The notes under the pieces: model-generated
Told to the model about the DNA's origin: nothing
Databases searched by the model: none
The model's input: the letters and a program-made list of their open reading frames with translations, nothing else
Program-made: the position numbers and the translations under genes
Part shown: one piece after another, positions 1-64,000 of the stretch
How positions within the stretch are numbered: the first letter of the stretch is position 1
How the letters are laid out: each line of letters begins with the position of its first letter
Source: Thermodesulfobium sp. 4217-1
GTDB lineage: Bacteria > Thermodesulfobiota > Thermodesulfobiia > Thermodesulfobiales > Thermodesulfobiaceae
Assembly (NCBI RefSeq): GCF_039822205.1
Contig: NZ_JBAGBW010000008.1
Coordinates: 11,034 to 75,033 of the forward strand
DNA: 64,000 nucleotides
Direction: 5' to 3'

Positions 1-516
1 TGCTGCGAACAGCACCGCTATCTTTATGCCAAAAAACAAAACAACTGGACTAATAGCAGCGAAACCAAGTATAAATGACATTACCCATGTAACGTTAAAA
101 AGCGAATTAGCAGCAGGCAAGTTTTTCGTTGATGCAGTTTTTGGTATCATGGCGAATTCTGCAGGAGCAAATATAACAATCAAGGACGCTATAAGAAAGC
201 TATACAGATAAATTGCAAAAAGGTTATTCAAAAAAAATACTAAAGCAGTAGATAAAAGACTCCTTAAAACATTTATGGTTATCAAAATAACCTTTCTATC
301 CATCTTGTCCAAAAAAACTCCAACAAAGGGCGCTATTATTACAGAAGGAAGGGCAAAAGCAACCATCAAAGAAGAAACGCTAATATTGGTACTGGTAATA
401 TTAGAAACTGCGATCATTAAGGCTGCCATTAAAAATTTATCTGAAAACTGTGAAAAGATTTGTGCAATCCACAGTCTCAAAAAATATTTATCTTCAAAAA
501 TCCAAATTTTTCCCAT
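1..516 (-). CDS. MFS transporter, N-terminal part (runs off the left edge)
   Basis: The minus strand reads open from an ATG at 516 to the window edge, giving 172 residues without a stop. The product is very hydrophobic, with about five predicted membrane helices. The loop GVFLDKMDRK after the second helix matches the G-x-x-x-D-R-x-x-R/K loop between helices 2 and 3 of the major facilitator superfamily. The start overlaps the end of recO by 23 bases, so it is probably the last gene, or one of the last, of the minus-strand housekeeping operon. The substrate cannot be told from this half. The C-terminal part lies outside the window. Confidence 0.8.
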   Translation of the reverse strand, partial: MGKIWIFEDKYFLRLWIAQIFSQFSDKFLMAALMIAVSNITSTNISVSSLMVAFALPSVIIAPFVGVFLDKMDRKVILITINVLRSLLSTALVFFLNNLFAIYLYSFLIASLIVIFAPAEFAMIPKTASTKNLPAANSLFNVTWVMSFILGFAAISPVVLFFGIKIAVLFAA

Positions 517-1045
517 AGACTTCCTTATCCACAAGTTTTATCGATTTTGGCAGGTAGCCCAAAATGTCGATAATTCTTCTCTTTATATTCTTATAATCCT
601 CTACATCATCATTGCAAACGGTTGTATCTAAGAAGCCAGCGCAATAAAACTCTTCATTCAAACACCTTACCAACCAGGCTAAGTCTTTAAATTGCGTTTC
701 TCCATCAGAAATTATATTTTCAGCTACTCTTTCCACAGATTCAAAAGCACCTCTTGCAATCTTATCTATTATGTCCAGGTATGACAGTAACAAGATAGAC
801 TGATTGAAAGATTTTATTTCAGGCGATCTTATAATATTATATTCATTTAAAATTGCAACTTCACTCTTTGTCTTGACAAGTTCTATGTCCACAAGGGTGC
901 CAGGAAAAACCAATTTTCTAAAAATATTTTTTTTGTTGCCTCTTAGAAAAACCGGAACTGAGCCTTCTTGATCTGTTAGAATCTTTACGATAAAACTGTT
1001 CTCTCTTATAGGAAAAGATCTTAAAAAGATACCCCTGTATATCAT
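494..1045 (-). CDS. recO: RecO-like DNA repair protein (short form)
   Basis: RecO works with RecF and RecR in loading RecA at single-stranded gaps. The 183-residue product starts with an OB-fold-like segment (YRGIFLRSFPIRENSFIVKI and a following beta strand ending in FLRG), then a helical region. It is shorter than typical RecO (about 240) and lacks the C-terminal cysteine-rich zinc region. Its ATG overlaps the cdd stop as TAATG, a coupling arrangement. In Firmicutes recO also lies close to cdd. The assignment rests on the N-terminal pattern plus synteny. The short C-terminus could reflect a real family variant, because the following MFS gene already starts inside its 3' end. Confidence 0.72.
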   Translation of the reverse strand: MIYRGIFLRSFPIRENSFIVKILTDQEGSVPVFLRGNKKNIFRKLVFPGTLVDIELVKTKSEVAILNEYNIIRSPEIKSFNQSILLLSYLDIIDKIARGAFESVERVAENIISDGETQFKDLAWLVRCLNEEFYCAGFLDTTVCNDDVEDYKNIKRRIIDILGYLPKSIKLVDKEVYGKNLDF

Positions 1046-1476
1046 TAAGTCAGTTTAAAAGGGCGTCCTAATAGATCTGACAACAATACAATCTTTCTTT
1101 CGCTCTCTGAAACAAGGATAATTGGGAAATCGCCGCTCACAAATTCAGACAAAACCTGAAGGCAACAACCACACGGATATGGCAGCACATCTTTATTGTA
1201 AACGCAAAGACAAAGGAAATTGCTATTTCCGGATGAAACAGACTTAAATATGGCCACCCTCTCAGCACACATAGTAGCGCCATAAGAAGAATTTTCTACA
1301 TTACATCCTAAAAATATATCTCCCTTATCTATCAACAAGCTAGAGCCGACAGCAAATTTAGAATAAGGCGAATAAGAAAACAATGAAGCTTTTTTAGCCC
1401 CATTTATAAGTTTTTCTATTAAGTTTTCATTTGTTTTACATTTAGAGTTTAAATGTAAATTTATCTTATCTTCCAT
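1045..1476 (-). CDS. cdd: Cytidine deaminase
   Basis: Cdd deaminates cytidine and deoxycytidine in pyrimidine salvage. Both zinc-site motifs are visible: the CAER motif (Cys plus catalytic Glu) after NVENSSYGATM, and PCGCCLQVL, which supplies the other two cysteines. I chose the ATG at 1476, which lies 14 bases after a GGGG Shine-Dalgarno-like stretch. A TTG at 1500 is also in frame but has no ribosome binding site. From 1476 the protein has 143 residues, normal for the tetrameric bacterial enzyme. The gene follows pyrG by about 90 bases and is stop-start coupled to recO. Confidence 0.92.
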   Translation of the reverse strand: MEDKINLHLNSKCKTNENLIEKLINGAKKASLFSYSPYSKFAVGSSLLIDKGDIFLGCNVENSSYGATMCAERVAIFKSVSSGNSNFLCLCVYNKDVLPYPCGCCLQVLSEFVSGDFPIILVSESERKIVLLSDLLGRPFKLT

Positions 1477-1569
1477 ATTCAAATTTTTTACCCCATACAA
1501 TTAATAATTATATCCAACTAAAAATACTAAATGCACATAAGCTAATTATAGCGCATTTAAATATCGAAT

Positions 1570-3192
1570 CTAATCGGTTGTTGCTGCTTTTATAAAGTCA
1601 AAAAAAAGTGGATGTGGTTTGTTTGGCCTTGATTTAAATTCGGGATGAAACTGAGTACCTAAAAACCACTTGTGATCTTTCAATTCTACAATTTCAACTA
1701 AGTTTTTCTCTTCAAATAAGCCGCTAGTAACCATACCAGCGCCCTCAAAAGCCTCCTTGAAAAGGTTGTTAAACTCATATCTGTGTCTGTGTCTCTCTAA
1801 TACCAGCTCTTGATTGTAAGCACGTTTTGCAATAGTATTGTCGGCCAACTTGCATGGAAAAGCTCCAAGTCGCATTGTAGCACCTTTATCTATTACACAT
1901 TTTTGTTCTTCCATTAGGTCTATTATTGGGAACTTTGTATTTTCATCAAATTCTGTGCTGTTAGCACCTTCCAACCCAAGCACATCTCTAGCAAATTCGA
2001 TGCACATAATCTGCATACCCAAGCACAGTCCGAAATAAGGTATGTTATTTTCACGGGCATATCTTGCTGACAAGATCTTCCCTTCTATTCCTCTTACGCC
2101 AAATCCCCCAGGCACTACGATGCCCTTTACGCCTTCAAACATCTTCTTCGCATCATCCAAAGAATTAATATCTTCAGTATTTATCCATCTAATTTTTAGA
2201 TCATATCCTAAATGTAGACTGCTGTGTCTTAAAGACTCAACAACGCTAATATAGGAATCAGGCAGGCCTACATATTTTCCTGCGATAGCTATCTCAACCG
2301 AACCCTTTAGGCTTCTGGCCATTTCGACTATCCTTGCCCAGCTTTCCAATTGCGGTTCTACATAAGGCTCAATTTTTAACTTGCTTGACACGAGCTTGCT
2401 CAGCTTGTTTGACTCGAGCATTATTGGAGCCTCATAAATGACGTCCTTCACGTCTTGCAATGGGATTACCGCTTCTGGCTCTACGTCGCAAAACAAAGAT
2501 ATTTTTTCCCTTATCGAGCTATTAATGGACTTTTCTGATCTAAGAATTATAATATCAGGCTGAATCCCAATACTTCTCAGTTCTTTAACGCTGTGCTGAG
2601 TGGGCTTTGTTTTAAGCTCTTTTGCAGCCTTTAAATAAGGGACAAGAGTTAAGTGAATATAAAGGGTGTTATCCCTGCCAACATCTTTCTTAAATTGTCT
2701 AATTGCCTCCAAAAACGGCTCGCCTTCAATATCTCCTACTGTGCCTCCGACCTCACAAATAAGGATGCCTCCATCTGTAAGCAGCTCTGCAGCCTCTTTT
2801 ACCTTTGCCTTTATTTCGTTTATTACGTGTGGGACAACCTGCACGGTACCTCCCAAGAAATCTCCGCGCCTTTCCTTCAATAAAATTTCTTGATAGACCA
2901 TGCCAGATGTCAGGTTCGATGATTTGGTTAGACTCGTATTTATAAATCTCTCATAGTGTCCAAGGTCAAGATCTGTCTCAGCCCCATCATCAGTTACAAA
3001 TACTTCTCCATGTTGATAGGGATTCATTGTCCCCGGATCCACATTTAAATAAGGATCGAGTTTGATAACGTTTACCTTTTGCCCCATAGACTTAAGGATC
3101 CTCCCTAAGGATGCAACTACTATACCCTTACCAAGCGATGAGGTAACCCCACCTGTGACAAAAACAAACTTTGTATTATTGTTTGACTTCAT
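1570..3192 (-). CDS. pyrG: CTP synthase
   Basis: The enzyme converts UTP to CTP using ATP and glutamine. The 540 residues show the full two-domain layout. The N-terminal synthetase has the P-loop segment TGGVTSSLGKGIV (about residues 14-26) and the CEVGGTVGDIEG motif. The C-terminal class I glutamine amidotransferase has the nucleophile elbow GLCLGMQ and the HPE catalytic dyad in GTQFHPEF near residue 517. Length is standard. The ATG lies inside the 3' end of the CorC-like gene, with a 17-base overlap. pyrG is not the usual neighbour between dgkA and cdd in Firmicutes and seems to have been inserted into that synteny block. Confidence 0.98.
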   Translation of the reverse strand: MKSNNNTKFVFVTGGVTSSLGKGIVVASLGRILKSMGQKVNVIKLDPYLNVDPGTMNPYQHGEVFVTDDGAETDLDLGHYERFINTSLTKSSNLTSGMVYQEILLKERRGDFLGGTVQVVPHVINEIKAKVKEAAELLTDGGILICEVGGTVGDIEGEPFLEAIRQFKKDVGRDNTLYIHLTLVPYLKAAKELKTKPTQHSVKELRSIGIQPDIIILRSEKSINSSIREKISLFCDVEPEAVIPLQDVKDVIYEAPIMLESNKLSKLVSSKLKIEPYVEPQLESWARIVEMARSLKGSVEIAIAGKYVGLPDSYISVVESLRHSSLHLGYDLKIRWINTEDINSLDDAKKMFEGVKGIVVPGGFGVRGIEGKILSARYARENNIPYFGLCLGMQIMCIEFARDVLGLEGANSTEFDENTKFPIIDLMEEQKCVIDKGATMRLGAFPCKLADNTIAKRAYNQELVLERHRHRYEFNNLFKEAFEGAGMVTSGLFEEKNLVEIVELKDHKWFLGTQFHPEFKSRPNKPHPLFFDFIKAATTD

Positions 3193-4480
3193 CGATCTCT
3201 CCTTTCTCTATTCTGACCAGTACATCCTTTATCCTCTTGCCATCTACCTTTAAAACTTTAAATTCTATACCTTTAAATGTTATTTTGTCACCCTCTTTAG
3301 GAATTTTGCCGAATAAAGCGAACAAAAGTCCTGCAAGAGTCTCTTCATTATAATCATCGATAAAGTCTTCAAAATCGAGTTCTATTTTAGCTGCAAACTC
3401 TCTCAAACTCAATCTCCCATTGGCTACAAAACTATCCTCTGTATAATCCTTCACCAATGCTTCTTCATCGAAATCATATTCATCTCTAATTTCACCGACT
3501 ATTTCCTCAACCAGGTCTTCTACCGTCAAAAGTCCCGCAGTACCTCCAAATTCATCTATTACAATAGCCATGTACAGCCTTTTGGTCTGAAGTTCTCTGA
3601 AAAGCTCGCTAATATTTTTGCCTTCTGGAATAAAATATGCTTCTCGAAGGGATGAATCAATGTTTTTCGAATAGTCGGTCGACGGGCCTAAATTCATAAG
3701 GATATCTTTTACATATAAAATGCCTACTATATTGTCTATATCCTCATCAAAAACAGGATACCTCGAATGCCCTTCATTTCTGATAATCTCTAACGTATCG
3801 CTCAAAGTAGTGCCTTTTTTTATACATACCATATCAATTCTTGGAATCATTATCTCCCTTACAACCTTGTCTTTGAATTCAAAGACACCGCTAATCATTT
3901 CTTTTTCCTCTTTCTCAATTACGCCCTCTTCCTCGCTTACGTTAACAAGATATTTCAATTCACTCTCTGTAATCGAGGGTAATCCCTTAATATTTTTTAT
4001 TCCAAATGGCATCAAAAAGGTCCCCGATATTGAAGTAAACATAAAGACAAACGGTTTGCTAATATGTGTCATAAGATACAGGAAAGATATTAGAACAAAA
4101 AATATTTTATCAGCCATATAATAACCGATAGTCTTAGGAACTATCTCCCCTATTACAATGATAAAAAGTGAAGATATTACAATTGAAAATGTAGCAGCTA
4201 TTGCAATAGAGCCAATATTGTTGACAGAAAAGAGCTCTATCATAAAAGAAGTTATCAGGGTAGAAAGGGCAATATTAACAAAGTTGTTCAACAGTAGAAG
4301 AGTTGTTATTACTTCTTGAGGATGTATCAAGAGGTATTCTGCTTTTTCATGCCCCGACTGTTTATCGTTGATCCACTGCATTATCTTGATTCTGCTGGCT
4401 TTTGTAAAAACAGTCTCAGTGCAAGACAAAAAGGCAGAACAGATAATCAAAAATAAAGATAACAAAAAATATGGCATCAT
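3176..4480 (-). CDS. CorC/HlyC-type membrane CBS protein
   Basis: This belongs to the CNNM/CorC family, implicated in magnesium or cobalt efflux and formerly annotated as hemolysin. An N-terminal DUF21 membrane region (about residues 1-170, four helices) precedes a CBS pair (about 200-325, including REIMIPRIDMV and the repeat unit SRYPVFDEDIDNIVGIL). The C-terminal CorC_HlyC domain (about 345-430) includes NEETLAGLLFALFGKIP. Length and order match the full-length family. It overlaps pyrG by 17 bases and follows dgkA with a 1-base gap, so it is co-transcribed. Transport direction and ion cannot be read from the sequence. Confidence 0.9.
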   Translation of the reverse strand: MMPYFLLSLFLIICSAFLSCTETVFTKASRIKIMQWINDKQSGHEKAEYLLIHPQEVITTLLLLNNFVNIALSTLITSFMIELFSVNNIGSIAIAATFSIVISSLFIIVIGEIVPKTIGYYMADKIFFVLISFLYLMTHISKPFVFMFTSISGTFLMPFGIKNIKGLPSITESELKYLVNVSEEEGVIEKEEKEMISGVFEFKDKVVREIMIPRIDMVCIKKGTTLSDTLEIIRNEGHSRYPVFDEDIDNIVGILYVKDILMNLGPSTDYSKNIDSSLREAYFIPEGKNISELFRELQTKRLYMAIVIDEFGGTAGLLTVEDLVEEIVGEIRDEYDFDEEALVKDYTEDSFVANGRLSLREFAAKIELDFEDFIDDYNEETLAGLLFALFGKIPKEGDKITFKGIEFKVLKVDGKRIKDVLVRIEKGEIDEVKQ

Positions 4481-4481
4481 A

Positions 4482-4892
4482 TTAGGTTAACACCTTAAAC
4501 GAATGACTAACAAGGTTGCCAAAACCTACAATATGTGGAGAAATTCTGTTGAAGATTAAAATTAAAAAGATGATTACAGAAAAAAAGCATGCGATTAAGA
4601 CGAAGGAAGCTGACATATCTTTTATTATTCCAACTCTATCATCAAATTCTGGTTTAACAAAATCCATAATCCTCTCAATCACAGAATTGATCATCTCAGA
4701 AACTATAACCATAGAAGAAGAGAGTAAAACCATAGCCCATTCATAAGGTCTAAACCTAATTAAAAATCCTAAGAATAATAGAAATAAAAACATAGACATC
4801 TGAATTTTTAGATTCCTCTCCTCTTTAAGAGCCCTTAAAAAACCCTTTATAGCGAAATAAAAGCTCCTATAAATACTGTGAGACCTTTTCAA
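4482..4892 (-). CDS. dgkA: Diacylglycerol/undecaprenol kinase family protein
   Basis: A small integral membrane kinase of the prokaryotic DagK family. Gram-positive-type members phosphorylate undecaprenol. The signature V-S-E-M-I-N-S-V-I-E-R-I-M-D (corresponding to the E-x-x-N-x-x-I-E-x-x-x-D signature) is at about residues 85-98, flanked by hydrophobic helices. The first 30 residues are basic and amphipathic. The TTG start is inside the end of ybeY (26-base overlap), typical of the ybeY-dgkA pair. Because the homologous Firmicute gene (dgkA/undK) handles undecaprenol, undecaprenol recycling is the likelier role; this is inference. Confidence 0.88.
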   Translation of the reverse strand: MKRSHSIYRSFYFAIKGFLRALKEERNLKIQMSMFLFLLFLGFLIRFRPYEWAMVLLSSSMVIVSEMINSVIERIMDFVKPEFDDRVGIIKDMSASFVLIACFFSVIIFLILIFNRISPHIVGFGNLVSHSFKVLT

Positions 4893-5316
4893 GACAAGCT
4901 TTCTCCTTAGATCTCATTTCTCCTTCACTAACTTCATTGTCATGATCGTACCCTAAATTGTGCAAAATTCCGTGTATAGCCAACCACAATAAGTAGTTCT
5001 CAAAGCTACTTGTTGCAATACCCTGAGTCCATCCCCCATAAGAGTCAGACACAAAATCTTCTTTTGCTTTTTCAACAGAAATTACAATGTCTCCCAAAAT
5101 ACCAAAGTCTCTGTCACCTTCGAAAGACAAAACATCTGTAGGATAATCGTTTCCAAGATACTCTTTATTTAACTGGGAAATCTCGTCATTATCTGTCAAG
5201 AGTAAACTAAGTTCGAGCTTTCCCACATCAAAAAACTTCATAGCCCCATTAATAGCTTTTTTTAAACCACTGTAATTTATTTTATATCGTTTTCTTTTAG
5301 ATAATACAAGACTCAT
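4867..5316 (-). CDS. ybeY: Endoribonuclease YbeY
   Basis: YbeY is a metal-dependent RNase involved in 16S rRNA 3'-end maturation and ribosome quality control. The diagnostic zinc motif H-G-x-L-H-x-x-G-Y-D-H is present (IHGILHNLGYDHD, about residues 113-125), as are the preceding strands DYPTDVLSFEGD and GDIVIS. At 149 residues it is a standard length. It lies between pgpH and dgkA as in Firmicutes. The ATG start at 5316 has only a weak upstream ribosome binding site. Confidence 0.95.
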   Translation of the reverse strand: MSLVLSKRKRYKINYSGLKKAINGAMKFFDVGKLELSLLLTDNDEISQLNKEYLGNDYPTDVLSFEGDRDFGILGDIVISVEKAKEDFVSDSYGGWTQGIATSSFENYLLWLAIHGILHNLGYDHDNEVSEGEMRSKEKACLEKVSQYL

Positions 5317-5405
5317 GTAAGAATTATAAATCCAAAATTTTTGAAATGTCTCATAATAATCCCCAGTTTATAAATCCTCCAAAATTATTTAAATAATGTA
5401 TAACT

Positions 5406-7448
5406 TTATTTTTTATTAAGTTCTGCTAAATCTGGATATTCAATTCTTTGATGAAAAGAACCCATAAACAGCCTTATAAAGACTTCCTTGATCCTTAGAA
5501 GCTCTTGAAGTGTCATAGGAGATTCGCTGAGCTGACCATCCTCAAGCTTATTCTTAAAAATTCTATCAATTAAACTGTCTATCTTCGGGAATACCGATCC
5601 AGAAGAAGCCCTCACAGCAGCTTCTACCGCATCTGCGAGCATCACTATAGCAGCCTCCTTAGTTTTTGGCAGAGGGCCAGGATATCTAAAATCCTTCTCT
5701 TCAACCTCAGAAAAGCCAGACTGCAAAGCCTTATGGTAGAAGAAGACGATCAAGCTTGTGCCGTGGTGCTGTGAAACTATATCCAATATCTTTTCAGGAA
5801 TGCCATAAGATTTTCCGATTTCCACACCATCTTTTACATGTGAAATCAATATTGTGGCAGAAAGCCAGGGCGATATTTCAGAATGCAAATTCACGCCGTT
5901 TTTCTGATTCTCTACAAAAAATTGAGGCCTTTTCAGCTTCCCAATATCATGATAATAAGAGGCAACTCTTGCCAATAAAGGATCGGCATTTATTTCTTCA
6001 GCAGCCGTTTCCGCCAGATTTGCAACTATCACGCTGTGATGATATGTACCAGGAGCCTCTATTTGCAATCTCTTTAAAAGCGGATGGCTAGGATTCGATA
6101 AATCTATCAATTTCAATGGGCTAAGAACTCCCACAGTGCTCTCAATATAAGGTAGGGCTCCCATTGCAGCAATCGATGATAAAAATCCATTCGCAATAGC
6201 AAAAGCAAACTGACCCAAAGAATCAAGTATGTTTATACCGCTCCAAATATCCCAAAGCAAAACAGCCAAGAAAAAGGTCAGAGAAAATAGGAAGGCAGTA
6301 TCGGACAAGTCGCCTCTTCTCTGTATGCCTCTACCGAAAAATGCTCCAGCAAATGCGCTGATAATTGCCATATAAAACCCAAGCAAACTAAAATTGCCAA
6401 AAAAGAACACTAATATAGCCAATACAACAGAATAAAGGAGAGATATAGCAGGTGTAAAAATCAACGACAAGAGCAATGAAACACTGGCAAGTGGAACGAT
6501 AATCGGAGAAATAGGGAACAATACAAAAACAAAAAGTATATAAACAGAAGATAATACTCCAAGGACTATCATATGCCCCCTGTCAAGAACTATCTTTGGA
6601 GAGAAATTAGCTATAATAAACCTAAATGCCAACAATAGAAGTCCTGAAAAGAAAAATAGACTTACAAAATTTCTAATCCCCGAAAGATTGTCCATAATGC
6701 CCAATTCCTTAAGTACATATGCCTTTTCAGGAGTCAAAATCTCTCCGCTTCTCACCAGAATCTGACCCTTTTTCACATCGACTACTACTGGTACTATGTC
6801 TTGGATTGCCTTTTGTTTGAGCTCGTTCGTTAGACCGTTATCTACAGTTGCATTTATTCTAAAATATCCCAAAATCAAATTCATAAATGACTGAGATGTG
6901 CCAGGATCGAGATTCAATGAATTTATTACCCCTGCCACTTCATTGGACAACACATCAAGCCTTTCTTCCCTGGGCAAAACAGCAAAAACTTTGTTAAGGT
7001 CTATCTCCAATTCTTTTGGATTAGCGCTCATAAGAGAAGTGATATCTCTTTGCGTTAAAAAGGGTGCCAGATCCTTTAGCTTGGTAGATCTTTGAGATTC
7101 AGACAAATCCTTAGTAGATTGCAAATTTGAAAGAAAAAGGTTGACAGACTCCTGAACAGAAACAAATTTGCTAATTGAAACCACAAGGACATCTGGGACA
7201 GATCTCTCCCGTTGTAGTTTAAGAGCCTCGGTAGCAACTGTATTGACAATTTGGGCGTCTTTTGGAGAAACCACATCAAACGGAACCATCTTCCCAACAG
7301 ATAAAGAAGGATAAACCCCTCCCATATTATAAAGAAGGGCTGATAACATAAGCGCGATTAACAGGTAACTAAAGAGCTCTTCCCCTTTGAATCGCAACCA
7401 AAAAGGCTTTAGCTGACCGAATAGAGAGCCAAAGCGAGTGAAATACAT
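5406..7448 (-). CDS. pgpH: PgpH/YqfF family 7TM-HD phosphodiesterase
   Basis: Members of this family hydrolyse cyclic di-AMP through a cytoplasmic HD domain. The 680-residue protein has an N-terminal membrane anchor, an extracytoplasmic 7TMR-HDED domain (about 50-265), a block of seven helices (about 265-440), and the HD domain (about 470-640). The HD domain carries YHHSVIVANLAE and the metal motif YYHDIGK, then H-x in LHSEISPWLSA and SQHHGTSLI. It lies 11 bases after rpsU and upstream of ybeY, the same order as yqfF-ybeY in Firmicutes. The c-di-AMP role is family knowledge; no c-di-AMP cyclase is in the window. Confidence 0.95.
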   Translation of the reverse strand: MYFTRFGSLFGQLKPFWLRFKGEELFSYLLIALMLSALLYNMGGVYPSLSVGKMVPFDVVSPKDAQIVNTVATEALKLQRERSVPDVLVVSISKFVSVQESVNLFLSNLQSTKDLSESQRSTKLKDLAPFLTQRDITSLMSANPKELEIDLNKVFAVLPREERLDVLSNEVAGVINSLNLDPGTSQSFMNLILGYFRINATVDNGLTNELKQKAIQDIVPVVVDVKKGQILVRSGEILTPEKAYVLKELGIMDNLSGIRNFVSLFFFSGLLLLAFRFIIANFSPKIVLDRGHMIVLGVLSSVYILFVFVLFPISPIIVPLASVSLLLSLIFTPAISLLYSVVLAILVFFFGNFSLLGFYMAIISAFAGAFFGRGIQRRGDLSDTAFLFSLTFFLAVLLWDIWSGINILDSLGQFAFAIANGFLSSIAAMGALPYIESTVGVLSPLKLIDLSNPSHPLLKRLQIEAPGTYHHSVIVANLAETAAEEINADPLLARVASYYHDIGKLKRPQFFVENQKNGVNLHSEISPWLSATILISHVKDGVEIGKSYGIPEKILDIVSQHHGTSLIVFFYHKALQSGFSEVEEKDFRYPGPLPKTKEAAIVMLADAVEAAVRASSGSVFPKIDSLIDRIFKNKLEDGQLSESPMTLQELLRIKEVFIRLFMGSFHQRIEYPDLAELNKK

Positions 7449-7459
7449 TTTAATCTAAG

Positions 7460-7639
7460 TTATCTTTTTTTTCTTTTTTTTGCAGCCTCAGCTCTCTTCT
7501 TCTTTTTCTTAACACTTGGACTTTCATAAAATTCCCTTTTTCGAACCTCGGAAAGGATTCCCTCTTGCTGAACTACCTTGTTGAAACGTTTTAATGCACT
7601 GTCTATTGATTCATCTTTGTTAATACGAATTTCTGGCAA
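7460..7639 (-). CDS. rpsU: 30S ribosomal protein S21
   Basis: Translating the minus strand from a TTG at 7639 gives 59 residues beginning [19 protein letters not shown] and ending in a lysine/arginine-rich tail ([16 protein letters not shown]). This is the standard S21 sequence pattern and length. A clear GAGGAGG ribosome binding site lies 8-9 bases upstream of the TTG, which fixes the start. It sits between the HIT gene and pgpH with short gaps, so it is in the same transcript. S21 helps the 30S subunit in initiation. Confidence 0.95.
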
Positions 7640-7663
7640 AGTTTAACAACCTCCTCAAAATTA

Positions 7664-7999
7664 TCATCCAGGTGGCCACTCCATTGGCCTGCCACCAATC
7701 ACATGAAAATGAAGATGGAACACTGTCTGTCCTCCATCATCTCCAACATTTGTAACAACTCTGTATCCTTTAACAAGTCCTGCATTTTGGGCAATCAAAT
7801 CGCACACATACAACAAATGGGAAACTAGCCCAAAATCAGAAACATCATTAAGACTCTTTATGTGTTTCTTTGGTATTACAAGGGCATGAAAAGGAGCTAC
7901 AGGATTGATATCTTTGAAAGCTAAAGAATTATCATCCTCATATATTATCTGAGAGTCAAGCTTTTTTTCTGCTATAAGGCAAAATACGCAATTCTCCAG
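7664..7999 (-). CDS. HIT family nucleotide-binding protein, probable CTG start
   Basis: Histidine triad proteins hydrolyse adenosine phosphoramidates and related nucleotides. The product shows the N-terminal CVFCLIAEK zinc-type motif and the catalytic triad FHLHFHVIGG near the C-terminus. The open frame extends upstream to 8113, but that part lies within a 6S RNA gene and codes for nothing HIT-like. An AGGAGG at about 8011-8006 is followed after 6 bases by a CTG at 7999, which gives MENCVFCLIAEK as N-terminus and a 111-residue protein of normal length. No ATG, GTG or TTG is available in frame between the ribosome binding site and the conserved CVFC. The CTG start is therefore the best reading, though unusual. 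Confidence 0.88.
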   Translation of the reverse strand: MENCVFCLIAEKKLDSQIIYEDDNSLAFKDINPVAPFHALVIPKKHIKSLNDVSDFGLVSHLLYVCDLIAQNAGLVKGYRVVTNVGDDGGQTVFHLHFHVIGGRPMEWPPG

Positions 8000-8014
8000 A
8001 TAAAACCTCCTAAA

Positions 8015-8190
8015 TAAAGTACTCCCGCAGTGCCGTGTGCCAAGAGTCTTGAACCCAATCCTCATACAGTAATGGGCATACCTTCTTGCTAATTGTTTGC
8101 GATATGCAAACACAACGCCAGAAGCGATCTGCCCTTGAAGTTCGGTGTTAGCTCAAGATCTCAAGAGTATCACGAGCACCGCAGGAACTT
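8015..8190 (-). ncRNA. ssrS: 6S RNA
   Basis: A stretch of about 175 nt folds back on itself over its whole length. The 5' end (AAGTTCCTGCGGTGCTCGTG, from 8190) pairs with the 3' end around 8017-8037 to form a closing stem. The middle contains the 6S-like elements TTGAGCTAACACCGA and CTTCAAGGGCAGATCG on the 5' side and GGGTTCAAGACTCTTGGCAC on the 3' side, with an apical hairpin GTTTGC-ATATC-GCAAAC. This matches the layout of 6S RNA, which mimics an open promoter and binds sigma-70 RNA polymerase. A good promoter ends 6 bases upstream. The HIT ribosome binding site follows within 10 nt of the 3' end. Not the SRP or RNase P RNA: their core motifs are absent. Confidence 0.82.
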
Positions 8191-8195
8191 ATAAG

Positions 8196-8224
8196 AGTAT
8201 AACATAAAATAGACTTAGAGTTAA
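8196..8224 (-). promoter_or_regulatory. Sigma-70 type promoter of the 6S RNA gene
   Basis: On the minus strand a -35 TTAACT (8224-8219) and a -10 TATACT (8201-8196) are separated by exactly 17 bases. The predicted start falls at 8190-8189, the first bases of the 6S closing stem. It probably also serves the HIT-rpsU-pgpH run downstream. Confidence 0.7.
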
Positions 8225-8307
8225 TAGAATAAAAGTTTGATGTTAAATAAGACCGTTTATAGCTTTGACTGTAAAAAATAATTTAAGTTAAAGTATATAA
8301 TATAAAA

Positions 8308-9300
8308 ATGATTTCAAAAGAGAAAACTAAGATACTTGTAATATTTGGCTATCCCGGTATTGGTGACATATTATTGGCATCGCCAGTGTTAAGAGCATTA
8401 AATAGCTATTATAAAGACGTAGAATTTACCCTTTTTGCAAGGAAAATTTCTTCACTTTACAGCGTTTTCAACATTATCCCTTCCTGTGAAAAAGTTGTGT
8501 TCTATGATAAAAACGGCGAACACAAAGGTAACTTATCCTTTCTCAGGCTATGTACTTCTTTAAGAGGTCAGAAATTTGATCACGCTATAGTTTTGCACCA
8601 CTCACCAAGAAATTCTATCGTCTCTTTTCTCTCTGGCGCTAAAAACAGAATAGGGTTAGACTATGGAATAAACAAAATCTTTCTAACAAAATATGTAGAA
8701 CCAAATGAAAATCAAAATATTATTTATTATTATGCTGATGTTCTAAAAGCTATGGGGATAAATATATTTGACACAAGACCATGGATAATACGGCAAAATG
8801 TAGAAAGAGTAAAGAACAGGATAGTTTTCTCGATTGGTTCTAGTTGGTATCGAAAAGAATGGCCGCCTGAGTATTTTGCCCTGCTTGCGAATATGCTTGA
8901 CAAAAATGGTTTTGAGGTAATCTTGGTCGGATCTGAAAAAGATATAGAAAAAGCAAACGTTATTATTTCAAAATCGAACGTTATAAATATGGTAAACAAA
9001 ACAAAAAACCTTTTGGATCTGTGCAAGATAATAGAAAGCTCAAGCCTATTAATCTGCCCAGATACAGCAAGTCTTCACATAGCCAGAGGGCTTGACACAA
9101 AAACAATAAGCCTTTTTGGACCAACTTCACCTCTAATATATGGCCCCCTCCCAGAGGAAACAGATCACAGGGCAATATACAAAAATCTTCCCTGCTCGGA
9201 TAGATGCATTGACAAAGAGTGTCAGGAAAACCTTTGCATGAAGCAGATTAGCCCAGATGAGGTTTATGAAAAAGCATTGGATATCCTCTCTAATCAGTAA
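8308..9300 (+). CDS. Glycosyltransferase family 9 (ADP-heptose:LPS heptosyltransferase-like)
   Basis: GT9 enzymes add heptose or related sugars to the lipopolysaccharide core at the inner face of the inner membrane. The N-terminus LVIFGYPGIGDILLASPVLR is the typical GT9 opening, and the C-terminal half has LLICPDTASLHIARGLDTKTISLFGPTSP, split here by normal family spacing. A cysteine cluster near the end (CSDRCIDKECQENLC) is common in the family. The ATG has no ribosome binding site; TATAAT at 8296-8301 lies 6 bases upstream, so the message may be leaderless. Its end overlaps the convergent O-antigen ligase-like gene by 11 bases. Confidence 0.85.
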   Translation: MISKEKTKILVIFGYPGIGDILLASPVLRALNSYYKDVEFTLFARKISSLYSVFNIIPSCEKVVFYDKNGEHKGNLSFLRLCTSLRGQKFDHAIVLHHSPRNSIVSFLSGAKNRIGLDYGINKIFLTKYVEPNENQNIIYYYADVLKAMGINIFDTRPWIIRQNVERVKNRIVFSIGSSWYRKEWPPEYFALLANMLDKNGFEVILVGSEKDIEKANVIISKSNVINMVNKTKNLLDLCKIIESSSLLICPDTASLHIARGLDTKTISLFGPTSPLIYGPLPEETDHRAIYKNLPCSDRCIDKECQENLCMKQISPDEVYEKALDILSNQ

Positions 9301-10438
9301 GCTTTATTGTTGAGAGGGTCATAAAGTATGCCAATATTTCAAGCTGCATTCTACCGTAAAACATATTTCCAGTAAGTCCCTCGCCAAGCCAATACCCCGT
9401 TATAAAAGTAACGAGAACAGAACATAGGGCCCATTGAAAACCCTTTGAATTTCTGAGCAAATTTATAGTCTGTTTGTAATACTGATAAAGCAATGCCACA
9501 AGACAAATTAAGCCAACTATTCCCATATCAGTTAAAACTTGAATAAAGGTGTTATGCGCGTGAGCTACCGAGTTTGCAAGTGGGTCTTTTGGGTTGAGAT
9601 ATCTATAGTGATAAGCAAAGTGTCCCGCGCCTACACCGATTATTGGACTAAGAGGAAATATTTTAAAGATAGCTACCTTCCAGAACATTATCCTCTCGTG
9701 ATTCGCAGTATATGTAAAGTTTAATAAATCAATAAAATTCGTTATACCCACATTTCTTTTAATAGGAGCGAGCAAGCCAATAGCGAAAATAATTGCCGAA
9801 GCAATCAGGCCCTTTGTCCTGAAAATCAATATCACAAATAAGCAAAGCCCTATTATGCTGGATATAAAGCTCCCTCTTGCACTTGATACATACAACACAA
9901 AAAGCTCAAAAAAGTAGATGGCAAACCAAAAATAAAAAGATTTCTTTCTATAGTTATATACTGCAAGGATAAAGGGAGCCAGTAGTGCAAGAGCCTGATA
10001 GGCGCTATAAGCGGTGTAGTAATGAAAGCTACCGACAACCTCGCGATTTCTTAGCCATTGGAAGAAAAATGCATATATTGTAATGGGCAGGGAAGAACAA
10101 GTCAAAGCAATAAAAGAGAAAACCACATCTCTTTTGGATTTTATAATACAGTATGTAACAAATATTACAATAGCATATTCAAGGTAGGTGCTAGTCCATC
10201 TCAACCACAGTTCTTTATCAGCAGCTGCTATGCCAGAGAGAACGGCCGATCCGAACAAAAATAGCGCATAAGGCAGTATGCCCTTTTTTAATATAGACAA
10301 GTTTTCTTTGGTCAGGCATGTTAACAAAGACAAAGTTAAAAACAGATAATCAACGGCATTGCTGAGAGGATTTGAAAATAAAAATAAACAAAAGAAGATC
10401 AAAGAAATTTTATGCCTATTCATAAATACGTTTTTCAT
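9290..10438 (-). CDS. O-antigen ligase/polymerase-like membrane protein
   Basis: The 382-residue product is almost entirely hydrophobic with about ten helices and a long periplasmic loop. That loop carries SPIIGVGAGHFAYHYRYLN and later VAHAHNTFIQVLTDMGIVGL. The G-x-G-x-x-x-F/Y and H-x-H-N-x-x-x-x-x-x-x-x-G motifs are those of the Wzy_C/WaaL family, which polymerise O-antigen units or ligate them to lipid A-core. Ligase and polymerase cannot be separated from sequence alone. It converges on the GT9 gene, consistent with a small glycan locus. Confidence 0.85.
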   Translation of the reverse strand: MKNVFMNRHKISLIFFCLFLFSNPLSNAVDYLFLTLSLLTCLTKENLSILKKGILPYALFLFGSAVLSGIAAADKELWLRWTSTYLEYAIVIFVTYCIIKSKRDVVFSFIALTCSSLPITIYAFFFQWLRNREVVGSFHYYTAYSAYQALALLAPFILAVYNYRKKSFYFWFAIYFFELFVLYVSSARGSFISSIIGLCLFVILIFRTKGLIASAIIFAIGLLAPIKRNVGITNFIDLLNFTYTANHERIMFWKVAIFKIFPLSPIIGVGAGHFAYHYRYLNPKDPLANSVAHAHNTFIQVLTDMGIVGLICLVALLYQYYKQTINLLRNSKGFQWALCSVLVTFITGYWLGEGLTGNMFYGRMQLEILAYFMTLSTIKLTD

Positions 10439-10585
10439 AAAGGTGCTCCCTATTAAAATTTTTTATATTTTAACACCAAACACAAAAATAAGTCTTGAAA
10501 GTTGTATAAGTGGTTTTATTTTAAACTAATTATTTACAAAAAATTAACATTCTTCATGTTTAATATTTAAGAAGAGGTGATAAAT

Positions 10586-12343
10586 ATGAAACAATTGTTA
10601 AGAGAGATAATAGAGAATAAACATTTTACAACCTTGTTCCAACCTATATTTTCACTTTCAAACGGCAATGTGGTTGGCTATGAAGCTCTTACAAGGGGTC
10701 CAGAAGGATCTATATTGTATAATCCAGAAAAGCTATTTGAAAGTGCAAAAAATGAAAGCTTATTATGGGAAATGGAATTATCTACAAGATCAAGTGCTAT
10801 AGAAAGATTTCTTAGCTTTCAATCAGATAAAATGCTATTTTTAAACGTGGATCCAGATATAATAAAGGATGAAAAATTTGTTAAGGGATCTACGAAACAT
10901 CTACTCGAAAATATAATTAAGCAGTCCAATATAGTATTTGAAATTACTGAAAAAACAGCAATAAAAGATTATATAGAGTTCAAAGAAATTATCAAAAACT
11001 ATAAAACGCAAGGTTACAAAATTGCAATTGACGATGTGGGAGCAGGATATTCTGGTCTTACCACCATTTCTGAAGTAAGACCAAACTTTATAAAAATTGA
11101 CATGTTTCTTATAAGGGACATCGATAAAAATAATTTCAAAAAATCTATAGTAAAGGCACTCGTAGAACTCGCCAACAACTCAAATCTAAAGCTCATAGCT
11201 GAAGGAATAGAGACATTAGATGAGCTAAAAACTGTGATTGAATTAGGAATTACTATGGCACAAGGATTCTTGTTAGGGAAGCCATCAAAAGAGCTTTTAG
11301 TTTTGGATAATGTATTGCAAAACTTCATTCAAGAGACAAAGTTGTCCTTAGAAAAAATGAAATTTACATCAGCATTTAAATCACAAATAGGAAAAATAGC
11401 GAGAAGAGATGAAGGCAAACAATGTTCAAACTTATCAAAGGATATAGAGAAAATATTTTTAAGCAATGTTAACCTGCATGGCATAGTACTATTAGATGAA
11501 GACAAGGCTGCGGGACTGATTACAAGAAGAGAATTTTTCACTCAACTGGGTACACAATTCGGAAGAGAATTGTATCTAAACAAACCAATAGAGAAGATAA
11601 TGGACCAGGAGCCCCTAATACTTGACTACTCAATTCCAATTGACCAAGTAATAAAAAAGATAGCGAATAGAGAAGAGAATAAACTGTATGACTATGTAAT
11701 TGTAGAAAAGGATGAAAAGTATTTTGGAGTAGTCCCAATAATAAGTCTTTTAGAAAAATCTATGGAATTAGAGCTAAATGTAGCCAAATACTCAAATCCT
11801 CTTACGGGACTGCCTGGAAACCTAATAATTGAAGAAAAGATTAGAGAATTTATAGATAAAGAAGTGCCATTTTCTTTAATTTATTTCGATCTAAATAATT
11901 TCAAATCTTTCAACGACTATTACAGCTTTGAAAGGGGCGATAAAGTTATAAAATATACTGCAAACATATTAGAGAGACATATTGGTTTTCATAAAGATGC
12001 ATTTTTAGGGCACGTAGGAGGAGACGACTTCATAGCAGTTGTAGGGGCTTATGAGATAGAAAGGTTATGCTGCAACATTACTGAAGAATTTGATTTTAAT
12101 ATCAAGAGATTTTATAACGAAGAAGATATAAACAAGGGTTACATAACATCAATCGACAGAGATGTTACAGAAAAGCACTTCCCAATGATTAGCATTTCAA
12201 TAGCATCTGTAAATAACAAGAAGATCGCAAATTATGAAAATATGACCGAAAAGGTTTCGGAAATTAAAAAAATATGCAAAGAATTGTGCAAAAAATTTAA
12301 GAAAAGTTATTTTTTGTCGGAAGAAGAAGTTCTTATAAAATAG
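10586..12343 (+). CDS. EAL-CBS-CBS-GGDEF cyclic di-GMP protein
   Basis: This appears to be a soluble c-di-GMP turnover protein with the phosphodiesterase at the front. The EAL domain (about residues 1-240) keeps all the expected residues: YEALTRG, the Asn of LFLNVDP, EITEKT, IDDVGAGYSGL, FIKIDMF, IAEGIET and AQGFLLGKP. Two CBS repeats follow (about 275-395), then a GGDEF domain (about 410-580) with GHVGGDDF; the catalytic Glu is Asp and no RxxD inhibitory site is in the usual place. Phosphodiesterase activity is thus more likely than cyclase activity. The CBS pair suggests nucleotide control. I chose ATG 10586, preceded by AAGAGGTG, over an in-frame GTG at 10577. Confidence 0.9.
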   Translation: MKQLLREIIENKHFTTLFQPIFSLSNGNVVGYEALTRGPEGSILYNPEKLFESAKNESLLWEMELSTRSSAIERFLSFQSDKMLFLNVDPDIIKDEKFVKGSTKHLLENIIKQSNIVFEITEKTAIKDYIEFKEIIKNYKTQGYKIAIDDVGAGYSGLTTISEVRPNFIKIDMFLIRDIDKNNFKKSIVKALVELANNSNLKLIAEGIETLDELKTVIELGITMAQGFLLGKPSKELLVLDNVLQNFIQETKLSLEKMKFTSAFKSQIGKIARRDEGKQCSNLSKDIEKIFLSNVNLHGIVLLDEDKAAGLITRREFFTQLGTQFGRELYLNKPIEKIMDQEPLILDYSIPIDQVIKKIANREENKLYDYVIVEKDEKYFGVVPIISLLEKSMELELNVAKYSNPLTGLPGNLIIEEKIREFIDKEVPFSLIYFDLNNFKSFNDYYSFERGDKVIKYTANILERHIGFHKDAFLGHVGGDDFIAVVGAYEIERLCCNITEEFDFNIKRFYNEEDINKGYITSIDRDVTEKHFPMISISIASVNNKKIANYENMTEKVSEIKKICKELCKKFKKSYFLSEEEVLIK

Positions 12344-12371
12344 TAAAATGACAGATAAACCAAAATGACAC

Positions 12372-12400
12372 TTGCAAACAATTTTTAAATGTGATAATAT
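12372..12400 (+). promoter_or_regulatory. Promoter of the tRNA-Asp gene
   Basis: TTGCAA (12372-12377) and TAATAT (12395-12400) are 17 bases apart. The predicted start near 12407 gives an 8-base leader before the tRNA. Confidence 0.65.
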
Positions 12401-12414
12401 ACTTTTCATTCAAA

Positions 12415-12492
12415 GGGGTGGTGGTGTAGTCGGCCCAACACACCTGCCTGTCACGCAGGAGATCGCGAGTTCGAATCTCGTCCACCCCGCCA
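12415..12492 (+). tRNA. tRNA-Asp (anticodon GTC)
   Basis: The acceptor stem GGGGTGG (12415-12421) pairs with CCACCCC (12482-12488). The anticodon arm CCTGC-CTGTCAC-GCAGG carries GTC, and the T arm has GCGAG-TTCGAAT-CTCGT. The discriminator is G and the CCA tail is encoded (12490-12492). A promoter upstream and a terminator immediately downstream make it a single-gene unit. Confidence 0.97.
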
Positions 12493-12503
12493 CTTAAATT
12501 ATT

Positions 12504-12551
12504 AATTAACCTAATCCTTAGTCAGGAGATTGGTTAATTTTTAATTTTTTT
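12504..12551 (+). terminator. Rho-independent terminator after tRNA-Asp
   Basis: AATTAACC-T-AATC (12504 on) pairs with GATTGGTTAATT (to about 12539) with a single bulged T and a 9-base loop, followed by a T-rich run to 12551. Confidence 0.75.
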
Positions 12552-12601
12552 CTAATCTCATAGTTTATAATAGATCAATTACTATTGTAAAAGAGGTCTT
12601 A

Positions 12602-13303
12602 GTGAAAAGGAAAATTTTCTTTATATTGGTGCTTTTTCTTATAGTTTCTTCTGCGAGCAGTTACTCTTTTGCTGTCACCCTCAGGCCAGGAGATAGCTCT
12701 GACGAGGTCCAAAATATAAAAGTAAAGCTTTACGACCTAGGATACAACGTAACGGTAAACAAAAACTTCGATGAAAAGACCGAAAATGCAGTAAAGCTTT
12801 ATCAAAAAGAAGCCAAACTCCCTGTCACAGGAATCATAGATGACATTACCTATCAATGTCTCACAATGGGCAGAATGACAGTAATAGAAAAATACAAAAC
12901 CTTCGACCTTGCGTCCCTTTCAAGACAGATGGACGTTAATTCGAACCCCATAATAAGAACTGCAGTAAGATTTATGGGCATCTCATATAGGTGGGGCGGA
13001 GAAATGCCCTCTACAGGGTTTGACTGTTCTGGATATGTCCAATATGTCTTTAGATTAAATGGGATAAGCCTTCCAAGAACGGCCGATCTCCAATATGACT
13101 CGGGAACTCCAATATCTGTTTCAGAGCTTAGACCAGGAGATTTAGTATTTTTTACAACTTATCTGCCAGGAGCTTCACACGATGGGATATATATTGGTAA
13201 TGGAAAATTTATAGCTGCGAATACTAGCACGGGGGTTAGTATAAGCTCTCTTGATGACCCTTATTGGAAAACCAGGTATTTTGGAGCAGTTAGAGTTCGA
13301 TAA
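12602..13303 (+). CDS. Secreted NlpC/P60 cell-wall peptidase with a peptidoglycan-binding domain
   Basis: A signal peptide (residues 1-24, cleavable after SSYSFA) leads to a PG_binding_1 domain (about 28-88: LRPGDSSDEVQNIKVKLYDL and DITYQCL). A C-terminal NlpC/P60 domain (about 115-233) follows. The catalytic Cys is in FDCSGYVQYVF and the catalytic His in ASHDGIYIGNG. Such enzymes cut D-Glu-diaminopimelate bonds in peptidoglycan stem peptides. The start is GTG at 12602 behind AAGAGGT. The 3' end overlaps ispE tail-to-tail by 14 bases. Confidence 0.92.
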   Translation: MKRKIFFILVLFLIVSSASSYSFAVTLRPGDSSDEVQNIKVKLYDLGYNVTVNKNFDEKTENAVKLYQKEAKLPVTGIIDDITYQCLTMGRMTVIEKYKTFDLASLSRQMDVNSNPIIRTAVRFMGISYRWGGEMPSTGFDCSGYVQYVFRLNGISLPRTADLQYDSGTPISVSELRPGDLVFFTTYLPGASHDGIYIGNGKFIAANTSTGVSISSLDDPYWKTRYFGAVRVR

Positions 13304-14120
13304 GATCCATATTTAGTGGCTTTAAAACTGAAGACCTTACCTGAGCCAGTCCTTCCAGCTCCTTTCCGATCAGGGTTTCATTTTCTGATTTTGCAAAAAA
13401 GACAGAGCCAGATCCGCTCATCAGATTCCAATCAGACAGTCCATTTAATACTTCTTTAATTTTTTTTAAATCAGAATCTATTGGCAAAATCAAATCTTCA
13501 AAAACATTCCCTGTTTTAATAAAACCTCTCCTTCTTTCATCACAAAACTGTTTCGTATAGTTAGTAATTTTCGGATCTTTATCGTACAGGTTATACGCAA
13601 AGGATGTTGATATTCCTTTGTTTGGCAAAATCAATATTATTTTTTCTTCTAAATACTCTTCTAATTTAGAGACCTTTTCTCCTCTCCCTTCGACCAGGCA
13701 CATTCCCCCATAAAAAAAATATGCTATATCAGAACCAAAATTGAGAGACAGATCGAGCAAATCCTTTCTCTTTAAACCTAAGGAAAAAATTAAGTTGATA
13801 GCGTACAGAAAAGCTGCCGCATCGCTTGAACCGCCTCCCAGACCAGCCATCAGGGGTATGTTTTTTTCTAAATTAACGTATACTCCACTCTTAACATCAT
13901 AGTTTGATGAAATATAATGCCAAATTTTGTGTAAGATGTTGTTTTCAATCTTAATGTTAGAATCAAGAATCAAGTTTTTATTATCAATAGGCCTCAAAGA
14001 CAATGAATCGAAAAAATCAATACTGTGAAAAACAGAAGCAATTTCGTGATAACCATCTGGATATTTGCCTAAAATATCAAGGCTTAAGTTAACTTTTGCA
14101 AAGGCATTTATAGTAAAAAT
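13290..14120 (-). CDS. ispE: 4-diphosphocytidyl-2-C-methyl-D-erythritol kinase, probable ATT start
   Basis: IspE phosphorylates CDP-methylerythritol in the MEP isoprenoid pathway. The GHMP-kinase ATP loop MAGLGGGSSDAAA is clear, as is the C-terminal LMSGSGSVFFA. The first TTG in frame (14003) would remove the conserved N-terminus. Reading further upstream the frame gives INAFAKVNLSLDI and YPDGYHEIASVFHSID, which are typical IspE sequences. Between them and the upstream in-frame TAA there is no ATG, GTG, TTG or CTG. An ATT at 14120-14118, 11 bases after AGGAGG, is the most plausible start and gives 276 residues, the normal length. A sequencing or assembly indel is the alternative. Confidence 0.9.
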   Translation of the reverse strand: MFTINAFAKVNLSLDILGKYPDGYHEIASVFHSIDFFDSLSLRPIDNKNLILDSNIKIENNILHKIWHYISSNYDVKSGVYVNLEKNIPLMAGLGGGSSDAAAFLYAINLIFSLGLKRKDLLDLSLNFGSDIAYFFYGGMCLVEGRGEKVSKLEEYLEEKIILILPNKGISTSFAYNLYDKDPKITNYTKQFCDERRRGFIKTGNVFEDLILPIDSDLKKIKEVLNGLSDWNLMSGSGSVFFAKSENETLIGKELEGLAQVRSSVLKPLNMDLIEL

Positions 14121-14228
14121 AACTTTTTTATCCTCCTGACATTAAATAATTAAATCAATCTAATTAAAATATAACTTATACCAAACTATAATTGATATAA
14201 TATTCTAAACTATAAAAGAGGTGAAGTT

Positions 14229-14894
14229 TTGGAACAAATTTCAAATTTGCTAAATGTAATTTATTCAAGCGTACTGAGCATGAATATGAACATATGGGTC
14301 TTTTGCTCTATCGCATTTTTCTGGCTTTTTTTAGATTCAATGGGATTACCCCTGCCCTATGAAGGAATGCTATTAATTACAGGCGCTCTTGTAGGCGCTG
14401 GTTTCATAAACCCAGTAGAAGCTATCGCACTCACAATATTTTCAACAATTTTTGGAGCATGTTTATCTTTCTTAATCGGCGTAAAACTAAAGCCATTTAC
14501 TACAAAATTAGGTCCAAGGTACCTAAACATATTAGAACATATCTTATATCTCATTGAGGGAGAGAAGGGCTTTGTAATTCTTATAGTTGTCAGATTTCTA
14601 CCTGGAATAAGACATTTTTCTTCCTACATCGCAGGGATTTCGAAAGTTGATCTAAAAGATTTTTTAATCCCAACTAGCATAGGCAGCTCAATATGGACTA
14701 TTTTTGTATTAATAGTGGGCTTTTCAGGAATGGAGAGCATAAAGATGTTCAAAGAAAATTCGCTATTAGCATCCTTAATTCTCGTAATCACAATTTCTAT
14801 ATTTGGCTATGTTTATTTTTCCCTACACAAACACAGCAAAAAAATTCTAAAAGTTAAAAAAGGAGATATTTATGAGAAAAAGACTGTTAATTGA
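14229..14894 (+). CDS. DedA family membrane protein
   Basis: DedA proteins are inner-membrane scaffold or transporter proteins needed for membrane homeostasis; several act as undecaprenyl-phosphate or other lipid flippases. The 221 residues have four to six helices. The DedA core includes GLPLPYEGMLLITGALVG near residue 39 and VVRFLPGIRHFSSYIAGISK around 120-139. The start is TTG at 14229, 6 bases after GAGGTGA. The end overlaps the Lin0512 gene by 23 bases, so the two are coupled. Confidence 0.88.
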   Translation: MEQISNLLNVIYSSVLSMNMNIWVFCSIAFFWLFLDSMGLPLPYEGMLLITGALVGAGFINPVEAIALTIFSTIFGACLSFLIGVKLKPFTTKLGPRYLNILEHILYLIEGEKGFVILIVVRFLPGIRHFSSYIAGISKVDLKDFLIPTSIGSSIWTIFVLIVGFSGMESIKMFKENSLLASLILVITISIFGYVYFSLHKHSKKILKVKKGDIYEKKTVN

Positions 14895-15237
14895 AATGGG
14901 TATGGGCATAGACCAGCACGGACAGTCTCCTACAAAGGCAGCAATTAAAGCTATTAAAAACGCAATACAGAACGTTTACATAACTGGATTAATAGAAATA
15001 TTTAACATTAAGAATCTGGAAGAAATCGAAATTTTAGCAGAATTAGGAGTTCCAAATCCAGACATGATAGATATTGAAGAGCTAAAAACTGCCTTTCCAA
15101 TTCAGGGGAATATAAAGATAGATGTGAAAGATGGAGGTATGAAGATAAAGGCTCTTAAAATAGAAGAGCTAAAAGACCTCAGCGATGAAGTAATTATTTG
15201 CTGTGCAGCAGTAAGCGTATTTGTAAACGTAAACTGA
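14872..15237 (+). CDS. Lin0512 family conserved protein
   Basis: A 121-residue protein with the family opening LLIEMGMGIDQHGQSPTKAA. It resembles the conserved Lin0512-type family, whose function is not known. It has two similar alpha-beta halves and no catalytic motif that I recognise. An AAAGGAG ribosome binding site precedes the ATG. Its coupling to dedA may be only positional. Confidence 0.78.
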   Translation: MRKRLLIEMGMGIDQHGQSPTKAAIKAIKNAIQNVYITGLIEIFNIKNLEEIEILAELGVPNPDMIDIEELKTAFPIQGNIKIDVKDGGMKIKALKIEELKDLSDEVIICCAAVSVFVNVN

Positions 15238-15249
15238 GATTAGATTATA

Positions 15250-16392
15250 TTATCCTATACTTGAAAGGTTTTCTAAGGTTCTTGCTCTTATTGTTGGGCT
15301 GTCAGGGTATGGCTCTTCAATAGGCAAAAGTAAAGATACAGTCTGTGATTTACAAACTGGGCATACACTTTGGTTATTTTTGTCTTTGTGAACGACAAAT
15401 CTTTTGCCACAATGCGAGCAATATATCAAATCCTTTTGCCCTGACTTCTTGCCCCTCTTGGCAATGGGTTCTCCTTCGATCTCCACAATATCCATTGAAA
15501 AGTTTATTATTGGTGCATTTGTCAAAGCAGTGCCCACGCCAAATATGTCTGCCACATCGCTAAGATCTTTGGCCACATATTCATCAATGCCCCCTGAAAG
15601 GGCAATCTTTACCTTATTAAAACCGCGCAAATCGAGCTCCCACCTAACCTCTTCAAGAATCTTTCTAATATTGCCTCTCCTTGAGGACGGCGTATCCAGC
15701 CTTACGGCATAAAGTCTTTCGCCCAAAAGCTTGGCAGCCTCAATAGCTTCAAATTTTTCATCACAAAAAGTATCGACAAGGGCAATACGAGGTATAGCTT
15801 TATCAATCACGTCGTCAAATGCCTTAAGAGCATCTTTCAAGGACCCCATAAGCAGCACCAAAGAATGAGGCATAGTCCCCTTTGGGGTTTGATTGATTAC
15901 TTTACCGCCAATAATGCTTGAAACCCCATCACAACCTCCAATATATGCGTTCCTCTCAAGATGAGCTGTAATAGAAGGGTGAGCGCGCCTCGAACCAAAT
16001 GAGATAAGCTGCTTGGAACCTATGACCTTTTTAATTCTGGCAGCCTTAGTGGCTACCGCCGATGCCTGGCAAAGAATGCCCAATACTGCAGTTTCAAAAA
16101 GAGCAAAATCTACATATCTACCTTTAATAGACAAAACTGGCTCGTCAGGATAAAATAAGCTGCCCTCTCGCATAGATAATACTTCTATGCCTCTTATATT
16201 ATTAAGTATCATCCTGGCTTCATTAATGCCTGCAAAAATCCCCCAATCATAGCCTGTCGGCAATGAAGAAGCTTTTATCTCAACCAAAACACTCTTGTTG
16301 ATATCTTTTTCGTTCAGGATTTTCAAAGTTCTTAGAAAATACGAATCAGCGGTAAAACCGTCTATTATTTCATCAAAGTCTGAAATAAGCAA
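15250..16392 (-). CDS. pncB: Nicotinate phosphoribosyltransferase with C-terminal zinc ribbon
   Basis: NAPRTase makes nicotinate mononucleotide in NAD salvage. The 380 residues carry QASAVATKAARIK, ISFGSRRAHPSI (phosphoribosyltransferase core), and IALVDTFCDEKFEA with SGGIDEYVAKDL (phosphate-binding loop). The last 50 residues hold a CSHCGK...CPVCKS zinc ribbon, as in the short archaeal/thermophile subfamily. The start is TTG at 16392, 5 bases after thyX, so the two are co-transcribed. The substrate could be another pyridine, but the similarity favours nicotinate. Confidence 0.87.
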   Translation of the reverse strand: MLISDFDEIIDGFTADSYFLRTLKILNEKDINKSVLVEIKASSLPTGYDWGIFAGINEARMILNNIRGIEVLSMREGSLFYPDEPVLSIKGRYVDFALFETAVLGILCQASAVATKAARIKKVIGSKQLISFGSRRAHPSITAHLERNAYIGGCDGVSSIIGGKVINQTPKGTMPHSLVLLMGSLKDALKAFDDVIDKAIPRIALVDTFCDEKFEAIEAAKLLGERLYAVRLDTPSSRRGNIRKILEEVRWELDLRGFNKVKIALSGGIDEYVAKDLSDVADIFGVGTALTNAPIINFSMDIVEIEGEPIAKRGKKSGQKDLIYCSHCGKRFVVHKDKNNQSVCPVCKSQTVSLLLPIEEPYPDSPTIRARTLENLSSIG

Positions 16393-16397
16393 TTCTT

Positions 16398-17111
16398 CTA
16401 AGACTCTTTTTTAGGCTTTCTGCCGCAAGATTTCTCCTCATTGCAATAGCCTGTAATTTCACACTTTGGGTATAAAAATTCTGACAAGAAGGGAGAAACC
16501 TCAAAAACTCTTACCTTTATCTCCTCAAATATTGAACGTATTTCCCATTGTGCCCTTTGACAAAGCCTAAGATTGGATGCATGCATAAGCTCCCTGAAGT
16601 TCATAGTCATAACAAGAGAGGTATGAGCGCTATTTGGCAGAATATACCTTGCGTCCTCAGCAGGAACTCCCTTAGACAAAAGATCCTCGTACAATCTCCT
16701 CCCAAGCTCCAGATAGTCCCTGTATTTCGTAAGAATTGATGGATGTTTCTGGAATGTTTGCGGGAATACGTATAAATCTTCTATCTCAACTCTTTTGTTA
16801 GATTCAGAATCTCGACTCCTCATGCCAAACCTGGTATATCTTTGGCTCTTTTGTGTAAAGGACGCTATCCTGTGCCTTACAAGCTGATGAGAGCAGGATC
16901 TGGAGATATTTTCAACTCCAAACGTAAAAGAAACATGCTCAAAAGGAGTATGATGTCCCATCTTATACAATCTCTTTACAAGCTCTTGGGCCTCATCTTC
17001 TTTAAGATCAGAATATACGTCAAAGATAGATTTCGTAGTCACTGAGACCCTTGCCCCCAGGGCAATAGCCCTGACGGGGTCTGGAGTACAGTAAATAAGT
17101 GAAATCTTAAT
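16398..17111 (-). CDS. thyX: Flavin-dependent thymidylate synthase ThyX, probable ATT start
   Basis: ThyX makes dTMP from dUMP with FAD and methylene-tetrahydrofolate. The signature RHR-x7-S is present ([11 protein letters not shown]), together with [12 protein letters not shown] and the C-terminal [13 protein letters not shown] region. The first conventional in-frame start is GTG 17042, but that would cut off [11 protein letters not shown] and ALGARVSV, which are normal for ThyX N-termini. An ATT at 17111-17109 directly precedes AAG ATT TCA and overlaps the rpmE stop codon as ATTAA, 8 bases after AGAGGA. This gives 237 residues. No ATG, GTG, TTG or CTG lies between it and the in-frame upstream TAG. 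Confidence 0.9.
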
Positions 17112-17331
17112 TTTTTTCTTCCTCTTTGAATTTCTTGCTATATTTTTTGTTAAACTTCTCTATCCTGCCTTCTGTGTCAACAAGTTTCTGAGTTCCAGTG
17201 AAAAATGGGTGACATTTTGAGCAGATATCTACCTTGATAGCCTTCTTGTTTGAACCTGTGGTAAAAGTATTGCCACAAGCGCATGTAACCACGCAGTCCT
17301 CATAAAATTGAGGATGAATTCCTTCTTTCAA
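17107..17331 (-). CDS. rpmE: 50S ribosomal protein L31 (zinc-binding form)
   Basis: The product [13 protein letters not shown]...CACG...[11 protein letters not shown] is a standard L31 of the C+ type, with the C-x-C and C-x-x-C pairs that hold zinc. The start is TTG at 17331, 6 bases after GGAGGTG; an earlier TTG at 17346 precedes that ribosome binding site and is unlikely. From 17331 the protein has 74 residues, as expected. Its stop overlaps the putative thyX start. Confidence 0.95.
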
Positions 17332-17443
17332 TTGATACACCTCCAATACAAATTAAAAATATTTTAACATAATTTGAAATAGAATGTATAATTACAAGGA
17401 TTGTAAAAAATAAATTTATTGAAAACAATTTAAAGGAGGATCT

Positions 17444-17806
17444 ATGTCAGAAAAACTTGTTGTAACAGTAACGGTGGGACCAGATGATCCAGAAAAGGCT
17501 ACCTTTGCCTTTATAATGGCGAACACTGCTCTAATTATGGAGATGGATGTAACAATGATATTCCAATCAAATGGAATTTATAACGTCACCAAGGGAGCAT
17601 ACGAACACATAAAGGCTGTAGAGCACGAAACCATTAAAGAACATGTAGACAATTTTATTGAAAATGGAGGAAAGCTGCTCGCTTGTATCCCTGCTTGTAT
17701 TTCAAAAGAGATACCAAAGGACCAGCTAATAGATGGTGTCCAAATGATAAAGGCAGGAAGGGCTCTCAAGGAGATGATGGAAGCCAATCTCGTTCTGAAT
17801 TATTAA
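17444..17806 (+). CDS. DsrE-like family protein
   Basis: A 120-residue protein with the DsrE/TusD fold pattern: VTVTVGPDDPEKATFAFIMA, a central MDVTMIFQSNG strand, and a cysteine-bearing CIPAC loop before the last helices. DsrE-type proteins carry persulfide sulfur; small stand-alone members like this are often found in sulfur-metabolising anaerobes. The Cys pair at about residues 79 and 83 could be the sulfur-carrier site, but this is inference. It has a strong ribosome binding site (AAAGGAGG) and ends before a bidirectional terminator, so it is monocistronic. Confidence 0.8.
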   Translation: MSEKLVVTVTVGPDDPEKATFAFIMANTALIMEMDVTMIFQSNGIYNVTKGAYEHIKAVEHETIKEHVDNFIENGGKLLACIPACISKEIPKDQLIDGVQMIKAGRALKEMMEANLVLNY

Positions 17807-17895
17807 AAATTAGCTTATAAGTTTTTTGTCACCTATTTTTACAGATCAGCTGATCGGATAAATATTATTAACGAGCTAACATTAAATTCAAAAAA

Positions 17896-17926
17896 GGTGT
17901 ATGCACTAAAGTGCATACACCTTTTT
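17896..17926. terminator. Terminator between the dsrE-like gene and cydB
   Basis: A perfect 11-bp stem GGTGTATGCAC / GTGCATACACC with TAAA loop, T run on the plus side and A run on the other. It can serve the plus-strand DsrE-like gene and the convergent cydAB operon. Confidence 0.92.
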
Positions 17927-17934
17927 CTTGTTAA

Positions 17935-18945
17935 TTAATAGCCCTCTCCTTCACCTTCTTTTATCTTGTAGCTAAATGTTTTATATGTCCAAAATTTATA
18001 CGCAAGTACAATCGGTACGAATATTATCACTACAACTGTCATAACGGTTAATGTATATTGGCTTGAAGATGAGTTAAAAGCGCTTAAGCTAAAAGCATTG
18101 TTGATGCTAGAAGGAATAAGATTTGGATATAATCCTCCTACGCCAGTAAACGTTAAAAATATTATACATATCGCCGATGATAGAAAGGCCATAATTTCAG
18201 AGGAATTGATAAAAAATCCTGCTCCCAAAAGCCCAATTACACAAAGAATGGGCACAATAAGTAGAAATGGCATAGAAAAGTAGTTGGCATAAAGATTGGT
18301 TACAAAGTAAGCGCTTACCAAGAACAAAACTGCAAAGAATAGCGTGATAAACCATAGCTTCCTGGCAAGAGCCTTAGCCCTAAGATTGATATCCCCTTCA
18401 GTTCTAAAAGAAAGCCAAAGAGAGCCATGCAACAAGAAAGCTACTACAAACAAGATACCGGTAATTAGCCCAAACGGGTTAAGAAGCGTTATCAGATTTC
18501 CATGATAGCCGGTCTGATCGATTGGAAGTCCTTGAAAAATATTCCCAAAGGCAACTCCAAGCAAAAGTGCAGGTAAAAGACTCCCAAGAAACAATCCATT
18601 TTCTAACAAAGAAGCTAAAGAAGGATTATTTACCTTATACCTAAATTCAAGGCATACAGCTCTTATTATCAAGCCGTACAAAATAAGCATAAGCGGAAGG
18701 TATAGAAAACTGAACATATAGGCATATGTAGTCGGAAAAGCAGCAAAAGTAGCGCCTCCTGCAGTTATAAGCCATACCTCGTTAGCATCCCAAACGGGGC
18801 CAACGCTTTCAAGCATAGTCTTTTTGTCTTGATCTGTTTTACCAAAAAATGGAAATAACATACCTATTCCAAGATCAAAACCATCAAGGGCAAAATACAT
18901 AGCCCAAAGCAGTCCCCAAATGATAAACCACAATATATTTAACAT
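17935..18945 (-). CDS. cydB: Cytochrome bd oxidase subunit II
   Basis: CydB pairs with CydA in the quinol oxidase bd of the inner membrane, which reduces oxygen to water without pumping protons. The 336 residues form about eight or nine helices and start with the family motif WALYFALDGFDLGIGMLFPF (here WAMYFALDGFDLG), followed by GPVWDANEVWLITAGGATFA. It is 11 bases after cydA with its own GGGGTGA ribosome binding site. No small cydX-like frame is obvious downstream before the terminator. Confidence 0.96.
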   Translation of the reverse strand: MLNILWFIIWGLLWAMYFALDGFDLGIGMLFPFFGKTDQDKKTMLESVGPVWDANEVWLITAGGATFAAFPTTYAYMFSFLYLPLMLILYGLIIRAVCLEFRYKVNNPSLASLLENGLFLGSLLPALLLGVAFGNIFQGLPIDQTGYHGNLITLLNPFGLITGILFVVAFLLHGSLWLSFRTEGDINLRAKALARKLWFITLFFAVLFLVSAYFVTNLYANYFSMPFLLIVPILCVIGLLGAGFFINSSEIMAFLSSAICIIFLTFTGVGGLYPNLIPSSINNAFSLSAFNSSSSQYTLTVMTVVVIIFVPIVLAYKFWTYKTFSYKIKEGEGEGY

Positions 18946-18956
18946 AACTTCACCCC

Positions 18957-20273
18957 CTAATCCGTTTCCAAAGGACCCTTGCGGGCATAATAAGTTAATA
19001 GCGTAAAATCAAGAACAGCAAGCGCTGTATACAAAACAATGAAAATTCCAAGAGTTAATATGACGTCTCCAATTGTCAAGTTTTTGCTAACAGCATCGTT
19101 CGTCTTCAACAAACCATACACTATCCAGGGCTGTCTTCCAACCTCAGCAACAATCCAGCCAACTTGAGTAGCAATATATGGAAGAGGAAGTGAGTAGAGC
19201 ATTATTCTCAAAAAACCACGATGATTGAGCAATTTGTCTTTCTTAGCAAGCCACCATGCCAAAATCGTTAGAAATATAAAAAGCGTTCCCAAACCAACCA
19301 TTATCCTAAAACTCAGAAAAACTGGAGTTACAGGGGGGATATCGTTCTGAGGGAAGCTATTTAGCCCCCTGACTGTAGCATTGGGATCATGATAAGCAAG
19401 CAAGCTTAAGAGAGACGGTATAGGAAAAGCCTCTACCAGATTTGACTTTTTAGCATCATCAGGCACCAACAAAAGGTAAATTGGAGCTGATTTTTCAGTA
19501 TTCCAAAGAGACTCCATTGCAGCTATTTTTGTTGGTTGAACATGTGCAACCTCTGCAGCGTGCATATCACCAATAAAAAATACAAGTAAACTCGAAATCA
19601 TGCCAAAGGTGGCAGCAATGTAAAATGACTTTTTAAAAAACTCAACATTTTGTTTTTTCAAAAGATGATAGGCAGATATACCCATTACAAAAAAAGCACC
19701 TACAACAAAGCCTGCTGTAATGGTGTGGGTAAACTTAAGCCATGCGTATGGGTTAAACACCACAGCAGCAAAATTGGTCATCTCTGCTCTATTGTTCTTA
19801 AGAACAAAGCCTACAGGATCTTGCATCCAAGCATTGGCAATGAGTATCCATAGAGCAGACAGATTTGATGAGAAGGCCACAAGCCAGATACTAATTAAGT
19901 GCATCTTTGGCGATATCCTTTTCCACCCAAAAAGCCAAACTCCCAAGAATGTAGATTCAAGGAAGAAAGCAAGTGTAGCCTCTATTGCAAGAGGCGCGCC
20001 AAAAATATCACCCACATAAATAGAGTATTGAGCCCAGTTAGTACCAAATTGAAATTCAAGTGTAATACCAGTGACAATGCCTAAAACAAAATTAATTAGA
20101 AATAGCCTTCCCCAAAATTTTGTCATCTTCAGATAAATTTCATTTTTTGTTCTGTAATGAAGAGTTTCCATTATTGCCACAAGGATGCCCAAGCCCAAAG
20201 TTAATGGGACAAAAATAAAGTGGTACATTGCAGTAGCTCCAAATTGCAGTCTTGACAATGTTACAACGTCCAT
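18957..20273 (-). CDS. cydA: Cytochrome bd oxidase subunit I
   Basis: The heme-carrying subunit. The His ligand for heme b595 is His18 in LQFGATAMYHF, and the GRQPW motif (VGRQPWIVYGLL) near residue 373 is intact. At 438 residues with a short Q loop before the PPVTPVFLSFRIMVG helix it belongs to the short-Q-loop type. With cydB it would give oxygen defence or microaerobic respiration in what otherwise looks like an anaerobe's genome. It starts the operon; the region upstream of 20273 has no evident operator. Confidence 0.96.
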   Translation of the reverse strand: MDVVTLSRLQFGATAMYHFIFVPLTLGLGILVAIMETLHYRTKNEIYLKMTKFWGRLFLINFVLGIVTGITLEFQFGTNWAQYSIYVGDIFGAPLAIEATLAFFLESTFLGVWLFGWKRISPKMHLISIWLVAFSSNLSALWILIANAWMQDPVGFVLKNNRAEMTNFAAVVFNPYAWLKFTHTITAGFVVGAFFVMGISAYHLLKKQNVEFFKKSFYIAATFGMISSLLVFFIGDMHAAEVAHVQPTKIAAMESLWNTEKSAPIYLLLVPDDAKKSNLVEAFPIPSLLSLLAYHDPNATVRGLNSFPQNDIPPVTPVFLSFRIMVGLGTLFIFLTILAWWLAKKDKLLNHRGFLRIMLYSLPLPYIATQVGWIVAEVGRQPWIVYGLLKTNDAVSKNLTIGDVILTLGIFIVLYTALAVLDFTLLTYYARKGPLETD

Positions 20274-20366
20274 AAATTTCCCCCTTTCATTTTTTATTAT
20301 AATAAATTATAGTTAACAATAGATAAAAGTCAATAGAAATGAGAATTACTTCTAAGAGGTGAAATA

Positions 20367-21554
20367 ATGGAAAAAATTAATAAAGATTCAAGGATCTCGT
20401 TATCAATAGATTTAACATGGGAAGAGAACAATATTAAGCATGTAGAAAATTATTTTGCAAGACCACACATGTGGCTTGATGCAAATACTTTACCAGACAA
20501 TTTACATGAATGGTTACCCGGAAAAGAAGTTGGAGAGGTATTTGAGTTTACTTATGGTGCAGGAGAGCTTTTTTCACCTTACTCATCCAAAAATATAATA
20601 CCAATAAAGTGGTTCTCAGAAGAAGAAAAGCAAATTTTTAAAGTTGGCAGGTTTTATAGAATAGAGGCTCTAATGGGCAGAGAAGGTAAAAATTCTATTA
20701 AAAAGCCTTTGTTTAGGTGTATAGAGAAAAGAGACGATCTGTTCTTTGCTGATTTCAATCACCCACTATCAGAGATAAAGTGTACTCTTACGGCTAAAGT
20801 AATGAGGATTGCCCAACAACCAGAGGTTCAGTTTGGCACAGGCGGAATGTGTTTTGATTGGATATCTGACATCGGAAATGGCATAGGAATGCAGGGAAAA
20901 TTTAAACAAATTGACACTGATTTTTATTCAGCTAACTCGTTTGAAGTAAGAGACACAGAAGAAGGTGGAATATTTTATGAAAATAATTCCTCAATAATAA
21001 ATGTAGACATTGTGCTAAAAAATAAAATAAGCGAAGTTTTAGAAAACATGATTGATAATAGCTCCAAAATTTTAGATATTATGGGCAGAACCTCTCCCTA
21101 TTTAAAGAATAATCCTGATATAACAATAATTGGCTTAAACAAAGAAATATCCTCAATAGACAAAAAGATTTCATCAATCAATAATAAAAATATTGTAAAA
21201 GATCCACGCCTGCCATATTATGAAGGCCAATTCGATTTTGTAATATGTAGCTTCTGTTTCGAATATTTACCTCGTCCACAAGAGTTTGTGAACGAGGTAA
21301 ATAGGATTTTAAAACCTGGTGGTTCCTTTATAACAATATTTACAAATAGATACTTCAAACCTAAATCAATACTTTTATGGTCCGAGCTAAATGATTTCGA
21401 AAGGCTTGGATATTTGCAAGATAATTACAAAAGAACCAACTTTAAAAATATATCCACCTATACTTCGCGTGGATATCTAAGAGCACTTTCTGACCCTGAA
21501 GCCGTAATAGACAGGCAAAGCGCCCCTCTTTTTTTAATAAAGGGCACAAAATAA
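20367..21554 (+). CDS. SlyD-like FKBP domain fused to a methyltransferase domain
   Basis: Residues 1-150 follow the SlyD-type FKBP layout. LPDNLHEWLPGKEVGEVFEF corresponds to the helix after the active site, 73-130 to the insert-in-flap, and DFNHPLSEIKCTLTAKVMRI (129-148) to the SlyD closing strand G/D-x-NHPLAGKTL. The aromatic active-site residues are not clearly kept, so chaperone rather than isomerase activity is likelier. Residues 220-395 are a class I methyltransferase: ILDIMGRTSPYL as a degenerate motif I, FDFVICSFCFEYL, and NRILKPGGSFITIFTNRYF. The start ATG has a TAAGAGGTGA ribosome binding site. Target unknown; it may modify the proteins its FKBP part binds. Confidence 0.75.
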   Translation: MEKINKDSRISLSIDLTWEENNIKHVENYFARPHMWLDANTLPDNLHEWLPGKEVGEVFEFTYGAGELFSPYSSKNIIPIKWFSEEEKQIFKVGRFYRIEALMGREGKNSIKKPLFRCIEKRDDLFFADFNHPLSEIKCTLTAKVMRIAQQPEVQFGTGGMCFDWISDIGNGIGMQGKFKQIDTDFYSANSFEVRDTEEGGIFYENNSSIINVDIVLKNKISEVLENMIDNSSKILDIMGRTSPYLKNNPDITIIGLNKEISSIDKKISSINNKNIVKDPRLPYYEGQFDFVICSFCFEYLPRPQEFVNEVNRILKPGGSFITIFTNRYFKPKSILLWSELNDFERLGYLQDNYKRTNFKNISTYTSRGYLRALSDPEAVIDRQSAPLFLIKGTK

Positions 21555-21556
21555 AT

Positions 21557-21880
21557 CTATTTGGCTACCTCTTTGTCAACATCCTGATTGATAAATTCAT
21601 AATTGCCATCAGTTTTGATTTTCAAAACTTTGCCGTTGACAAGAAAGTCAGCCAGCTTTTTTCCTGCGATGTCTACTGTTCTTCCGACAGTCTGTCTGGA
21701 AACGCCAAGCTTCTTTGCGGCTCCATCCTGATCTAAGCCTTCACCAAAAACAAGCCTGAGAGTTTCGACTTCATCAAGATCCATCAAAACCTCTTCTTTT
21801 GTTTTGCCTGCACCTTTTGGAGCATATACGCTATACTTAGGCTCCATTTGAATAAATCTTTTCAATTTCGGTCTTGGCAC
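21557..21880 (-). CDS. UPF0251 (DUF134) family DNA-binding protein
   Basis: The product MPRPKLKRF...Y..PKGA..EEVLMDLDEVETLRLV...LDQDGAAKKLGVSRQTVGRTV is the standard DUF134 pattern. It has an N-terminal MPRP-K/R motif and a sigma-region-4-like helix-turn-helix (about residues 50-75). The start is taken as GTG at 21880, 9 bases after AAGGAG and matching the usual MPRPK N-terminus. The in-frame ATG at 21889 abuts the ribosome binding site. Role unknown; it may act as a transcriptional regulator. It diverges from the Spy-like gene. Confidence 0.88.
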   Translation of the reverse strand: MPRPKLKRFIQMEPKYSVYAPKGAGKTKEEVLMDLDEVETLRLVFGEGLDQDGAAKKLGVSRQTVGRTVDIAGKKLADFLVNGKVLKIKTDGNYEFINQDVDKEVAK

Positions 21881-22040
21881 AAAAATCATCTCCTTATATT
21901 ACACAATTGTGATTAAAAACTATTACATTGTAGCATATTGCAATAATTAAAGATTAAAAAATTCTGTTACTTTCTAATGAAAGCTACCGTATATAAAAGT
22001 ATCAAGAGAGTTTTAAATCTGATATTTTAGGAGGAAAAGA

Positions 22041-22508
22041 ATGAAAAAGTTTTTCGTAGGCGTTATGGCTTTAGCTCTACTTGCATCTGTTTGGTTTATG
22101 GGAAATTCGTTTGCTTTTGGTACAGGAGGTTTTGGTCCAGGTTCGGGTCATGGTTATGCAATGGATCAGGCTCATAATGGACAGGGCTTTAATTACGAGC
22201 AAAGAGAAAACTTTATGCTCGATAAGTTGAAAGCAAAGTTAAGCTTGACAGATGACCAGGTTACACAGATTAAATCATTGCTCGATAACAAGTATTCCCA
22301 AGCTAAGGTTGTAAGAACAAAGCTCTGGAATCTAAACAATGACTACAGAAATTTAGTAGCTAATAAGGCAGATATGTCTACCCTTGAATCAAAGATAAAG
22401 GAGATAAATAGCGCAAAAGTTGAGATGTTAAATTTGAACACAGATTATAGAATTAAAATATTAGAAGTGCTAACCCCCGACCAAAGAGTTTTAATGTCTA
22501 TGAGATAG
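22041..22508 (+). CDS. Spy/CpxP-like periplasmic protein
   Basis: After a signal peptide (residues 1-26, ending NSFAFG) comes a glycine-rich stretch and then a helical domain. It carries the LSLTDDQVTQIKSLL and VLTPDQRVLM repeats, i.e. two LTxxQ-type motifs as in Spy, CpxP and ZraP. Such proteins are ATP-independent periplasmic chaperones or metal-stress sensors. It has an AGGAGG ribosome binding site and its own terminator, so it is monocistronic. The divergent UPF0251 regulator may control it; this is inference from position only. Confidence 0.82.
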   Translation: MKKFFVGVMALALLASVWFMGNSFAFGTGGFGPGSGHGYAMDQAHNGQGFNYEQRENFMLDKLKAKLSLTDDQVTQIKSLLDNKYSQAKVVRTKLWNLNNDYRNLVANKADMSTLESKIKEINSAKVEMLNLNTDYRIKILEVLTPDQRVLMSMR

Positions 22509-22540
22509 ATTTATTTAAAAAACAAGTGCTTTACATAAAA

Positions 22541-22566
22541 AACCCCGCTATTGAGCGGGGTTTTTT
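22541..22566 (+). terminator. Rho-independent terminator after the Spy-like gene
   Basis: Stem AACCCCGCT / AGCGGGGTT with ATTG loop followed by a T run. GC-rich against an AT-rich background. Confidence 0.95.
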
Positions 22567-22839
22567 ATTATGAAAGTAGAATGTGATTTTATAGCTGACG
22601 AACTAATCCAAACATATGTTATTCATAATTTGCAAATATGCTACCTATTCTGAAAGAAAATCTCCTAAAATTATTGGCATAATTTCATAAAAAACACAGT
22701 AATAAGGTATCAATTAGAAAAATTTTAACTCTAAACACAACAGCTTGCAGTGGTTGATGCTGTTGAGAAATTTTAATTAAAATTATCAAGATTGGTGTTG
22801 TATAATTAATTAAACATATGAAAATTAAGGGGGATAAAA
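22567..22839. other. Intergenic region upstream of the small sulfite reductase
   Basis: About 270 bases with no coding frame. It contains a 7-bp inverted repeat CAACAGC / GCTGTTG (22738-22744 and 22759-22765, 14-base spacer) and a TATAAT at about 22799-22804 in front of the sulfite reductase gene. The repeat could be an operator or RNA hairpin. Nothing else is recognisable. Confidence 0.5.
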
Positions 22840-23499
22840 ATGGAAGTTGAAAAAAATGGTGCAATTTTACAAAGAGATAAAGAAACATACGCCGTAGTAG
22901 CAAGGATCCCTTGTGGGATACTCTCTCTTGAAACTATGGAAACAATTTCATCAGTAGTAAAAAAGTATTCTATACCAATAGTTAAAATCTCATCAGGACA
23001 AAGAATTGTGTTAGTTGGGATCAAGCCTGACGAAATTGATCTAGTCTGGGCAGATCTAAAAACAGGAATTGGCAGGGCGCTTGAGCCTTGTCTACACTAT
23101 GTCCAAGCATGTCCTGGGACAAGCGTTTGCAGATTTGGGCAAAAAAATTCTCTTGAAATGGGCATGAAATTAGAAAATATTTTATACGGCTTGCCTACTG
23201 CTGCAAAAATAAAAATTGGAGTATCAGGATGTCCATTTAACTGTGGTGAAGCTTTCACAAGAGACATAGGTTTGATTGGAACAGTTAAAGGTTGGAAATT
23301 GATTTTTGGAGGCAATTCTGGCAGGGCTCCCAGGATTGGTGACGTCATAAAAGAAGAGCTATCTGAAGAGGATGCAGTGGATCTGGTTAAAAGGGCTATA
23401 AAAATATATACAGACAAGGCTAACCCAAAAGATAGGAGTGCAAGATTCATCGAAAAGTTTGGCATAGAAAATTTTAAAAAAGAGGTTTTTGGCTCTTAA
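22840..23499 (+). CDS. Low-molecular-weight siroheme sulfite reductase-like protein
   Basis: The 219-residue protein has one ferredoxin-like half-domain and the siroheme/[4Fe-4S] motif C-x5-C...C-x3-C: CPGTSVC (Cys91, Cys97) and CPFNC (Cys131, Cys135). The size and single-subunit design match the assimilatory-type low-spin sulfite reductase known from Desulfovibrio, which reduces sulfite to sulfide. It is alone, with no electron-transfer partner beside it. The ribosome binding site is AAGGGGG. Nitrite reduction cannot be excluded from sequence alone. Confidence 0.85.
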   Translation: MEVEKNGAILQRDKETYAVVARIPCGILSLETMETISSVVKKYSIPIVKISSGQRIVLVGIKPDEIDLVWADLKTGIGRALEPCLHYVQACPGTSVCRFGQKNSLEMGMKLENILYGLPTAAKIKIGVSGCPFNCGEAFTRDIGLIGTVKGWKLIFGGNSGRAPRIGDVIKEELSEEDAVDLVKRAIKIYTDKANPKDRSARFIEKFGIENFKKEVFGS

Positions 23500-23601
23500 A
23501 ATAATAATTATTCTTTTGTGTTATAATGAAAACCTCTAAACAACTTTCTAAATTTATTTGCAAAATATTTAGAAATAAATTATATCTTAAAGAGGCATAC
23601 G

Positions 23602-24816
23602 GTGGATTCTTTTATAGCAAGGCAGCCAATATTAAATAGCGATAAAAAAACATTTGGGTACGAAGTTTTATTTAGAAGCTCATCAAAAAATGAATACGCC
23701 CAAGAAAATCCGGAAGAAGCTACATTAAGAGTTCTGGTTGATCTATTTACAAATTACGGAATAAATTACATAGGCAAGGGATTGCCTGTATTTATAAATA
23801 TCCCCCTTGATACCCTGAAAAGATCTATTCCGCCTACGCCCAAAGAGTCTGTTTTTTTTGAAATTAACCAAAAAGACATTGACGTTCAAAAAGACTTTGC
23901 CTTTTTAAGAGACCTGTTCTATGCAGGATTTAACCTATCACATGAAGGAACAGATCTGCCTCATCCATCAATCATAAACTTCTTTAAGGTCGTAAAAATT
24001 GACTTCACCTCCACTCCAAAAGATAAAAGGAAAGCTCTTCCCAAATTCATTGCTCCAAATATACTGTTAATTGCACACAAGGTAGAAAATCATAAAGTTT
24101 ATGAAGAGGCATTGGAAGAAGGCTACGGACTATTTCAGGGATTTTATTTTTCAAAGCCAGAGACGTTGTCAAAAAAAGACTTTACGGCTTCACAAGTTGA
24201 ACTCTTGAATATTTTAAAAATGCTCTTATCAGAAGATCTAAATTGGGATAAAGTTGAAAAGGAAATAAAGAAAAATGCATATTTAACAATTAAAATACTT
24301 AAGCTTGTCAATTCTTCTTTTTTTGGTTTTAGATGTGAGGTTAATTCGATACTACAAGCTATAGTTTTGTTGGGAAGAAAGCAAATGGTAAAGTGGATAG
24401 TGATGATCCTTATTATTGAAAAAACCTCAGCACCTTTAGAGCTTATAAAAATTACGCTGACAAGAGCAAGGCTTATGCAGCTGTTGGCACAGGAAACATC
24501 AAAAAAATTTAAAGAAGAAGAATATTACCTCATAGGATTGCTCTCTCTCTTTGACGTCATAACCGGTTTCTCAAAAGATAATCTTTTGGTGCATCTGCCT
24601 CTTAGCGATACGGTTTCAAATTCTATAAGAGGCGTTGATAATCCACAAACTAGAGGATATGTCCAAGCCCTAAAACTTGTCGAGTTCTATGAAAAGGGAG
24701 ATTGGGACAAAGTGATAGCAATATGTTATGATCTTAGGATTAGACATGAAAGGATGGGCAATCTTTATATGGAAGCAATAAGCTGGGCTGAGAGCACGCT
24801 CGAATCTATAAATTAA
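23602..24816 (+). CDS. EAL-HDOD signalling protein (YuxH type)
   Basis: The 404 residues start with ARQPILNSDKKTFGYEVLFR, the YuxH-family version of the EAL domain (EVL instead of EAL), and continue with a degenerate EAL barrel (to about 200) that has lost most metal ligands. An HDOD domain follows (about 205-390: LTIKILKLVNSSFFGF and AIVLLGRKQMVKWI). Catalysis is unlikely; such proteins act as signalling scaffolds. The start is GTG 23602 after AAGAGG. The stop overlaps the convergent adenosine-kinase-like gene by 4 bases. Confidence 0.88.
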   Translation: MDSFIARQPILNSDKKTFGYEVLFRSSSKNEYAQENPEEATLRVLVDLFTNYGINYIGKGLPVFINIPLDTLKRSIPPTPKESVFFEINQKDIDVQKDFAFLRDLFYAGFNLSHEGTDLPHPSIINFFKVVKIDFTSTPKDKRKALPKFIAPNILLIAHKVENHKVYEEALEEGYGLFQGFYFSKPETLSKKDFTASQVELLNILKMLLSEDLNWDKVEKEIKKNAYLTIKILKLVNSSFFGFRCEVNSILQAIVLLGRKQMVKWIVMILIIEKTSAPLELIKITLTRARLMQLLAQETSKKFKEEEYYLIGLLSLFDVITGFSKDNLLVHLPLSDTVSNSIRGVDNPQTRGYVQALKLVEFYEKGDWDKVIAICYDLRIRHERMGNLYMEAISWAESTLESIN

Positions 24817-25301
24817 ACAAGTTTATATCCAATCTTCCTCAAAAATGCTTTTCTTTTTCCCTTATCATCTAAATCTTCGACACCTTTAGGCTTGAGCCCG
24901 TCTATGACTCCCAATATACCACCGTTTCCATCTTCATCGTAGGAAACCACAACTTTAACGTCGTTTGCGGTTGCACAAAAGATAGATGCAACTTCCTGGC
25001 AGTTTTTTATGGCGTTTAAGATGTTTATTGGAAATGCATCTGTTAGTATAATGACAAAGCTGTGCCCACAAGATAACTCGATGAGATTTTTTACGGCAAC
25101 GTTAACAAGGTCATTACTGTTTCCCTCAGTCCTAATCAGACAATCTCCAGATGCCTCTGAAAATGCAATGCCAAATTTAGCGTTTGGGCTGATGGATATT
25201 ATAATTTCATAAAGATCCTCAATTGTTTTGATAAAATGAGCTTGGCCTAGTATTACGTTGGAATCACTTGGAAAAGTTAACCTCTTGATCTCTAAGTTCA
25301 T
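24813..25301 (-). CDS. Adenosine-specific kinase family protein
   Basis: A 162-residue protein with the conserved pattern NVILGQAHFIKTIEDLYEII, GIAFSEASGDCLIRTEGN and FVIILTDAFPINILNAIK. The tail VSYDEDGNGGILGVIDGLKP also fits. This is the small adenosine-binding kinase family first described in archaea (PF04008). The catalytic role is family knowledge. I chose ATG 25301, preceded by GGAGG at 5 bases, instead of an in-frame upstream ATG (25313) that overlaps that site. Confidence 0.83.
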   Translation of the reverse strand: MNLEIKRLTFPSDSNVILGQAHFIKTIEDLYEIIISISPNAKFGIAFSEASGDCLIRTEGNSNDLVNVAVKNLIELSCGHSFVIILTDAFPINILNAIKNCQEVASIFCATANDVKVVVSYDEDGNGGILGVIDGLKPKGVEDLDDKGKRKAFLRKIGYKLV

Positions 25302-25379
25302 TGTGTCCTCCATTCTACGTTTATAGATTTAATGATACAATTTTAGCAATAAAAAGAAAAAGAAAAAAGGAGAAATAAA

Positions 25380-26957
25380 TTGTCAAAAAGTTCTTATTTC
25401 GGAGAAATTGAATTAAGCGAAAAAACATTTTTAGCATTAAAAGAAATGGGATTTGAGGAGCCATCCCCAATTCAGAAACAAACAGTACCAATTGTAATGC
25501 AAGGAGCGGATGTAATTGGCCAGGCGCAAACTGGAACAGGAAAAACAGCAGCATTTGGAATACCAATAGTTGAAAAAACCACCAACGAAAAGGTGGCCCA
25601 GTCTTTAGTACTTACTCCCACCAGAGAGCTCGCAATACAGGTAGCAGAAGAAATATCCAAAATTGCAAAATACAAAGGACTAAGAGTTGTGCCAATATAT
25701 GGCGGACAATCTATTGAAAGGCAGATAAAAGCACTAAAGAATGGAGCTCAGGTAATAATTGGCACCCCAGGGAGACTTCTTGATCACATCAGAAGAGGAA
25801 CTATATTTTTATCTAAGATTTCAATCCTGGTATTGGATGAAGCTGACGAAATGCTTGATATGGGCTTCATTGACGATATAGAAACAATTATAAAATCTAT
25901 CCAAAAAGAAAATAGGCAAACGCTATTGTTTTCTGCTACTATGCCAGGTCCGATCTTATCTCTTACGAAAAAATATATGAACAATCCAAAGGTTTTTTCG
26001 ATAAGCAAGGAACAACTGACAGTACCTTTAACGGATCAGTTTTATTGTGAATCAAAAGATAAACTTGAAGCGCTTTGTAGAATACTTGAAACAGAAGATA
26101 TGGATAAGACAATCATATTCTGTAGAACAAAAAAGGGAGTAGATGAGCTGGTAGCATCGCTAAACACAAGAGGCTACAGCGCAGAAGGCTTGCACGGAGA
26201 TCTGACTCAATCTCAGAGAGATAGAGTAATGAAGTCCTTTAGAGAGAAAAAATTAGAAGTTCTTGTGGCCACAGATGTAGCAGCGAGAGGGCTTGACATC
26301 TCAGACGTAAGTCATGTTATAAATTTTGACATACCTCAGGATCCAGAATCTTATGTTCACAGAATTGGCAGAACAGGAAGAGCAGGAAAATCTGGTATCG
26401 CTATAACGTTTATAACGCCAAGGGAGTTTAGACAGTTAAGATTGATCGAAAAGGTCATCAGAGTAACGATTAGGAGAAAAGAAGTCCCAAGCATATCAGA
26501 TCTTTTAGAGAAACAAAAAGATGAGTTAAAAAGTTTGATATTTAAAATAATTAAACAGGAGAATATATCGCATTATATCTCAATAGTCGAAGAAATGACG
26601 GAAGAGTTTGAGCCAGAAAAAATTGCAGCTGCTGCCATTAGACTATATCAAGAAGGAGAACCAACAGAAAAGGTAGAGGTTGACAGAGAAAAATTCGCAA
26701 AAACAGGTGCAAAGCAAGGCATGTCAAGACTTTTTATTAACATTGGCAAGGAAAAAAATATTTCAAAAGATGATATTTTAAATTATATTTGCGAAGAAGG
26801 AGATATGAAGAAGAAGGATATAAAGAATATAAGAATACTTGACAAGTTCACCTTTCTTGAAGTGCCCGAAGAGGTATCAGAAAGAATAATTGCTGTGTTG
26901 CACAAATCAATCATAAAAGGGCACAGAATTCATGCAGAGCAAGCAAAACCTAGATAG
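25380..26957 (+). CDS. DEAD-box ATP-dependent RNA helicase
   Basis: All core motifs are visible: the Q motif (GFEEPSPIQKQ), Walker A AQTGTGKTAAF, PTRELAIQ, TPGRLLDHI, DEAD in VLDEADEMLDMGF, SAT, and HRIGRTGRAGK. The C-terminal extension (about 450-525) looks like a DbpA-type RNA-binding fold (MSRLFINIGKEKNISKDDIL). It most resembles CshA/DeaD enzymes acting in ribosome assembly and mRNA decay. The start is TTG 25380 behind AAGGAG. A small secreted-protein gene follows 3 bases later. Confidence 0.95.
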   Translation: MSKSSYFGEIELSEKTFLALKEMGFEEPSPIQKQTVPIVMQGADVIGQAQTGTGKTAAFGIPIVEKTTNEKVAQSLVLTPTRELAIQVAEEISKIAKYKGLRVVPIYGGQSIERQIKALKNGAQVIIGTPGRLLDHIRRGTIFLSKISILVLDEADEMLDMGFIDDIETIIKSIQKENRQTLLFSATMPGPILSLTKKYMNNPKVFSISKEQLTVPLTDQFYCESKDKLEALCRILETEDMDKTIIFCRTKKGVDELVASLNTRGYSAEGLHGDLTQSQRDRVMKSFREKKLEVLVATDVAARGLDISDVSHVINFDIPQDPESYVHRIGRTGRAGKSGIAITFITPREFRQLRLIEKVIRVTIRRKEVPSISDLLEKQKDELKSLIFKIIKQENISHYISIVEEMTEEFEPEKIAAAAIRLYQEGEPTEKVEVDREKFAKTGAKQGMSRLFINIGKEKNISKDDILNYICEEGDMKKKDIKNIRILDKFTFLEVPEEVSERIIAVLHKSIIKGHRIHAEQAKPR

Positions 26958-26960
26958 AAA

Positions 26961-27470
26961 ATGAAAAATTTCAGTTATAAATATATAGCTGTTTCTTTTA
27001 TCTTTATTCTAAGCACAATAGTTTTCTTATCCAATAGCCGATTAAACTCTGAAGAAATTTCTTCGGAGTTTAGTTCTGGCTATGATTTAGCCAAGTCTTG
27101 CTTCGAATCATCTACAAATAGGTTTGAAAACAATAAAGAAGAATATGATTATGAAAGCTGTGTATTATCAAAGGAAAAAGGCTTCACAAAAGAAGACAAA
27201 AAGAGAAGTTTTTTTCAGCTTGGATTTAACTACAGTGCGTTTAACTATGAAGAACTCAGATTAATATTGCAGTCATTGAACGGGCCATTTGATAAAGAAA
27301 TGGTAAAATTTGCCCTAAACCACTACACCATTACCAGAGATTTACAGAAAAAATTGAAAATAGACGATGCAACTCTTGCATCTTGGCTTTCAATTAGCAA
27401 ACAGAAGTTAGAAGACCAATACACCAAGTGGGACAATATAAAAGCTCAGTATTCAAATCCTACGCCTTAG
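26961..27470 (+). CDS. Hypothetical membrane-anchored or secreted protein
   Basis: I do not recognise the family. The 169-residue product has an N-terminal hydrophobic helix (about 8-26), then a Glu/Ser/Phe-rich segment with two cysteines (LAKSCFES, DYESCVLS) that could form a disulfide. A helical C-terminal half ends in QLGFNYSAFNYEELRLIL and further helices. It directly follows the helicase gene but has no clear ribosome binding site of its own. A 28-base near-perfect palindrome lies inside it (27044-27071). It overlaps the convergent membrane gene by 11 bases. Confidence 0.6.
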   Translation: MKNFSYKYIAVSFIFILSTIVFLSNSRLNSEEISSEFSSGYDLAKSCFESSTNRFENNKEEYDYESCVLSKEKGFTKEDKKRSFFQLGFNYSAFNYEELRLILQSLNGPFDKEMVKFALNHYTITRDLQKKLKIDDATLASWLSISKQKLEDQYTKWDNIKAQYSNPTP

Positions 27471-27939
27471 GTTTGCCCGGTAAAATCGCATTTAAAAAAT
27501 AAAACATATAATATGAATTTACAACAACAATAAATGCCAATGTCACAAAAAACCCCCACTGAAATTGGACAGAAACCCCAGCAGACTTTGCTACAATGCC
27601 AATGGTAAAAGAAAAAACAAAAAAAGATGCGAGCAGAACAACGCTCAAGATTCCGCACACCAATCTAGTTTGTTTTGCAACTGGTTTTATTAAGCAAAAA
27701 AGAGTTCCAAAAGCAGTGGAGAAGTATATAACCTCTGATATAAGGCCAAGATTGGTCTTTTGTGCATTTATCAGGGAAGATATCGTTTGATTGCTTGTTA
27801 TAGCATTAAAAGTCAGATTCTGTGTCAAAACGTTTTGCGAAGTTAACAATTTACAAAATGGGAGAGAACCTAATAGAATGCCAATAAAGGAAAATAGGAT
27901 AGCTGGTAGATATAAGATAAGTGCGTCTTTAAATTTCAT
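27460..27939 (-). CDS. Hypothetical four-helix membrane protein
   Basis: Not recognised. 159 residues with four predicted membrane helices (about 7-27, 68-86, 91-115, 127-150) and a polar extracytoplasmic segment (about 30-65) rich in Asn, Gln, Ser and Thr. It has an AGGAGG-type ribosome binding site. No charged residues in the helices suggest transport. It is divergent from the ThrE-like exporter gene. Confidence 0.6.
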   Translation of the reverse strand: MKFKDALILYLPAILFSFIGILLGSLPFCKLLTSQNVLTQNLTFNAITSNQTISSLINAQKTNLGLISEVIYFSTAFGTLFCLIKPVAKQTRLVCGILSVVLLASFFVFSFTIGIVAKSAGVSVQFQWGFFVTLAFIVVVNSYYMFYFLNAILPGKPKA

Positions 27940-27993
27940 TTTACCTCCTGATATATTTATTTCAACTAATAAATATATCAGATTCTATTAAAA

Positions 27994-29235
27994 ATGAATA
28001 GCAAAAAAGCAACTTTTCCAGGCAAAAACAGTCCAGAAGTAAAATTTATAGTAGAACTTGGCAGATCATTTCACAAATGCGGCTTCTCATCTTATGCACT
28101 CGAAGAAAGGCTCATGGAAGTTGCCTCTAATTTCGACATTTCATTGCAAGTTTACTCCTCTCCAACAGGTATTTTTTTATCTTTTGAAGACCAGGATGCC
28201 TTTACCACTACCATCTTAAGGGTTGAGCCAGGAATTCTTGATCTCGAAAAAATCGCATTGACAAATGAAATATCAAACAGAGTTCTCGATAAAAAGACGA
28301 CAGCTAAGGAGGGCTTAGATCTCTTAAAAAGAGTGATGTCCAAAGGAAATAGGTTTCCTTTTTGGATAGTCATTCTGTCATATGCTGCAATTTCTGTTAT
28401 GGTTTCTACTATTATTGGCGGGGGTTTGAAAGAACTTTTTGTTTCTTGTTTTTTGGGTTTAATAGTTGGAATAATATTTATAATATCCAATAAGTTCAAT
28501 CTCACAAGGTTGTTAGAATTTATTTGTGCGGCTTCAGTTGGAGCCCTATCAAATATTTTATATACACTAATCGGCCCCTACGATCAGTCTATAGCAATCA
28601 TATCTGGCTTGATAGTACTCTTTCCAGGACTTACACTGATATCAGGAATCGACGAAATTGCTAACAGAAATCCTTTATCTGGAACCACGAGACTAAGCTC
28701 TGCACTTTTCATTCTTATGTTTATAGTGTTTGGAGTAGCACTAGGTAGCAATTTCTTTTTTCCACAAACTAATTCATACATTTTTAACATAAAGAATTTA
28801 TCACTCCCAATATATCTTCAATACATTGCTACATTTTTAGCTCCTTTAACTTTTATAGCCATACTAAATGCAAGGTTCAAAGACGCTCCTGTAATGCTTC
28901 TTTCTTCCCTGCTTGCACAAATTGGTCTTTATTTTGGAAATAGAATTGTAAGCGATCAAATTGGAATTTTTTTTGCGGCATTAATCCTTGGGCTATTTTC
29001 AAATTCCTGGGCAAGACTCAGCAAGGGATCTCAGTACATCCCACTAATCTCAGGCTTAATACTACTCGTACCTGGCGTTGTAGGATATCAAAGCCTTTCA
29101 TCCTTTTTATCAAAGGATATCAGCGAAGGGATTATGATTGCATTCAATATGAGCTTGAGGGCAATAGCACTTGTTACAGGGCTGCTATGTTCCAATTTTA
29201 TGGTTTCAGCATATAAGAGTAGGGATCAGAAATAG
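27994..29235 (+). CDS. ThrE-like threonine/serine exporter family protein
   Basis: The 413 residues combine the N-terminal cytoplasmic region and the C-terminal helices of the ThrE family in one chain, with about ten membrane helices. The cytoplasmic part has GRSFHKCGFSSYALEERL and VYSSPTGIFLSF. The membrane part has GLIVLFPGLTLISGIDEI and later SGLILLVPGVVGYQSL, the two repeated P-G motifs of the family. Substrate (threonine or serine) is a family expectation. The ATG has no evident ribosome binding site. Confidence 0.85.
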   Translation: MNSKKATFPGKNSPEVKFIVELGRSFHKCGFSSYALEERLMEVASNFDISLQVYSSPTGIFLSFEDQDAFTTTILRVEPGILDLEKIALTNEISNRVLDKKTTAKEGLDLLKRVMSKGNRFPFWIVILSYAAISVMVSTIIGGGLKELFVSCFLGLIVGIIFIISNKFNLTRLLEFICAASVGALSNILYTLIGPYDQSIAIISGLIVLFPGLTLISGIDEIANRNPLSGTTRLSSALFILMFIVFGVALGSNFFFPQTNSYIFNIKNLSLPIYLQYIATFLAPLTFIAILNARFKDAPVMLLSSLLAQIGLYFGNRIVSDQIGIFFAALILGLFSNSWARLSKGSQYIPLISGLILLVPGVVGYQSLSSFLSKDISEGIMIAFNMSLRAIALVTGLLCSNFMVSAYKSRDQK

Positions 29236-29250
29236 TATTTATAAATAAAA

Positions 29251-30837
29251 CTACTTCTTTTTTATAAATTTAATTCCCAAGAAATTGAAGCTACTATCTT
29301 GGTCTTCTGACCGAAAGGTTACTATCTGATCGCCAAAATCTAAAATCTTTGCACTGTCATCATAGACCGGCACCAATACCAAATTCGTCTCTTTCCCTGC
29401 TGATTCATCGTATTTCAAAATATAAAATCCCCTAAATTTTTCAATATCCATTTCTTTAATAGCACTGTTATTGTCAGAGCCAATCCACTTACCGAGCCTG
29501 TCTTCCCATGCATCATCGTATTTTGGCTGTTCAATTTCTCTTGCAAAAGTTAAACTTTGCCCAAAATCTAATAAACTAAGATATCTGGTTCCATTAATAT
29601 ATGTAAACCTAAACCTAAATTCTTTAATATAATCATTTGAGCTATCTACAGGATATAGACTAAAGCTACCGTCATCATAAAATTTTACATTGTAAAATTT
29701 TTTATCCATATTGCACATCAAATTGTTATCAACGACATGAAATTCTATTATTCCGTTCTTATTTTCAAAAAACCCCATATAAGAACTTAGATAATCATCT
29801 TTTTCGTCAACTTTTTTCAATGATAAGGTAGATCTATAGTCAAAAATGTCCATTTTAAGAAAATCTTTTACTGTAGTCTTTAGCAATTCTTTTGAAAAGT
29901 ATTCCTCCCTGGCAATGCTAACAGGAAAATTTGAAAGGAAGATAACAGCAAATTTTTTTTCTGGAATTGCAAATATAAAAGAATTTGTTTCTTTATCGTA
30001 TTGATAAAAGAGAGTGTATTTATCATAACTATTATTTTGATCTATTAAAGTAATATTCTGAGATTCAAAACATGGGGTAAAGTACAGGTCTTGATCATAG
30101 GAAGTGCTCTCAAACCTTGCGAAGACCGATTTTGAAAGATTTTTATCTGACATGATACTACTTATAAACTGGCCAATATTTTCAGGCGAGCTATAAAGTC
30201 TGTCAGAAATAGAAAGTCGATTGCTTTTTTGGCTATCAATAAAGTTAGTATTGCTAAGATTAAATTTTTTAAATAGACTGTCCATAGAATCATTAAAATT
30301 GCTCTTCTCAACTCTTTCAATTATTAAAAGCAAGATATCACTATCAATTTGGGATCTGTTATAAACGTTATCGTATTTTAAAATATCTTCATTGCTTTTT
30401 AGAAAGTTCAATACATCTCCAGTAGATTTTATTTTATATGGGTAGGTATAAGGAAGATATGTGTGATCTTTTAAAAGATCGGATATTTTGATATTGGTTT
30501 TGTATTCGTTCTTTAGCTCTGGCAGATATTTAAATATCGAATCGTCTAAACTTATCTTTCCAAGCTCGCTAAGTCTAACTATTTGTGCCCCTATAAATAA
30601 TCTGGAAAGGTCTCCTACATCATAACTTTCGTTTACGCTATCAGAATCTTTACCAAAATTCTGCGAAAAATTCTTGTCACCATAGACAATATAGACTGAC
30701 GCCCTCTGCCCAGTCTCCAAGGTGGTATTGTTTCTTACTATTGTGCTCAAATCGTTACTAATATTATCCAATTCTTTCGATATTCCAGGCTTTTGTAAAA
30801 TTAGGAGAAATAGAATAGCTAAAACTATTGTTTTCAT
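29251..30837 (-). CDS. Secreted beta-lactamase-fold (PF00144-like) pseudoenzyme
   Basis: A signal peptide (1-20) precedes a domain whose segment VGDLSRLFIGAQIVRLSELG (74-93) and KISLDDSIFKYLPEL align with the class C beta-lactamase/D-peptidase start (IGSxxKxFTA...LxEEGKLxLDDPVxKYLP). The nucleophile Ser of the S-x-x-K motif is Asp76 and the Lys is Arg79, so serine acyl-enzyme chemistry is not possible. The next motif Y-x-N appears as VYNRSQ. The C-terminal about 180 residues form a separate beta-rich region. Likely a binding protein rather than a hydrolase. It has an AGGAGG ribosome binding site and appears monocistronic. Confidence 0.72.
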   Translation of the reverse strand: MKTIVLAILFLLILQKPGISKELDNISNDLSTIVRNNTTLETGQRASVYIVYGDKNFSQNFGKDSDSVNESYDVGDLSRLFIGAQIVRLSELGKISLDDSIFKYLPELKNEYKTNIKISDLLKDHTYLPYTYPYKIKSTGDVLNFLKSNEDILKYDNVYNRSQIDSDILLLIIERVEKSNFNDSMDSLFKKFNLSNTNFIDSQKSNRLSISDRLYSSPENIGQFISSIMSDKNLSKSVFARFESTSYDQDLYFTPCFESQNITLIDQNNSYDKYTLFYQYDKETNSFIFAIPEKKFAVIFLSNFPVSIAREEYFSKELLKTTVKDFLKMDIFDYRSTLSLKKVDEKDDYLSSYMGFFENKNGIIEFHVVDNNLMCNMDKKFYNVKFYDDGSFSLYPVDSSNDYIKEFRFRFTYINGTRYLSLLDFGQSLTFAREIEQPKYDDAWEDRLGKWIGSDNNSAIKEMDIEKFRGFYILKYDESAGKETNLVLVPVYDDSAKILDFGDQIVTFRSEDQDSSFNFLGIKFIKKK

Positions 30838-30978
30838 ATAACCTCCTTAAAATTGAAAAATAATATATAATAATTTATAAGCCATTTTATCATAATAATC
30901 ATATGCTACTTTTAATTATTTGTTTAAAAAGCTTTGAAAAAATTTTTTAAGTTCTCAAAAATCTAAGGAGGAATAAAA

Positions 30979-32184
30979 TTGAAAGATTTTAAATTTTCAT
31001 CTGTGGAAGAGGCCCTAAACGATATAAGAAATTCAAAAATGATCATTATAACTGACGATGAAGATAGGGAAAATGAAGGAGATCTATTTATACCTGCAGA
31101 AAAGGTAACTCCTGAGCATATTAATTTTATGGCAACTTATGGAAAAGGTCTTATATGTCTTCCGCTAACCGAAGAAAGACTAAACCAGCTGGGAATTGAG
31201 ATATTGGAGTCAAACAGTCCAGATCCATTTTATACTGCCTTTACTATGCCAATTGATGCCAAGAAAAATACAACCACAGGAATAAGTGCCTTTGACAGAG
31301 CCCAAACTGCAAAGATGGCAATTGATCCAAATGCAACGCCAGATGACTTTGTCAAGCCAGGCCACATTTTCCCACTCAGGGCAAGAAAGGGTGGAGTCGT
31401 AATAAGAGCAGGGCACACAGAAGCAGCAGTCGACCTCGCAAGCATTGCTGGCATGTCCCCCGCAGGCGTTATATGTGAAATTATGAAAGACGATGGAACG
31501 ATGGCAAGGATGCCAGATTTAATTGAATTTTCTAAAAAGCACAACATAAAAATATTAACTATCGCAGATCTCATAAAATATAGATTACAAAGCGAAATAT
31601 GGGTACAAAGAATGGCCGAAGCTCATCTTCCCACTAAATATGGAGATTTTAAAATTTATGCTTATACATACTTGATGGACAAAAGTGAACACGTCGCCGT
31701 TGTAAAAGGTGATGTAAGAAATAAAGAAAATGTACTCGTAAGGGTTCATTCAGAGTGTCTTACAGGAGATGTTTTTGGATCTCTCAGGTGTGATTGCGGC
31801 GACCAGCTGCATGCCGCTATGAAAATGATAAACGAAGAAGGTCTTGGCGTAATACTTTATCTGAGGCAAGAAGGAAGAGGAATAGGGCTTGCAAACAAGA
31901 TTAAAGCATATCACCTGCAAGATTCCTGTCACTTAGATACCGTAGAAGCAAATATAAAACTCGGTTTTCCGCCAGATCTAAGAGAATACGGTATGGGTGC
32001 AATGATGCTAAAAGATTTAGGGCTCTCCACAATAAGAATTCTAACAAACAATCCAAAAAAGCTGCTTGGTATAAAGGGCTTTGGGCTTCAGATAACAGAA
32101 AGAGTGCCAATAAAAACTGATCCAAACCCATACAACAAGGATTATCTTAAGTGTAAGGTTGAAAAAATGGGACACATATTTTAA
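30979..32184 (+). CDS. ribBA: Bifunctional DHBP synthase / GTP cyclohydrolase II
   Basis: RibBA supplies both precursors of riboflavin. The N-terminal DHBP synthase (about 1-200) has TDDEDRENEGDLFIPAE and GHTEAAVDLASIAG. The C-terminal GTP cyclohydrolase II (about 205-400) has the zinc cysteines in CLTGDVFGSLRCDCG and YLRQEGRGIGL. The start is TTG 30979 after AAGGAGG. ribH follows after 45 bases with its own ribosome binding site; ribD and ribE are not nearby. I see no FMN riboswitch in the 140-base leader. Confidence 0.97.
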   Translation: MKDFKFSSVEEALNDIRNSKMIIITDDEDRENEGDLFIPAEKVTPEHINFMATYGKGLICLPLTEERLNQLGIEILESNSPDPFYTAFTMPIDAKKNTTTGISAFDRAQTAKMAIDPNATPDDFVKPGHIFPLRARKGGVVIRAGHTEAAVDLASIAGMSPAGVICEIMKDDGTMARMPDLIEFSKKHNIKILTIADLIKYRLQSEIWVQRMAEAHLPTKYGDFKIYAYTYLMDKSEHVAVVKGDVRNKENVLVRVHSECLTGDVFGSLRCDCGDQLHAAMKMINEEGLGVILYLRQEGRGIGLANKIKAYHLQDSCHLDTVEANIKLGFPPDLREYGMGAMMLKDLGLSTIRILTNNPKKLLGIKGFGLQITERVPIKTDPNPYNKDYLKCKVEKMGHIF

Positions 32185-32229
32185 AGGCAATTAATAAGAT
32201 ATTTCAATTTTTAATTAGGAGGAGCTTTA

Positions 32230-32703
32230 ATGCAAATAAATGAAGGAAAGCTGATTGCAAAAGATCTTAAGATAGGCATAGTTGTCAGTAGGTTCAACAG
32301 CATAATTACTTCGAAACTATTAGATGGAGCCTTAGATTGTTTGGGCAGACACGAATGTAAGGATAAGGACATAAGCATTTATTATGTGCCAGGAGCTTGG
32401 GAAATACCCCTCACGCTAAAAAAGCTGGCAAAATTAGAGAAATTTGATGGGCTTATCGCCCTGGGAGCCGTAATAAGAGGAGAAACCCCGCATTTTGATT
32501 ATGTGGCCTCAGAGACATCAAAAGGTGTTGCTTTGGTTTCTCTCGAAAAAGAGCTCCCAATTTCTTTTGGTGTACTCACGACTGACACCATGGATCAAGC
32601 CTTTGATAGAGCTGGCGGAAAAGCAGGTAACAAGGGATTCGACTCAGCACTTTCTTTAATTGAAACTATACAGCTATTGAAGATAGCGTCTATGGATGGT
32701 TAA
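32230..32703 (+). CDS. ribH: 6,7-dimethyl-8-ribityllumazine synthase
   Basis: RibH condenses the two RibBA-derived branches to lumazine. The 157 residues show VVSRFNSIITSKLLDGAL, YVPGAWEIPLTLKKLA and GAVIRGETPHFDYVASE, the classic motifs with the catalytic His. Length is standard. It has a strong AGGAGGAG ribosome binding site and follows ribBA. recG starts 32 bases later. Confidence 0.97.
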   Translation: MQINEGKLIAKDLKIGIVVSRFNSIITSKLLDGALDCLGRHECKDKDISIYYVPGAWEIPLTLKKLAKLEKFDGLIALGAVIRGETPHFDYVASETSKGVALVSLEKELPISFGVLTTDTMDQAFDRAGGKAGNKGFDSALSLIETIQLLKIASMDG

Positions 32704-32735
32704 TTCGGATTTAGACGAAATAACCTACAATATTT

Positions 32736-34739
32736 ATGGCAATAAAAAATAGAGAACCGTCTGACCTTATAAGAGACCTCTCTCTGGATTCTATTGAAGA
32801 TATTGTCTATTCATTTCCAAAAAAATATAAAGAATTTACGGTAGTCAAATCAGCAGAAGACGTAATCCCAGGGAAAAATCTTGCCTTTAAGGCTCAGATA
32901 GGCATGCCTATATACTATCCAGAGAGGAAAAGGCTAGTAAAGGTAGAGTTAAACATCGAGGGGAAAAGAGCAAGCGCTTGCTGGTTCAATCAACCCTATA
33001 AAAAAATTCAAATTTTAAAATTAAAGCCCAGTGCCTATTTTGCCGGAGAAGCAGTAGCTAACAATAGAGAGATTGTTTTCTACCACCCCATGGTCGGGAG
33101 AGAACCCATATACCAAAATTCTGGGATATATCCGGAATATTGCCTTGAAGTTAACGACAATGAAGTTAGAACGATCATAAAGAATGTATTTGATGATAAT
33201 GGGATCATAAAGGAGACGCTACCAGAGTCGTTAATAAATAAGCTAAAACTAATGAAGCTTAAAGATGCGCTTTATTTAATGCATTTTCCAAAAGATCTAT
33301 CGAATCTGGAAAGGGCTAGAAAGAGAATTGCATTTGATGAGCTTTTGCAGTGGAAGCTGACAATCCTAACTGAGAAACAAAAATACAATTCAAAAAATGC
33401 TCCAATATTAAATCCTGATTCCGAACTAATAAAAAATTTTATCTCTTCATTGCCATTTAAATTGACCATAGATCAGAAGAGAGTAGTGGAAGAAGTTTTT
33501 TCAGATGTTAAAAGCAGCAAACCAATGCACAGACTCTTGCAGGGAGATGTTGGCTCCGGGAAGACCGTAATTGCAGTTAGCGCACTACTATGTGCGATCT
33601 CTTCTGGTTTTCAAGCGGCATTTATGGTGCCATCAGAAATATTATCGAAACAACACTTTGAAAAACTTAGAGAATGGCTGGCTCCTATGGGGGTAAAAAT
33701 CTATCTTTTAACGGGTTCAACCAAAAAATCAGAAAGAAATCTAATAATAGAAGAGATAAATAAAGGCGTGCCATTAATATTGACAGGAACACATGCTCTT
33801 ATTACCGAAGGCCTTGAATTAAAAAACTTAGGCTTGGTTGTAATAGACGAGCAGCACAGATTTGGTGTAAGACAGAGATTGAGCTTAATAGAAAAGGGTA
33901 TCTGTCCACACACGTTAGTTATGACAGCCACTCCGATACCAAGAACATTAGCATCAATTTTTTACGCTGACCTGGATTATTCTGAGATTAAAACTATGCC
34001 AGAAGGAAGACAGGAAATAGTTACAAAAATAATAAATAAAAATGATGTCAAAAAGTTATACTCAATAATAAAAGAAAATTTGAAAAATTACGACTCAAGA
34101 GTTTTCTATGTATGCCCGCTGATAGAAGATTCAGACTCCCTTAGATTAGAATCAGTAAAAAAGAGACACAAAGAATTAGTGAACCTTTTTCCTGAGTTTG
34201 AAGTTGGTCTTATACACGGGAAAATCAAACAAAGCGAACAAGATAAAGTTATGCAAGATTTTAGGACAGGAAAGATTAAAATATTGGTTTCTACTACGGT
34301 CATTGAAGTGGGAATTGACATACCTCAGGCAAATATCATGGTGATTGAAAACCCAGAAAGATTTGGCTTAGCTCAACTGCACCAGCTTCGAGGAAGAATT
34401 GGCAGAGGGAAACTCGGCTCAACCTGTTATCTCCTGGTAGATGAAGAGGTATATTCCTCAAAAAGAATACAAATCTTTGAAAAGGTAAGCGATGGGTTTG
34501 AACTTGCAGAAAAAGACTTAGAATTAAGAGGTCAGGGCGAGATAATTGGCTCCAAACAAAGCGGTATCGATCAAACGTTAAAAGTTGCAAATCCCTTAAA
34601 GGATACAGACATAATGAGAGTGGCACAAAAAGTGGCAGAGGTAATTATGCAAAAAGATCCAGATCTGCTACACTTCAAAGAATTAAAATTTAAAATGGAA
34701 AAAACATTTAAAGATAGAGAGGTAATAAAAGCAATTTGA
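32736..34739 (+). CDS. recG: ATP-dependent DNA helicase RecG
   Basis: RecG remodels stalled forks and Holliday junctions. Helicase motifs are all present: LLQGDVGSGKTVIAV (Walker A), VIDEQHRFGV (DEQH), MTATPIPRTLA, VIEVGIDIPQANIMVIE and QLRGRIGRGK. The N-terminal wedge/OB part (about 1-220) includes RIAFDELLQWKL. At 667 residues it is slightly shorter than usual, mostly in the N-terminus. Its TGA overlaps the rsmD start (TTGA). Confidence 0.95.
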   Translation: MAIKNREPSDLIRDLSLDSIEDIVYSFPKKYKEFTVVKSAEDVIPGKNLAFKAQIGMPIYYPERKRLVKVELNIEGKRASACWFNQPYKKIQILKLKPSAYFAGEAVANNREIVFYHPMVGREPIYQNSGIYPEYCLEVNDNEVRTIIKNVFDDNGIIKETLPESLINKLKLMKLKDALYLMHFPKDLSNLERARKRIAFDELLQWKLTILTEKQKYNSKNAPILNPDSELIKNFISSLPFKLTIDQKRVVEEVFSDVKSSKPMHRLLQGDVGSGKTVIAVSALLCAISSGFQAAFMVPSEILSKQHFEKLREWLAPMGVKIYLLTGSTKKSERNLIIEEINKGVPLILTGTHALITEGLELKNLGLVVIDEQHRFGVRQRLSLIEKGICPHTLVMTATPIPRTLASIFYADLDYSEIKTMPEGRQEIVTKIINKNDVKKLYSIIKENLKNYDSRVFYVCPLIEDSDSLRLESVKKRHKELVNLFPEFEVGLIHGKIKQSEQDKVMQDFRTGKIKILVSTTVIEVGIDIPQANIMVIENPERFGLAQLHQLRGRIGRGKLGSTCYLLVDEEVYSSKRIQIFEKVSDGFELAEKDLELRGQGEIIGSKQSGIDQTLKVANPLKDTDIMRVAQKVAEVIMQKDPDLLHFKELKFKMEKTFKDREVIKAI

Positions 34740-35302
34740 AGACTTCAATAGTTGGAGGAGAATTTAAGAACAGATCTTTGCTAAGCCCAAAAACCAATGA
34801 GGTTAGGCCCCTTAGCTCTAGGGTTAGAAAATCTCTAATGGATATTCTTGGTAACACAGTTGACAATTGTCTCTTGTTAGACCTTTTTGCCGGTATAGGA
34901 TCGGTTTCCATAGAATTTTTATCTCGTGGCGCAAAGAGCGTAATTAGTGTTGAAAAAAGTCCAAAGATCGCATCATTTCTTGAAAAAAACTTAAGCAATT
35001 TTAACCTGCTAGACAGATGTACAATATTAAATTATTCTGTTGAAAGGTTTATGCTTAATTGTCATGACATAAAATTTGATATAATCTATGTGGATCCACC
35101 TTTTTCTTATGATTTAGACGCTTTATTAAATAATTTTTCTGACTTTAAGTGTTACCATGAAAATTCAATATTTATTTTGCATCATTTTTTCAAAAAAAAG
35201 CCAAAGGAGCAGGTAGGTTGCTGGAAAATATCAGACTCAAGGACTTACTCGAGCAATACAATTACATTTTATACTCCAGAAAAACTTTCTGTAGATGATT
35301 AA
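34736..35302 (+). CDS. rsmD: 16S rRNA (guanine966-N2)-methyltransferase RsmD
   Basis: RsmD methylates G966 in 16S rRNA. The sequence has VGGEFKNRSL, VRPLSSRVRKSLMDIL, LLDLFAGIGSVSIEFLSRGA (SAM-binding motif I) and the catalytic IYVDPPFSYD. The usual second G-A-L-G after motif I is varied, but the DPPF motif is intact. The start is TTG 34736 within the recG stop. It overlaps coaD by 8 bases, the common rsmD-coaD pair. Confidence 0.92.
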   Translation: MKTSIVGGEFKNRSLLSPKTNEVRPLSSRVRKSLMDILGNTVDNCLLLDLFAGIGSVSIEFLSRGAKSVISVEKSPKIASFLEKNLSNFNLLDRCTILNYSVERFMLNCHDIKFDIIYVDPPFSYDLDALLNNFSDFKCYHENSIFILHHFFKKKPKEQVGCWKISDSRTYSSNTITFYTPEKLSVDD

Positions 35303-35798
35303 GAAAGCGCTTTATCCTGGCAGTTTTGATCCGATAACGCTTGGTCATTTAGATGTAGCCAGACGCGCATCACATCTATTTGACGAGGTAATTATTGCAG
35401 TAGCATACAATGAAAAAAAACGAGCCCTCTTTAATATGGAAGAGAGGGTAAACCTCATTAAGGAATCACTAATAGAGAGAAATATGCCAAAAAATGTTTT
35501 AGTAACGAGCTATACATGCCTAACAATTGATTTCGCGCGATCATTAAGCATAAATTCAATAATAAGGGGGCTAAGGGTAATCTCTGACTTTGAGTTTGAA
35601 TTCCAGATGGCCCTCACCAACAGGAGAATGGAACCAAGAATAGAAACTGTCTTCTTGATGACTCATGAAGATTATTCGTATATAAGCTCTACTATAATAA
35701 AGGAGATTGCGTCTTTAAATGGAAATGTAACTCCTTGGGTAACTGATATCGTAAAAAATGCACTAAACACAAAATTAATCGAAAGCGAGGGAAAATAA
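35295..35798 (+). CDS. coaD: Phosphopantetheine adenylyltransferase
   Basis: CoaD makes dephospho-CoA from phosphopantetheine and ATP. It has YPGSFDPITLGHLDVARR (nucleotidyltransferase HxGH-type motif as LGHLD), IRGLRVISDFEFEFQMA, and EDYSYISSTIIKEIASL at the C-terminus. At 167 residues it is standard. It is translationally linked to rsmD before it and the coiled-coil protein after it (1-base overlap). Confidence 0.96.
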   Translation: MIKKALYPGSFDPITLGHLDVARRASHLFDEVIIAVAYNEKKRALFNMEERVNLIKESLIERNMPKNVLVTSYTCLTIDFARSLSINSIIRGLRVISDFEFEFQMALTNRRMEPRIETVFLMTHEDYSYISSTIIKEIASLNGNVTPWVTDIVKNALNTKLIESEGK

Positions 35799-36250
35799 TG
35801 AGTCAAACTTTTTTAAAGGTCATTGAAGATCTTGAACTTCTAGTAATGAGCTCTCCGAAGATACCGCTTACAAATATGGTTTTTGTAAATGAACAAGAAA
35901 TCTTTAGAATCATCGATTCAATAAGAATGAACGTTCCGCAAGAGGTTGTTGATGCCCAGAGGTTCTTGCAGGAAAAAGAAGATATTATAAACGACGCCAA
36001 AAAAAAAGCTGACGAGATAATCATTAACGCCGACTTAAAAGCTAAACAAAAATTAGACGAGAACGACCTGGTTATAAAGGCAAAGGAAGAATCAGAAAAA
36101 ATAAGGAATGAGGCAAGGAAAGAAGCTAACAAACTCATGAAAGAAGCCAAAGACTATTCAGAAAATGTCTTGATAAAGCTCGAATCTGAAGTTGACAAGC
36201 TTCTAACTTCTATTAGAAGGGGTAAAGAGGTATTAAGGTCGAAAGAATAA
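35798..36250 (+). CDS. Coiled-coil protein downstream of coaD
   Basis: A 150-residue protein, nearly all charged helix. The first 50 residues (LVMSSPKIPLTNMVFVNEQE, IDSIRMNVPQEVVDAQRFL) resemble a DivIVA-like or conserved Firmicute coaD-neighbour N-terminus. Residues 50-150 form a long coiled coil rich in A/K/E with repeats such as AKKKADEIIINAD and ARKEANKLMKEAKD, similar to an ATP synthase b-subunit stalk. There is no membrane segment, so it is not an ATP synthase subunit. Function unknown; a scaffold is likely. Confidence 0.7.
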   Translation: MSQTFLKVIEDLELLVMSSPKIPLTNMVFVNEQEIFRIIDSIRMNVPQEVVDAQRFLQEKEDIINDAKKKADEIIINADLKAKQKLDENDLVIKAKEESEKIRNEARKEANKLMKEAKDYSENVLIKLESEVDKLLTSIRRGKEVLRSKE

Positions 36251-36252
36251 GC

Positions 36253-36687
36253 TTATTTTTCAACCTCTAAGAGATTCATAGGGACTATAATTGCAGGAAT
36301 GCCAGCTCTGAAAAACATATTTTGTGAAAACTCTCTTATAAATGGCCAAATGGCCTTAACGGACGCCTCAATAACAAGACTGTCCTTCTCTTTTATTTTT
36401 TGATTTTCTGTTATTACCAAAAAGTAGGTAGCTGAAAACTCAAGCCAAGGTTTTTTTCTTCTGGTGCCAACTTCTTCTAAGTCTTCATTTAGCTCTGTGC
36501 CTCTAATGTTCGTAACAATTTCCACCTCATGTGTCCTATCTACTGTATTTTTTATCAAAGGCTTTATGTCTACAGAAATAGAACTCTCAGGGGCATGCAA
36601 TGGTTTCATCTTAAAAGTGCAATTTATAAGAGACAGGGCTTCCAATTTATAGTCATTATTCGAATGGTCAATACTTCTTTTTTTCAT
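36253..36687 (-). CDS. SecB-like chaperone
   Basis: SecB is a tetrameric export chaperone that holds preproteins unfolded for SecA. The 144-residue product has the SecB pattern in its C-terminal half: SATYFLVI, then ASVKAIWPFIREFSQNMFFRAGIPAIIVPMNL (given here in full families as W-P-x-x-R-E-x-x-x-x-x-x-x-R-A-G-x-P). The start has an AGGAGTT ribosome binding site. It may be a divergent or toxin-antitoxin-type SecB, but no toxin pair is adjacent. It converges on the coaD operon. Confidence 0.75.
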   Translation of the reverse strand: MKKRSIDHSNNDYKLEALSLINCTFKMKPLHAPESSISVDIKPLIKNTVDRTHEVEIVTNIRGTELNEDLEEVGTRRKKPWLEFSATYFLVITENQKIKEKDSLVIEASVKAIWPFIREFSQNMFFRAGIPAIIVPMNLLEVEK

Positions 36688-36738
36688 AACTCCTCCTAAA
36701 TTTCATAGGAATATTATATCAGATTTTAAAAAAATTAA

Positions 36739-38136
36739 TTAATTTTTTCTTATAATATCAATCAATTCTTGTCTGTTAGAAATATTACATTTTCTAAATA
36801 TATTTCTCATATGAGTCTTAAAAGTGTTTTCTGAAATGTGCAAATTGTCAACAATATATCTACCATTCCTGCCCATCAATATATATTTAACAATCTCCTT
36901 TTCTCTTGGGGTTAATCCAAAAATAGCGAAACTTTTATCAAAATCCAGTTTAAATAAGGCGTTTTCACTCAAGATAGGGGGCATTTCTTGTCCGAAGAAC
37001 AAAAAAGGATTGTAATCATCGGCTTTTACAAAGACAAAGAACAAAAGTAACATTATGCTTACCGCATAAGACGCAAAGTTAAATATCTCATAATTTTGCG
37101 AAATGTTATGAATAAAGAAATAGAGAACTTCTCCAAAAAATAGAGAGATGGTGATTATAAAATAGCCAAAAGACAATACCCTTATGTCATTTTTCTCCCT
37201 AATTGCAAAAGAGAGTATTAGTGACAGAGAATAAAAATCAAAAATTGCAAATCCAATCTGAAAAATAGCAAAAATTATGTTAGAGAATGGATGTGCAAAA
37301 TAAACCGGCAGCCAAAAAAAGGCAGCTATCAGGAGAGCCAGAGACGGTCTGTACAGGCTTGAGATTTCCAATTTCCTAAAATAAATTATCGAAGGCAACA
37401 ACATAATAGTTAGGCAGTAAGCTATGCTTGTAAAAAAATAAATATAGGTGGAAGAAAAACTTAAAAGATAATTGTATACCGCCCCACCGCAACAATAATA
37501 TCCAAAAAATAGAAAAATAACCTTTTTGGGAAAAATATTAAAGCTAAACTTACTAAAGCTTCTTGAAAAAAATAAATTTAAATCATATTTTGGCAAAATA
37601 AATAAAAATAGTGGAAATAATGAAAAGATAAAATATGCCGCATTATTGTTTAATGCACTTAATAAAAACATAGCAACTGTAGCAAAAAGAGTTGATATAG
37701 CAAATATTATTGCCCAAGAAATAAATTTTTCTTTGAAAAACGTGGTGAGTATTAAGACAAAAAAATATGAGAAAAAGATGGAACAAAAAATAACCAAAAT
37801 TATAGGTAAAAAAATAAAATTTATCAGTGAGTGCCCAAAAAATAGCGCAAGTAGAAAAGTAGAAAAAAGGATAGAAAAAATTTTATTTAAAAATTTAATT
37901 ATTGAGAGAATATGCTTATTTTCAAAAAATTTAATGATAAATAATAAAGTTATGGACTGAGTAAACAAAAAAACCCTAAACAAGAGAGCATGTGAAATCT
38001 GCCACCGATCCGCCACCACATATAAAAAGGGACCACCAAGGAAAAATAGCCATAGAATAACAAATAACAAGCCTAATGAAAAAGAGAGGTGAACTCTCTC
38101 TTTTGTAAGATAGGATAAATAATACCTTAAAATCAA
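36739..38136 (-). CDS. Membrane-embedded LuxR-type transcriptional regulator
   Basis: Residues 1-380 form about twelve hydrophobic helices with no recognisable sensory domain. Residues 395-465 are a LuxR/GerE helix-turn-helix: FGLTPREKEIVKYILMG, GRYIVDNLHISENTFKTHMR and NIFRKCNISNRQELIDII. Membrane-bound LuxR proteins of this kind occur in several anaerobes and probably sense a membrane or transported signal directly. The start is TTG 38136 after AAGGGG. It is divergent from the exporter operon, which it may control; this is inference from position. Confidence 0.82.
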   Translation of the reverse strand: MILRYYLSYLTKERVHLSFSLGLLFVILWLFFLGGPFLYVVADRWQISHALLFRVFLFTQSITLLFIIKFFENKHILSIIKFLNKIFSILFSTFLLALFFGHSLINFIFLPIILVIFCSIFFSYFFVLILTTFFKEKFISWAIIFAISTLFATVAMFLLSALNNNAAYFIFSLFPLFLFILPKYDLNLFFSRSFSKFSFNIFPKKVIFLFFGYYCCGGAVYNYLLSFSSTYIYFFTSIAYCLTIMLLPSIIYFRKLEISSLYRPSLALLIAAFFWLPVYFAHPFSNIIFAIFQIGFAIFDFYSLSLILSFAIREKNDIRVLSFGYFIITISLFFGEVLYFFIHNISQNYEIFNFASYAVSIMLLLFFVFVKADDYNPFLFFGQEMPPILSENALFKLDFDKSFAIFGLTPREKEIVKYILMGRNGRYIVDNLHISENTFKTHMRNIFRKCNISNRQELIDIIRKN

Positions 38137-38221
38137 CCAAATAACCCCTTTTGAGTGATATACAAGATTTGTCCTAAATTATAACATCTATTTATAAATA
38201 AATTTTTGGAAGGAGTTTGTT

Positions 38222-38428
38222 ATGAAAAATTCATTTAGGAATGGAGAAAAGTTTAAATGGTCAACTGTTGTTGGTATTCCTAAATGCGTCACTTTTCCAG
38301 AAACTAAAGAACCAAATTACAGGATAAAAAATGGTTACAAAATCGAATTCGCTATGACGCTTGAAGGTTTGGGGATCCACAATGCATTACTCGTTGAAAA
38401 AGAAACTTCATGGAATGGTATAATGTAA
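38222..38428 (+). CDS. Small hypothetical protein at the head of the exporter operon
   Basis: 68 residues, not recognised. It has a strong ribosome binding site (GGAAGGAG, 7 bases before ATG) and ends 23 bases before the HlyD gene, so it is probably a real co-transcribed gene. It is polar and basic at the N-terminus with one cysteine, no signal peptide and no membrane segment. A regulatory or substrate-related role for the ABC exporter is possible but not shown. Confidence 0.55.
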   Translation: MKNSFRNGEKFKWSTVVGIPKCVTFPETKEPNYRIKNGYKIEFAMTLEGLGIHNALLVEKETSWNGIM

Positions 38429-38451
38429 TCAAAATAAAACATTAAGGTGTA

Positions 38452-39444
38452 TTGTTGAAAAACAAAAAAACATTAATTATCTTTAGTCTAATATTGGCAG
38501 TATGTGTTGGCATATATTGGATTATATTCAACAGGGAATCGCCAAGCAATTATTTAGAAGTTTCTGGCAACATTGAAGCAGATCAGTACAACGTTTCTTT
38601 TCAGGTTTATGGAACCCTATCCTCCTTAAAAGTAGATGAAGGCGACAAGGTAAAAAAAGGCGAGCTACTTGCCACTCTTTCAAGAAAGGATCTTGCGGAT
38701 TCTCTTCAAGCAGCTATACACAATAAAGACAAAGCAAAAGCTCTCTACGATCAATATCTTTCAGGATATAGATCTCAGGATATAAAAATGGCTCAAGCTG
38801 ATAGAGACGCAAAGCTCGCAGAATTTGAAAAGGCAAAAAATGACTATATTAGATATGAAAAACTATATAAAGAGGACGCAATACCTGCATCAAGTTTTGA
38901 TAGCATAAAAAGTACCTATCTCTCATCTAAAGAGGCACTAAATTCAAGCGAACAGAAGTTCAAAGAATTACAAATTGGCTACAGAGAAGAAGAAATTAAG
39001 TCTGCGAAAGAAGCATATGAGGCAAGCGTCTCTCAGGTGGAACAAGCCAAGACGATTTTAGGCTATACAGCGATTTATTCGCCTATTGATGGAGTCGTAT
39101 TTTCCAAAGATTCAGAACCAGGGGAATTCGTTTCTTCTGGAACTCCAGTCCTAACTTTATACGATCTAAACAGCACATATGTGAAGGTATATGTTAGCGA
39201 AAAAGACATTGGCTTTGTAAAATTGAACGCGCCCTGCACAATAAAAGTTGATTCCTTCCCAAATAAAAATTTTAGCGGCTATGTAGAGGCAATATCAGAC
39301 AAAGCAGAATATACCCCTAAATTTATCCAAACTAAGGATGAAAGGGTAAAATATATGTTCTGGGTAAAGGTAAAAATCAATAATCCAGATGGAGTTCTAA
39401 AACCAGGCATGCCAGCTGACACCATGATCGAAAAAACACAATGA
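38452..39444 (+). CDS. HlyD-family membrane fusion protein of an ABC exporter
   Basis: An N-terminal membrane anchor (about 7-25) is followed by a biotinyl-lipoyl-like half (VSFQVYGTLSSLKVDEGDKV), a long coiled coil (about 80-195), the second lipoyl half (IYSPIDGVVFSKDSEPGEFV) and a beta-barrel. This is the YbhG/EmrA-type adaptor that links the inner-membrane exporter to an outer-membrane channel. The start is one of two adjacent TTG codons (38452/38455) behind AAGGTG. It overlaps the first ATPase gene as ATGA. Confidence 0.88.
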   Translation: MLKNKKTLIIFSLILAVCVGIYWIIFNRESPSNYLEVSGNIEADQYNVSFQVYGTLSSLKVDEGDKVKKGELLATLSRKDLADSLQAAIHNKDKAKALYDQYLSGYRSQDIKMAQADRDAKLAEFEKAKNDYIRYEKLYKEDAIPASSFDSIKSTYLSSKEALNSSEQKFKELQIGYREEEIKSAKEAYEASVSQVEQAKTILGYTAIYSPIDGVVFSKDSEPGEFVSSGTPVLTLYDLNSTYVKVYVSEKDIGFVKLNAPCTIKVDSFPNKNFSGYVEAISDKAEYTPKFIQTKDERVKYMFWVKVKINNPDGVLKPGMPADTMIEKTQ

Positions 39445-40334
39445 TATCAATAGAGAATATATGCAAAAGTTTTGGAAACAAAAAAGTATTAGATGATATA
39501 AATATAAATGTAGAAAAAGGAGAGATTTTAGCAATACTTGGCTCGGACGGTTCAGGAAAATCAACCTTAATAAAAATTATTATTGGAATGATAAAGCCTG
39601 ATTCAGGAAAAATATCAGTAAACGATATAGACATAACAAAAGACATTTCCTCTACCAGAGAATTATTGGGTTATAAAGCACAAGAATTTTCCCTATATCA
39701 AGATCTTACAGTCAGTGAAAACATAAGATTCTTCGGAAGTCTATATGCGCTTTCTGGCAAAGACCTTGATGAAAGGGAGAGCTTTATACTCGACTTTATA
39801 GGCCTAAAGGACTTTAAGCAAAGATTTGCAGAAGCACTTTCAGGCGGGATGAAAAGTAGGCTTGCTATTGGCTGCGCCCTTGTTCACAACCCCCTAGTAC
39901 TTTTATTGGATGAGCCAAACGTAGGCGTAGATCCTGCCTCAAGAAAGAGCGTATGGAAACTCTTAAGAGATCTCACTAAGTCTGGCAAGACAATTGTATT
40001 AACTACCCCTTACTTCTTAGAAGGCGATCTGGCAGACAAAGTAACTTTTATTAAAAATGGAAAAATCGTATTGTTTGGCAGACCAAAAGATCTTTTAGAA
40101 AATCTTGATTTTATACCGTACATCGTAAATGGAGATAACTTACAAGATTTTTATTTTGACTTAAAAAAGAAACATCTAGATTTTAAATTCTGGTTGAAAA
40201 ACGAACACATAAGAGTCCTATTACGTAAAGATATAGAAATTGATACGCTGTCAGAAAAAATTTCTATAAATAGAGACTTAATAAAAAGAGATAACCCCGA
40301 CCTGGAAGATATCTATCTATGGCACTCGGCATAG
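39441..40334 (+). CDS. ABC exporter ATP-binding protein 1
   Basis: An ATPase of the YbhF type. Walker A is GSDGSGKST (like the N-terminal half of YbhF, GPDGAGKTT), the signature is LSGGMKSRLAIG and Walker B is VLLLDEPNVGVDP. At 297 residues it has a C-terminal extension of about 70 residues that may regulate dimerisation. It overlaps the second ATPase gene by 16 bases. The two correspond to the halves of YbhF, here on separate genes. Confidence 0.92.
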   Translation: MISIENICKSFGNKKVLDDININVEKGEILAILGSDGSGKSTLIKIIIGMIKPDSGKISVNDIDITKDISSTRELLGYKAQEFSLYQDLTVSENIRFFGSLYALSGKDLDERESFILDFIGLKDFKQRFAEALSGGMKSRLAIGCALVHNPLVLLLDEPNVGVDPASRKSVWKLLRDLTKSGKTIVLTTPYFLEGDLADKVTFIKNGKIVLFGRPKDLLENLDFIPYIVNGDNLQDFYFDLKKKHLDFKFWLKNEHIRVLLRKDIEIDTLSEKISINRDLIKRDNPDLEDIYLWHSA

Positions 40335-41056
40335 AAAATGCAATTGAAGTTGAAAATCTCACAAAAAAATTTGGAGATTTCACTGCAGTTGATAACATAA
40401 GTTTTTCAATAAAACAAGGCACGGTATTCGGTTTTTTGGGCCCAAATGGAGCAGGAAAAACGACAACTATAAAGTTAGTTCTGGGACTTATCAACAAAAC
40501 TAGTGGCAAAATAAAGATCTTTGGAGACGATATAGAGAAATTTACAAAAGAGAGATTGGGCTATATGTCTCAAAAATTCTCGCTCTATCCAGATCTAAAA
40601 GTAATTGAAAATATGATTTTTTATGGTTCTATTTACGGTTATTCAAGAAAAGATTTAGAAAAAAGAATAGATTTTTTGCTGGAGTCATACAACCTTACAG
40701 AAGTAAAAAACACTATGGTAAGAGATATTGGAGGTCTAAGGCAAAGAGTCGCCTTTTGCACAGCCATTCTTCACAGCCCAGACATACTGGTCCTTGATGA
40801 ACCGACAAGCGGTGTAGATCCAGATGCCAGGATAGACTTTTGGGATGCTATCTACAGTTACGCAAGAGAAGGCAGAACAGTTTTAGTTACAACTCATTAT
40901 ATGGATGAAGCTGAATTTTGCAACCAGATAGGATTCATCATTTCGGGAAAGCTAAAGTTTATAGGCAGCCCAAACAACGCAAAAAAAATCTACTATGACA
41001 ACTCACACAAAATTGGAAATCTCGAAGATGCCTTTTTGTGGTTTATGGAAAACTAA
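40319..41056 (+). CDS. ABC exporter ATP-binding protein 2
   Basis: The second ATPase, matching the C-terminal half of YbhF. Walker A is GPNGAGKTT, Walker B ILVLDEPTSGVDP, followed by TTHYMDEAEFC. The signature is altered (DIGGLRQRVAF instead of LSGGxxQR), as is common in the YbhF second half. With ATPase 1 it would form a heterodimer. The matching permease gene is not next to it but about 1.8 kb downstream after selD. Confidence 0.92.
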   Translation: MALGIENAIEVENLTKKFGDFTAVDNISFSIKQGTVFGFLGPNGAGKTTTIKLVLGLINKTSGKIKIFGDDIEKFTKERLGYMSQKFSLYPDLKVIENMIFYGSIYGYSRKDLEKRIDFLLESYNLTEVKNTMVRDIGGLRQRVAFCTAILHSPDILVLDEPTSGVDPDARIDFWDAIYSYAREGRTVLVTTHYMDEAEFCNQIGFIISGKLKFIGSPNNAKKIYYDNSHKIGNLEDAFLWFMEN

Positions 41057-41632
41057 TTAGATAAAAAAGTATCTTTTAACCTTCTTCCTATAAGATTCAT
41101 ATTTATAACCAAATCTCTTTGTAAGTTCCCTCTCTTCAAAAGGGATTACCAAAAAATTATTTATTAAAAAATCAAATATGCTCACAACAAGAGACATTGT
41201 TCCCCCACTAATAAGAAATACTCCAAAAAATAGCAAGGAATGCGAAAGATATGTTGGATGCCTCATATATTTATATATAAATCTCGTTTCCAAGTCGCCT
41301 GGATCCTCTAATACGAATTCATTTAAACCAAGAATTCTGCCCTTTAAGATCGACAAAGTTAAGAGTTGAAGAAATGCCCCAACAACAAATATAAAAAAAC
41401 CAAACAGTTGTAAGGTAAATGAAATCGGAATGTACATATTTAATAAGTTTTGATTGTTGATCAAAAAATATAGATATGGAATATATAATATGCATATTAA
41501 TATAAAAGTTAAAAATTTAATTTTTTTTGCAAAGTTGGTAAAAAAATGTACAAATAGCCAATACATAGGGATTAGAGGCCAAACAAAAACCAAAAGATGG
41601 TTTAAAATGTTTAAGTAAGAAAAACTAAACAT
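41057..41632 (-). CDS. Isoprenylcysteine carboxyl methyltransferase-like membrane protein
   Basis: 191 residues with about five helices and the C-terminal phospholipid/ICMT-type methyltransferase pattern: YKYMRHPTYLSHSLLFFGVF, then EERELTKRFGYKYESYRKKVKRYF. The R-H-P motif and E-E-x-x-L-x-x-x-F-G-x-x-Y-x-x-Y motif fit the SAM site. The target could be a lipid or a protein end; not decidable. It is inverted inside the exporter locus and begins on the base after ATPase 2 ends. Confidence 0.78.
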   Translation of the reverse strand: MFSFSYLNILNHLLVFVWPLIPMYWLFVHFFTNFAKKIKFLTFILICILYIPYLYFLINNQNLLNMYIPISFTLQLFGFFIFVVGAFLQLLTLSILKGRILGLNEFVLEDPGDLETRFIYKYMRHPTYLSHSLLFFGVFLISGGTMSLVVSIFDFLINNFLVIPFEERELTKRFGYKYESYRKKVKRYFFI

Positions 41633-41773
41633 ATTTGAATTTGATAAAAGATATATAATGTAAGTTCATGCATTAATTATATATTAAAATGGTTTCTATA
41701 ATAAATTTTATAATTATTATTTTTTTCTTTGTATAATTGATAGATAAAGATTATTCTCAGAGGAGGTGAAAAA

Positions 41774-42838
41774 GTGAACAGTTTCCCAAAGCTTACTTCT
41801 TTAGTTCGTTGTGCTGGCTGAGCAGCAAAACTCAATCCAAAGGACCTAGGTGAGGTCTTAAAAGATTTACCAAAATTTGAGCATCCTGGACTAATTTTTA
41901 GCTCTGATGGCCTTGATGACGCAGGAGCTTTTGTGATAAAAGATGATTTAGCCATTGTTCAATCTGTTGACTTTTTCCCTCCTGTAGTAAACAGCCCCGA
42001 CTTATACGGGAAGATTGCCGCTGCTAATTCTCTCTCGGATTTATATGCCGTTGGAGCAAAGCCGATAACTGCATTAAATATCCTCGGATTTCCAAGATAT
42101 GATATTGAACTCGATGTGATAAACGAAATACTTAGAGGCTCTCACGAAAAAGTTAAAGAAGCCGGTGCATTGATTCTTGGTGGGCACACTGTCGACGATT
42201 TAGAATTAAAATATGGACTTAGTGTTACTGGAATTGCAAAAAAGGATGAGCTGATTGCCCACAACAGAGCACAGCCAGGCGATATAATCATCCTTACAAA
42301 ACCGCTTGGTACAGGAATACTCACTTCTGCCTTAAAAATTGACCTGATAGATGAAGAGGATATGAAAGACGCTCTTCAATCTATGCAAGAGCTAAATTAT
42401 TTTGCTGGTGAAGCACAAAAAAGGTTTAAAGCAACTTCTGGCACAGATATAACAGGTTTTGGCCTGGTCGGACACGCAGCAAATATAGCAAGATCCAGCA
42501 AAGTCGTATTTGAGATATTTTCTAAATCACTACCTATATTTGAAGGAGTTTTAAACCTTGCAAACGATAGCGTGCTCCCTGCTGGGATATTCGCAAATAT
42601 TGATTTTTATAAAGAAAATGTCGTTGAAATAGGCAAAATTGATGAAAATTATAAATACGTCATTTATGATCCACAGACCTCAGGTGGGCTTCTTTCTACT
42701 TACAATCCAGATGTCGTAGACGATGTATTAAAATTTCTTAAAGACAATGGAGTTGATGGATACATTATAGGCAGTGTAAAAAAAGGAGCTGCATTTAGTT
42801 CTGGCACAATCGTTTTTAAAGAAGGATCATTTAGATGA
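41774..42838 (+). CDS. selD: Selenide, water dikinase (selenophosphate synthase), a selenoprotein
   Basis: SelD makes selenophosphate for selenocysteine and selenouridine. The frame from GTG 41774 (ribosome binding site AGGAGGTG) is interrupted by an in-frame TGA at 41819-41821. Reading through gives SLVRCAG-U-AAKLNPKDLG, exactly the SelD active-site motif, so Sec16 takes the place of the catalytic Cys/Sec. Downstream are FSSDGLDDAGAF, VDFFPPVV, GHTVDDLELKYGLSVTG and DPQTSGGLL. Total 354 residues. A stem-loop right after the TGA fits a bacterial SECIS element. The stop overlaps the ABC permease gene as ATGA, so the two are co-expressed. Annotation pipelines would likely start it at 41933 and lose the active site. 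Confidence 0.96.
41841..41859 (+). promoter_or_regulatory. SECIS element of selD
   Basis: AGGACCT (41841-41847) pairs with AGGTCTT (41853-41859) with one G-U pair, leaving the loop AGGTG. The loop lies 27 bases after the UGA and has G in its second position, matching the known spacing and loop preference of bacterial SECIS hairpins recognised by SelB. Confidence 0.7.
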
Positions 42839-43971
42839 GCGCATCGCTTCAAAGAATATGGGCTGTATTCATTAAAGAATTCATCCAATTTTTCAGAGAT
42901 AAGGTTACCTTTATAACGGCCATTGCTATCCCTTTAATACAGCTGATTTTATACGGATATGCAATAAATACAGATGTAAAACACCAGTCTACAGTAGTAT
43001 ACGATCAATCAAAATCAGTGATGTCAAGAGACATACTATACAAGTTTCAAAGCTCACAATATTTTGACATAAAGGGATTTCTAAATAGTTCAAATGCAGT
43101 CGGCAAAGCAATTGACAATGGACAAGCAAAGGTGGGAATTATTATTCCGCCAAAACTCGAATCAAACATATTGGACAACAAGTCAAGCCAGATATTGGTA
43201 ATAATTGACGCATCCGATCCTATGTCATCAAGCTCTGCCCTATCGGCATCTCAGATGATAGGCCTGATGGAAAATCAAGAGATATTAACAAACAAACTTC
43301 AACAAAACGGAATAATATTGCCCAATAAAAACCCCTTTGAAGTGGATGTTAGGGCATGGTATAACCCCGATCTACTGTCAACGTATTTTCTTGTTCCAGG
43401 TTTAATCGCTGTTTTAATAAGCTTATCGACATTGGTTTTAACAGCAATGGCGATTGTGAGAGAGAAGGAAAGAGGCACATACGAGCAGCTTATAGTTACC
43501 CCGCTTAGGCCAATTGAGCTGACCATCGGGAAGGTTATGCCTTATGCAATTATAGGATATGCTCAAATGTCTCTTGTTATAATAGCCGCAGTGGCGCTAT
43601 TTAATCTCAACATTAAGGGGAATTTATTTTTATTGTACATTTTCGCACTACCCTTTATACTTGCCAATTTAAGCCTTGGATACATAATTTCTACTCTTGC
43701 AAAAAACCAACAGCAAGCTCTCCAAATGTCATTCTTTCTTATGGTGCCCATCTTCTTGCTGAGCGGCTTTATGTTCCCAAGAGAGGCTATGCCTGGCATA
43801 ATATATTATTTAAGCTATATCGCACCAGCCACATTCTTCCTGGTGGTAGTACGAGGCATCATCTTAAAAGGTTTAGGCTTTTTCGAGCTTTGGCAATGGG
43901 AAGTCGGATTGATAATATATATTATAATTGCTTTAAATATATCAAGGTTCTTGCTTAAAAGAAAGTCATAA
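42835..43971 (+). CDS. ABC-2 type exporter permease
   Basis: 378 residues: an N-terminal helix (about 27-45), a large extracytoplasmic domain (about 48-175) and five C-terminal helices, as in YhhJ/YbhS permeases. Typical segments are KEFIQFFRDKVTFITAIAIP at the start and VREKERGTYEQLIVTPLRP before the last helices. It probably works with the HlyD protein and the two ATPases upstream. It is translationally coupled to selD. No second permease is nearby, so it would act as a homodimer. Confidence 0.9.
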   Translation: MSASLQRIWAVFIKEFIQFFRDKVTFITAIAIPLIQLILYGYAINTDVKHQSTVVYDQSKSVMSRDILYKFQSSQYFDIKGFLNSSNAVGKAIDNGQAKVGIIIPPKLESNILDNKSSQILVIIDASDPMSSSSALSASQMIGLMENQEILTNKLQQNGIILPNKNPFEVDVRAWYNPDLLSTYFLVPGLIAVLISLSTLVLTAMAIVREKERGTYEQLIVTPLRPIELTIGKVMPYAIIGYAQMSLVIIAAVALFNLNIKGNLFLLYIFALPFILANLSLGYIISTLAKNQQQALQMSFFLMVPIFLLSGFMFPREAMPGIIYYLSYIAPATFFLVVVRGIILKGLGFFELWQWEVGLIIYIIIALNISRFLLKRKS

Positions 43972-44010
43972 AATTAAACTATAAGCGTTAGCGTAGGTAG
44001 TAGGGGTATG

Positions 44011-44421
44011 TCAAACTATAAGTATTGGGATTTTTGATTTCTCAATCAAGAATCTAGCAATGGAGTGGTGCATAATAGACGCCTCAAAGCCAGTTTTTCT
44101 ACCCAGCACGATCAGGTCAACATTAAATTTTTTTGCAGCGTTATAAATTTCCATTGAAGGGCTCTCCCCTTCTTGGATTGAAATTTCATCTATAATATCT
44201 GGGTCTTTTATTTCTTTTTTTAGCTCATCTACAAGAGCACTAGCCCTTTTATATCCCGCTTCTTCGGCATCAGGGTTAAGGTCAGCAACTTGTGTAGGCA
44301 TTTCAATAACATGAAAGAGTATTATTTTTGCACCACTTAATTTTGCCAACTCATAGCCTATACTCATAACATCATGTCTTTTAGGCGTCGAATCAACTGC
44401 AAACAATATCTTCTTAAACAT
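44011..44421 (-). CDS. Universal stress protein, UspA family
   Basis: 136 residues from ATG 44421 with the Usp start MFKKILFAVDSTP and the ATP-binding end motif VDLIVLGRKTG...HHSIARFLIEKSKIPILIV. The G-2x-G-9x-G-S/T motif is altered, so nucleotide binding is uncertain. AGGAGGAG lies 2 bases before the ATG; an upstream in-frame start at 44454 lies ahead of it. It follows the TauE/SafE gene by 19 bases and is probably co-transcribed with it. Confidence 0.85.
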   Translation of the reverse strand: MFKKILFAVDSTPKRHDVMSIGYELAKLSGAKIILFHVIEMPTQVADLNPDAEEAGYKRASALVDELKKEIKDPDIIDEISIQEGESPSMEIYNAAKKFNVDLIVLGRKTGFEASIMHHSIARFLIEKSKIPILIV

Positions 44422-44440
44422 TACTCCTCCTAAGAAATGA

Positions 44441-45409
44441 TTATATAATTGCAAACCCCTTGAGAATGCTCATTAAGCCAGAAACAGAAAGCAAAATAAT
44501 TACTAGCCACCTTACAATTCTAGGTTTTGTAAGAGCTAACAATCTGACTCCCACCTGAGAGCCCAGCATCATGCCTACTACTGATGGCACTGCAATAATG
44601 GGCAGCACAGCGCCATTGTTTAGGTATATCCAGGCTGCCGATGTATCGGTAATAGATAATAAAAAGTTGCTAGAAGCTACTGATATCTTTAAAGGAGCTC
44701 CAAGAACCAGGTTAAAAACTGCCACATTGGCCCAGCCAGCGCCTAAACCAAACATACCAGCAATAAACCCAACCAAAAAAAACAGTACAAGCCCAATGTG
44801 AGAATTTTGAATTTGCCAATTAATATTTTTTCTTTGTGTAATTTCATAGTAAATACCGTGTATACCAAGAATCTGAGCAATTTTGTCACGCTTGGTTATC
44901 TCAGGGAATTCAGATCTCTTGGATGTAAGAAGCACAAAACAAATTGCAAGAATAACTAATCCTAATGCAATTCTTACTATGTTTTGTGGCAAGGCCAACC
45001 CCACCATAGCACCCATAATAGAAGAGATTGATGCAATCAGAGCCATAGGCATACAAAGTCTCAGAGAAGCAAGATTTCTCATCAAAAGTCCAGGACCTGC
45101 AGAAAGCGATCCTGCCAAAGCTACCATCAAACCAGCGCCCCTTACAAAATCCATATGAAAAGGAAAAAATGTGCCAAGTATAGGCACGAAAAGGACACCG
45201 CCTCCAACACCTGCCAAGACTGCTACAATGCCTAAACCAAAACAAAAAACAAACAAAGACAGTGGCCATATCCACCATGGAATTCCGACCGATGTCTCTT
45301 CAGCAAGGATTATATCCTTTGCAGCAAATGCATGTGGTACTAAAAAAAATACAAAAAATAAAAACATAAAAAAGGAAAAAAACAATACTAAATTCTTTGA
45401 AGAGTTCAC
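44441..45409 (-). CDS. TauE/SafE family anion permease
   Basis: 322 residues, with a signal-like first helix and about eight further helices in two TauE repeats. The repeats have the glycine-rich openings LAGVGGGVLFVPILGTFF and GFIAGMFGLGAGWANVAVF. The family exports sulfite, sulfoacetate or related organosulfur anions. It sits between a DUF1634-like gene and a Usp gene, all on the minus strand. Substrate not determinable; the sulfur context of the window favours sulfite or a sulfonate. Confidence 0.88.
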   Translation of the reverse strand: MNSSKNLVLFFSFFMFLFFVFFLVPHAFAAKDIILAEETSVGIPWWIWPLSLFVFCFGLGIVAVLAGVGGGVLFVPILGTFFPFHMDFVRGAGLMVALAGSLSAGPGLLMRNLASLRLCMPMALIASISSIMGAMVGLALPQNIVRIALGLVILAICFVLLTSKRSEFPEITKRDKIAQILGIHGIYYEITQRKNINWQIQNSHIGLVLFFLVGFIAGMFGLGAGWANVAVFNLVLGAPLKISVASSNFLLSITDTSAAWIYLNNGAVLPIIAVPSVVGMMLGSQVGVRLLALTKPRIVRWLVIILLSVSGLMSILKGFAII

Positions 45410-45419
45410 AGTATGCCTC

Positions 45420-45851
45420 CTATTCTACTTTGAGAAATCCGCTAGCTGCCAAAGCAAGAATGGATATCTCCAATATTACTATAAAAATCATTGCAAATTC
45501 TTTCTTCTTAATATATATTGGCAAAACTGTTAAGTAGCACAAAATTGGCACAAAAGCCAAAAAAGTAAGCGCTGCCTTTGCCATCATATCAGATTTAAAA
45601 ATTAAATTCATCCAACCCCAGCCTGTTTCAATTCCAAAGCTTTCATTAAGCAGCGCAGAATTTTTTACCCATAAGCGCGGCAGCTTATCCAAAGGTATTA
45701 CGGGAGAAATCAATCCAGAAAGATAGATAAAAAAAGTAAGCAAAATAGAAAAAAGGCCAACTCTTGCCGACCACTTAAGAACAGTAGCGTATTTCTTTTG
45801 ATCGATTGGCGTTTCAATATTCTGCCCGATACTGCTAGCAGTTTTTTCCAT
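45420..45851 (-). CDS. DUF1634-like membrane protein
   Basis: 143 residues with three to four helices: about 27-47, 88-110 and 115-140. The pattern RVGLFSILLTFFIYLSG, an extracytoplasmic loop with LDKLPRLW, then PILCYLTVLPIYIKKKEF fits the DUF1634 type, whose genes commonly precede TauE/SafE permeases. Function unknown; likely an accessory subunit. It begins the module and is divergent from the second TauE gene. Confidence 0.7.
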   Translation of the reverse strand: MEKTASSIGQNIETPIDQKKYATVLKWSARVGLFSILLTFFIYLSGLISPVIPLDKLPRLWVKNSALLNESFGIETGWGWMNLIFKSDMMAKAALTFLAFVPILCYLTVLPIYIKKKEFAMIFIVILEISILALAASGFLKVE

Positions 45852-46237
45852 AACCCAAAACTCCCTTCAAATTTATTTGTCTATAAATTATAAGTAATGG
45901 CAAAAGCTAATTTTAATAAAGTAAAAACACCTACATGATGTAGTAAATCTTAATGTCAATTATAACATATTCTTATGGAATTTATGTGTTTTAGTTATAC
46001 ATACAAAAAAAATAAAAATCTATGTCGTAAGGGATTTTGCTTACATTAATACAATGCTTTCCCTAATAAAAACTTCATCTTTCCCCAACTATTTTTTTAT
46101 ATAACTAAATTTTATCATTAATACAAATAAAATTTATGAATAAATTTTATAAACGATTCGAGGAGGTGACAGAGTAATTTCGCTCAAAAGAATTTTAGTT
46201 AGTAAAGTATAAAAAATTTTAAGGGAGGGAAACAAAA
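45852..46237. other. Divergent intergenic region between the two TauE modules
   Basis: 386 bases, strongly AT-rich, no coding frame found. It must hold the promoters of both modules. There is a 6-bp inverted repeat CTACAT-G-ATGTAG at about 45931-45943 that could be an operator, and an isolated AGGAGGTGA at about 46161-46169 followed only by GTG ACA GAG TAA, which codes nothing. The AAGGGAGGG ribosome binding site of the right-hand gene is at its end. Confidence 0.5.
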
Positions 46238-47539
46238 ATGTTAAAAGGATTTTTCGGAGGGCTTTATAAGACAGGAGAGTTAATTAATGAGGCTTCAAAG
46301 GCTCAGGGGAAGTGGCAGTTGGAGACAAGCAATACGATATTAATGAGGAGAAAGAAATTTTTACTCATATTATTTCTCCCAGTGCTTGCAGGATTGGCGA
46401 TGCAGTGTGCATTTGCAGCAGGACCGACATATATTGGCGGTGGGCATGCCTATATGCCTGCAGTAGCCACTACTCAAATGCTTTGCGGTATCCTTGTAAT
46501 CGGTTTGTTGTCAGGCCTAATCACTGGAGTCATAGGAGCTGGAGGAGGATATGTTCTTACTCCTGCGTTAATGACGCTTGGCGTAAAGGGAATTATGGCA
46601 GTTGGAACAGATCAATTTGCAATATTTGCAAACGCAATACTTGGAACAACACTTCACAAAAAGTTAGGCAACGTAAACCTTTGGTTAGCAGTATGGTTTG
46701 TAGTAGGTTCATTCGCAGGGGTCACTATAGGAGCATCTATCAATAGGCAAATCTATGCGCTAAGTCCAGCTCTCAGCGATGCTTTTATTTCCACAGTTTA
46801 TGTAATATTGCTCGGAATACTTGGATTCTACTCAACTATGGACTATATAAAGTTAAGAAAGGGACAAAAGGATACCTCAAGAAAGGCGATCATGGATGTT
46901 AGAACTGGATTCGCACGCTGGCTTCAAAACATCCCATTAAAGCCAAGAATCAAATTTGATGACCACATATTCGAAGGCGGAATGAGCATATCTGTATACC
47001 CAGTTGTTATATGCGGCTTTATAGTAGGTTTTGTAGCAGCGATAATGGGAGTCGGTGGAGGATTCTTGACATTTCCTCTCTTTGTATATGGATTAGGAGT
47101 TTCAACCTTTACAACGGTAGGCACGGACATTCTTCAAATAATCTTTACAACAGCCTATTCGTCAATCTTTAACTATGCAATATACGGCTATATCTTTTAC
47201 AGCATAGCCATAACGATGCTTCTTGGCTCCCTGATAGGAGTTCAAATCGGCGCTATGGTAACAACATTTGTAAAGGGCACAACAATCAAGCTCTTTTATG
47301 CACTAACCATATTAGCAGGATTCGTAAACAGGCTTGCAGCACTCCCACCAAGATTATCAGATGCAAATATTATCGCTATAAGCAAGGAAGCTTCAAGTGT
47401 CTTAACAATGATTGGAACAGTTGTATTCTTTGGATTGGTAGCGCTATTTGGATTCTTTGTGCTGTATACCTTTTACGCTAACGTAATAATATCAAAGAAG
47501 CCAGCCAAGGAAGTTGTCGAATCAAAGAAGATCTCTTAA
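46238..47539 (+). CDS. TauE/SafE family anion permease, long form
   Basis: 433 residues. An N-terminal cytoplasmic extension of about 40 residues precedes a signal-like helix and then two TauE repeats: GLITGVIGAGGGYVLTPALM and GFVAAIMGVGGGFLTFPLFV, each with the glycine-rich P-loop-like turn of the family. Residues about 205-245 are a cytoplasmic linker. It heads a plus-strand module with a two-helix membrane protein and a Usp protein. A sulfur oxyanion or sulfonate exporter is the likely role. Confidence 0.87.
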   Translation: MLKGFFGGLYKTGELINEASKAQGKWQLETSNTILMRRKKFLLILFLPVLAGLAMQCAFAAGPTYIGGGHAYMPAVATTQMLCGILVIGLLSGLITGVIGAGGGYVLTPALMTLGVKGIMAVGTDQFAIFANAILGTTLHKKLGNVNLWLAVWFVVGSFAGVTIGASINRQIYALSPALSDAFISTVYVILLGILGFYSTMDYIKLRKGQKDTSRKAIMDVRTGFARWLQNIPLKPRIKFDDHIFEGGMSISVYPVVICGFIVGFVAAIMGVGGGFLTFPLFVYGLGVSTFTTVGTDILQIIFTTAYSSIFNYAIYGYIFYSIAITMLLGSLIGVQIGAMVTTFVKGTTIKLFYALTILAGFVNRLAALPPRLSDANIIAISKEASSVLTMIGTVVFFGLVALFGFFVLYTFYANVIISKKPAKEVVESKKIS

Positions 47540-47566
47540 GAACAAAATACGAGAGGAGTGAAGAAG

Positions 47567-48352
47567 ATGTTATCAAATAAGAATAAGCTTCAATTAGGTC
47601 TTATAGGAATAATAAGCTTTATGGCAATGTTGGTAGTATGGCTTAGCCCTGTCGCACCAGGACACCTGACAGGACTTCAGTGGACCGATCAATTTTTCAA
47701 CGGTCTTACAAAGGCATCAGCTTATCAATATCCAAAAGTGTTCAAGGATAGTGAGCGCTTTATAGGCAAAACATTTAATCTAAACTATCGTGCATCGAAT
47801 GAAAACGAAGCAAAAATGCTCGAAAAGCTATATACATCCTTTGGCGCAAAGGTTGAAATTCAGGGAACTTCTTTAGCTATTAGCGGAGACTTAGGAAGGG
47901 TGTCACAAGGAATACTCTCATATAGCGAGGACTTCTTCAACAATAGAAGAAAGGATATGACAAGCGTATTAGGTTTTGATAGCAAAGACGGACTATATGC
48001 TATATATCTATCTCAGCAAGCCCTTGAAAAGTCCTATTTAAGAAACAATCAGGCATCAGAGCTACAATTTGTAAGAGAAATTTTAGAAAGAGCTATAGAG
48101 CCAGCCTACAATTTTGACGGAATAGTTGCTGCTGGAGCTCCAAAGTCCGTTGAAGGAGAATATGCCCTGGGCGCCCTTAGAAGTTATCCAAGCATAGAAC
48201 AAAGCCCTGTTGGGATAAAGGAAATGATAATTCTTAGCGCTTTAATAATATTTTATCTACTATATACCTGCTGGTATGGTTTCTCGCTAATGTACCTATT
48301 AGAAGGCGCAGGAGTATCAAAGCTAAGTAAGAAGTCAAGAAAAGAAGCATAG
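47567..48352 (+). CDS. Hypothetical two-helix membrane protein of the TauE module
   Basis: Not recognised. 261 residues from ATG 47567 (GAGAGGAG before it; an in-frame GTG at 47558 touches that site). An N-terminal helix (about 11-29) and a C-terminal helix (about 223-243) enclose an extracytoplasmic domain of about 190 residues with no cysteine. It includes NLNYRASNENEAKMLEKLYT and a segment with GAPKSVEGEYALGALRSYP. Its fixed place between TauE and Usp suggests an accessory subunit. Confidence 0.65.
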   Translation: MLSNKNKLQLGLIGIISFMAMLVVWLSPVAPGHLTGLQWTDQFFNGLTKASAYQYPKVFKDSERFIGKTFNLNYRASNENEAKMLEKLYTSFGAKVEIQGTSLAISGDLGRVSQGILSYSEDFFNNRRKDMTSVLGFDSKDGLYAIYLSQQALEKSYLRNNQASELQFVREILERAIEPAYNFDGIVAAGAPKSVEGEYALGALRSYPSIEQSPVGIKEMIILSALIIFYLLYTCWYGFSLMYLLEGAGVSKLSKKSRKEA

Positions 48353-48366
48353 GCAATGTTCAACAC

Positions 48367-48393
48367 AGAGGGCACATCAAATATGTGCCCTCT
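48367..48393 (+). repeat. Perfect hairpin between the membrane-protein and Usp genes
   Basis: AGAGGGCACAT and ATGTGCCCTCT form an 11-bp perfect stem with CAAAT loop. No T run follows, so it is probably an mRNA-stabilising or processing hairpin, or a weak attenuator, rather than a full terminator. Confidence 0.8.
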
Positions 48394-48428
48394 CAAGAAA
48401 AAATCTCATAAAAGGGGTGATGAAGAAG

Positions 48429-48848
48429 ATGAATCCAATATTAATAGTCATAAAAGATATAAAAAACGATAAAAATGTCTTAAAAGGAGGATTCGAAAAG
48501 GCGATAGAAGAAGGAAGACCTGCAGTCATAGCTAAGATAATAGAAAAATCAGAGCACCTTGGAGTTTACAACCCAGAAGCAGAGGAATATTTCGTCCAAA
48601 AAGCGTGGCAGGAAATCGAAAAGGCGATTGAAGATGGAAGAAGACTAGGAATAAATGCTTATGGAATCGTGAAAATAGGCTTGCTAGAAGAAAAGATAGA
48701 TGAAGTAGCAAAGGAAGTAAAAGCAAAACTCGTAGTGATTGGGCAAAAGAAATTGAGTGGTCTTAAAAAACTCGTGTTTGGCCACGGCATCACAGAAGAG
48801 GGAAGCTTTGAAAACGTTTGTCCGGTATTACTAATAGGGAAAAAATAA
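48429..48848 (+). CDS. Universal stress protein-like protein
   Basis: 139 residues from ATG 48429, with an MNPILIVIKD start and a C-terminal AKLVVIGQKKLSG...GSFENVCPVLLIGKK, which is Usp-like (VVxG...ENVxCPVLxV). The first alpha-beta unit is less conserved (GGFEKAIEEGRPAVIAKIIE). Upstream in-frame starts GTG 48417 and ATG 48420 overlap the GGGGTGATG ribosome binding site. Third gene of the TauE module, mirroring the TauE-Usp pair on the other side. Confidence 0.78.
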   Translation: MNPILIVIKDIKNDKNVLKGGFEKAIEEGRPAVIAKIIEKSEHLGVYNPEAEEYFVQKAWQEIEKAIEDGRRLGINAYGIVKIGLLEEKIDEVAKEVKAKLVVIGQKKLSGLKKLVFGHGITEEGSFENVCPVLLIGKK

Positions 48849-48907
48849 GTAACGTCCTTTAAGCAATAAACATTTTTTGTGCTAAAATTATTAAAAAAAG
48901 TGGGGGT

Positions 48908-49873
48908 ATTAAGACCTTTAAAAACTTTAATCTGTCAATTTTAAATTTAGCAAAAAAGCCATATCTATTTCTAATAGCTATTTTAATATGCGCATTTTTA
49001 GCTTTTTTATGTTTTGTTATGAGGGCAGATTTCAGCTTAGAACCCAGCACATATATTAATCTAAACGAAAGGCTTTCCAATAGCTATTTAGAAAGGGACA
49101 AAACCGACATACTAAGGGTGGTGGTCTCGTCGACCCTCAGTCCAAAAGAGACAATTCACACCTATCAGCCTTTGCTCCAATATATCTCAAAAAAAACTGG
49201 TCTACAATGCATCCTAATACAAAAAAAGACAAATTTTGAAATCAAAGATTTGTTCAACTCTAAAGCGGTAGATATAGGAATAATAACGGCAAGCGCATAT
49301 GTCCTTGATCAGGATCAGATGGACATTTTGGCGATACCTGTAATAAATAATGACTTAACTTTTTCATCAGTTATAGTCTCAAACAAAAATAATATAAGAA
49401 CATTTGAAGATTTAAAAGGAAAATCAATAGCATTTACCGATATCGCATCCTTTTCTGGATATCTTATACCCTTATACTATCTCAGAGAAAATAATTTGGA
49501 TATAAACTACTTTTCCAATCACATTTTTACATTTAATAGTTCTGACTCTATTCGCGCTCTCTTAGAAAACATCGTAGATGCTGCAGCTTTAAATAGTAAA
49601 TTTTTTAGAACCTATGTAAAAGAAAACCCTGAAATGTCAGAAAATCTACATATTGTCTGGCAATCTCCAATCAGAATCGGAAACCCGCCAATCGTAGCCA
49701 GAAAAAATATAAGTCCCGAGGTTGAAAAAAAAGTTAAAGATGTATTATTAAATATGTCCAACGATCCTGAAGGACAAAGAATTCTCAAAAATATGGGATA
49801 CGACAACTTCTCCAGACCACAATCATTACTATATTTGCCTATAAAAATGATACTGCGAAAACTCGAACAATGA
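48908..49873 (+). CDS. Membrane-anchored PhnD-like substrate-binding protein
   Basis: The domain from about residue 55 on is a PhnD/TtrS-type periplasmic binding fold: LRVVVSSTLSPKETIHTYQP, VDIGIITASAYVL, DLKGKSIAFTDIASFSGYL and the C-terminal ARKNISPEVEKKVKDVLL. The first ATG in frame (49019) would leave it without an export signal. In-frame upstream sequence gives AKKPYLFLIAILICAFLAFL, an obvious membrane anchor, so translation must begin before 49019. The start is unresolved: an ATT at 48908 after GGGGGT is one option, or a GTG at 48900 with an indel in the G run. It is coupled to the histidine kinase (ATGA). Confidence 0.75.
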   Translation: MKTFKNFNLSILNLAKKPYLFLIAILICAFLAFLCFVMRADFSLEPSTYINLNERLSNSYLERDKTDILRVVVSSTLSPKETIHTYQPLLQYISKKTGLQCILIQKKTNFEIKDLFNSKAVDIGIITASAYVLDQDQMDILAIPVINNDLTFSSVIVSNKNNIRTFEDLKGKSIAFTDIASFSGYLIPLYYLRENNLDINYFSNHIFTFNSSDSIRALLENIVDAAALNSKFFRTYVKENPEMSENLHIVWQSPIRIGNPPIVARKNISPEVEKKVKDVLLNMSNDPEGQRILKNMGYDNFSRPQSLLYLPIKMILRKLEQ

Positions 49874-51267
49874 GCTTAAAAACAAAGATTTTAATTATCA
49901 ATATATTTTCAATATTTATAATAACTTTAGGGATAGCTTTAGAAATAAAGATCGTACTAACACAAAATCTTGAAGATAGGCTGATTCTGAGGACTAACAA
50001 CATAGCATCCAACCTCTCGGACAGCGTAATAGAACCACTATTATCAAATAATATTTATTTTGTTCATCAGATCCTTGTGCAATACAAAGAAAACAATCCT
50101 GAGGTAAGTTATATAAACATAATAGGCAACCAAAAAGAGGTACTTAGCAGCACCTTTAGCAATGGCTTTCCAAAAGAGCTTTATCTTTTACAAACTAGCG
50201 ACACAGGGAACAATACAGAGGTATTTTCCTCTGAAATAGGTAAAATTATCGATATTAAATATCCTATTGCAGATGGCTCTTTCGGATATATCCACGTTGG
50301 TGTCACAGAAAAAGAGGTTGAAAAAAGAATACAAGAAATAATAGAAACGATTCTTTTGTTTGGTTTCTTTATTAACCTGCTAGCCTCTGTTTTACTTTAC
50401 AAGCTTACAAATTCAATAACCAATAATTTAAAAAAGCTGACTTTATACGCAAAAAGCATAGCTATTGGCAATAGCGTTTCTCAACCAGATATAAAAGCCG
50501 ATGATGAGGTAAAAGAACTCTTTACGTCATTCAGGCACATGCTCATGTCGCTGGAAATATCCTCAAAAGAAGAAATAAAACTAATTACAAAGTTAAAAGA
50601 TGAAGAAAGAAAAAGAGAACTTCTAAAAAAGACTATGGAGACGCTCGAGAAAGAAAGAAAAAGAATTTCGATGGAGATACACGATTCGGTAATGCAAAAT
50701 CTTGCATCTATAAATATAATGCTAAAGATAATCCAATCAAGGCTAAATCAACAAGAAAAATTAGAAATAGAAAATTTACAAAAATTAATAGAAGATACAA
50801 TAGAAGAGCTCAGAAACATCGCAAGAAATCTTAGGCCGCCTCAATTAGAAAAATTGGGTTTAAAATCAAGTTTAGAATCTTTTTTTGATGAGATAGAAAA
50901 AAGACATAATTTAAAAATAGATTTTGACTTTACAATAAGTGAAGAAAAATTAGATTGGACCTGGTCAATTAACATCTATAGGATAATTCAAGAGGCCATA
51001 TCCAATATTGTCAAGCACACAAGTGCAGATATCGCCGTCGTTTTAATAAAAGAATTAGATGACAAAATTGAGCTCGAGATAAGAGATAATGGAGAAGGAT
51101 TTAATGTCGAGGACACCTTAAATAAAAAGGCAACTCGTCTTGGAATAATTGATATGAGAGAAAGGGCAAAAACATATGGAGGCCAATTTAATATAAGTTC
51201 CACAAAAGGAGGTGGTACAGTTGTCAAAATCTCTTTCCCAAAACCTAAAAACAATGATATTAGTTGA
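49870..51267 (+). CDS. NarX-type sensor histidine kinase
   Basis: 465 residues: helix 1 (about 7-27), periplasmic domain (about 30-155), helix 2 (about 160-182), HAMP (about 183-235), a coiled coil, a HisKA_3 box with the phospho-accepting His in SMEIHDSVMQNLA, the LRPPQLEKLGL segment, and the ATPase with IVKHTSADIA (N-type box varied) and DNGEGF. The HisKA_3 class pairs with LuxR-type regulators, as here. It probably receives its signal in part from the anchored PhnD-like protein encoded upstream. Confidence 0.92.
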   Translation: MSLKTKILIINIFSIFIITLGIALEIKIVLTQNLEDRLILRTNNIASNLSDSVIEPLLSNNIYFVHQILVQYKENNPEVSYINIIGNQKEVLSSTFSNGFPKELYLLQTSDTGNNTEVFSSEIGKIIDIKYPIADGSFGYIHVGVTEKEVEKRIQEIIETILLFGFFINLLASVLLYKLTNSITNNLKKLTLYAKSIAIGNSVSQPDIKADDEVKELFTSFRHMLMSLEISSKEEIKLITKLKDEERKRELLKKTMETLEKERKRISMEIHDSVMQNLASINIMLKIIQSRLNQQEKLEIENLQKLIEDTIEELRNIARNLRPPQLEKLGLKSSLESFFDEIEKRHNLKIDFDFTISEEKLDWTWSINIYRIIQEAISNIVKHTSADIAVVLIKELDDKIELEIRDNGEGFNVEDTLNKKATRLGIIDMRERAKTYGGQFNISSTKGGGTVVKISFPKPKNNDIS

Positions 51268-51919
51268 CGATCATGCCATATTGAGAGCAGGTTTAAAGGC
51301 ATTGATCCAAGAACATCAAGAAAAATTTAACGTAATTGACGAAGCTTCAAGCGGAAAAGAAGCTGTTGAAAAAATAAAGAGACTGCAGCCAGACATAGCT
51401 GTATTAGACATTTCTTTGCCAGACTCAAGCGGGTTAGACTTAATAGATTCAATCAAATCCAGCTCTCCAAATACAAAAATTCTTATATTAAGCATGTTTG
51501 AAGATGAAACTATGATAGTTAAGGCATTGAAAATGGGGGCAAATGGATTTGTGCCAAAAAGATTGGCTTACGATGAGCTGATTGAAGCTCTTGAAACAAT
51601 TTCAAACACAGAGGATACTTATATTCCATCATGTCTTGCAAAAACAGTCTTGAGAGGAATGTTAAACAATGAGAAAAAGGTAAAACTCAGTACAAGAGAA
51701 AGCCAGGTCCTAAGATATACAGCCTTAGGATATGGAAACAAAGAAATGGCAAACAAACTTAATCTATCAGTAAAAACAATAGAAACCTACAAGCTCAGGA
51801 TTTCAGAAAAAATAAATGCTCAAAAAAAGTCTGATCTTGTAAAATACGCGATAAAAGAGGGCCTTCTAAAAGAAGAGGAAACAATAGACACATTAAATCA
51901 TGATGACACATCTCAATAG
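51221..51919 (+). CDS. NarL/LuxR-type response regulator
   Basis: Receiver domain (MILVDDHAILRAGLKAL, phospho-acceptor in AVLDISLPDSSG, LILSMFEDE, GANGFVPKR) and C-terminal LuxR helix-turn-helix (LSTRESQVLRYTALGYGNKE, KLNLSVKTIETYKLRI). I chose TTG 51221, placed 8 bases after AGGAGG. A GTG at 51212 overlaps the ribosome binding site. The gene overlaps the kinase gene and is directly followed by the ion permease gene (TAGATG). Confidence 0.93.
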   Translation: MSKSLSQNLKTMILVDDHAILRAGLKALIQEHQEKFNVIDEASSGKEAVEKIKRLQPDIAVLDISLPDSSGLDLIDSIKSSSPNTKILILSMFEDETMIVKALKMGANGFVPKRLAYDELIEALETISNTEDTYIPSCLAKTVLRGMLNNEKKVKLSTRESQVLRYTALGYGNKEMANKLNLSVKTIETYKLRISEKINAQKKSDLVKYAIKEGLLKEEETIDTLNHDDTSQ

Positions 51920-53158
51920 ATGCGCACTTTGTTACAAATAAACTACCCCGATGTGAAAGTTATAATTTCATTATTGATTCTCTTATTTTTACTCTTTGTC
52001 TTATCGGCTGGAAAATCTCCATATCTAAAAATAAATAGAGCTTCCAGCGCGATCATTGGTTCATGCTTTATCATAATATTTGGAATTCTAAACTTCGATC
52101 AAGCTGTAAGCTCTGTGGATATCAGGACAATAGTAATACTATTCAATATGATGATCCTGTCAGGAAGCTTGAAATTGGCTGGGTTTTTCCCAATGGCAGG
52201 TTCATTTCTTATCTCAAACGCAAAAAACAGAATTGCACTGCTATATTTAACTATTTTTATTACAGGAATTTTTTCTATGATAATAATAAACGATATAGTT
52301 TGTTTATTGTTTACACCAATAGTTATAATAATATGCTCTAGAACCAAAACCTATCCTATACCATTTTTATTAGGAGTAGCACTTGCATCCAATATTGGAA
52401 GTGCATGCTCTTTAATTGGGAACCCACAAAATATAATGATCGCAAATTTGTCCAAAATACCGTTTACAGTATATTTTATTAAAACATTGCCGATAAGTTT
52501 GCTTGGATTAATATTGGTTGCAATATTTTTACACATAAGATATAGAGATAGGTTGCCAAAAGAGATTTTGGATACAAAGTATAGAAAGTTTGTCTTTCAC
52601 AAATACTTAGTTTACAAAAGTATTTTAATTTTGTTTTTTGTAGTGTTAGGCTTTGTGATAAACCTCAATCAAGTTGTAGTTTCTAGTCTTGGCGTTGTGT
52701 TTCTAATGTTAACCAGAAGAATAAAATCTGAAAAGCTCATTAAAGAGGTAGATTACAGCCTCCTTCTGACGTTTATCGGACTTTTTATAGTGATAGGGGG
52801 AGTTGAAAAAAGTGGGGTTATAAATATATTGGTCAACGATATAGGATATAACCTTTTTAAAAATACAAGTTTTTTCTCATTTTTAACAGCAATACTATCA
52901 AACATCATCGGAAATGTTCCGGCAGTAATGATGCTCCATTACTTTATCCCAAATGAAAATGCCAACTACGGCTGGACGATGCTGGCTATCATCTCAACAT
53001 TGGCAGGCAATCTAACCCTTACTGGCTCGATTGCAAACCTAATAGTTGCTGAAATTGCTAAAAAGAATAAAATTGAAGTAAAATTTTTAGACTATCTGAA
53101 AATTGGCTTTCCAACTACGATATTTCTTATACTTTTGAGCGTATTAATTATAAAATAA
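51920..53158 (+). CDS. ArsB/NhaD/SLC13-type ion transporter
   Basis: 412 residues with about eleven helices. The family markers are SNIGSACSLIGNPQNIMIAN (hairpin with the N-P motif, split here by one Ala) and the second half repeat SNIIGNVPAVMML and GNLTLTGSIANLIVAE. This group includes arsenite pumps, Na+/H+ antiporters and sulfate or dicarboxylate carriers. Position directly after a response regulator suggests it is the output or target of that two-component system, perhaps for an anion. Confidence 0.82.
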   Translation: MRTLLQINYPDVKVIISLLILLFLLFVLSAGKSPYLKINRASSAIIGSCFIIIFGILNFDQAVSSVDIRTIVILFNMMILSGSLKLAGFFPMAGSFLISNAKNRIALLYLTIFITGIFSMIIINDIVCLLFTPIVIIICSRTKTYPIPFLLGVALASNIGSACSLIGNPQNIMIANLSKIPFTVYFIKTLPISLLGLILVAIFLHIRYRDRLPKEILDTKYRKFVFHKYLVYKSILILFFVVLGFVINLNQVVVSSLGVVFLMLTRRIKSEKLIKEVDYSLLLTFIGLFIVIGGVEKSGVINILVNDIGYNLFKNTSFFSFLTAILSNIIGNVPAVMMLHYFIPNENANYGWTMLAIISTLAGNLTLTGSIANLIVAEIAKKNKIEVKFLDYLKIGFPTTIFLILLSVLIIK

Positions 53159-53605
53159 TTAATCAAATCTTCTAAAAAGATCTAAAACCTTGCCAAACAA
53201 CAAAACAAATAAGATTGTTACAGCGAGTCTTCCAAAGAAGATAACAACAAAGTTTGCTCCAATGGCAACAAATATCGCTGTGTCCTCGATCATTGCGTGA
53301 GATAAAACCAAAAAGATATTTATCAGAATAATCTCTTTTGTGCTTATTAAACCCTTTTTTACTTCGTCCATCACAGTACCAGCGCCATATATAAGACCAA
53401 ATATAGACCCTGCAGCCAATGGTATGGCAGAATTTTTTGAAAAACCGAGATATTTAATAATATTTGCAACATTATTGCAAAATCCATCCCAAAATGGACT
53501 CCTCTTGAAGGTCTCTATAAAAATCATAAGGGGGATGACTATCATAGTAATAGTCAAAAGGGTGCCCAAAGAACCGAAAACAGCCTCTTCTAAAACTTCA
53601 ATCAT
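53159..53605 (-). CDS. Gate-domain (SpmB-like) membrane protein
   Basis: 148 residues, five helices, with the nucleoside-recognition/Gate pattern: SAIPLAAGSIFGLIYGAGTV followed by ILINIFLVLSHAMIEDTAIF. Proteins of this type (SpmA/SpmB, FeoB Gate region) occur as pairs. It overlaps its partner gene upstream by 4 bases (ATGA). Substrate unknown. The organism does not look like a spore former from this window, so spore maturation is not implied. Confidence 0.78.
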   Translation of the reverse strand: MIEVLEEAVFGSLGTLLTITMIVIPLMIFIETFKRSPFWDGFCNNVANIIKYLGFSKNSAIPLAAGSIFGLIYGAGTVMDEVKKGLISTKEIILINIFLVLSHAMIEDTAIFVAIGANFVVIFFGRLAVTILFVLLFGKVLDLFRRFD

Positions 53606-54033
53606 CTTAGAACCATATTAAGCAAAAGGCCCGCAAGAAAAGACGTTAAAATCCTAAAAATTGTTATAAAAAATGGATTAACGCCTATCTTAGAACAGAT
53701 TGCCCCCTCCAAAATAAGGCTGTGAGCTATCAAGACCATTATTGCAAGAATCGTTATCTCTCTTGAATTAAGACCCAGGCCAACAATAACTCCCACAGCA
53801 GAATATATATTTAAAAGATAGCCCGTTATTAAGACCAAGGAAGCATCGCCCGGGAGACCAAAATACTTCATAAATGGAGAAAAGATTGTGTCAAGATAAT
53901 ACATAAGAGGAGTGGCCTTAAGAATTGTGACCAAAAAAAATACAGGCACAACTATCTTTGCAAGATTTAGAGTTGTGATAATCCCCTTATGAAAGCCAAC
54001 CTTTATGCCGTCTAAAAGATAGCTGTTATCCAT
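53602..54033 (-). CDS. Gate-domain (SpmA-like) membrane protein
   Basis: 143 residues from ATG 54033 with several helices and the Gate pattern ATPLMYYLDTIFSPFMKYFGLPGDASLVLITG, quoted here only in its ends (ATPLMYYLDTIFSPF and GLPGDASLVLITG). It is the partner of the downstream Gate gene. A TATAAT lies 7 bases before the ATG and there is no ribosome binding site, so the message may be leaderless. A TTG at 54054 is also in frame. Confidence 0.76.
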   Translation of the reverse strand: MDNSYLLDGIKVGFHKGIITTLNLAKIVVPVFFLVTILKATPLMYYLDTIFSPFMKYFGLPGDASLVLITGYLLNIYSAVGVIVGLGLNSREITILAIMVLIAHSLILEGAICSKIGVNPFFITIFRILTSFLAGLLLNMVLR

Positions 54034-54131
54034 GTGTATAATTATATCAAACAAAATTATTAAAGGACTCCCTATTAGAGAGCCAAAGTATATAATATTT
54101 TTATATACACTTATTAGAATTGGAGAAAAAA

Positions 54132-54782
54132 ATGAAAATAATACATATTTTTTCAGGTGGCTTAGACTCTACTACCCTTTTATATTATCTATTAGACAAG
54201 GGACACAATGTTAAAACAATAAGCTTTTTCTACGGTCAAAAACACAAAAAAGAGCTGAAATGTGCGCAAAATATTTCTAATATATTAAATATAGAAAATA
54301 AATTGATTGATTTGGGATCTTTAAAGACAGTTTTTGGAGACAGTTCTTTAACGAGCGACTTAGATATACCTGAAGGAAGCTACGACGATTCCAATATGAG
54401 ATCTACTGTAGTGCCAAATAGAAATATGATATTTTTGTCTATCGCAATCTCGTATGCAATATCCTCAAATTTTGAAGCAGTGTCATTGGGAGCTCACGCA
54501 GGCGATCACGCAATATATCCAGACTGCCGATCTATATTTATAAAAAAAATGAACGACGTCGCAAAGGTATGTGATTATAAAAAAATCTCAATATGTGCGC
54601 CTTTTTTAGACCTTAAAAAGCACGAAATAGTAAAAATAGGGCTAAAATTAAAAGTTCCCTATGAGTTGACATGGACATGCTATAAGGGAGGAAAAAGACC
54701 CTGCTTGAAGTGTGGTTCATGCTCAGAAAGATTGGAGGCATTCGAAAAAAACAATGTAAAAGATCCTCTAATCTTTATTTAG
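54132..54782 (+). CDS. queC: 7-cyano-7-deazaguanine synthase
   Basis: QueC converts carboxydeazaguanine to preQ0 in queuosine synthesis. The PP-loop FSGGLDSTTLLYYL, the SFFYGQKHKKEL motif, VPNRNMIFLSIA and the C-terminal zinc cysteines in CYKGGKRPCLKCGSCSER are all present. At 216 residues it is standard. The start is ATG 54132 after TTGGAG; TTG 54120 is less likely. No other queuosine genes are adjacent. It overlaps the convergent selenoprotein gene by 15 bases. Confidence 0.96.
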   Translation: MKIIHIFSGGLDSTTLLYYLLDKGHNVKTISFFYGQKHKKELKCAQNISNILNIENKLIDLGSLKTVFGDSSLTSDLDIPEGSYDDSNMRSTVVPNRNMIFLSIAISYAISSNFEAVSLGAHAGDHAIYPDCRSIFIKKMNDVAKVCDYKKISICAPFLDLKKHEIVKIGLKLKVPYELTWTCYKGGKRPCLKCGSCSERLEAFEKNNVKDPLIFI

Positions 54783-54986
54783 ACTCTTTTTTGCCTCTTC
54801 CACTACACGGTGGACATCAGCTAAACATCAAGTCCCCTTTGGGTTGTTTAGATGGCAAGCACATTGACCGTCTTTCTTTTTGCTTACTATGAATTGTTGA
54901 ATCTTAGAAACGCCATTGTGCGATATTACATCTTCTTTAATCTCATCATCAGTAAAACCAAAGCAATAACAAATAGTTTGACTCAT
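54768..54986 (-). CDS. BFD/CopZ-like [2Fe-2S] selenoprotein (in-frame UGA)
   Basis: Translating from ATG 54986 (GGTGA before it) gives MSQTICYCFGFTDDEIKEDV, then GQCACHLNNPKGT, a TGA at 54830-54828, and CLADVHRVVEEAKKSL to a TAG. BFD-like/CopZ N-terminal domains have C-x-C...C-x-C-x-x-x-N-P-x-G-x-C-C-L-G-D-V. Here the first Cys of the CC pair is the TGA, so Sec53 replaces a conserved cysteine, and the family sequence continues after it. With read-through the protein has 72 residues, normal for the family. selD is present and a SECIS-like hairpin follows. Role unknown: electron transfer or metal/selenium handling. Confidence 0.88.
54799..54814 (-). promoter_or_regulatory. SECIS-like hairpin of the BFD-like selenoprotein
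   Basis: On the minus strand TCCAC (54814-54810) pairs with GTGGA (54803-54799) around the loop CGTGTA. The loop starts 19 bases after the UGA and has G in second position, within the usual limits for bacterial SECIS elements. The stem is only 5 bp, so confidence is moderate. Confidence 0.55.
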
Positions 54987-55065
54987 AGTTCACCACTTTT
55001 CTAAAATATTATTATTTTTATTATAATATAAATATAATTATAAATAAATAAAGGAGGTGTTGTCC

Positions 55066-55182
55066 GTGATTATAAGATGATTTTGAAATAAAGCCACTGA
55101 TAGATACGTAGTTTACGTATCAAAAAACTCTAAATCAAAGGAGAAATGTTATGGACAACACCGAAATGTACCAATCACTTGA
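55066..55182 (+). other. Possible mini-frame with two in-frame UGA codons before hgdB
   Basis: An AAAGGAGGTG ribosome binding site, much stronger than usual here, precedes GTG 55066. The frame reads MIIR, UGA, F, UGA, then NKATDRYVVYVSKNSKSKEK to a third TGA at 55180, 38 codons in all, running into the hgdB start. A perfect 8-bp hairpin GATACGTA-GTT-TACGTATC (55103-55121) lies 24 bases after the second UGA, as for a SECIS. It could be a tiny selenopeptide, or a four-codon leader peptide with an attenuating hairpin. I recognise no homologue. Confidence 0.35.
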
Positions 55183-56413
55183 CATAGATCTAAAGGCTCA
55201 CGACACCCTAATGGGAGCTCTTCCAGTATTATTTCAAGAATGTTTTCTAAACAAGGAACAAGATCTGAAAGGTCTTTCATACTTTTATTCAGTGGTTGCA
55301 GACATACACGGAGCAAGAGTAAAAGAACTAATAGAGCACAAAAATAAGGGCCCAGTCATTGGATCATTTTGCATTTACGTGCCAGAAGAAATAGTTTTAG
55401 CAGCATGTGGTCAATTGGTAGGACTTTGTGCAGGAGCTGACTTTTGGGTTCCATACGGTGAACAGATAGTGCCAAAAAATCTGTGCCCATTGATAAAAGC
55501 GGGTATTGGAGCAAAATATTCAAGAACCTGTCCATATTTTCAGGTAGTAGATTTGTTAATAGGAGAAAATACCTGTGATGGCAAGAAGAAGGCATGGGAA
55601 ATATTTTCTGATATGGTTGATATGTACATTATGGATATGCCAAACAAAAAAAGCGATGCTGGGTTAAAGCTTTGGCAAGAGGAAGTATGGAATTTATGCA
55701 GTTTTCTTGAAAAAAAATTTAGCAAATCTATTAATTTTGATTCCCTTCTAAACGGTATCCAAAAGGTAAACGCAAAAAGAAACGCACTGAAAAGGCTCTA
55801 TAACACAAGGAAGCTCTCCCCTTCTCCAATATCAGGAATAGACGCCCTATTGGTTACTCAAATAGGCTTTTATGATGATATAGAAAGATACACAAAGATG
55901 GTAGAAGCATTAGCCCAAGAATGCGAAGAGAAGGCATCATCAAATTCGCAAAACAAGAACAAAAAAAGAATATTGGTTACCGGTTCGCCAATGGTAGTGC
56001 CCAACTGGAAGATTCATCACGTAATAGAAACAAGCGGCGCTGATGTGGTAGTTGAGGAAAATTGCACTGGCACAAGATATTTCAAGGACAACGTTTCGAT
56101 AGAAAATGCATCAAGCAAGGGAGATTTGCTCAAGAACATATCAGATAGGTACATAAATAACATAAATTGTGCGTGTTTCTCACCAAATAAAGGCAGAGAG
56201 GAAGACATATTAAGCCTTTGCAAGGATTATAGAGTTGACGGTATTGTGTATGCCTCCCTTAGCTTCTGTACTACATATATGATTGAGGCAGAAAAAATAA
56301 GAAAGACAGCAAAAGAAAATAATATACCTATGATTACAGTAGAGTCAGATTATTCGTTTGGAGACCTTGGGCAACTTAGAACAAGAATAGAGGCTTTTGT
56401 AGAAAACCTATGA
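55151..56413 (+). CDS. HgdB-type 2-hydroxyacyl-CoA dehydratase family protein, double-cubane-cluster type
   Basis: 420 residues of the HgdB/BcrBC family. Iron-sulfur Cys positions include GPVIGSFCIYVPEEIVLAAC, SRTCPYF and, in the C-terminal half, ASLSFCTTYMIEAEK. The C-terminal lobe has VTGSPMVVPNWK and SDYSFGDLGQLRTRIEAF. As a single subunit with one activase it corresponds to double-cubane cluster proteins (YjiM-like), which do ATP-driven low-potential reductions of small molecules, rather than the two-subunit dehydratases. The ribosome binding site is AAAGGAG. It is coupled to the activase gene (ATGA). Confidence 0.85.
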   Translation: MDNTEMYQSLDIDLKAHDTLMGALPVLFQECFLNKEQDLKGLSYFYSVVADIHGARVKELIEHKNKGPVIGSFCIYVPEEIVLAACGQLVGLCAGADFWVPYGEQIVPKNLCPLIKAGIGAKYSRTCPYFQVVDLLIGENTCDGKKKAWEIFSDMVDMYIMDMPNKKSDAGLKLWQEEVWNLCSFLEKKFSKSINFDSLLNGIQKVNAKRNALKRLYNTRKLSPSPISGIDALLVTQIGFYDDIERYTKMVEALAQECEEKASSNSQNKNKKRILVTGSPMVVPNWKIHHVIETSGADVVVEENCTGTRYFKDNVSIENASSKGDLLKNISDRYINNINCACFSPNKGREEDILSLCKDYRVDGIVYASLSFCTTYMIEAEKIRKTAKENNIPMITVESDYSFGDLGQLRTRIEAFVENL

Positions 56414-57159
56414 GTATACTCGGTTTGGATATAGGCTCAAGAAGTATAAAATGGGTTCTTTATGACAAAGGTTCAAATTCTATCTTAGAAAAGGGGATAT
56501 TAGATAGCACCCCTGCCAATCTTGAAAGGATAGAGGGTATCATCCCCCCTTTCGATCAAATTGGTCTTACCGGTTATGGCAGGCATAATTTAAATAACGT
56601 CCTAAAAGTAAAATCCCCAAAGATAGTCTCAGAGATAACTTGCCACGCTAAGGGAGCAAGATACATAGAACCAGAAAGTTATTATCTCTTAGATATCGGC
56701 GGACAGGACACAAAATTTATAATGGTAGATAAGTCTGGAAAAATTATAGATTTTAAATTAAACGACAGGTGTTCGGCTGGAACAGGCAGATATATTGAAA
56801 ATATGGCAAAAATATTAGATGTAAAAATCCAAGACTTTATAGACATGGCCGTTAGATCAGAAAAGCCATCCAATATAAACTCGATGTGTACTGTTTTTGC
56901 AGAAAGCGAAATAATAAGCTTGATTCATTCCAGGGAACAGATAGAAGACATTGCTGCGGGAGTGATAAAATCTCTAATATTCAGAACAAAAGCTTTGATT
57001 GGAACAAATAAGACAGACGAAAGCATATTGCTTTTAGGGGGGCTCTCAGAATTGCAGAATATAGAAATTTTATTCGAAAGATTTGATTTAAAAATCAAAA
57101 AAAAATCACTCTCAAGATACACGGGTGCCCTGGGAGCAGCACTGATTTTAGTCGACTAA
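56410..57159 (+). CDS. HgdC/YjiL-type acyl-CoA dehydratase activase
   Basis: An ASKHA-fold ATPase that donates electrons to its partner. It has GLDIGSRSIKWVLYD (phosphate 1), DIGGQDTKFIMVD (phosphate 2), and the two Cys that bridge a [4Fe-4S] cluster across the dimer, Cys121 in NDRCSAGTGRY and Cys160 in INSMCTVFAESEI. LLLGGLSELQNIE is the adenosine motif. At 249 residues it has the standard length. It serves the HgdB-like protein encoded just upstream. Confidence 0.94.
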   Translation: MSILGLDIGSRSIKWVLYDKGSNSILEKGILDSTPANLERIEGIIPPFDQIGLTGYGRHNLNNVLKVKSPKIVSEITCHAKGARYIEPESYYLLDIGGQDTKFIMVDKSGKIIDFKLNDRCSAGTGRYIENMAKILDVKIQDFIDMAVRSEKPSNINSMCTVFAESEIISLIHSREQIEDIAAGVIKSLIFRTKALIGTNKTDESILLLGGLSELQNIEILFERFDLKIKKKSLSRYTGALGAALILVD

Positions 57160-57178
57160 ATAAGTAGTTTAATAAAAC

Positions 57179-57241
57179 TCACCCCTATTGACATTTTATC
57201 ATAAAAAATTTATTATTATGAAAAATAAACAATAGGGGTGA
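57179..57241 (+). promoter_or_regulatory. umuD'C promoter flanked by a perfect 12-bp inverted repeat
   Basis: TTGACA (57188-57193) and TATTAT (57211-57216) are 17 bases apart, a near-consensus sigma-70 promoter. TCACCCCTATTG (57179-57190) and its exact reverse complement CAATAGGGGTGA (57230-57241) flank it; the left arm overlaps the -35 element and the right arm contains the ribosome binding site. Only the right arm would be transcribed from a start near 57223, so this is more likely a paired operator than an RNA hairpin. Confidence 0.8.
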
Positions 57242-57245
57242 AAAA

Positions 57246-57542
57246 ATGCAAAGAACTGGTTTTCCATCTCCTGCAAGAAATTACGAAAAGCTTGATTTAG
57301 ATTTAAACAGGTTGATAGTGGATAGCCCATCTTCAACCTTTTTCTTTAAGACAAAAAAGGATTATAAAGACCTGGATCTAAAAAGTGGCGACATCATAGT
57401 GGTCGACAGATCAAAACAGCCAAAGAGCTCGATGTTATCGGTTGTTTTATTGGATGGGCACCTTGCAATAAAGGATAGCTCTGACCTAAAGCCAGAAATA
57501 GAAATATTCGGCAAGATTACCTATGTCATTAGAAAACTTTGA
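57246..57542 (+). CDS. UmuD'-like protein lacking the protease serine
   Basis: 98 residues that begin [20 protein letters not shown]. In UmuD the self-cleavage site is C24-G25 followed by FPSPA, so this gene starts almost exactly where mature UmuD' starts. With that offset of 20, the UmuD nucleophile Ser60 corresponds to Tyr40 here ([11 protein letters not shown] against YFVKASGDSMID); the general-base Lys is kept (Lys76 in LAIK). Autocleavage is thus neither needed nor possible. It is coupled to umuC (20-base overlap) and likely forms the polymerase V accessory subunit without RecA-dependent activation. Confidence 0.85.
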
Positions 57543-58782
57543 AAGTTTTTTCGCGCTAATAGATTGCAACAACTTTTACGTGTCTTGCGAAAGATTGTTT
57601 AATCCAAGTCTACTAAACAAACCTGTCGTGGTATTGTCAAACAATGACGGTTGTATAATCGCAAGATCCAATGAAGCAAAGGCATTAGGAGTAAAAATGG
57701 GCGCTCCATACTTTCAAATAAGGGGTTATTTAGAAAGAAACGGGGCTGTGGTTATTTCATCAAATTATGAAATATATGAAGACATATCAAAAAGGTTTAT
57801 AAACATAATAAGATCCAAAATATGTTTCGTAGAAGCATACTCAATAGATGAGGCATTCATAGAATTAAAGGGGATATTGAAAAAGAAAAGATTTGAATTT
57901 TGCAAAGAGCTAAAAGATGAAATATATCGTCTTATAGGCATACCTGTCTCGATAGGCATAGGGAGAACAAAAACCCTTGCAAAGGTTGCAAACAAGATAG
58001 CCAAAAGACACAAAGACCTAAATGGCGTATTTGATATAACTGACAATGAAGAGGGGGCCTTAAGAAACTTTGAAGCAAAAGACATTTGGGGGATTGGCAA
58101 GAGCAAGGCTAATTACTTGAAAAGCATAGGCATACAGAATGCCTTAGAATTATCAATGATAGACGACTCATTTGCCAAAAAATCTCTTAGCATAAAGGGG
58201 TTGGCTACAGTACTCGAGCTGAGGGGGATAAAGTGTATAAAGCTACAAGAAGAAAGACCCAAACAAAAAGAAATAATAGTATCAAGATCTTTTGGAACCG
58301 ATGTTGATAACTTCAAAAGCTTAAGAGAGAGCGTGTCTTACTTTGCGATTACTGCTGTAAATAATATGAGAAGCTTAGATTTATATGCCAAAACTCTATT
58401 TGTTTTTATAACGTCAAGCCCATTCAAAGAGAATTTTTGCTCTTATCAAAAAGAAGTTAACTTCGATTTCTATACGCAGGATGTATTTCTTATATTAAAT
58501 GCGGCCGAAGACTGCCTAAATGATATATTTAAATGCAACGTAAATTACAAAAAAGCGGGAGTTATATTAAAAAACCTATCGACAAGACAGGCCGCATTGG
58601 GAAATTTATTTACAAGTTTAGAAGACGAAAATAAATACAATCTTATGAGGTCTATCGATCTGCTGAACAAGAAAATAAAGAAAGACGCAGTTTTCTTCGC
58701 AGTTGAAGGAGTAGATAAAATTTGGCAAGCAAGAAGGGATCACAAAATAGCTAACCTAGCAAGTGAAATAGACATTATTTAA
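57523..58782 (+). CDS. umuC: DNA polymerase V catalytic subunit UmuC
   Basis: Y-family translesion polymerase. Catalytic acidic residues are in [17 protein letters not shown] and [48 protein letters not shown] and [15 protein letters not shown] (helix-hairpin-helix) are typical. At 419 residues it is full length. It is co-expressed with the UmuD'-like protein. Mutagenic repair would be controlled mainly at transcription here. Confidence 0.95.
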
Positions 58783-58861
58783 CAAGATGTAAAAAATTCT
58801 TGGTATGTTACAATATACAAGCCTATGTCAAGAATTATAAGATGAGGGAGGAGAGAATTAG

Positions 58862-60466
58862 ATGGATTTTTTACTTGCAATTAGTCCAATTGTACTTATT
58901 CTTTTAGGAATGACAATTTTTGCAAGATCGGGTTTTCTAATGTCAGTAGTAGCATGGATTTTCACGTTTTTCTTAGCACTTATTTTTTTTAAAACTCCAT
59001 TCGACATTTGTTTAAACGCTACAATATTTGGCATCTTAAAATCTCTAAGCATTTCATTAGCGGTATTTTTTACTATGTTATTGATTTTCATAATGAAAAT
59101 AACAAAGGCACTTGATTCAATTGCATACAGACTTAAGAGTACATGCAAAACAAAAGAAGAACAAATAATGTTCTTAGGGCTTGGTTTTGGCTCTCTTGCA
59201 ACTTCTTTGGGCGTGGTAACCCCTGCTCTATTCCCACCGCTTCTCCTTGCCCTTGGATTTAGCCCGGTTACGTCTATAGCAATATCAGTTCTCTGTTACG
59301 ATCCGCTAACATCATTTGCCCTTTTATCTATCCCGATAACAGTGCCTTCAGAAGTCGCATGGCAGGCATTCAAAATTCAACCTCAGGGCATAACAAATCT
59401 TGAAAACTTTATAAACTCATTTACATTAAACATATCAATATTTTTGCCATTTATTTCAGTAGGCTTTGCGTTTGTAATGCTATATTTTGTTGACGGAATA
59501 AAATCTATAAAAAAAGGATTTCTCAGCGCTCTCCTAAGTGGCTTGGTGCTTGGACTTAGCTGTTTGTTTTTTTCTATTACGAAGATATTTCCCGTTCAAA
59601 TAATAGGAACGCTTTCAGGTTTCGTAACTATGATTTTCGTACTCATATATCAAAAAATTACAAACGCTCAAAAGGAAGCAGTCGAAGAAGAGAAAAAGCC
59701 AGAGATGTCACTTTTAAGAGCGGTATCCCCATGGATATTACTCTTTTCATTTGCGCTGATCACCAACCTTCCAGGCAACAGCAAGTTTTTATCAGATTTG
59801 CCTGGAAAATATGAAATAATACCCCTTTATAAAAATCAGCTGGTAGACCTTAACGTATTGTCATCTATATGGTTTTGGATAATGATAACAGCAATATTAT
59901 CAGTCTTTTTGTTAAAACCCACCAAAGATCAGCTCTCTTCAACTATAAAATTATGGCTAAAGAGATCCTTTTCCCCTTTTGTAGCATATTCTATATGCTT
60001 TTCAATCGCAATGATAATGGCATGGTCAGCTATGTCAAATAATTCTGGAGTGTTAGTACCAGGTACTTACTACTCATCTTTTAATATGGATAGAATTATA
60101 GCCATCAAGATAGCAATGCTTTCAGGAGTAGTGTTCACTACGCTAATACCATATCTTGGACTAATAGGCTCGTTCATAGGAGGTTCAGAAACAGCTTCAA
60201 ACGTATTCTTTGCAAAAATACTGTATGAATCTGTAAAGAGCGTCGGTTATGAAAATTATTTTATGATAATTTTTGGCGCACACGCGGTAGCAGGAGGAAT
60301 TGCCTCAGCCATAACTCCGGCCAAGATTACTAACGCAGCTATGACAATAGGATGCAGCGGAAAAGAAGAATCAGAATTTATGAAAAAAGCCATATTGCCA
60401 GTTATAATTGGCACTTTTTTAACAGGAATAATTTTAACTATATTTATAGCTTTTAGTGTTAAATAA
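58862..60466 (+). CDS. LctP-family permease (divergent)
   Basis: 534 residues with about thirteen helices. It matches the L-lactate permease family in GLGFGSLATSLGVVTPALFP (consensus has GAAGFGTPVA), and in the C-terminal GLIGSFIGGSETASNVFFAK and AGGIASAITPAKITNAAM. The divergent first motif suggests a substrate other than lactate, perhaps another 2-hydroxy acid. Ribosome binding site GGGAGGAG. It converges with a second, more typical LctP gene across a shared terminator. Confidence 0.82.
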   Translation: MDFLLAISPIVLILLGMTIFARSGFLMSVVAWIFTFFLALIFFKTPFDICLNATIFGILKSLSISLAVFFTMLLIFIMKITKALDSIAYRLKSTCKTKEEQIMFLGLGFGSLATSLGVVTPALFPPLLLALGFSPVTSIAISVLCYDPLTSFALLSIPITVPSEVAWQAFKIQPQGITNLENFINSFTLNISIFLPFISVGFAFVMLYFVDGIKSIKKGFLSALLSGLVLGLSCLFFSITKIFPVQIIGTLSGFVTMIFVLIYQKITNAQKEAVEEEKKPEMSLLRAVSPWILLFSFALITNLPGNSKFLSDLPGKYEIIPLYKNQLVDLNVLSSIWFWIMITAILSVFLLKPTKDQLSSTIKLWLKRSFSPFVAYSICFSIAMIMAWSAMSNNSGVLVPGTYYSSFNMDRIIAIKIAMLSGVVFTTLIPYLGLIGSFIGGSETASNVFFAKILYESVKSVGYENYFMIIFGAHAVAGGIASAITPAKITNAAMTIGCSGKEESEFMKKAILPVIIGTFLTGIILTIFIAFSVK

Positions 60467-60470
60467 TAGA

Positions 60471-60506
60471 AATAAAGCCTCCATTAGATCTAATGGAGGC
60501 TTTATT
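60471..60506. terminator. Bidirectional terminator between the two lactate permease genes
   Basis: A perfect 36-base palindrome with half-site AATAAAGCCTCCATTAGA (60471-60488). It gives the stem AAAGCCTCCATTA with short loop and U-rich ends on both strands, serving both convergent genes. Confidence 0.9.
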
Positions 60507-60522
60507 GTGAAAAAATACTGAA

Positions 60523-62217
60523 TTATTTTCCTATAACAGGTATCAGGTTTGGAAATACATAAGCATACATCAAGCCAACAAGTCCTACTAAGATTGCAAG
60601 CAAGAAACTGTGGACAAGAGCCGACCTAAACAAAGGTCCGAAAGACTCCTCTGCTACTTTTCTATCGGTAAACGTAGCGGCCAAAGCAACGACAATTGAC
60701 TGTGGGCTTATCATCTTGCCCATTACGCCACCGGCACTATTAAGCGCTGTAGATAAAATTGGATTTATGTGTAATTGTTCTGCAGTAATCTTTTGAAGGT
60801 TGCCAAAGAGCGCATTCGAAGACGTGTCTGAACCTGTCAAGAATACACCTAAGTATCCCAACATAGATGAGAAAAACGGAAAAGCTGAACCAGTAGATGC
60901 AAACGCCAATGCAAGTTGTACATCCATACCAGCATATTTATAAAGAAATGCTATCCCAACAATTGAAGGCACGACTATAAATGGTGCTTTCATTCTATTG
61001 AAGGTTATTGTAAAAGACTCTCCCCATTGTGAAGGAGATAGCTTTAGCCACAAACCAGAAAGAATAGCTGCAAACAAAATGCCTGTACCCGTAGCGCTAA
61101 GCAGTGGCAGGACAAAGACTGCATCCTTTAGGACTGTAGGCTTGGGCACTACAGGTGGAATCTTTGTAACGAGGCCATTTAAGCCCTCCATTGGGAACTT
61201 GAAAACAAGCATTGAACCAAGAACTTTTGATATTGATGGGGTTCCCCACATAATTATTATAACAACCAAGATTAGCCATGGCACCCAGGCATAGAAAGTT
61301 TCGCCAATCGAGTAATCCTTGGTAGCATTCTTTGCCCAATCTGCCATCCAAACGTTCTTTGGGGACCAAAAACGAAGAAATATTGCAAGACATGCAATAG
61401 AAACAATACCTGCAAGAATGTCAATTAATTGAGGACCAAGATGCTGAGCTAAAAAGTATTGAGTTAGAGCAAAGGATATTCCTGACACAAATGCAGCAGG
61501 AAATACTTCAAATAGATCTGACATACTCTTCTTCTCAAGTAAAATTACATAAGTAAACATAATCCAGAATGGAATTATAAATGAGAAGAATGGCAAAATT
61601 CTTCCTACCATTGCAGTCATATCGTTTACTGGCAATCCTGTTACCGAACCCATTATGATCATTGGAATACCTACACCGCCAAATGCGACAGGAGCAGTGT
61701 CTCCCAAAAGGCAAAGAAGAGCAGCTTCAAGAGGTGCTATTCCCATTCCCACCAATATTGCCGCACATACTGCGACAGGAGTTCCAAAGCCTGCAGCACC
61801 CTCAAGGAATGCTCCAAAACCGAAGGCAACGATTAAGACCTGAACTCTCTTGTCCTGAGTAATCTTCATAATGCTGTGACGCATAACGTCAAAAGATCCG
61901 GATATTACTGTCATTGCATAAAGGAACAAAACTGTTATTACTATCCAACAGATTGGATACAGACCAATAAGTGCGCCTAAGAACCAAGCAAGAAATGCCT
62001 GAGTCGCTGGCATTCTAAAAACACCCACGGCAATAATAAGAGCTACTACTGCAGCAGTCACAGTTGCAAATCGCGCATCAACTCCAAGCTTGCTTCTCCC
62101 CTGAGAATCTTTCCCTGGATGCAGCGCTAACAAGTAAAGCAAAATAATCAAAGGCAAAGCAGCACAAAAAACTGATAGTGCAAAATTGTTTAGTGGATCA
62201 TAATTCTGTACGAACAT
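60523..62217 (-). CDS. lctP: L-lactate permease
   Basis: 564 residues with about fourteen helices and the LctP signatures FGAFLEGAAGFGTPVAVCAA, LGDTAPVAFGGVGIPMI, GVFLTGSDTSSNALFGNLQ and SAGGVMGKMISPQSIVVA. It imports L-lactate (and glycolate) with protons. The ribosome binding site is AAGGGGG. A promoter with good spacing lies about 100 bases upstream. In a sulfate or sulfite reducer lactate would be an electron donor; no lactate dehydrogenase is in the window. Confidence 0.93.
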   Translation of the reverse strand: MFVQNYDPLNNFALSVFCAALPLIILLYLLALHPGKDSQGRSKLGVDARFATVTAAVVALIIAVGVFRMPATQAFLAWFLGALIGLYPICWIVITVLFLYAMTVISGSFDVMRHSIMKITQDKRVQVLIVAFGFGAFLEGAAGFGTPVAVCAAILVGMGIAPLEAALLCLLGDTAPVAFGGVGIPMIIMGSVTGLPVNDMTAMVGRILPFFSFIIPFWIMFTYVILLEKKSMSDLFEVFPAAFVSGISFALTQYFLAQHLGPQLIDILAGIVSIACLAIFLRFWSPKNVWMADWAKNATKDYSIGETFYAWVPWLILVVIIIMWGTPSISKVLGSMLVFKFPMEGLNGLVTKIPPVVPKPTVLKDAVFVLPLLSATGTGILFAAILSGLWLKLSPSQWGESFTITFNRMKAPFIVVPSIVGIAFLYKYAGMDVQLALAFASTGSAFPFFSSMLGYLGVFLTGSDTSSNALFGNLQKITAEQLHINPILSTALNSAGGVMGKMISPQSIVVALAATFTDRKVAEESFGPLFRSALVHSFLLAILVGLVGLMYAYVFPNLIPVIGK

Positions 62218-62653
62218 AAATTACCCCCTTATATTTTTTATTGAAACCATAAAAACTACTAATGTATATCACCGCCCTTCTTTTATCTAAGCCATTTACT
62301 TGCCTTTGGCATTTTATTATATTTGGTATACAAGAGAAAATCAAGAACAAATCAATATTAAGAATTGCTTGACAATTCAAATAATTGCGAAAATACTTCA
62401 TTATAATAATGTTAATTTAAAGTCATTTAGATATTCATCTATTTTTATAACTATAAAATATATTAAAAGAAAATTTTATTAACTTTTCAAATATATTACA
62501 AAGAAAGTTTGCGCAAAAATGACGATATAAATAATAAACCTATAAGATTGGTAAAATTAATTTTATAATTACAAATATATAAATATATGGTATATTACTT
62601 TTAAAAAGATATATAATTATGATAAAAATTTTAAGTTTTTAAGGAGGGCCAAA
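62218..62653. other. Intergenic region between lctP and the chemoreceptor gene
   Basis: 436 bases, very AT-rich. The left part holds the lctP leader and promoter. The right part (about 62400-62640) must contain the chemoreceptor promoter; I see no clear sigma-28 or sigma-54 site, only several TATAAT-like stretches. No coding frame or RNA gene is recognisable. Confidence 0.5.
62316..62344 (-). promoter_or_regulatory. Promoter of the L-lactate permease gene
   Basis: On the minus strand TTGATT (62344-62339) and TATAAT (62321-62316) are 17 bases apart. The predicted start near 62309 gives a 5' leader of about 90 bases. A small palindrome TGCCAAAGGCA lies at about the start point and could be an operator. 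Confidence 0.65.
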
Positions 62654-64000
62654 ATGGTCAGCGATAATGAAAGAAAGCTTTCTAAATTTAGCTTTGGAAA
62701 GTTATGGAATACCATAGGTTCAAGATTAACGTTATCAATAATTCTGATTATTGTAATTTTAGGTGTATCCGTTATGCTCGTTTCAGACTACGTAATCAAG
62801 CAAAGCGTAAAAGATCAAACAATTGCTGCAATGCAAGAGACCACAAAGGATTCAGTCGCAGGGATAAACAACTACGTAACAAATAGAATTGAAGCTCTTC
62901 AAAATCTTGCAAAAAATCCATCATTTCAAACTAATGATCCAAAAGTGATAACAGATACCCTAAAATCGGTCTATCCGATGTTTCCAGAAGCCGAGCTTAT
63001 ATTCTTTGCTAAGACTGATGGCAGCTACATTACCGATACAGGACCAGCCAATGCGAACTTATCAGATAGAGACTATTTCAAAGAGGCTATGTCCACCGGG
63101 AAAACCGCAGTATCATCTTTACTAATATCCAAAAGCACTGGGAAAAAAATATTTGTAATTGCTGTACCCGTATTGGATCAGTCAGGTAAAACAATAGGTG
63201 TCATTGCGGATGCCGTAAGGGCTGATGCCATAGATGAAATGATATCAAATATAAAGTTTGGCAAATCAGGATATGGTTTCTTGCTCGATAAGAGCGGTCT
63301 TTTTGTAGTACATCCTCTTAAAGAAATGGTTATGAAAGAAAATATTACAAATGTTAGCAAACTAATAACTCCATCACTTGCTGAACTTGGCAAGAGAGTA
63401 GTAAGCGAGTCCACAGGATATGGCACCTATAGTTTTCTTGGACAGGACAAGATACTTGTTTGGGATAGAATTCCCTCTACTGGGTGGATATTATCAATTC
63501 CTGTTTTGTTTTCAGATTTCTACTCGGGACTTTACAACCTTCTCATAATTATACTTATAGCCATAATAGTAATATCTATAATATCTCTCATAATATTTAA
63601 GTTCATATCAAAAAGCATTACAAAGCCTCTTTCAGAGATAGTGGAAGTAAACAAGAAGATTTCAGAAGGAGACTTAAATGTAGATATAAATACCAATTAC
63701 TTTGGTGAACTAGGACTTCTTTCACAGAGCACCAAGAAGATGGCAGAAAATACAAAGTCTGTAATACAGAGTCTAAAAAACCTTGTGTCAGACTTACAGA
63801 GCACATCTGAAAGGGTAAAAGAAAACGCAACTATATTGTCTCGTTCATCAGGAGAAGTTTCTCAGGCAGCTTCGAATACAGCACATGGAGCAGAGGAGAT
63901 ATCAAAGATAGCTCAGACGCTCTCTAATAAAGTAAACACCTTCTCAAGCACTACTCAGGCAATTGCAAAGGGAGCAGAAGAACAGGCAAACAATACAGAG
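62654..64000 (+). CDS. Methyl-accepting chemotaxis protein, N-terminal part (runs off the right edge)
   Basis: The frame from ATG 62654 (AAGGAGGG ribosome binding site) stays open for 449 codons to the window edge. Helix 1 (about 22-45) and helix 2 (about 293-318) bracket a periplasmic double-Cache domain. That domain includes AKTDGSYITDTGPANANLSD, RDYFKEAMSTGK, VIAVPVLDQSGKTIGVI and GYGFLLDKSGLFVVHP. A HAMP domain follows (KSITKPLSEIVEVNKKISEG), then the start of the signalling coiled coil. dCache receptors of this kind often sense organic or amino acids; with lctP beside it, sensing lactate is a guess. Confidence 0.92.
   Translation, partial: MVSDNERKLSKFSFGKLWNTIGSRLTLSIILIIVILGVSVMLVSDYVIKQSVKDQTIAAMQETTKDSVAGINNYVTNRIEALQNLAKNPSFQTNDPKVITDTLKSVYPMFPEAELIFFAKTDGSYITDTGPANANLSDRDYFKEAMSTGKTAVSSLLISKSTGKKIFVIAVPVLDQSGKTIGVIADAVRADAIDEMISNIKFGKSGYGFLLDKSGLFVVHPLKEMVMKENITNVSKLITPSLAELGKRVVSESTGYGTYSFLGQDKILVWDRIPSTGWILSIPVLFSDFYSGLYNLLIIILIAIIVISIISLIIFKFISKSITKPLSEIVEVNKKISEGDLNVDINTNYFGELGLLSQSTKKMAENTKSVIQSLKNLVSDLQSTSERVKENATILSRSSGEVSQAASNTAHGAEEISKIAQTLSNKVNTFSSTTQAIAKGAEEQANNTE

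Follow-up and report, generated by a model that had tools for sequence, protein, structure and literature searches.

A stretch of DNA of 64,000 nucleotides, here called the window, contains a small gene of 72 codons on its minus strand (54768-54986) that is interrupted by one in-frame UGA. We conclude from sequence comparison that this gene encodes a real selenoprotein, a stand-alone BFD/CopZ-like domain of the [2Fe-2S] type with selenocysteine (Sec) at position 53; the insertion of Sec itself we infer. In other genomes a substantial fraction of the genes with the same UGA-Cys (UC) arrangement lies near arsenic resistance (ars) genes. On balance, we lean toward the view that the product is a redox selenoprotein with a Bfd fold and a [2Fe-2S] cluster, that it handles soft metals or metalloids, and that the lineage of the window acquired it horizontally.

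The UGA-containing frame and its hairpin

The gene extends from an ATG at 54984-54986 to a TAG at 54768-54770 (minus strand), and its translation, with U for Sec, is MSQTICYCFGFTDDEIKEDVISHNGVSKIQQFIVSKKKDGQCACHLNNPKGTUCLADVHRVVEEAKKSLNKD. The only TGA in the frame is codon 53 (54828-54830, minus strand), which lies at the first Cys of the "GxCC" motif of CopZ/BFD proteins. Codon 54 (54825-54827, minus strand) is TGT and encodes Cys54, the second residue of the UC pair. Using a profile made from Cys-containing homologues only, the frame scored 75.4 bits (E 1.2e-22). The runner-up frame in the window scored 7.9 bits, and no window that had been reversed or shuffled scored above 11.2 bits. The frame that an earlier note had picked out from the sequence alone, BFD/CopZ-like with one UGA, is thereby confirmed. 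Reading through the UGA raised the score from 53.0 to 76.3 bits, and this gain of 23 bits comes from the tail. An ordinary gene caller would miss the gene, as that note had expected, because no minus-strand frame of at least 60 codons is listed at 54768-54986 under the standard code. The ribosome binding site it had reported is present but weak, with GGTG 4 nt from the ATG. The RBS-like sequence GTGGTG (54991-54996, minus strand) is kept across the genus in a DNA alignment.

The UGA could in principle be a true stop that leaves a 52-residue peptide, a decayed gene, or a sequencing error. UGA does serve as a normal stop in these genomes; the selD frame, for example, ends in TGA. The conservation of the UGA and of the tail contradicts this reading. 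The TGA and the coding sequence downstream of it are kept in 4/4 genomes of the window's genus, hardly any amino acid change separates them between codon 53 and roughly codon 65, and GTCCACCGTGTAGTGGA is invariant in all four when codon changes are followed in the DNA alignment. A small gene of the same kind, its single TGA in the corresponding position, was found in 56/395 genomes of one other phylum (E 2e-13 or better). The UGA aligns with Cys in homologues, so the proposed replacement of a conserved Cys by Sec holds up, and coding is conserved beyond it in the genus and in dozens of genomes elsewhere. The earlier note had raised the prospect of relatives that end at the UGA. The opposite was found, in favor of Sec; the tail is preserved in relatives, and in many of them so is the UGA. 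Given this conservation, the 23 bits contributed by the tail, and the hairpin covariation described below, a true stop or a sequencing error is scarcely credible and was rejected.

The machinery for Sec insertion was then considered. The genes selA and selB, tRNA-Sec, and a UGA-containing selD were all found in 4/4 genomes of the genus. The window itself encodes a Sec-type SelD (41744-42913, plus strand), as had been noticed earlier, which does not share an operon with the Sec gene. Its in-frame TGA, near 41819-41821, is conserved in the four genomes. Among the 56 genomes of the other phylum, 50 have tRNA-Sec and the other 6 have SelB. This co-occurrence is statistically uninformative because tRNA-Sec is present in 344/395 genomes of that phylum.

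A SECIS-like hairpin follows the UGA at 54799-54814 (minus strand), in agreement with the earlier note. It has a 5-bp stem, UCCAC/GUGGA, and a loop, CGUGUA, which begins 18 nt past the UGA. In an alignment of 30 relatives the five stem pairs are paired in 99.3% of cells, compared with 96.9% for shuffles (0/500 as high) and at most 68.7% for slid positions. The stem covaries. Pair 20/29 is GU, AU or GC and never AC, and at pair 18/31 CG predominates, three relatives having UA and two UG. The core of the loop reads AGGU, GGGU or GUGU in 30/31 sequences, which is of the bacterial SECIS type with a G in the apical loop. The hairpin positions also code, so part of their constraint is protein constraint; the paired changes join different codons. 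Sequences folded singly give weak signals, with z from -1.2 to -2.0 for the genus, and L004, one of its four sequences, adopts another fold when taken by itself. The case for a SECIS element is one made by the alignment.

Domain, fold and relation to known families

The window protein matches several family models in part. CopZ_Nterm_CC (NF047645) gave 60.6 bits against a cut-off of 100, with only model positions 86-137 of 138 covered. The Csac_0668 model (NF045877) gave 26.8 of the 190 bits of its cut-off and covered only positions 99-159. Five other UC proteins likewise fell below both cut-offs. The Pfam model Fer2_BFD (PF04324) gave 17.5 bits over residues 4-32, below its gathering cut-off of 26. 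The C-terminal half of the NF047645 proteins and of A. fulgidus CopZ-NT (structure 2hu9) aligns end to end with the window protein. NF047645 and 2hu9 differ in having an additional N-terminal zinc-type domain and Cys where the window protein has Sec. The partial match and this alignment bear out the description of the product as a Sec-containing BFD/CopZ-like protein.

The probable cluster residues can be placed using 2hu9. Cys75, 77, 109, 118 and 119 of CopZ-NT align with C6, C8, C44, U53 and C54, and these five positions, with either Cys or Sec at 53, are invariant in 52 aligned sequences. Most likely C6, C8, C44 and one of Sec53 and Cys54 hold the [2Fe-2S] cluster, with a selenol or thiol beside it. 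Cys119, the equivalent of C54, is one that we take to be a cluster ligand in CopZ. A short Cys relative, L152, has C-R at the U53-C54 positions, which points against C54 as the ligand.

The AlphaFold model of the window protein has a pLDDT of 95.8. A plain Foldseek search of the PDB with this model produced no useful match. Alignment of the model with VIA-align gave Z 5.8 over 54 residues for Bfd (4e6k) and Z 3.4 for CopZ-NT (2hu9). Bfd (4e6k, 6e6r) is similar in size and probably in fold. The two proteins share 22% identity, however, and the C-terminal half of the window protein has the spacing C-x8-UC while that of Bfd has C-x2-C. No bacterioferritin gene is adjacent to the Sec gene in the window.

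The earlier note had not recognized a standard selenoprotein family here, and on this point it has to be corrected. A 2026 review lists a "(2Fe-2S)-binding protein (copper chaperone CopZ family) form 1, cd10141, GxUC", together with a second form that carries CU, both of them computational predictions (PMC13188914). The listing of form 1 consists of the motif and one accession, WP_245779778.1, and we found no function given there (PMC13188914). Both forms are also listed, without motifs, in PMC9312934, and in the text consulted, the 2008 paper given as the reference for form 1 does not name CopZ. The window protein has the same domain description as form 1, with U before C and G two positions before U, and GxUC is found in the window protein and in 48/55 UC loci. 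With domain description and motif matching, and with form 1 already listed (PMC13188914), the window gene is very probably a member of this known kind. Membership in the Csac_0668 family, which corresponds to form 2, was considered and rejected. Form 2 has a related BFD/CopZ-type domain with Sec in the same Cys pair, but its Sec is second (CU), its model of 161 positions describes two domains, and the UC protein of the window scores far below the cut-off, as given above.

Distribution, origin and gene neighborhoods

The 55 UC loci encode domains of 62-82 residues, counted to the stop from a point shortly ahead of the first Cys, and in most of them a start codon lies within a few codons of the first Cys. 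The 80 Cys homologues, which were found by pattern, have an extra zinc-finger-like domain of ~60-100 residues in front. UGA forms are stand-alone domains, whereas nearly all Cys homologues have two domains. A few short Cys forms occur on a different branch (L151, L152 at 322-507, and L154); L152 is closer to the Csac_0668 model, with which it scores 45.8 bits. A broad sample of 386 genomes otherwise contained only Cys forms.

A tree was constructed from 113 domains and 66 columns, with U coded as C so that the label has no pull. All 34 UC rows group together in a single clade (99/86). Within it, the window's genus pairs with f85, a family of the other phylum (100/99), the inner branching order being uncertain at 66 columns. 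Since the window copy lies within the UC clade of the other phylum, the simplest reading of the tree is that the lineage of the window probably obtained the gene horizontally from this second bacterial phylum. In the f85 relative that was examined, a flavin reductase gene and an LpxD-like gene adjoin the UC gene.

The neighbors of UC genes were examined for recurring families. Among the first 17 loci the neighbors were mixed, and an ars signal became clear once more loci were counted. An ars-type gene lies within 5 kb of 20/55 UC loci, compared with 0/20 control stretches taken from the same set of genomes. Because loci within a family do not count as independent cases, the link was also counted by family, and about eleven families have it. 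A PF03773-type permease is present in 18 of the 20 ars-linked loci. It is directly upstream on the same strand in nine loci, belonging to families f135 (six), f111, f157 and f120, with 28-58 nt between the end of the permease gene and the first Cys codon; the independent linkages are fewer than nine because six come from f135. The permeases beside UC genes score 106-141 bits against SaoE, below the cut-off of 325. Where permease and UC gene occur together, their companions include ArsR, thioredoxin-type ArsC, a TauE-type permease, and an ArsE-family thioredoxin or ArsG. The f135 operon (L199, L181, L196, L191 and others) has the order ArsR, ArsC, ArsP/SaoE-like permease, UC selenoprotein, TauE-type permease, ArsE-like thioredoxin.

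The two-domain Cys CopZ-like proteins have a mercury link in several lineages. Their genes (L008-L087) lie beside MerT, MerR, MerB, HMA or MerA-like genes.

No ars operon adjoins the Sec gene in the window. On one side is queC (54120-54782, plus strand), which is convergent and overlaps the 3' end of the Sec gene by 15 nt. The divergent neighbor on the other side (55151-56413, plus strand), which had been called hgdB, is a double-cubane-cluster anaerobic reductase that scores over the cut-off of NF040772 with 465 bits. It is followed by an acyl-CoA dehydratase activase gene (56410-57159, plus strand). A second genome of the genus, L160, has an HGD-D gene and an activase at the matching place. 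Beyond queC, the segment 51920-54054 encodes a transporter that matches ArsB/DASS weakly and lies ~1.6 kb farther on, on the other strand. Two small proteins follow on the opposite strand, and one of them weakly resembles PRK10519. A UmuD-like (below cut-off) and UmuC-like pair of the translesion polymerase type is found at 57246-58782 (plus strand).

These neighbors raise a possible, if somewhat doubtful, alternative in which the protein is a real selenoprotein with no tie to metalloids. It would then be a general Bfd/ferredoxin-like electron carrier or a thiol/peroxide reductase, and may serve the double-cubane reductase of the window. The predicted fold, closest to Bfd, and the adjoining reductase and activase genes argue for it, as do the 35/55 UC loci that have no ars-type neighbor within 5 kb, some of these stretches being short contigs. 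However, the window's genus is the only one in which a gene of the HGD-D (double-cubane) type was found next to a UC gene, and no family outside the ars group recurs beside UC genes as strongly as ArsP_1.

The earlier note had also suggested selenium transfer. More broadly, Sec could take part in the transfer of sulfur, selenium or Fe-S clusters, with the protein as a scaffold or selenium carrier. Sec beside a cluster could bind selenium or pass it on, and there are weak matches to NifU_proper (E 0.0081 for the window protein and 0.0014 for L112). The families that recur beside UC genes include no conspicuous genes for Fe-S assembly or selenium, and in the window selD is ~12 kb away on the other strand. 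We consider transfer improbable, and the selenium version in particular finds no support because selenium genes were not seen to recur beside UC genes.

Proposed role of the UC proteins

Our preferred reading remains a selenoprotein that couples redox chemistry to the handling of soft metals or metalloids. The metalloid part is drawn from the ars-type linkage of the UC loci, 20/55 against 0/20. SelB would insert Sec at the UGA of codon 53, at the hairpin downstream, and the product would be a small cytosolic Bfd-fold domain with a [2Fe-2S] cluster. The cluster would supply electrons. The Sec53-Cys54 pair may then reduce or hold a thiophilic species, either an arsenical or another soft metal, which a permease of the ArsP/SaoE type would export. 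Passage of electrons from cluster to metalloid is proposed by analogy with A. fulgidus CopZ, whose [2Fe-2S] domain is reported to mediate the reduction of Cu(II) (PMC7558416). Every step beyond a Bfd-like protein that contains Sec and is linked to ars genes is one that we infer, and the free-standing copy in the window may share the metalloid-handling role of the family. Several other selenoproteins have been implicated in mercury and arsenic resistance (PMC13188914).

A more specific proposal, which we put forward tentatively, is that the stand-alone UC protein belongs, so far unrecognized, to operons for the efflux of arsenic or organoarsenicals. As a Sec-[2Fe-2S] protein it would either reduce the metalloid or deliver it to the ArsP/SaoE-like permease. 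In the literature searched, which excludes the work of Haft and colleagues (2023, 2025), we found no report of a CopZ-like domain as a selenoprotein in ars operons, nor of the stand-alone architecture, the statistics on the SECIS or the linkage to ars genes that are added here.

A published prediction that consisted of a motif with no function now appears to be a real selenoprotein, widespread in one phylum, with a covarying SECIS and a tie to metalloid efflux operons. Its single-domain architecture stays under the cut-offs of current NCBI family models. If the proposed role is true, the UC proteins would be to Sec what the two-domain proteins with a mercury link are to Cys, acquired also by the lineage of the window. 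A concrete test is now possible of why bacteria place selenocysteine beside an iron-sulfur cluster.
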